Shown: positions 1 through 20,002 of the stretch, in pieces | Layout: every line of letters starts with the position of its first letter | Numbering within the stretch: position 1 is the stretch's first letter | IMG/VR virus record: IMGVR_UViG_3300031841_000030 | Span: 1 to 20,002 of that record | Strand: one strand, 5' to 3' | Length of the DNA stretch: 20,002 nucleotides | Source: a virus | Notes under the pieces: model-generated | The model's database searches: none | Told to the model about the DNA's origin: nothing | Seen by the model: only the letters and a program-made list of their open reading frames with translations | Position numbers and translations under genes: made by a program

Positions 1-2
1 TC

Positions 3-371
3 TGGTACGTTAGATGCGTTTAAATGATATATTCTTGCTGTTGTTGTTGTTGAAGATGTGTCAGATGAATTGCCGTATCCACCACACCAACCCGTGCCAC
101 CTGTATTGTTTCTTATATTAAAGCCAATTGTGCTATGATTTTTGTTTGACATTGCACTCGCCAGCGTATGCGTTATGTCGCCAGTTCCGTTATCTGTAAA
201 TGATGTTGCGTTGAAACTGTCCTCAACGGTATCGTCCAATTCTATACTGCAAAACGCCTTCGCCAACCCCTGTTGCAAATTAGTCGTGGTTGAGTTGCCC
301 TCGCCAGTAATCGCAATAGACCCAGCGGTGGCTATACCTGTAATTGTATCTACTTTAAGTATGCTTGCCAT
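3..371 (-). CDS. Accessory tail protein of the GDLA cassette family, C-terminus beyond the window
   Basis: Partial gene: 123 codons are visible and the 3' end runs off the left edge. The protein opens with MASILKVDTITG, then a block TAGSIAITGEGNSTTTNLQQ that is almost identical to the same block in the gene at 3236-3625. A DSFNATSFTDNGTGD stretch follows, the family's central motif. After that the sequence is unique and rich in Ser, Thr, Gly and Asn. No signal peptide, membrane segment or enzyme motif is visible. The start overlaps the stop of the preceding gene by one base (TAATG) and uses a GGAGA ribosome-binding site lying inside that gene. From memory, proteins with this motif layout are common and uncharacterised in marine phages. 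Placement behind the fibre gene suggests a virion tail or fibre-tip component, which is inference. A short ACA-codon run encodes four threonines near the visible end. Confidence 0.8.
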   Translation of the reverse strand, partial: MASILKVDTITGIATAGSIAITGEGNSTTTNLQQGLAKAFCSIELDDTVEDSFNATSFTDNGTGDITHTLASAMSNKNHSTIGFNIRNNTGGTGWCGGYGNSSDTSSTTTTARIYHLNASNVP

Positions 372-385
372 TATGCGAGGTCTCC
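371..385 (-). promoter_or_regulatory. Ribosome-binding site embedded in the Gly-Asp-Leu-Ala codons of the preceding gene
   Basis: GGAGA at 381-385 lies nine bases before the ATG at 371 and encodes Gly-Asp of the upstream protein's C-terminal GDLA. The stop TAA shares its last base with the start ATG (TAATG), a layout suited to termination-reinitiation. Confidence 0.75.
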
Positions 386-784
386 CATAATTGCAATCAT
401 GTGGTCTTGGTCAGAGTAAGAACTTCCTGTATATGTTCTTGATTGCACTTTTGTTGTTGTAGTGTTTCCGTCTGGACACCACCATTGATTAATATTATTA
501 GTAAGTGAAAGTTGTGCAGAGTATTCCCCATTTGCCATATTATTAGTATAATTATGAGTCATTAGACCAGTACCATCATCCTGCATAGATGCTACATTAA
601 AACTATCTTGAATGGTTGCACTAGGTTGTGTTGCAAAATTCCAACACTTACACAGCCCCTGAACAGTATTTTGTGTAGCAACGCCACCCTCTGCTACATA
701 AGTAGATGTATTATCCATCTTAACATTAGAACCGCCAGAGCCAGCCTTATCTACAATGGTATCTACATTTAATTGACTTGTCAT
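371..784 (-). CDS. Accessory tail protein of the GDLA cassette family
   Basis: A 137-residue protein. I start it at the ATG at 784, which gives an ATGA overlap with the preceding stop and matches the paralogs' beginning (MTSQLNVDTIVDKAGSGGSN). A longer reading would need a TTG start four codons upstream. The centre has IQDSFNVASMQDDGTG, the family motif, followed by a run typical of the family (THNYTNNMANGEY). The C-terminal half is divergent (WWCPDGNTTTTKV) and the protein ends IMGDLA. Its last codons include GGAGA, which sits nine bases before the next gene's ATG. Three Cys-containing positions (LCKCW and WWC) are unusual among the paralogs. No known enzymatic domain is visible. Likely an external tail or fibre-tip protein, by context only. 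Confidence 0.82.
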   Translation of the reverse strand: MTSQLNVDTIVDKAGSGGSNVKMDNTSTYVAEGGVATQNTVQGLCKCWNFATQPSATIQDSFNVASMQDDGTGLMTHNYTNNMANGEYSAQLSLTNNINQWWCPDGNTTTTKVQSRTYTGSSYSDQDHMIAIMGDLA

Positions 785-1239
785 ACGATGCTCCAATACC
801 CGTTAACAGTCACGGTTGCGTTCTGTGTGATTGGCCCTGCACTCACGCCATTCTCATCGCTGTCAATCGTAATGTCTGCAGAGATAGTCTGACCGTTCAG
901 ACGGATGATGCTGTTGTTGCCCTTGAATGGATAGCGTGTATCCGATTCAGTTTTGGTGTACGAGTTCGCAATGCTAAACGTATCGTAGGACACCATCTCA
1001 ACGATGTCATTTAGGGATGCCCCTGTAACTAACACAACGCTAGTACCTGTCGTAGCAGCATAGTCTGTACCCGGCTTGAGTAGCACACCATTCTGATACA
1101 CGTCTAGGTACAAGCTATCCTGATAAGTGAGTGTCTTACTGTCTGCGTCACTACCACTAAAACTAGTCTGACCAGCAGTAGCTTGGTAGACAAAGCGGTT
1201 GCGAACACCGAACTCTGGGGATTTACCTATGTAGGGCAT
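781..1239 (-). CDS. Tail-fibre domain protein (single beta-domain plus fibre-type tail)
   Basis: A 152-residue protein. The ATG at 1239 is preferred to an upstream TTG because it forms a TAATG overlap with the stop before it and has GAGGAG eight bases upstream. It begins MPYIGKSPEFGVRNRFVYQA, a start I recall from many marine-phage tail-fibre-related proteins. Residues of about 20-90 (TAGQTSFSGSD, LYLDVYQNGVLLKPGTDY) look like the small beta-sandwich often repeated in phage fibres. SYTKTESDTRY follows, like the collar motif of many fibres. The end (SAGPITQNATVTVNG) resembles the end of the 149-residue protein at 3996-4445. Probably a separate fibre segment or tip attached to the main fibre. 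Function is inferred from domain type and position. The gene's TGA overlaps the next ATG (ATGA). Confidence 0.8.
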   Translation of the reverse strand: MPYIGKSPEFGVRNRFVYQATAGQTSFSGSDADSKTLTYQDSLYLDVYQNGVLLKPGTDYAATTGTSVVLVTGASLNDIVEMVSYDTFSIANSYTKTESDTRYPFKGNNSIIRLNGQTISADITIDSDENGVSAGPITQNATVTVNGYWSIV

Positions 1240-1460
1240 TATGACCACTCCTCTGTGGGTGCAGTAGGCCAAGTAGGATTATCAGGCGTACTTTTTCTAA
1301 TGGTGCGGATGCTTGCACGATATGTAGAAAACAAGGAAACACAAGCATCTGTCAAGCCGCTATCTGGTAGTTGTGTCCAATCGGTTGCTTTAAGAAGCTG
1401 GTCAGCCGTTAGCTTAATATCATCGTTAGGTGCTATAGGAATATTTTTATAATTTGCCAT
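1239..1460 (-). CDS. Tail assembly chaperone-like protein (Phage_tail_APC type)
   Basis: A 73-residue protein. The C-terminal two thirds, with TDWTQLPDSGLTDACVSLF, then YRASIRTIRKS and PDNPTWPTAPTEEW, follow the pattern I know from the Pfam family Phage_tail_APC (phage tail assembly chaperone). That pattern is a DWTQL.D motif, a helix with YR...R, and a W-P proline-rich end. Proteins of this kind sit beside tail-fibre genes and are thought to help fibres fold or assemble. They are not expected to be enzymes. Here it lies between the C1q-like gene and a fibre-domain gene, so either could be its client. It starts four bases after the previous stop and ends in a TAATG overlap. The family call is from recalled pattern, not a search. 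Confidence 0.75.
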   Translation of the reverse strand: MANYKNIPIAPNDDIKLTADQLLKATDWTQLPDSGLTDACVSLFSTYRASIRTIRKSTPDNPTWPTAPTEEWS

Positions 1461-1464
1461 TGCT

Positions 1465-1962
1465 CTATCCTATATACATCATGCTAAAGTTATGTTTAAG
1501 ATTTGATGTGTCGGGTATTCCATATCGGTCATCAAAACCTACATAAATTTTATCACCCTCATCGCACTGATAAAATAATGTAGTGCCTGTGCTATATTGG
1601 CTATAATCATTAAAAGCAAAATGGTAAATTAAATTTGTATAAGTTGAACCATCATAATGATACATTATTGCAGAATTATAATTGGTTGTTGTAGTACTAG
1701 CAGTAACCCAAGTTATTTGATAAATACCACCAAATCCTGTTGGGATTTCTGCATAACCACCTGCGTTTAACAAACTACCAACATCAATATCTGTCGTTGT
1801 CCACGAGGTAATATAATCAAAATTAGTATTTGCTGCTGTTAATGATGTGCTTGTAGCGCAACCTCTGGCAGAAAAAATAGGACGCTGTGGATGTGCAACA
1901 CGACCACTGCTGTTAATGGTTAAGCCAGATATACCTGAACCTGTTACCTTAGTCAACGCCAT
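1465..1962 (-). CDS. C1q-like jelly-roll tail protein
   Basis: A 165-residue protein with the spacing of a C1q/TNF-like beta jelly roll: FSARG at 30-34, NFDYITSW near 48-55, FGGIYQITWVTAS at 77-89, a glycine-tyrosine strand near 100-115, LFYQCDEGDKIYVGFDD at 129-145 and a closing FSMMYIG at 159-165. Globular C1q domains trimerise and bind diverse ligands. In phages they are found at the ends of fibres, so a receptor-binding or fibre-capping role is plausible. The N-terminus (MALTKVTGSGISGLTINSSG) is a short linker of the kind that may dock to another fibre protein. The ribosome-binding site is GGAG seven bases before the ATG. A possible terminator-like hairpin precedes it, so it may have somewhat separate expression from the genes upstream. 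A profile search would settle the domain. Confidence 0.7.
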   Translation of the reverse strand: MALTKVTGSGISGLTINSSGRVAHPQRPIFSARGCATSTSLTAANTNFDYITSWTTTDIDVGSLLNAGGYAEIPTGFGGIYQITWVTASTTTTNYNSAIMYHYDGSTYTNLIYHFAFNDYSQYSTGTTLFYQCDEGDKIYVGFDDRYGIPDTSNLKHNFSMMYIG

Positions 1963-1973
1963 CTACCTACTCC

Positions 1974-2002
1974 AAAAAGGGGAAGCCCCACGCATTATGC
2001 GT
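1974..2002 (-). terminator. Tandem hairpins with T-tract, possible weak terminator
   Basis: On the minus strand a 5-bp hairpin with a three-base loop (1990-2002) contains the stop codon of the upstream gene. It is followed directly by GGGG-CTT-CCCC (1979-1989) and five T residues (1974-1978). The second stem is only four base pairs, so termination would be partial at best. The next gene's ribosome-binding site follows at once. Confidence 0.35.
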
Positions 2003-2366
2003 AAGGGCTATCACCAAGTACGTCTGTATCCCAAGCTGCTTTTAGTGCTGCAATATTAGCTGCATTAGTAATTGCAGATGCTGCTGGGGCATTACGAAGA
2101 TTATTCTTCTTTGTTACAGAAGCAGCTTGTGCATCTGTGTCACCAGCTTCAAGTGCTTTCATGTACACTACGTCTTCTGCTTCAAGCAGAGGCGCACGAA
2201 CTTCACGGATTTTGTCCTTGAAGATTACTTTGGCTGCGTCCATATCTTCTGATATAACTTTGCCACTCAATGACCATGCACCACGAAAGTGACGGTCAGA
2301 AGGAACGGTTGCCGCAGAAGCATCTATCTGATTCCCGTCCTTGTCTACGATGTATGTTGTTGCCAT
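1995..2366 (-). CDS. Tail-associated protein, possibly a fibre assembly chaperone
   Basis: A 123-residue protein. It starts at ATG 2366 behind GAGGAG. The middle, with RHFRGAWSLSGKVISEDMD, AKVIFKDKIREVRAPLLEAE and VYMKALEAGD, is mostly helical and charged. It resembles small proteins I recall next to tail-fibre genes in many phages, where a conserved FR-x-W motif leads into a KIR..R.P.L helix. An Ala-rich helical C-terminus follows. There is no signal peptide or membrane segment. The position between a likely chaperone-type gene (2380-2853) and a jelly-roll fibre protein suggests help with folding or attaching fibres. That role is inference. Confidence 0.6.
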   Translation of the reverse strand: MATTYIVDKDGNQIDASAATVPSDRHFRGAWSLSGKVISEDMDAAKVIFKDKIREVRAPLLEAEDVVYMKALEAGDTDAQAASVTKKNNLRNAPAASAITNAANIAALKAAWDTDVLGDSPYA

Positions 2367-2379
2367 TAGGTTTCTCCTC

Positions 2380-2853
2380 TTAGGCTGCTAAATCAGTGAC
2401 GGTTAGTTCTTCAGTTATCTTCCAAGCATTGCGCCACTCCCTAGTGCTTGGTAACTGTTCTTTGCTGCAAATAACCATCTTAGGTTTATTGCCTGTATTC
2501 CAATCCCGCCAAACGTGCTGGGGGCAGTCTTTCATAATTAGATACTCAATTGCCTGTTCTTCTGTCATGGCTTCTACTGGCTCAGTGTTATGCAGCAGAT
2601 AGCCACGAGTATGTTTTTTAAAGTCTGGCTGTGCTTCATCTTTAGCAAGTTCCCAGTATACCCACACTGGCGGTAGTATGCCGCCCTGTAACGCACAAGC
2701 CATCCAATTAGGGTCTGGTACAAGTATCTTAGCGCACTCGTCAATGCTGTCTTCGTAGACTACACGGTACTCTGATTGATAGCCCTCTAGGTTTTCTTTC
2801 GCCCAGCACAGTCTATCCCATAAGTGTGTGCCTTGAAATTCAGGTGTGTCCAT
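2380..2853 (-). CDS. Hypothetical tail-region protein, possible fibre assembly factor
   Basis: A 157-residue protein. The ATG at 2853 is chosen over an upstream TTG because it makes the TAATG overlap and lies nine bases after a GGAGA site. It begins MDTPEFQGTHLWDRLCWAKE and is rich in Trp and acidic residues, with several Cys. It looks like a compact soluble protein rather than a fibrous repeat: it lacks the Ser/Thr/Gly/Asn bias of its neighbours. The C-terminal part (KMVICSKEQLPSTREWRN) is the most distinctive. I do not recognise the family with confidence. It sits between a GDLA-family gene and another helical small protein, so a chaperone or assembly role for the neighbouring tail proteins is possible but unproven. 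Confidence 0.6.
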   Translation of the reverse strand: MDTPEFQGTHLWDRLCWAKENLEGYQSEYRVVYEDSIDECAKILVPDPNWMACALQGGILPPVWVYWELAKDEAQPDFKKHTRGYLLHNTEPVEAMTEEQAIEYLIMKDCPQHVWRDWNTGNKPKMVICSKEQLPSTREWRNAWKITEELTVTDLAA

Positions 2854-2867
2854 TATGCTAAGTCTCC
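2853..2867 (-). promoter_or_regulatory. Ribosome-binding site embedded in GDLA codons
   Basis: GGAGA at 2863-2867, nine bases before the ATG at 2853, encodes Gly-Asp of the upstream protein's GDLA end. Stop and start overlap as TAATG. Confidence 0.75.
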
Positions 2868-3236
2868 ATGAATGGTACAAATAGTATCTGTCATATTATA
2901 CTTCGTTGCGTTTGCAGCATATTTAGTTTCAAAACGAACAGACCCTGTTGCTATTGATGTAAGTTCCAAACCTGTGTAAAGATTACTAGAATCGTGGCTT
3001 CCTAAAACTAGAGGCGCATAATTTACATCCGCTAATGAACTTGTAAAATTATTAGTGAAGTCACCTGTACCGTGGTCTGTGATGCTACTGTGATTAAAAC
3101 TTCCTCTAGCCGCTGGTGTGGTCGCTGTTCCATCAAATGCCAGCCAATTCTTCGCACTACCATTCACAACGTACTGCGTATCAACCGACCCTGCGGTGCT
3201 GTGTTCCAGCGTATCTGCTACAATCTTTCCAGCCAT
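2853..3236 (-). CDS. Accessory tail protein of the GDLA cassette family
   Basis: A 127-residue protein. It starts MAGKIVADTLEHSTAGSVDT, keeping the family's xDTL/I and TAGS positions, but lacks the long GEGNSTTTNLQQ block seen in two paralogs. The centre, GSFNHSSITDHGTGDFT, matches the shared motif (SFN..S.TD.GTGD), followed by NNFTSSLADVNYAP. The C-terminal half differs from all paralogs and ends with IHGDLA. The start overlaps the previous stop (TAATG) and uses that gene's GGAGA. No enzyme motif is visible. Probably a virion protein at the tail or fibre tip, by context and family recall. Confidence 0.82.
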   Translation of the reverse strand: MAGKIVADTLEHSTAGSVDTQYVVNGSAKNWLAFDGTATTPAARGSFNHSSITDHGTGDFTNNFTSSLADVNYAPLVLGSHDSSNLYTGLELTSIATGSVRFETKYAANATKYNMTDTICTIHGDLA

Positions 3237-3250
3237 TATGCTAAATCTCC
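3236..3250 (-). promoter_or_regulatory. Ribosome-binding site embedded in GDLA codons
   Basis: GGAGA at 3246-3250, nine bases before the ATG at 3236, encodes Gly-Asp of the GDLA end of the gene at 3236-3625. TAATG overlap. Confidence 0.75.
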
Positions 3251-3625
3251 GTGTACTACGCCATTATGCTCTCTTTCTCTTGCTGTTGCACCATCTGTTC
3301 CATCTTGTATTTTTAATACAAAAGTGCTAGTTGCCCTAGAACTGTTAAATACAATTTCTGCATTATTTTGAGCAATAATTCCTACTGCTGCAAAGTTTGC
3401 ACTAGCCATATTTGAAGAAAACGTATAAGTATTATCCCCAGTACCATTATCTGTTAAACTAGCGATATTAAAACTGTCATCAATATTAGAACTTACATCA
3501 ACATTTAACCACGCCTTAGCCAACCCCTGCTGAAGATTAGTTGTCGTGCTATTACCTTCACCTGTTACAGCAATAGAGCCAGCAGTGCTTGTACCAGTGA
3601 GCGTGTTTACAAGAATGGTACTCAT
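3236..3625 (-). CDS. Accessory tail protein of the GDLA cassette family
   Basis: A 129-residue protein. Its first 40 residues hold TAGSIAVTGEGNSTTTNLQQ followed by GLAKAW, shared almost perfectly with the partial gene at the left end of the window. The central motif is DDSFNIASLTDNGTGD, then TFSSNMASANFAAVG. The C-terminal half is unique, with a charged stretch (GATAREREHNG), and it ends VVHGDLA. The ATG overlaps the preceding TGA as ATGA, with GGAGA six bases upstream. The conserved N-terminal block may be the part that attaches to the virion or binds a chaperone, and the variable C-terminal half the exposed part. This split is inference from the pattern of conservation. Confidence 0.83.
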   Translation of the reverse strand: MSTILVNTLTGTSTAGSIAVTGEGNSTTTNLQQGLAKAWLNVDVSSNIDDSFNIASLTDNGTGDNTYTFSSNMASANFAAVGIIAQNNAEIVFNSSRATSTFVLKIQDGTDGATAREREHNGVVHGDLA

Positions 3626-3999
3626 ACTAAGTCTCCTACTGAAACACTTGCGTCAAGTTCCATGTCTGTCGCTGTTGTGGTTTTATAAGTCAAGACTTGA
3701 TACCCTGTTGTAACTTGTGTAGTAACAGAGTTTCCACCCCCCCTTACGCTGGTGTCATTTTGACCGCTGGATGTATCTGAAGAAGAGGCAGTAGTGGCAA
3801 AACCCAGAGAAAGATTAGACGTAAAATTAGCCTGATGTCTTCCTGCAGCCGCATCGTCAACACTGCTTATATTAAAACTACCATCAATATTTGTGTTGGC
3901 GTGGTCGTACATTAAACGTGCTTTAGGAACTTCTTGCTTAGTCAGCGTAGCCGCACCGCCAGAGGTGTTCTGAATTGTATCTGCCTTTAACGTACTCAT
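3622..3999 (-). CDS. Accessory tail protein of the GDLA cassette family (divergent member)
   Basis: A 125-residue protein. It begins MSTLKADTIQNTSGG, the clearest form of the family start, and has NIDGSFNISSVDDAAAG in the centre, where the usual NGTGD is replaced. NFTSNLSLGFATTAS follows. The C-terminal half is rich in Ser, Thr, Gly and Asp and ends SVSVGDLV, a variant of GDLA. A run of seven G residues (3737-3743 on the plus strand as C) codes for part of Arg-Gly-Gly-Gly and could be a slippage site. The ATG forms an ATGA overlap with the gene before it. Likely a tail or fibre-tip component, by context. Confidence 0.8.
   Translation of the reverse strand: MSTLKADTIQNTSGGAATLTKQEVPKARLMYDHANTNIDGSFNISSVDDAAAGRHQANFTSNLSLGFATTASSSDTSSGQNDTSVRGGGNSVTTQVTTGYQVLTYKTTTATDMELDASVSVGDLV
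3625..3636 (-). promoter_or_regulatory. Ribosome-binding site embedded in GDLV codons
   Basis: GGAGA at 3632-3636 lies six bases before the ATG at 3625 and encodes Gly-Asp of the upstream protein's GDLV end. Stop and start overlap as ATGA. Confidence 0.7.
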
Positions 4000-4445
4000 A
4001 GCGTCACCAATGTACCACCAGATTCAACGGTGAGTGTCACACCGCTGGCTACTGTAAGTGGCCCTGTTACGTTAGCGTTCTCTGTTGCCAGAATGGTTGT
4101 GTTAGAACTAAGTGTTTGTGCGTTGGTACGAAAGATGCCGCTTGCCTTAAACGTACCCTTGTTTTCTGCGGCAGGTGTTACAGACGCTGCAGACACACCC
4201 ATGTAGATTACGAAGATGTTACCTGTTCCGCTTGATGGTGCTGCAGTAAAGGTGAGTGTTGTACCGTCTGGCACAGTGAACGCATCAACACTTTCCTGTA
4301 CGACACCATCTACAGATACAATGATGTCTTCCTGAGTTACCGTTTGGCTCAGAGTAAACGTGGTTGTAGACCCGTCACCATTAAACTCTTGGGTGGCAGG
4401 TCTAGCCTGAAAACTTGCAGTGATAGGATTACCGATTAAAGGCAT
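3996..4445 (-). CDS. Tail-fibre domain protein
   Basis: A 149-residue protein. Residues of about 17-85 (QEFNGDGSTTTFTLSQTV, then IIVSVDGVVQESVDAFTV, then LTFTAAPSSGTGNIFVIY) are a beta-domain found repeatedly in tail fibres: an F.GDG..TTFTL entry, a VSVDGV.Q turn and an exit strand. The second half (NKGTFKASGIFRTNAQTLSS, TGPLTVASGVTLTVESGG) looks like the repetitive beta-strand shaft that ends many marine-phage fibres. It starts ten bases after the previous stop, with AAGGA upstream, and ends in an ATGA overlap. It is probably a separate fibre segment that assembles with the 635-residue fibre. Confidence 0.82.
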   Translation of the reverse strand: MPLIGNPITASFQARPATQEFNGDGSTTTFTLSQTVTQEDIIVSVDGVVQESVDAFTVPDGTTLTFTAAPSSGTGNIFVIYMGVSAASVTPAAENKGTFKASGIFRTNAQTLSSNTTILATENANVTGPLTVASGVTLTVESGGTLVTL

Positions 4446-4455
4446 GGACTATTCC

Positions 4456-4782
4456 TTATGAACTGATGGTGTCAACTACAGAGACCCAAACATCTGCGCT
4501 GCTTGCAGTATCGGACTGTACCTTTAGTACGTCACTTGCTTGCATCACAACCTTTGCTCCACCATCAAGTACCTGCAAAGCTGACCCTGCTGGTATAGGT
4601 GCATCTTTAACAATGTAATAGTCGTTAGACCCATCGTTAATAAACACATCCATGTTGATTTGGGAAGTTGTAACATTAGCAATATTGATACCGATAAGAG
4701 CATCATCGGAATTGGCAGTACGCATAGTTACAGCGGCTGTACCAACATTCCTTGCAATGTTTCTTTCAAAATCCTGTGCCAT
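4456..4782 (-). CDS. Small virion-type tail protein, function unknown
   Basis: A 108-residue protein beginning MAQDFERNIARNVGTAAVTM. The rest is a predicted beta-rich domain (GINIANVTTSQINMDVFIN, DYYIVKDAPIPAGSALQVLD, then VMQASDVLKVQS). I recall close relatives as unnamed structural-type proteins in marine phages. The PIPAGSAL-to-DGG hairpin and the two VxV strands suggest a compact beta sandwich. It is the first gene behind a strong promoter at 4809-4837, with AGGAG just upstream of the ATG, so it and the genes after it may be made at high level. The exact role is unknown. Confidence 0.75.
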   Translation of the reverse strand: MAQDFERNIARNVGTAAVTMRTANSDDALIGINIANVTTSQINMDVFINDGSNDYYIVKDAPIPAGSALQVLDGGAKVVMQASDVLKVQSDTASSADVWVSVVDTISS

Positions 4783-4808
4783 GATTTCTCCTGAATACGA
4801 GTTACTTA

Positions 4809-4837
4809 ATTATACCATATTTATGTTTATTTGTCAA
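4809..4837 (-). promoter_or_regulatory. Consensus sigma70-type promoter for the accessory tail genes
   Basis: On the minus strand, TTGACA (4832-4837) and TATAAT (4809-4814) are separated by exactly 17 bases (4815-4831), matching the bacterial consensus at all twelve positions. Transcription would start near 4802 and reach the ATG at 4782 after about 20 bases carrying an AGGAG ribosome-binding site. It fills the short gap after the tail-fibre stop codon. The host RNA polymerase could use it directly. Confidence 0.85.
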
Positions 4838-4840
4838 GCA

Positions 4841-6748
4841 CTAAAGTGCAATCGCCATAGCCACTGCAAAACCTGCTGTAGCACCTGCTGATGGAAGGTT
4901 AGTAAGCTGTGAGCCATCAACTGCTGGCAGTCTAGCTGACCCATCAAGTTGTACTACATTGTTTGCACTTGTACCTACAGTCTGTGTAGCGGCTGTACCT
5001 AAACCAAGTGTAGTACGTTGCGCTGATGCATCTGCGTCATCTAACAGTGCTTTACCTGCTGCTGTCAGGTCGTAGGTTGCGGCTGTTCCTGACCCGGTAA
5101 ACTGAATACCTTTGTCTGCTGCAGATGTCAGACCAGCAATAGCAGCCAGTTCTGCATCGTAGGCTTGTACATCAGTACCAATAGCTAGGCCAAGTGTAGT
5201 ACGCTGGGCAGAAGCATTTGCATCATCAAGTAATGCTTTACCAGCAGCAGTAAGGTCATATGTTGCCGCAGTACCACTACCTGTAAACTGAATACCCTTA
5301 TCAGCAGCAGATGTTAAACCTGCTAGTGCTGCAAGTTCTGCATCGTAGGCTTGTACATCTGTTCCAATAACCAAACCAAGATTAGTACGTGCAGCAGATG
5401 CAGTGCTTGCACCTGTACCACCATCGGCTACAGCCAAGTCACCTGAAGACGTTACAGTTGACAGGTCAATAGTTGGGCTAGTTAAAGTTTTGTTAGTAAG
5501 TGTTTGTGTTCCTGTTAGCGTAGCCACAGTGCTATCAATGTTTAGAGTAGCAGAGCCAGAAGTAGCACCACCAGAAAGGCCAGTACCTGCAACCACGGCT
5601 GTAATATCACCAGCACCTAAACCTGAAACAGAAGAATCTACATATGCTTTAATAGATTGTTGTGTAGCTAACTGTGTAGCACTATCTGAAGCCATGTTAT
5701 CTTCATCAAGTACGGCAGTACCACTTACTGCAGTATTCAGTACAGCAGAAGTCAGTGTTTTATTTGTAAGTGTCTGTGTGCCTGTAAGGGTAGCTACAGT
5801 GCCATCTATTGCAAAGGTTACTGCATTACCCAAGCCAGATGTATCAATGCCTGTGCCGCCTGTAAACGTCATTGTTTCACTATCTAAGTCAATAGATAAT
5901 GCGCCACCGCTATCTGCTTGGAAATCTAAATCTTGTGCTGTTACTTGGGAATCAACATATGCTTTAATTGACTGCTGAGTTGCCAACTGAGTAGCACTGT
6001 CGGATGCCATGTTGTCTTCATCAAGAATAGCTGTACCACTGACACCTGTATTTAGTACAGCACTTGTTAGTGTTTTGTTGGTAAGGGTTTGTGTACCTGT
6101 TAGTGTAGCAACTGTGCTGTCAATAGCAACAGTAAGTGTCTGACTAGAACCGCTTGTATCAATACCTGTGCCACCAGCAATTGTAAATGTCTGGCTATCT
6201 AAATCTACTGCTAATGCACCACCAGAGTCACCTTGAAAGTCCAAGTCTTGTGCTGTTAGTTGTGCATCTACATATGCCTTGATAGACTGTTGTGTAGCTA
6301 AAGCGGTAGCACTGTCAGAGGACATATTGTCTTCATCAAGAATGTCCGTAACAGTAGTAGTAGGCATTGCAATGCTATCTACATATGCAACACCGTCAAT
6401 GTATAAATCTTTAAACTCTTTTCCGCTTGACCCTAAGTCAATGTCGTTATCTGTGGTTGGTTCAATTAAACCGTCTTTAACAATAAACTGTTCTGTAGAT
6501 GTGCCAGATACATCAATATTAAATTCTACTTGATTATTTGTATCGTCAACTACAACTTTATTTTTAGGCGTAGCAACACCGGGGTCTCCAATTAAACCAA
6601 TAACTGGACCTTCAGCCGCAGTGCCATCATGCTTATGACCTGTAGTATTACTAAATACATTGACTAGCTGGTTGAACTCGTCATTACTGTCGGCAGCATT
6701 AATAATGTCGCCATCAGTAAATGAGGACTGTCTGGTATAACCTGCCAT
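4841..6748 (-). CDS. Repeat-built tail fibre protein
   Basis: A 635-residue protein. Residues 1-60 ([34 protein letters not shown]) form a virion-attachment-type N-terminus common in phage fibres. Residues 136-427 hold almost three copies of a 105-residue repeat with [23 protein letters not shown] and the widespread fibre motif [14 protein letters not shown]. Residues 441-456 ([16 protein letters not shown]) are another classic fibre linker. Residues 457-580 hold two copies of a 62-residue repeat with [14 protein letters not shown] and [18 protein letters not shown]. The end ([20 protein letters not shown]) is also fibre-like. Such proteins form trimeric, mostly beta or coiled shafts that contact the host. 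There is no clear receptor-binding head, so the tip may be supplied by the small genes that follow. The start forms a TAATG overlap with the tubular protein B-like gene. Confidence 0.9.
5009..5380 (-). repeat. Two tandem copies of a 186-bp (62-residue) repeat in the tail fibre gene
   Basis: Copies at 5195-5380 and 5009-5194. The proteins differ at 3 of 62 positions, while the DNA differs at 42 of 186 positions by my count (about 77% identical). Nearly all changes are synonymous. Confidence 0.9.
5468..6343 (-). repeat. Almost three tandem copies of a 315-bp (105-residue) repeat in the tail fibre gene
   Basis: Copies at 6029-6343, 5714-6028 and a shortened third copy at 5468-5713. The first two agree at 86 of 105 residues by my count. 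The strongest conservation is in [23 protein letters not shown] and [17 protein letters not shown]. The third copy replaces the middle section with a shorter Gly-rich one. Confidence 0.85.
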
Positions 6749-8250
6749 TAGCGTCTTGCTCCTACATCAAATTCTAGCTGAAAACCCTTCAGCGAATATG
6801 GGGCTGATACACCCCTATCATTAACCCTTAACGCCACAGCAAATCCCGAACCTTCAATCGGTTGCCTGACCAGTGGGTTTGACTGTCCACCGTATGTTGC
6901 CGTTCCATATACCGATGTACCATATACAGCCACAACAGTGGCAGTGTCAAACGGATACGCAGCAGGACGTGGTACTTGTGGTGACTCATAGTCATATCTT
7001 ACAAACAGGTCTGCATTAACAGCAGCTTCAGGTGCATAGTTAATAATCACACGCTGAAAGTTTTTACGAATACCTGCATCGCCTAGTGATAAGTCAGGAG
7101 ACCTGTACTTACCTGTAATGGTATTACCATCAAAGTCATTACCGCTTTCTTGAAGATATACATAGCCATCATACTCGCCATGTAAAACAATAGACTCACC
7201 TGCGGCAACAATAAAGTCTGTACTACTAGGTCTTATACCACGAAGGTCTGCAAACTCATATGTTTGTTTTCTAACTGCTATAACACCTGTTGTATTTGCT
7301 CGTGTCGTATTTGCATTAGAAAAGAATATACGATATTGAGTTTTATCTGGTACAACTACACTATCAAACTCATCAACATCTGTTAAACCTTCAAACCTTG
7401 GCTGTACTTGTCGGCTAATTGTACCAAGTTCAACGTCACCAATCTTTTCTGTACCAGCAACAGTACGCAGTCCATCTGGACCAAGGAAGATAAGGTCTCC
7501 ACCAACTTCTTGAATAGTAAACCCGTTAACGCATCCTATTTCACGTGTAACAGGCTGTACCTGAAAATCTGCAATCGTATTACCAACCAGTTTAAAAATA
7601 CGTTCTTCACAAAAAATAAACAGTTGGTCACGAAACGGAAACAGTCCAGTAATATTACTGTCTACATTTATTGTACCTGAACCATTAGCTACACTAAAAT
7701 CATTATCAGTAAAAGGTGCAGTAAAAACTAATGATTGTGGTGCGGCAGACATACCAGCAAAAAATAGTGCGTTTTTATGTCCTACTACAAACTTCGGGTT
7801 AGCAGGTGCGCCTGTTGCGTTAATATCAGTAACAGTAGTGCCATCATACTTGGTCGCATTATTTGCACCATCGGCCCACACGATAAAATCTGTGCCAGCC
7901 AAATTGTAACGGAAGTGTGTGTATTTACCAGCACTGGTTCTACCTGTATCAATTTGTGTCCAACTACCTGTTTTGCCAGCTTCGTGTATTTTAGTTCCAC
8001 GGGCTGCAATAACCTTACCGTTAAAGTAAGCAGACATTAGTACCTTTTCACTAGCACTAGCATCCTGTGGTACAATATTGCTGTTCCACTTTGTATAGCC
8101 AGAGATGCGTCTGTATCCACCTTTAATATCTGGCTCAAAGTTTTGCAACTCAAGTGCCATGCCCGGTTGCATATCAAAAGTAGAAAGGTCTAGTACCAAT
8201 CCCCCAGAACAGGCAAAGACAAATGGGCTAAGTCCTGATTCGTCTGCCAT
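6748..8250 (-). CDS. Tail tubular protein B-like (tail nozzle) protein
   Basis: A 500-residue protein. It follows the tubular protein A-like gene by seven bases and precedes the fibre gene, the place of gp12 in T7-like phages. The N-terminus ([36 protein letters not shown]) and later strands ([39 protein letters not shown]) suggest a beta-propeller-type fold, as in podovirus nozzle proteins. The DNA would pass through a hexamer of this protein at the tail end, and fibres attach around it. There is no signal peptide or enzyme motif. T7 gp12 is longer (nearly 800 residues), so this is a compact version. The assignment rests on order, fold impression and recalled marine-phage relatives. Confidence 0.72.
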
Positions 8251-8257
8251 GTATCAC

Positions 8258-8977
8258 CTAAAATGCTGCTATGTTAATGCCGTATCTCTGTGAGTGCGGT
8301 ATATAAGTTGACCTTACGTAGTCTGCTCTATTTAGCAGTATAGACTGCATGTGCTTAATACCTTCTTCAAAACGTGAGAAGTTTATACCATACTGCTGTG
8401 CTTCACCACGATACTGATAGGCATATGCGGTAGCACCATCTGCAATTACCTGACGAAACTGTTCAGGTATAGTTGGTACATCTGTTGCTGCAGAAAGAGC
8501 AGTGGGCTTGTCAAAATATTCAAATTTTAATTCGTAAGCTGCATCAGGATAAGGATACAAACCGTAGTTATTGTCGGGTGTACGGAATACATAAATAGGT
8601 ACACCGCCTACATCTGATGTACTTTCTTGGTCAATAAATCTGTCTACATATTCTTTATAGTCAAGCACACGTAGTGTTGTACCAGCCACACCAAGAGTAT
8701 TGTCTTTTGATATTCTAAATGTTTCATAGTCTACATGCGTTGCTGTAGCAGGAACAGTGTAACGTGTTGTGTTTGCTACAAGTGTTACAGTGCTAGTCGC
8801 ATGTGAAAAAGGCCAACCAAACTCTCGTTGGTTGACGTAATTGACAGCATCATTTACTGCGTTTTTACATTGTACTTGAAATCCACGTGCGCCACTTGCA
8901 AAATTAGAGGAAGTCAGTTCTACCTCATTCATTCTTGCCAGCACTTCGTTTGTCAAGCCTAAGTAATCGTATGCCAT
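8258..8977 (-). CDS. Tail tubular protein A-like (head-tail adaptor) protein
   Basis: A 239-residue protein starting MAYDYLGLTNEVLARMNEVE. The helical N-terminus continues through NAVNDAVNYVNQREFGWPF, then a beta section (RYTVPATATHVDYETFRIS). A Tyr-rich section (NNYGLYPYPDAAYELKFEYF) and a helical C-terminus (FRQVIADGATAYAYQYRGEA) follow. This order matches gp11-type adaptors of T7-like phages, a ring between portal and nozzle. T7 gp11 is a little shorter (just under 200 residues). It lies after a hairpin at 8989-9021, with AGGA seven bases upstream of the ATG. The following gene is the likely nozzle. Confidence comes from position plus pattern. Confidence 0.75.
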   Translation of the reverse strand: MAYDYLGLTNEVLARMNEVELTSSNFASGARGFQVQCKNAVNDAVNYVNQREFGWPFSHATSTVTLVANTTRYTVPATATHVDYETFRISKDNTLGVAGTTLRVLDYKEYVDRFIDQESTSDVGGVPIYVFRTPDNNYGLYPYPDAAYELKFEYFDKPTALSAATDVPTIPEQFRQVIADGATAYAYQYRGEAQQYGINFSRFEEGIKHMQSILLNRADYVRSTYIPHSQRYGINIAAF

Positions 8978-8988
8978 CTGTAAATCCT

Positions 8989-9038
8989 AAAAGAGTAAGC
9001 AGGGGCAACCGAAGCTGCCCCCACTAAGTGATTACTTA
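8989..9038 (-). terminator. UUCG-capped hairpin behind the capsid genes, probable partial terminator
   Basis: On the minus strand GGGGCAGC-TTCG-GTTGCCCC (9002-9021) forms an eight-pair stem with one G-U pair, closed by the very stable C(UUCG)G loop. A T-rich stretch ending in TTTT (8989-8992) follows. A five-pair hairpin (9025-9038) containing the upstream stop codon precedes it. The position, after the capsid genes and before the tubular genes, is like that of the T7 late terminator. The T-tract is interrupted, so read-through is likely. Confidence 0.65.
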
Positions 9039-9515
9039 TGCAAGTGTGTCACGGTCTACTTCGTCAGCAGCCATGTCACCTTGGTCACTGATGTCCATCA
9101 TTACAGCGTAAGCACGTAGCTTACCTGCTGAGAATGACGCACCACTACCTGCCAGCACAAAGTCAATTGTGTCGGAAGAAGTAGATGGTGCTAGTCCATC
9201 AATTGAAACCTGCGGAGCGTAATCGCCATCAGATGCACCGTCAATGTCCAGTGCGGCTGCAAACTCATCAACATCACCACCAGTGAAGCCAAGAGCAGCA
9301 GTTGCATCTGTACCTGTATTCATAGTTGCAGATTCTACAACTTGAAAACCTGCTGCCATGATTAATGTGTTAGCAGGTACGGTAATTGCCTGAATAGTAT
9401 CACCGGGGGCAATGCTATTTGTTGTCAGGTCAATTGTGACATCTACGTAGTACGGATTACGTCCACGCTGTGAGTTACCTGATTCGGGATGAAGTAATGC
9501 AGTAATGTTAGCCAT
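9036..9515 (-). CDS. Capsid-associated virion protein, possible decoration protein
   Basis: A 159-residue protein directly behind the major capsid gene, with GGGGAG upstream of its ATG. It is acidic and beta-rich: YYVDVTIDLTTNSIAPGD, QAITVPANTLIMAAGFQV, then SSDTIDFVLAGSGASFSAG and LRAYAVMMDISDQGD. Few basic residues, no membrane segment and no enzyme motif. A short acidic beta protein made from the same transcript as the coat protein often decorates or stabilises the capsid. A head-tail joining role is also possible. I recall similar unnamed proteins in the same place in marine phages. The transcript probably ends in part at the hairpin just after the stop. Confidence 0.6.
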   Translation of the reverse strand: MANITALLHPESGNSQRGRNPYYVDVTIDLTTNSIAPGDTIQAITVPANTLIMAAGFQVVESATMNTGTDATAALGFTGGDVDEFAAALDIDGASDGDYAPQVSIDGLAPSTSSDTIDFVLAGSGASFSAGKLRAYAVMMDISDQGDMAADEVDRDTLA

Positions 9516-9530
9516 TTTTCAATACTCCCC

Positions 9531-10586
9531 TTATACCAAGTTAAACTTAGCGTTAACAAGACCTTCAGGACGCAGAATTTTGCGACCATACATGTGCATA
9601 CCACGAACAATGTCAGCAAAGCTGTCAGGGTCACGATATGTTTCTGTCTTGTTAATCTGCTCTGCAGTAGCTACTGAAGATGAATGTCCAGCAACAATCA
9701 CACCATAGTTTGATGCGTTTGTACCACCAGTTGTACCAGAACCAGTACCAATTGATGGTAGATTGTTTGAAACATACACTTGGAAGCCGTGCAGGTTATT
9801 TACAACGAGTCCGTTTTGCAGACCAGCACCACCAAAGTCTGAGTTCAGAAGTTTTGAATCTTCATCTTTCAGTACCTCAAGGAATACTGGGTCAACTACA
9901 AGCCAACGGCCTTGTGAGTCCACATTTTGCTGGTCTAGCTTACGAGCCATACGAGCAATAATCATGGTTGGGTTAGCGTTACCTGAACCCGGTACTGCTG
10001 AAGCACCCGGCAGACGTGGCTGAATGCCAATTGATGAACCTGAAGAGCCACCGAAATCGTCAGCTTCCAGTTTCATTGATGACAACAGTTCGTCAGAACC
10101 TGCAGTTGAAACAGCTTTTGAACCATTTACAGTTGTGTTAACTGTATCAGGTGCGCCATGAAGAGCAGACTGCTTAAAGCCACACAGATAACCAAGAACG
10201 TCTTGGTCAAACTGGTCAGCCAAACGGTACGCAGCACGGTCACTTGCCAATTGCTGGAAGTTTACGTGGCTGTGTGCCTCTTCAATGTCATCAACCTTAA
10301 ATGCAAAGTAGTTAGCTTTGTCAATTGTCAGGTTGAAGTCTTCATCGTCAAGGTCTTGTGGCGTAATTGTTGTGCCACGTGCGTAAGACTTGACGGTAAT
10401 TTCGGGTTCCTTGATAATCTTAACGGAATCACCCATTGCAGCAATCTCACCGAAGTAATCATTGTTAGTGATTGCTTCAGCAACGGCAGACTTGCGGAAA
10501 GCAAGCTGCACCTGTTTGCTGTAAATTACAGGTGAAAAATTACCGTTAGGAAGATTACCATAACCCGCAGCGGTTGCGAATGCCAT
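9531..10586 (-). CDS. Major capsid protein (HK97-type fold expected)
   Basis: A 351-residue protein. The N-terminus (FSPVIYSKQVQLAFRKSAVA) reads as the N-arm. GDSVKIIKEPEITVKSYARG and IDKANYFAFKVDDIEEAHSH are typical of the long E-loop and P-domain region of HK97-type coats in podovirus-like phages. DRAAYRLADQFDQDVLGYL is a spine-type helix. Gly/Ser-rich stretches near 170-200 and 275-290 look like surface loops. The C-terminus (GMHMYGRKILRPEGLV) is typical of this coat type. There is no prohead-protease cleavage site that I can identify. A scaffold gene precedes it, separated by 238 noncoding bases with its own promoter, which fits the need for many coat copies. The ribosome-binding site AGGAG is close to the ATG. 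Confidence 0.88.
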   Translation of the reverse strand: MAFATAAGYGNLPNGNFSPVIYSKQVQLAFRKSAVAEAITNNDYFGEIAAMGDSVKIIKEPEITVKSYARGTTITPQDLDDEDFNLTIDKANYFAFKVDDIEEAHSHVNFQQLASDRAAYRLADQFDQDVLGYLCGFKQSALHGAPDTVNTTVNGSKAVSTAGSDELLSSMKLEADDFGGSSGSSIGIQPRLPGASAVPGSGNANPTMIIARMARKLDQQNVDSQGRWLVVDPVFLEVLKDEDSKLLNSDFGGAGLQNGLVVNNLHGFQVYVSNNLPSIGTGSGTTGGTNASNYGVIVAGHSSSVATAEQINKTETYRDPDSFADIVRGMHMYGRKILRPEGLVNAKFNLV

Positions 10587-10824
10587 GTTTTTCTCCTAAA
10601 GTTTTAGCATTTTTCTACAGATGCAAACTCACCAGACTAATCAGAGGCTAATTCGTTTGGGTGTGTATTCTAGCAAGGTGGCCGCCCTACTGTTCAACAG
10701 GCCAAATTCGTCAGGTAATCCGTAAGCTGTGCTTGTTTGCTGTTATGTGTGGACATATTGCGCTATACATCCACACTTGGTTACATATAGTTATACTGAA
10801 AAATAACTATTTGTCAACACTTTT
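10587..10824 (-). promoter_or_regulatory. Capsid promoter and long noncoding leader
   Basis: This is the longest gene-free stretch in the window. On the minus strand TTGACA (10812-10817) and TATAAC (10790-10795) are 16 bases apart: a perfect -35 and a five-of-six -10. TTGACAAATA is shared with the promoter at 4809-4837. Transcription would start near 10783, leaving a leader of close to 200 bases before the coat ATG. The leader holds the stem-loop at 10747-10776 and a weak TGGCC/GGCCA pairing at 10679-10704. Two tiny reading frames of about 20 codons start in it, but neither has a ribosome-binding site. Confidence 0.75.
10747..10776 (-). other. Stem-loop near the 5' end of the predicted capsid mRNA
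   Basis: A seven-pair perfect stem (GTGTGGA at 10747-10753 with TCCACAC at 10770-10776) encloses a 16-base loop that can add three more pairs. It would begin about seven bases after the predicted transcription start. No T-run follows on either strand, so it does not look like a terminator. A 5'-end structure that protects the capsid message is possible. Confidence 0.5.
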
Positions 10825-11697
10825 TTATCTGGCAGAACCAGAAATATCATAGATAAACTTTCCTGTGCGGATAGCTTCCATAATTGCGTCAGAGTGTTTC
10901 TCATATTCTTGCGGAGACATCGCTTGAACTTGAGACTCTTTTAAATAAGTGGAAGATTCGTCTGCTTGAGGTGTGTTTCGTTCACGTTTCGTTGAAACAG
11001 CTTCAGCAGCACCTTTATCTTTTTTAGATTTCTTCTCACCTTTTATTCCTCTATCTACTTTGTACAAGTCAATAGCCCGTGCTGCTGACCGTGCATCATT
11101 ATCATTTTCGTATAATGCATCTTGCACCCACTTAGGCTGTTCATCAGCCCAATCATGAAAGTCATCGCTATCACGAATCTCATCAAAGTCAGGATGTAGC
11201 TTTAACAACTCAGCTTCAGCTTTTTCTTTTGTTGCTGACTGCTGCATCTCATCAATTGCTTTCATGCGGTCTTCAAGAATACTTGTTTGCTCCGCAGCTT
11301 TTTTCATTGCAATTGTTTCTACAATTTTTGCCACATCAGGATATTCTGCTGCCCACTCTTCAATGTCTTCATCTGACTTAGGCAATTTCATTTCTTTTTG
11401 TGCGGCAACAGAAAGTTGACGTTTTAAATCATCAATTTCTTTTTTTAATTCTTCAGCTTGTTTCTGCTGATGCCTACGTAAATCAGAGTAACGCTTCTTA
11501 AATGTTTTCTCTTCTGCGTTTGTAGGTTCAGCTTCTTGCTCTACAGGCTCTTCTGTTTCACCTGCATTTTCTTTTATAAGCTGTTCTAGTTCTGCTTCTT
11601 CACGTTGACGCTTTTCTTCGTTTGTGTACTTACGATTTGCAAATGCAACTTTCTTTTCTGGTTGCATTTCTTCTGCCATAATAGCTGCTTCAGCCAT
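10825..11697 (-). CDS. Capsid scaffolding protein
   Basis: A 290-residue protein, strongly charged and helical, just before the coat gene. Residues of about 20-40 (KYTNEEKRQREEAELEQL) and 85-110 (KRYSDLRRHQQKQAEELKKE) read as coiled coil. The middle (LLKLHPDFDEIRDSDDFHDW, then PKWVQDALYENDNDARSAAR) is a motif I recall from scaffold-type proteins of many marine phages. A Lys-rich linker (GEKKSKKDKG) leads to the C-terminal helix (SPQEYEKHSDAIMEAIRTGK), where scaffolds usually bind coat protein. Scaffolds direct coat assembly into a prohead and then leave. AAGGAG is well placed before the ATG. No protease motif is visible. Confidence 0.8.
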   Translation of the reverse strand: MAEAAIMAEEMQPEKKVAFANRKYTNEEKRQREEAELEQLIKENAGETEEPVEQEAEPTNAEEKTFKKRYSDLRRHQQKQAEELKKEIDDLKRQLSVAAQKEMKLPKSDEDIEEWAAEYPDVAKIVETIAMKKAAEQTSILEDRMKAIDEMQQSATKEKAEAELLKLHPDFDEIRDSDDFHDWADEQPKWVQDALYENDNDARSAARAIDLYKVDRGIKGEKKSKKDKGAAEAVSTKRERNTPQADESSTYLKESQVQAMSPQEYEKHSDAIMEAIRTGKFIYDISGSAR

Positions 11698-11704
11698 TTC
11701 TTTT

Positions 11705-11728
11705 CTCCTTATGGGGCTAACCGTAGCC
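11705..11728 (-). other. Small hairpin beside the scaffold ribosome-binding site
   Basis: On the minus strand GGCTA-CGGT-TAGCC (11715-11728) forms a five-pair stem ending four bases before the AAGGAG of the scaffold gene (11705-11710). A second GGCTACC slightly upstream could compete for pairing. It may tune translation, but the stem is short. Confidence 0.3.
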
Positions 11729-11763
11729 AGTGTTGGGGGGTTAGGTAGCCATTGATATGTGGA

Positions 11764-13731
11764 TTATTTTTTAGAAGCTAACCCACTTTGCTTCATCTGT
11801 TGAGCAAGACCACCTTTTGCAAAACCTCCAAAAGCACCAAAAGACTCACCAACACCACCACCAGTTCCAACGCCACCACCGTAGCCTACACTTCCACCAA
11901 AAGAAGGACGACCACCATAGTCTTCTGAGTCACTGTCTCCTCCACCAACTGAACGTGTGCTTCCCATTTGTTGCCGTTGCCGTTCTTCTGCCCTGCGTTT
12001 ATTTTCTGCTGCCATTTCATTAATTAATTCTTGTGTAGTTTTTTTACTTCCGTCAGGATTTTCGGCACTAATTCCTAATTTAGCAGCAGCAGATGCAGCA
12101 GCGGCACGTTCTGCTTTTCTCTCTGCTCCTTTTTCTTGTGCTTGTTTTAGCTGTTCTTTCTTTGCTTTTTCAGGGTCAAATACTTTTCCTTCATCAAATG
12201 AATCTTTTAAACGATTGCCTTGAGAGTCAACACCTGTAGCTATAAGTTCCGCTAAACTTTGTCCTTTATATTCTATACCTGCTGCTTTTGCCATTTCTTT
12301 AGCTTGTCTATTATCTAAATCTTTACTGTAGTTTTCACCAAAGTTTTTTTCAATAGCACTTTGTACTTCAAATATACTTGCTAATACTTCATTTGTTTTT
12401 CCACTAAATCTGTCACCCATAATGCTTTCAAATAAAGCCTCAGATAATGTAATCTTAGAACCATCCTCTTTTGTTAAAGTTTTTTGGTCTTGATTTGCTA
12501 ATCCTCTACCAAATTCAGCAATGCTGTCTTTTAAACCAGCAAAAACTCTATTAGCACCTTCTTTACCTGCAGTAGTTCTTTTTGATAAATCACCTGTCAC
12601 ACTGGATGCACTACCTACTGAATATCTAGTAGAACCTCTAACTTGACCGGGTTTAAATCCGCTTAGTTCACCTTCTTTTCTCTTAGTTGCTTCTGTAACA
12701 ACAGTGCCACCAAGATTTACAGTCTGTTTACCTGCAAATGGGTCTGATGGTTCATCACCACTATCCTGCTGTTCAGGAGCAGCAGTTTTAGTTGTTTCTG
12801 TTTTAACATCTGTAGTTGTATCTACTGCCTCGCCTTTTACTTTGTAACCTTCTGGAATAGGATAGATAGGCTTACCATCTTTAAACGGTATTTGCATTTC
12901 CATGCCAGCGTCATTTACATAGGTACGCATTTCATCATAACCACCGGGAGATGGTTGCGCTGCACCTGTTAACTGTTCAAATGTAGGCGTTTGCTGTGAA
13001 ATTGTTGGTGTAAACTGTTGTGTTGGAGGAGTATACTGTTGAGCCATCGGTTGACCTGTTGGCATAGGCACAGGAGTATATGGCGTAAACTGAGGTGTGT
13101 AGCTAGTAAACTGAGATGGCTGATAGCCAGCAATACCAGTAAATCCTTGTGGCTGTACAAAACCACCTACCTGATATTCTAACATACCATCGTCTTCCAT
13201 GTCAAGGTCATTTATATCAAAAGGAACACCATCTGGTATAGTAGCTTCTTCTGAGTTACCCATCTGCCCCATAGCTTCCATACGAGCCAGACCAGCTTTA
13301 GCTTCATCTCTAAGGGCCATTATTTTTTCTAAACCAATATAGCGAACTACATCTGCAGGTAAAACAAACTCACCTTCACTTAATTGGGCTGGAATGTCAT
13401 CACGCACCTCTTCCTGTGTAGAGCCTACAGGTACATCATTACCTGACTCTGGGTCAACTGTGCCGCCCTCATCCATAAGTCCACCTTCATCAAACGCACC
13501 CTCTACAGGCTCAAACAGTTCCATTTGTTTACTTAGCATAGCCCCACCCTTTGCTAACTCTACATCAAATCCATCACCACCGTCTAGAGGATAAACAGGT
13601 ATAGTATTGCTCTTGCCTCGCAAGTCAGCTTTATATCCAAAACCTTTAAGTTTCTTTTGGGCTTGTGCTGCAGACAGGTCTCCTTTAGCATAGCTGTCTA
13701 AAATACCTTCTGCTTTTTTATAATTACCCAT
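11764..13731 (-). CDS. Large low-complexity virion-type protein between portal and scaffold
   Basis: A 655-residue protein. The N-terminal 60 residues are helical. Residues 81-133 are the most conserved-looking: Gly/Asp-rich (DEGGLMDEGGT), then VRDDIPAQLSEGEFVLPADV and VRYIGLEKI, a motif I recall in the same place in marine podovirus-like phages. Residues of about 204-250 are a Gln/Thr/Pro/Tyr low-complexity run (QFTSYTPQFTPYTP). Residues 277-296 (MEMQIPFKDGKPIYPIPEGY) look like a small separate motif. A charged helical section near 540-600 and a Gly-rich end (GYGGGVGTGGGVGESFG) ending AKGGL...KK follow. No enzyme motif is seen. Likely a virion-internal or head-assembly protein. The start overlaps the preceding small gene's stop by eight bases. 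Confidence 0.6.
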   Translation of the reverse strand: MGNYKKAEGILDSYAKGDLSAAQAQKKLKGFGYKADLRGKSNTIPVYPLDGGDGFDVELAKGGAMLSKQMELFEPVEGAFDEGGLMDEGGTVDPESGNDVPVGSTQEEVRDDIPAQLSEGEFVLPADVVRYIGLEKIMALRDEAKAGLARMEAMGQMGNSEEATIPDGVPFDINDLDMEDDGMLEYQVGGFVQPQGFTGIAGYQPSQFTSYTPQFTPYTPVPMPTGQPMAQQYTPPTQQFTPTISQQTPTFEQLTGAAQPSPGGYDEMRTYVNDAGMEMQIPFKDGKPIYPIPEGYKVKGEAVDTTTDVKTETTKTAAPEQQDSGDEPSDPFAGKQTVNLGGTVVTEATKRKEGELSGFKPGQVRGSTRYSVGSASSVTGDLSKRTTAGKEGANRVFAGLKDSIAEFGRGLANQDQKTLTKEDGSKITLSEALFESIMGDRFSGKTNEVLASIFEVQSAIEKNFGENYSKDLDNRQAKEMAKAAGIEYKGQSLAELIATGVDSQGNRLKDSFDEGKVFDPEKAKKEQLKQAQEKGAERKAERAAAASAAAKLGISAENPDGSKKTTQELINEMAAENKRRAEERQRQQMGSTRSVGGGDSDSEDYGGRPSFGGSVGYGGGVGTGGGVGESFGAFGGFAKGGLAQQMKQSGLASKK

Positions 13732-13933
13732 TTACTTCATCCCGCAGATATTTAAGTTTACGTAAAGCTGTGATAGCACCTTGCTGACGGTGCATCATAA
13801 TTGTATCGTCTGATTGTTCTAACACCTTTTGGTGTTGCTCAATAGCTAGGTCTATATAACTATTGAATGCTTCCCACTGGCGGTTGTTGCCCACCAGCGG
13901 CTTGAGGCGGCTGAGTACCTGCTGTTTGTTCAT
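13724..13933 (-). CDS. Small helical protein overlapping the portal gene
   Basis: A 69-residue protein starting MNKQQVLSRLKPLVGNNRQW. I use the ATG at 13933, with AAGGA about ten bases upstream. A GTG seven codons earlier has no ribosome-binding site. The first 74 bases lie inside the portal gene in another frame, where the portal encodes a Gln/Pro/Gly-rich tail that may be free to vary. The rest is one or two helices (YIDLAIEQHQKVLEQSDD, AITALRKLKYLRDEV) with even charge, like small head-assembly or connector proteins. There is no membrane segment. The ATG of the next gene overlaps its stop. I do not recognise the family. Confidence 0.72.
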   Translation of the reverse strand: MNKQQVLSRLKPLVGNNRQWEAFNSYIDLAIEQHQKVLEQSDDTIMMHRQQGAITALRKLKYLRDEVNG

Positions 13934-15992
13934 TTCCACTAAATCCTTGTTCACCCGGAACTGGTGCTTGACCAGTGCCTATATTTCCACCACCAGCACC
14001 TGTTGGGTCAAGTGGCGCACCTGTTGCTTGAGGCTGTTGTTGTTCTGCTGGTGCTTGGAACTGTTTCATTAGTTCTGCTTGCAGAGCAGCCTCACTCATA
14101 TTGTTGGTTACTTTATCGGGGTCAAGGTCCATTGACTTTGCAATCTCGCTGATTACATATTGGAACTTAGCAAACGGTGCAAGTGCTGGGTTACTTGCAA
14201 TTTGTAAGAACTGCATAAGTCTCTGACTACGAACCTCATTAGCCATTAGACTTTCTGTGCCACGTGCCTTTACTTCTAAGTCACCCTTAATTTCTGGGTC
14301 AAAATCAAACTGCATATTAAATCTGAAGAAACCTTCACCAAGGGGACGTAACATATAGTCATCTACGTTTTTAATAACAGTTTTAATACTACCACTTGCC
14401 GCATTCATTAACATGGATATTCCAGAAGCAGTACGTCCTACACCTGTTACCCCTGTTTGCCCGTGTGCAAATGATGGTAAACCTGTAGACTCATCTGATA
14501 ACTGACGTGCTTTATCAAACAGCATCATATTTTCTGATGATACATTAGGAAACTTTGTGCCAAAGATAGCCTGACCCGGTGCGCCAGATTGTCTGCGGAA
14601 TACCTTGCCCGGATATATAGACATATCCTGCCCCGGCACAAGATTTGTTTCATCTACCTCAATAAGCAGATTACCTGACAATACAGCATTGTCTACAGCC
14701 ATACGCATAAACCCATTCATCAGTGTCTGCGTATCGTCCATGTTTTCTGCAATGCCCACACCAAAGAAAGAGTATGGGTTCATTTCATACGGTGCAGCTA
14801 CGTAAGGAATTTTAGCTGGCTTAAATGGATTAAGCACCATACGAATGAGTTTGTTGTTACAAATCCATACATTTGCTTGTAACTCGTCAAACTCTTTTAG
14901 TTCATCTGGAATATCTACACCCTGCTCTTCAAGCATCTCTGTGTCAACCATACCCCAATATTCAAGAACCTCAAAACGGTCTATGCCATGCTCTGGTGCA
15001 TAATCAGATAAGTCATCTTCCCAATACTTTTTAGTGTAGTTCTCACCCATTTGAATGCATTCGTCAATAACTTGACCACGGAAATATGGACGTTTTTTCA
15101 GCATACGCATTTGTGAACGAGACATCTTATGCCGTTCAATAACAAACTGTGCTTCATCCATGTTATTTGAGTCTGGGTCAGGATAAAAGTTCCACACAGA
15201 TACATGGTCTACTTGTGGAACAGTTTTAAACATAGGGTCATAGTTACCCTCGTCATCCCAATTAGGATATTCTTTATCTTTAGCAAATGGGCCTTTCATA
15301 ATACCTGTGCCAAACAATGCCATTTCAAAAGAACTGCTACGCAAGTTTTTATTAGCACCTGACTCTTCTAACTGGTCATGTATTTTCTTCTGCATTTTTT
15401 TAGCTGCAATCATTGCAGGACTAAACTCAATAGCAGTAGGTGTTTTGCCCGGACCTTCTTTCAGTTTATCCTGAACAGGGTCAAGTTTTTCTTCTAGCGG
15501 TCCAAGTTTTTCAGACAGCGTTTTAGCCGTTGCACCCGGTGGCAAATCATTTCCATCTCCTTTAAAACCATACGGACTTGTAAGCGAAGTAGTCGCTTGC
15601 ATCTGTTCCGGTTCTTTTGGGTCAAAATGTACATCGGCAACTACTCCTTCAGGAAGTGTTGTAGGCTCAATAGATAGAGGAAACTTATTATTAGCAAATA
15701 AAACATCAACGATTTGACCATACGCAGCAAGCGTTTTAGTTTTAGTAACTTTAATAAAGACACGTGACTTCTCCGACTCTGTAAACTGTACATCAGGACC
15801 ATACAAACCACGATAGTTACGATATGCTCTTAGCCAACGCTCCTCATCTTGATATCGGTAATCTTCAGCCCGACTGTATCTTTCAAGAATAAAAGGAATA
15901 ATGTTAGATACATCAGCATCAAAAGTCACAGAGTCATCTGTATCTTCTAATGCAATAGCATCATCTTCAATCATAATTTCATCTTCAGCCAT
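13860..15992 (-). CDS. Portal protein
   Basis: A 710-residue protein directly after the large terminase, the standard place for a portal. The N-terminus is acidic, then FILERYSRAEDYRYQDEERW and LRAYRNYRGLYG form the portal-type entry helix. Later stretches typical of podovirus portals include MKGPFAKDKEYPNWD, SVWNFYPDPDSNNMDEAQF, VLEYWGMVDTEML, PFKPAKIPYVAAPYEMNPY and the helical GVGRTASGISMLMNAASGS. The last 69 residues or so are Gln/Pro/Gly-rich low complexity and share DNA with the next gene. Twelve copies would form the vertex ring through which DNA enters and the adaptor attaches. At 710 residues it is longer than T7's portal (a little over 530) and close to the P22 type. It starts ten bases after the terminase stop. 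Confidence 0.85.
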   Translation of the reverse strand: MAEDEIMIEDDAIALEDTDDSVTFDADVSNIIPFILERYSRAEDYRYQDEERWLRAYRNYRGLYGPDVQFTESEKSRVFIKVTKTKTLAAYGQIVDVLFANNKFPLSIEPTTLPEGVVADVHFDPKEPEQMQATTSLTSPYGFKGDGNDLPPGATAKTLSEKLGPLEEKLDPVQDKLKEGPGKTPTAIEFSPAMIAAKKMQKKIHDQLEESGANKNLRSSSFEMALFGTGIMKGPFAKDKEYPNWDDEGNYDPMFKTVPQVDHVSVWNFYPDPDSNNMDEAQFVIERHKMSRSQMRMLKKRPYFRGQVIDECIQMGENYTKKYWEDDLSDYAPEHGIDRFEVLEYWGMVDTEMLEEQGVDIPDELKEFDELQANVWICNNKLIRMVLNPFKPAKIPYVAAPYEMNPYSFFGVGIAENMDDTQTLMNGFMRMAVDNAVLSGNLLIEVDETNLVPGQDMSIYPGKVFRRQSGAPGQAIFGTKFPNVSSENMMLFDKARQLSDESTGLPSFAHGQTGVTGVGRTASGISMLMNAASGSIKTVIKNVDDYMLRPLGEGFFRFNMQFDFDPEIKGDLEVKARGTESLMANEVRSQRLMQFLQIASNPALAPFAKFQYVISEIAKSMDLDPDKVTNNMSEAALQAELMKQFQAPAEQQQPQATGAPLDPTGAGGGNIGTGQAPVPGEQGFSGNEQTAGTQPPQAAGGQQPPVGSIQ

Positions 15993-16002
15993 ATTTTATT
16001 CC

Positions 16003-17562
16003 TTAGTATCCAAAAGTAGCATCTGCAACTTGCATACCGCCACTGGGTCTACCCATAGGGTCATAATCAAATATACTAAACCTTGGTCGTGACATTATAC
16101 CATACCTTAACGCATCGTACAAGTGGTCTTCTGCTTTCGTGTCCACATCTTCTGGATTTTTCTTATCCAAAGGTATGGACGGTAGTTGAGATATGATGTT
16201 TGTGCAACTATCAAAGAAAACAAGTCTAGGCTCCTCTGTAAATTCGTCTACCTGTAAACGTCTGTGTATTTCGTTTTTACCTGCTACACGACTGCCACGG
16301 CTGCGGTCTGACGGTCTCCACCGACAACCTCTGCTTATCATCTGTTCCGCAAGAGACGGTCCAGTATCACCACGCTTATGCCAAAGACTGCTATCCAAGA
16401 CACCATATTTAATATTTCCATCTTCAGCCTCTAGTTCCAGTATCATGTCAGCCAAGTCCGTTGCTAGGACTTTTGACACATACAATTCCCTGTACACAAT
16501 GATTTGCTCAGACGGTGCGACAGCGCACCATACAACACCACTGTAAGAACCATACCCGTAATCACATGCTCTAAACTTAACCCAATTGCTAGGAATATTA
16601 AAAGGTTCAACAACATGAATATCACGGTCAAACTCTGTGAACGCAGCACCTTCTTTAATATCCCAATCACCTTGGAGGAGTTGTCTTCGCTGCTGCTCTG
16701 GGAGCGACAGGAGCATAGCTTCGTAGTCACCTGCTTCAGCGAGATACGGGTTGTCAGATAATCTAGCAGGAATGAACCTACGTTTAAATAGTGGCTTCCC
16801 AGCTTTGCTATGCCCTGCTGGATACCTGAGAGTTTCACCTGTTTCAATATCTGTCGCATCGTATGCCTTGTTATATGGTGCTGGGTCAATAAACATTTTC
16901 TTTACCCAGTGATGACCTCTTCCACCGGGGTTTGTTGTTGCCCTCATAAAGATGGGCAAGTCAGGGGCAGTGGACCGTAGACGACTTCGCATGTAGTTCC
17001 ATGCATATGGGCTTCCCCATTGGGTCAGTTCGTCAAAGCCTATCCAGCTAAAAGCTAGACCCTGATAACGCAGGACATCTTCATCTCTGTCAAGGTATGA
17101 CATCCACAACCTCGCACCAGATGGCGCAGTCCACTGCATCTTTCTTTCTGACCACTTTATTCCGGGCCAGATTTTTGGATAGAGTTCCTGTGATTTAAAT
17201 ATTAGTTCACGTAACTCTTCCGTAGTGTGTCGGAGCAGCAGACCACTAAACTGTGGATGCCCCATGTAGCGAAGCGGGTCTGCAAGCATGGCATATGATT
17301 TACCACCACCTGCTGAACCACCGTAAAGAACTTCACGCTCAGATGCTGCAAGAAAGTCTGTCTGTGGGCCGGGGTTAGGTTTAAATAGGACATTAGCGTG
17401 TTCTTCAACTGCTTCTGTTTCGTACTCAATATCCCGTATATCAACCTGCGGCTTTTGCTCCTGTTCTTGCTTCTTCAATCTCTTTCGCTTTGGAGATTGC
17501 CTTTTCCGCATACTCTGCCCACTTGCGGAGGCTTGCAGCTTGGTTCTTACGCTGTCGCTCAT
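16003..17562 (-). CDS. terL: Large terminase subunit (packaging ATPase and nuclease)
   Basis: A 519-residue protein. ATPase: GGSAGGGKS (81-89) is the Walker A loop, IGFDEL (174-179) the Walker B with Asp177 and catalytic-type Glu178, and RATTNPGG (207-214) the coupling motif. Nuclease (RNase H-like): acidic residues in RACDYGYG (Asp334), GVLDSS (Asp390) and KAEDHLYDALRYG (Asp479/Asp483). It cuts concatemeric DNA and pumps it through the portal. ATG 17562 gives a first 40 residues that are basic and lie entirely inside the preceding gene. An in-frame ATG at 17511 would shorten the overlap to 71 bases, and neither has a strong ribosome-binding site. No plausible ATG lies between the overlap and the conserved start of the ATPase domain, so a long overlap is required either way. 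Confidence 0.93.
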   Translation of the reverse strand: MSDSVRTKLQASASGQSMRKRQSPKRKRLKKQEQEQKPQVDIRDIEYETEAVEEHANVLFKPNPGPQTDFLAASEREVLYGGSAGGGKSYAMLADPLRYMGHPQFSGLLLRHTTEELRELIFKSQELYPKIWPGIKWSERKMQWTAPSGARLWMSYLDRDEDVLRYQGLAFSWIGFDELTQWGSPYAWNYMRSRLRSTAPDLPIFMRATTNPGGRGHHWVKKMFIDPAPYNKAYDATDIETGETLRYPAGHSKAGKPLFKRRFIPARLSDNPYLAEAGDYEAMLLSLPEQQRRQLLQGDWDIKEGAAFTEFDRDIHVVEPFNIPSNWVKFRACDYGYGSYSGVVWCAVAPSEQIIVYRELYVSKVLATDLADMILELEAEDGNIKYGVLDSSLWHKRGDTGPSLAEQMISRGCRWRPSDRSRGSRVAGKNEIHRRLQVDEFTEEPRLVFFDSCTNIISQLPSIPLDKKNPEDVDTKAEDHLYDALRYGIMSRPRFSIFDYDPMGRPSGGMQVADATFGY

Positions 17563-17842
17563 GTTGTAACCGCTTTCTTAATCCTACATGCGATATGTAT
17601 CTACCGCTATTTGTACTAAGCCAGTTAGCTACCTCACGATAGCTGTATTGATTTGTATACGCTCTGGCCTTTTCAAGCAAATCCAACTCAGTTGGAATGG
17701 GGTCAAGAATGTCGGGGTCTTCTTCGTTTTGCTTGTAACCAAATGGTACAGTACGTGCAATGCGTGGTATCTGTACCCATTCGTTTTCTTCTTTAATGTC
17801 TGTTGGCTGTGGTAACTTCCAACGTCCTGCTGTTCTAGTCAT
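17441..17842 (-). CDS. DNA-binding-like packaging-region protein (second small-terminase candidate)
   Basis: A 133-residue protein just before the large terminase and overlapping it by 122 bases. The N-terminus (RTAGRWKLPQPTDIKEENEW and RIARTVPFGYKQNEEDPDI) and the section YSYREVANWLSTNSG followed by HVGLRKRLQHE match a family I recall immediately upstream of terL in many phages. The latter section reads as a helix-turn-helix. The C-terminal 40 residues are a charged helix (ASLRKWAEYAEKAISKAKEI), the part encoded in the overlap. Either this or the protein at 18525-18899 could be the true small terminase. It forms a TAATG overlap with the gene before it. Confidence 0.65.
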   Translation of the reverse strand: MTRTAGRWKLPQPTDIKEENEWVQIPRIARTVPFGYKQNEEDPDILDPIPTELDLLEKARAYTNQYSYREVANWLSTNSGRYISHVGLRKRLQHERQRKNQAASLRKWAEYAEKAISKAKEIEEARTGAKAAG

Positions 17843-18177
17843 TAGTTTTTCTTTGAACCCGGACCAGTTAATGCTGAACCTTGTCCTGCTGGTTTTGATT
17901 TAAAAGCGGCTAAAAAACTTCCTACAACTGGTATAGAACGTAGCGCATATTTTTTTGCTAGTTCTTTTGCTGGTGTCTTTGTTAAACCCTTTATTATTTC
18001 TTTTTGTTGTTGTAAGAGTGCCTTTCTTATTTTTACATCTTCAGCATTTAAATTTTTTGGTTTTATAGCGTTTAACTGGTCAATTTTCATTTGAGCAGTT
18101 TTAATTTTAGTATCTTTAGCTATTGATGCATGTCTAGTTTGTGCTTTGGTTTTAGGTTTTTTAGTGCGATTACTCAT
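17842..18177 (-). CDS. Small Lys-rich protein, function unknown
   Basis: A 111-residue strongly basic protein (KKPKTKAQTRHASIAK, then helical KIKTAQMKIDQLNAIKPK and RKALLQQQKEIIKGLTK). A short hydrophobic patch (RSIPVVGSFLAAF) near residue 85-97 precedes a Gly/Ser/Lys end. The base composition is AT-richer than in the head genes. No known domain is recognised. It could bind nucleic acid by charge, but nothing in the sequence proves this. It begins three bases after the preceding stop and overlaps the next start as TAATG. Confidence 0.65.
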   Translation of the reverse strand: MSNRTKKPKTKAQTRHASIAKDTKIKTAQMKIDQLNAIKPKNLNAEDVKIRKALLQQQKEIIKGLTKTPAKELAKKYALRSIPVVGSFLAAFKSKPAGQGSALTGPGSKKN

Positions 18178-18180
18178 TAG

Positions 18181-18525
18181 TCATCGTCCTTTATTCTTAC
18201 GATTATCTACCGTTGAAATAACCATACCGCCTTTGCGATAATCTTTTTCAATTTTTATTAAATTTGGTCCTTGAAAAATTTCATGCACTCCATCTTTATC
18301 TCCTGCAGAGCCAGCACCTTTGCTAGATAGCGTTGATTTAAGTTGTTTTGCTTTTTGACGAAGTTCATATGCTTGCTTTAACATATTTGTATATGTATTG
18401 TATATCTTAGTACCTTGACCTGCTTTTTTTGCAGCTTTTTCTCTAGTTCCTGCTGCTTTTGAAAAATCTTTAGCTTTATTTTCTAACCTTCTTATTTCTT
18501 TTCTTACTTCAGCATCATCAGCCAT
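18181..18525 (-). CDS. Small basic coiled-coil-like protein, function unknown
   Basis: A 114-residue protein. Residues 5-70 are a long charged helix (EVRKEIRRLENKAKDFSKAA, KQAYELRQKAKQLKSTLSSK). A Gly-rich linker follows (GAGSAGDKDG), then IEKDYRKGGMVISTVDNRKN. The YRKGGMV element resembles short Lys-Gly-Gly motifs I recall in small proteins from marine phages; KGG also occurs in the 655-residue protein of this window. The role is unknown. It overlaps the previous gene as TAATG, so it is probably co-translated with the small-terminase-like protein. Confidence 0.65.
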   Translation of the reverse strand: MADDAEVRKEIRRLENKAKDFSKAAGTREKAAKKAGQGTKIYNTYTNMLKQAYELRQKAKQLKSTLSSKGAGSAGDKDGVHEIFQGPNLIKIEKDYRKGGMVISTVDNRKNKGR

Positions 18526-18899
18526 TAGTCATCATCCTCTACTTTAGCTTTAGCTGGCATAAGCATAACACCACCTGCTGCCTCTACCTGCACCTTCTCT
18601 GTTTTAATTAAACCTGTGCGGTCAAGCAATTCTTTAGCTGCTGACATTTTATCACGGATACCAAGTTCAGTTGGGTCATGTAAACCGCCCACCATAGCCA
18701 TAGCAGCTTTAGGTGCGTTACGAGCCATGTACATCTGCGTTGCTTCTAGTATCTCTTCTTTGAGACCTTTTACAATTGCAGTTGTAGCAGTAGTTTCTGA
18801 ATACCCTGCCAGTTTCTTAGCGGCAACTACGTCACCGCCAGCCTCTTCAAAGAGGACTTCCAGAAACTTCTGTTGTCTTTCGTTTAGTTCTCTAGCCAT
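18525..18899 (-). CDS. Small terminase-like protein
   Basis: A 124-residue protein. The N-terminus (LNERQQKFLEVLFEEAGGD, then VAAKKLAGYSETTATT) is a helix-turn-helix of the type seen in phage small terminases, with the AGYS turn after a helix. The centre (VKGLKEEILEATQMYMAR, then AAMAMVGGLHDPTELGIRDK) is the helical oligomer region, and a short acidic tail (KAKVEDDD) ends it. Small terminases form rings that recognise the packaging site and stimulate the large subunit. Here it is 960 bases before terL with three genes between them, so the assignment is by pattern rather than adjacency. See also 17441-17842. TAATG overlaps join it to both neighbours. Confidence 0.75.
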   Translation of the reverse strand: MARELNERQQKFLEVLFEEAGGDVVAAKKLAGYSETTATTAIVKGLKEEILEATQMYMARNAPKAAMAMVGGLHDPTELGIRDKMSAAKELLDRTGLIKTEKVQVEAAGGVMLMPAKAKVEDDD

Positions 18900-19072
18900 T
18901 AGTTTGTAATACTCTTATATAATGCTTTTGCTTTTTTAAATAATCCATCGGCATATCTAGAATCGCCAAATCTTTTATTGCCAGATGTACCACCATAAAA
19001 TGTTTGACCTTTAGTGCCGGGATATTTTACTAAAAAACCCTTTTTCTTTTTTGTAATTTGCCTATCAGCCAT
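18899..19072 (-). CDS. 57-residue basic protein
   Basis: A small gene with a good ribosome-binding site (TTAGGAG, eight bases before the ATG) and a TAATG overlap with the following gene. The protein begins MADRQITKKKKGFLVKYPG and continues QTFYGGTSGNKRFGDSRYAD and LFKKAKALYKSITN. It is very basic, with a Gly/Ser turn in the middle and a helical end. No family is recognised. Proteins like this in phages often touch DNA or are virion-internal, but I cannot show that. It is the first gene after the lysozyme and may be the first of the packaging operon. Confidence 0.7.
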   Translation of the reverse strand: MADRQITKKKKGFLVKYPGTKGQTFYGGTSGNKRFGDSRYADGLFKKAKALYKSITN

Positions 19073-19119
19073 TACTTTAACTCCTAATGCAAAACCTATA
19101 TTTTCTGATATAGATGATA

Positions 19120-19608
19120 TTATTTTAATTCTCCATGATGCATGGCATGTGCTAACTTATGGCTGCGTCCTTTTACCTGCACAGCCCATCTGCTGTCTAA
19201 CATCTCACGTGATGCAGTGGGAAAGTCTCCTTCATGCACAGCAGCCCACATTTTTTTAAACTTACACAGTCGTGGCACACCCATATTAAATGCCATGTCT
19301 ACAAGTACAAGCTGACGTACAGCGTCTAAATCTGCTATGCAAGGGTGCGCTTTAAGCAGTTCTTCCTCGACTATCTGCACGTCATTCTCTAATAGATATG
19401 CAGCGTCAGCTTCAGTAATACCATGCTCGTACACTGCTTCTATGTTTGGAAAGTCCAGAGCCTCAAGTTCTTCCTTGGTAATACCTCTGTCTTCAAGGTT
19501 TCTGCCCACACCTATTGTGTCAATACCAAGTGTATCCTGATAGACTTCAAGGCGCAAACCTTCACTCTGAACAAGCTGTTTAATTAAATGTGTGCGAATG
19601 TATTTCAT
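19120..19608 (-). CDS. Endolysin, T4-type lysozyme (glycoside hydrolase family 24)
   Basis: A 162-residue protein, close to the 164 residues of T4 lysozyme. The active-site region is SEGLRLEVYQDTLGIDTIGV with Glu16, Asp25 and Thr31 at the spacing of the T4 triad (Glu11, Asp20, Thr26). GVGRNL follows. The second domain has LLENDVQIVEEELLKAH and LVLVDMAFNMGVPRL (family motif for the C-terminal lobe), then SREMLDSRWAVQVKGR. It cleaves the glycan strands of peptidoglycan at the end of infection. There is no signal peptide or SAR-type membrane start, so a holin would be needed; a candidate lies directly upstream. It begins immediately after the preceding stop. Confidence 0.92.
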   Translation of the reverse strand: MKYIRTHLIKQLVQSEGLRLEVYQDTLGIDTIGVGRNLEDRGITKEELEALDFPNIEAVYEHGITEADAAYLLENDVQIVEEELLKAHPCIADLDAVRQLVLVDMAFNMGVPRLCKFKKMWAAVHEGDFPTASREMLDSRWAVQVKGRSHKLAHAMHHGELK

Positions 19609-19818
19609 CTACTTGCCTCTTGACTCTCTGCCTAGATAGATACCATACACACCTGTCATAACACCCATAATAACAGAAACAAATGCAGACTGCTGTGTTG
19701 TTGGGTCTTCAAGATTCATAAACCATTCTGCACAACGCCATGACATTGCAACAGAAGCAATCATTGTTAGCTTTGCTGTAACATTAAATTGCAGCCATCT
19801 TTTCCACCAATCAACCAT
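19609..19818 (-). CDS. Small two-helix membrane protein, holin candidate
   Basis: A 69-residue protein. Residues of about 16-34 (KLTMIASVAMSWRCAEWFM) and 44-62 (SAFVSVIMGVMTGVYGIYL) can span the membrane, and the C-terminus is charged (GRESRGK). The small size, two segments, charged tail and direct position before the lysozyme fit a class II-type holin, which would open the inner membrane to release the lysozyme. The first segment has an Arg and a Cys and is less hydrophobic, so topology is uncertain. A spanin subunit or a membrane protein unrelated to lysis are alternatives. Confidence 0.6.
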   Translation of the reverse strand: MVDWWKRWLQFNVTAKLTMIASVAMSWRCAEWFMNLEDPTTQQSAFVSVIMGVMTGVYGIYLGRESRGK

Positions 19819-19925
19819 TATTTACACAAGTCCTCATAACGAAGTGTGTGTTGCCTGTGCTGAGACAAATCACCCACGTGGTTGTACGTAAACATTTCTT
19901 TGAGTAGAGTTATTATGTGTTTCAT
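19818..19925 (-). CDS. 35-residue protein in the lysis-type module
   Basis: A tiny gene joined to both neighbours by overlaps: ATGA with the gene before and TAATG with the holin candidate after. The protein begins MKHIITLLKEMFTYNHVGDL and ends with a polar, His-rich stretch. There is no membrane segment or recognised domain. The double coupling is the main support that it is real. It may serve chiefly to couple translation of the holin candidate. Confidence 0.5.
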   Translation of the reverse strand: MKHIITLLKEMFTYNHVGDLSQHRQHTLRYEDLCK

Positions 19926-20002
19926 TTTTTACCAAAGAATTTTGTAGCTGAACGAACTCCAAAAGAAGCGGCAACGATAACTCCCAAGGAATATTGATAC
20001 CA
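19922..20002 (-). CDS. C-terminal end of a gene entering from the right edge
   Basis: The last 26 codons and stop of a gene whose start lies outside the window. The visible end includes YSLGVIVAASFGVRSATKFF and GKK: a short hydrophobic stretch followed by a basic tail, as in small membrane proteins. The stop overlaps the next ATG as ATGA. Nothing can be said about function. Confidence 0.6.
   Translation of the reverse strand, partial: WYQYSLGVIVAASFGVRSATKFFGKK

Follow-up and report, generated by a model that had tools for sequence, protein, structure and literature searches.

A GDLA gene end that appears to encode the next gene's ribosome-binding site and to bound exchangeable knobs in the tail-fibre array of HMO-2011-type marine phages

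How can a row of small phage genes keep changing what it encodes while each gene keeps the signal by which the next one is translated? In other words, what is held constant in such a row, what moves, and where are the edges of the moving part? An earlier note on the DNA analysed here (the window, a 20 kb IMG/VR virus record) pointed to four genes of one family, with stops at 371, 2853, 3236 and 3622, that end GDLA or GDLV and place GGAGA 9, 9, 9 and 6 bases, respectively, before the next ATG. All of this reads as it was described, as do the identities of the genes that follow: two paralogs, one MDTPEFQ-type protein and one paralog that leaves the window's left edge. The note went on to propose that the peptide is conserved partly because its DNA is a translation signal and that the genes are plug-in cassettes that can be inserted, lost or swapped. 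It is this proposal that we take up.

The window is part of a marine phage genome of the HMO-2011 type, and it belongs there by both gene order and a close terminase: its tail genes lie in the same order as in HMO-2011, and its TerL is 87% identical to the terminase of Puniceispirillum phage HMO-2011. Five of its genes (Table 1) match the profile of PHROG 11355 (phrog_11355, tail fiber protein; E 5e-8 to 1.5e-15), and four of the five are 3'-complete. The knob genes, as we call them, have no significant family in Pfam, and an alignment of the five window paralogs contains no conserved stretch. Relatives of the slot 2 gene were absent from the bacterial and archaeal genome contigs searched, and a Vibrio-phage homolog used as the query retrieved none. 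Our sample consists of 224 loci (the best 80 per search), two cultured phages among them, which gave 616 distinct complete family genes among the matches listed. Most of the 224 loci are metagenome assemblies, in which repeats can produce chimeras, and the genes are related to one another, so that our argument rests on large-sample percentages and not on p-values.

Table 1. Features of the tail-fibre array in the window, from high to low coordinates
Feature	Position	Strand	Remarks
Gene preceding slot 1	3996..4445	-	T7 tail-fibre N-terminal domain-like, below Pfam cut-off; end TTGGTGACGCTATGA, with GGTGA, weak SD-like
Slot 1 knob gene (MSTLKADTIQ...GDLV)	3622..3999	-	phrog_11355; slot 1 from N-terminus
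GDLV codons GGA GAC TTA GTA	3625..3636	-	SD GGAGA 3632-3636; ATGA overlap with slot 2 start at 3625; junction at stop 3622, GGAGACTTAGTA, ATG overlapping as GTATGA
Slot 2 knob gene (MSTILVNT...GDLA)	3236..3625	-	N-terminal tag ~3518-3625, knob ~3251-3517
GDLA codons GGA GAT TTA GCA	3239..3250	-	SD for slot 3; TAATG 3234-3238; junction at stop 3236, GGAGATTTAGCA-TAATG
Slot 3 knob gene (MAGKIVADTLEHS...GDLA)	2853..3236	-	Profile match and slot assignment
GDLA codons GGA GAC TTA GCA	2856..2867	-	SD for MDTPEFQ gene; TAATG 2851-2855; junction at stop 2853, GGAGACTTAGCA-TAATG
Conserved non-knob gene MDTPEFQGTHLWDR (MDTPEFQ-type)	2380..2853	-	Comes after slot 3 in arrays
MPYIGKS...WSIV non-knob gene	781..1239	-	End TATTGGAGCATCGTATGA; GGAG-N7-ATGA signal in another frame, GGAG 791-794
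Slot 5 knob gene (MTSQLNVD...GDLA)	371..784	-	phrog_11355
GDLA codons GGA GAC CTC GCA	374..385	-	SD for slot 6; TAATG 369-373; junction at stop 371, GGAGACCTCGCA-TAATG
Slot 6 knob gene (MASILKVD...)	3..371	-	phrog_11355; incomplete at window's left end

Across the loci, the order of the array is largely fixed, and eight N-terminal slot types can be told apart by text patterns, a few divergent tags falling outside them. Slot 1 carries the tag STLKADTI; slot 2, STILVN/SEI; slot 3, AGKIVAD/ALGKIKAD/FGTLKAD; slot 5, TSVLNVD; slot 6, ASILKVD; slot 7, ASELRVN; and slot 8, which is present sometimes, SKAAEL. Slot 4 is variable. MxTPEFQ and MATTYIVD genes follow slot 3, and the MPYIGKS...WSIV gene follows slot 4.

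Is the junction seen in the window an accident? Its GDLA/GGA pattern is not chance. GDLA is the C-terminal end of 587 of the 616 distinct family genes (224 loci, matches listed), and the next ATG stands at +2 (TAATG) or -1 (ATGA) in 596 of the 616 (~97%). The Gly of GDLA is GGA in 576 of 587 genes (98%), a codon that accounts for 21% of the Gly codons inside the same genes; GGC and GGT never occur there (0 of 587), yet they make up 66% of the Gly codons in the gene bodies. Terminal and body codons of the same genes differ likewise for GAC (89% vs. 37%), CTC (43% vs. 6%), CTG (0% vs. 16%) and GCA (87% vs. 38%), and among 491 GD dipeptides inside the genes, 158 are encoded by GGAGAY. When each of the 405 knob clusters (50% protein identity) is represented by a single gene, 384 of 392 GDLA genes have GGA. 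The class of overlap tracks the downstream gene in nearly every usual slot pair, an MS start going with ATGA and an MA start with TAATG. Folds of 81 nt at the junctions gave z = -2.0, 0.3, -0.6 and 0.6, with no consistent RNA structure among them.

What, then, becomes of the peptide when its codons change, or when no gene follows? Where the peptide varies, the SD tends to be retained: GSLA is written GGGAGT; GGLA, in some cases, GGAGGC; GVLA, GGAGTC or GGAGTT; and GELA, GGAGAA. Where the Ala codon ahead of TGA is GCT or GCG, the overlapping start is TTG or GTG, respectively. In L060 5439 (GGAGAACTCGCG), the next ATG is 19 nt away and GGAGA is retained; L018 ends SDLA (AGTGATTTGGCA) without an SD, with TAGGAGATATG next. 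Because nearly all close-family members have a gene following (essentially none in the sample ends an operon), the comparison with operon ends was run on distant homologs. Among those with no start within 8 nt, 134 of 137 show no SD-like 4-mer within their final 15 coding bases; most of these uncoupled homologs end in IFR or VFR, others in FSS, and where a scored start lies more than 8 nt away, the SD comes after the stop in 87 of 132. Coupled distant homologs have the SD inside the gene in 14 of 17 cases, within GDLA, GSLA, GGQA, GGR, GGNS, LGA or GETNA (the last, GGGGAGACAAACGCATGA, with the SD in another frame), and the contrast with uncoupled homologs gives Fisher p = 1.7e-14 on genes that are related and non-independent. 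In a near class, whose genes end in FGD or HGD with GGAGAT, the ATG comes 5-6 nt past the stop's first base. Two kinds of array gene that are not homologous to the knobs, ending WSIV (TATTGGAGCATCGTATGA) and PEKP (CCGGAGAAACCATAATG), carry the same signal.

Since coupled homologs and unrelated neighbours encode GGAG-like sequence through other peptides and frames, GGAGA would be kept as an SD, and the view that the GDLA peptide has been shaped by its DNA serving as the next gene's SD is supported by these comparisons. The earlier expectation that the signal should lie in the gene's end when another gene follows closely and be missing when none does is borne out in the distant homologs (14 of 17 coupled vs. 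3 of 137 uncoupled). At the window and family junctions alike, stop and start overlap or touch and an SD lies within the upstream gene, as in termination-reinitiation pairs.

If the ends are constant, what moves? The comparisons support a C-terminal knob, running from an AK codon (near residue 25-46) to GDLA, as the unit that would be exchanged behind a slot-specific N-terminus. We compared 495 pairs whose N-termini match but whose bodies differ: their DNA is ~95% identical between the junction and ~nt +100 and ~33% identical in the body, and from a point exactly 12 nt upstream of the stop the identity is 99%. Body identity is bimodal: where N-termini are 93-97% identical, 171 of 201 pairs lie below 60%, and almost none lie at 60-80%. 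Conversely, 121 pairs have a common body (at least 75% DNA identity, up to 100%) behind different N-termini. In 69 cross-slot pairs at 85% or higher, homology begins at the AK codon and stops at the stop codon; the GDLA Leu codon matches in 39% of these, the preceding ten codons in 77% and the stop codon in 52%, and the low Leu match against that of the preceding codons suggests that the 3' breakpoint often lies inside the GDLA codons. At body identities of at least 95%, the Leu codons of cross-slot pairs still match in 65%, so that some transfers would bring GDLA along. Of the knob clusters found on two or more contigs, 52 of 101 occur in two or more slots, with ~87 expected if slots were random. 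Cultured HMO-2011 has the same junctions and has knobs common across slots with other contigs. On the question of a diversity-generating retroelement, which would have a reverse transcriptase (RT), a template repeat and changes directed at A, two things were observed: the variation is whole-domain replacement (a sawtooth of identity), and no RT appears in the annotation of HMO-2011. The HMO-2011 genome has genes for a tyrosine integrase and a T7-type endonuclease I; no dedicated recombinase was recognised. An invertible segment or shufflon does not fit the tandem arrangement of the array genes on one strand, and an integron cassette array does not fit overlaps of 4 nt or 1 nt, which leave no room for attC.

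Whole genes do move, and slots are emptied, but both are rare. Slots 2-3 are exchanged with 6-7-8 in L050 and L055 (the L050 arrangement was found in two data sets), slots 2-3 are duplicated in tandem in L085, and slot order is broken in L073, L178, L192, L196 and L223; in every case, the break is at junctions. Emptied slots that retain the relay occur in L028 (MSTVVLDTITGKSTATFYGDLA and MASIGDLA), L065 (MASIGENK) and L206 (MAGTIIADTLTEVLK). Because gene order is mostly fixed, whole-gene cassette exchange is ruled out as the usual event. That is, the idea of plug-in cassettes survives in its breakpoints, which related phages do place at the GDLA junction, and in these rare events, but the usual moving unit is the knob and not the gene.

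What might the knob do? An AlphaFold model (mean pLDDT 82) makes it a beta-sandwich (residues 36-125), with borderline similarity to tailspike tips (Pam1 tailspike, Z 8.2, the best; phiAB6, 8.0; AP22 gp53, 6.9) and to the R-pyocin fibre and Helix agglutinin, an H-type lectin (Z 5.2, also borderline); Foldseek against the PDB gave nothing below E 0.1. With matches of this kind, we infer only that the knob is probably the receptor-binding part, and the N-terminal tag is probably the docking part.

We consider it highly probable, then, that this is an array of receptor-binding tips in which the GDLA codons serve as the next gene's SD, knobs are swapped between AK and GDLA and GDLA has a protein role besides. 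Each small gene would consist of a slot-specific tag of ~25-45 residues, a hypervariable beta-sandwich knob and the GDLA tail. GGAGA in the GDLA codons would be the SD for the gene that follows; as that gene's ATG overlaps or directly adjoins the stop, a ribosome finishing one gene could start the next. With AK and GDLA constant, recombination between the two would replace the knob and keep the frame, the tag, the stop, the next SD and the next start. The 3' crossover would often fall within the GDLA codons, and a protein-level role would keep the Leu and the Ala.

Could GDLA instead be purely a protein feature (a fold cap, a trimer contact or a docking tail), with the SD incidental? Leu and Ala speak for it, each being kept in 610 of the 616 family genes with five and four codons in use, respectively; residues so invariant behind such varied codons suggest that the SD alone is insufficient and that GDLA is under protein-level selection also. 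To this extent, the claim that the peptide is conserved as a translation signal holds in part only. As a full account, however, a protein feature is improbable: it fails on the missing GGC and GGT, GDLA is missing from uncoupled distant homologs of the same fold, other peptides supply GGAG in coupled homologs and unrelated neighbours, and the model places GDLA in coil past the last strand.

Two further readings seem to us unlikely, though less so than that one. The 12 nt might owe their conservation chiefly to a role as recombination anchor, the SD being secondary, and both the breakpoints inside the GDLA codons and an enrichment of GAC and CTC beyond what an SD needs would fit; but changes of peptide keep GGAG only, the Leu codon varies within the supposed anchor and uncoupled homologs have their SD elsewhere. 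Alternatively, the junction might be ordinary operon economy, overlapping pairs having their SD inside the upstream gene and GDLA being common by descent alone. Intragenic-SD termination-reinitiation is indeed general (PMC6728339), and the argument holds for the SD, but descent does not explain why the Gly and Asp codons stay fixed next to saturated bodies, nor does it explain the junction breakpoints and the exchange of knobs across slots.

Our preferred reading, of tips exchanged between AK and GDLA, allows a bolder and decidedly more doubtful extension, which we offer as a tentative thought: the same 12 coding bases may act as C-terminal peptide, next RBS and recombination boundary, serving a library of hundreds of lectin-like knobs for about eight docking tags, with the junction selected partly for exchangeability. 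Even without it, a codon-level translation signal would fix part of a C-terminus family-wide, for which synonymous sites, neighbours with the signal in another frame and homologs without coupling serve as controls, and new binding tips could be brought in with the operon left intact. A testable mechanism would thus be at hand for the hypervariable islands of host recognition in abundant marine phages, with a unit, both breakpoints and a reason why expression survives swaps.

How does this compare with what is known? In the open-access papers searched, we found neither the GDLA junction nor a movement of knobs from slot to slot described. It is established that SDs lie inside the upstream gene where genes overlap and that they act in reinitiation (PMC6728339), and the coupled pairs described there have the same ATGA or TAATG overlap with an SD within the upstream gene; here, by contrast, hundreds of divergent paralogs have a single SD-encoding tetrapeptide as their standard C-terminal end, and it coincides with a recombination breakpoint. 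Modular and branched receptor-binding proteins are established as well (PMC11414711), and such proteins, with the branched tailspike complexes of Ackermannviridae among them, share with our array a conserved N-terminus, a variable C-terminus, several receptor-binding proteins per phage and recombination, whereas here single-domain knobs of ~90 residues sit in 6-8 co-directed slots, with inter-slot exchange and a coding junction that would initiate the next gene. Variable host-recognition islands are likewise established in marine phages (PMC3909814), where host-recognition genes are the variable part of the genome and tail-fibre C-termini the most variable of all; under-recruitment was reported there, whereas our comparisons locate the unit of exchange and where it breaks. 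Closest of all is the tail fiber cluster of cultured HMO-2011 (NC_021864), which has the same array and the same GDLA junctions, and in which most genes carry the annotation tail fiber or hypothetical protein.

The junction signal of the knob genes, the small tail-fibre genes of the array, recurs in the same form at the end of the non-knob gene MPYIGKS...WSIV, but there it lies in a different reading frame; the WSIV ending is kept across about 50 distinct junctions.

Among the collected phage loci that carry relatives of the array (L numbers in the table), three hold mini-genes of just 8–22 codons, which look like slots that have lost their knob but retained their own start and the Shine–Dalgarno sequence (SD) for the next gene. 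In L188, where a slot 3 knob gene and its neighbor are fused, the SD of the next gene sits 3′ of the stop.

Positions of array variants and other genes
Feature	Sequence	Position	Remark
MPYIGKS...WSIV, non-knob gene	window	781–1239	gene end carries GGAG-N7-ATGA
Long tail fibre	window	4841–6748	635 aa; upstream of array
Terminase large-subunit ORF	window	16003–17842	
Mini-genes	L028	around 5535 and 5986	
Mini-gene	L065	3329	
Mini-gene	L206	1395	
Slot 3 knob gene + next MxTPEFQ-type gene	L188	934–1732	in-frame fusion; 266 aa open frame
Slot 6 tag + different C-terminal body	L086	7164	
Slot 6 tag + different C-terminal body	L085	5277	
Slot 6 tag + different C-terminal body	L072	7595	

The long tail fibre has visible internal repeats and matches two PHROG tail-fibre families, with three matched stretches in each. 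One further locus, L318 (NC_023841), is recorded as Dunaliella viridis virus SI2 with an algal host, which may be incorrect; it carries genes of tailed phages and encodes both an Erf-like annealing protein and a protein homologous to MxTPEFQ.

The terminase ORF and the gene upstream of it overlap by ∼120 nt in the window, and the cultured Puniceispirillum phage HMO-2011 has the same overlap. The slot 6-tagged proteins with another body end in GYLLG or GYLVG rather than GDLA, and in HMO-2011, this alternative body is annotated as a C1q domain.
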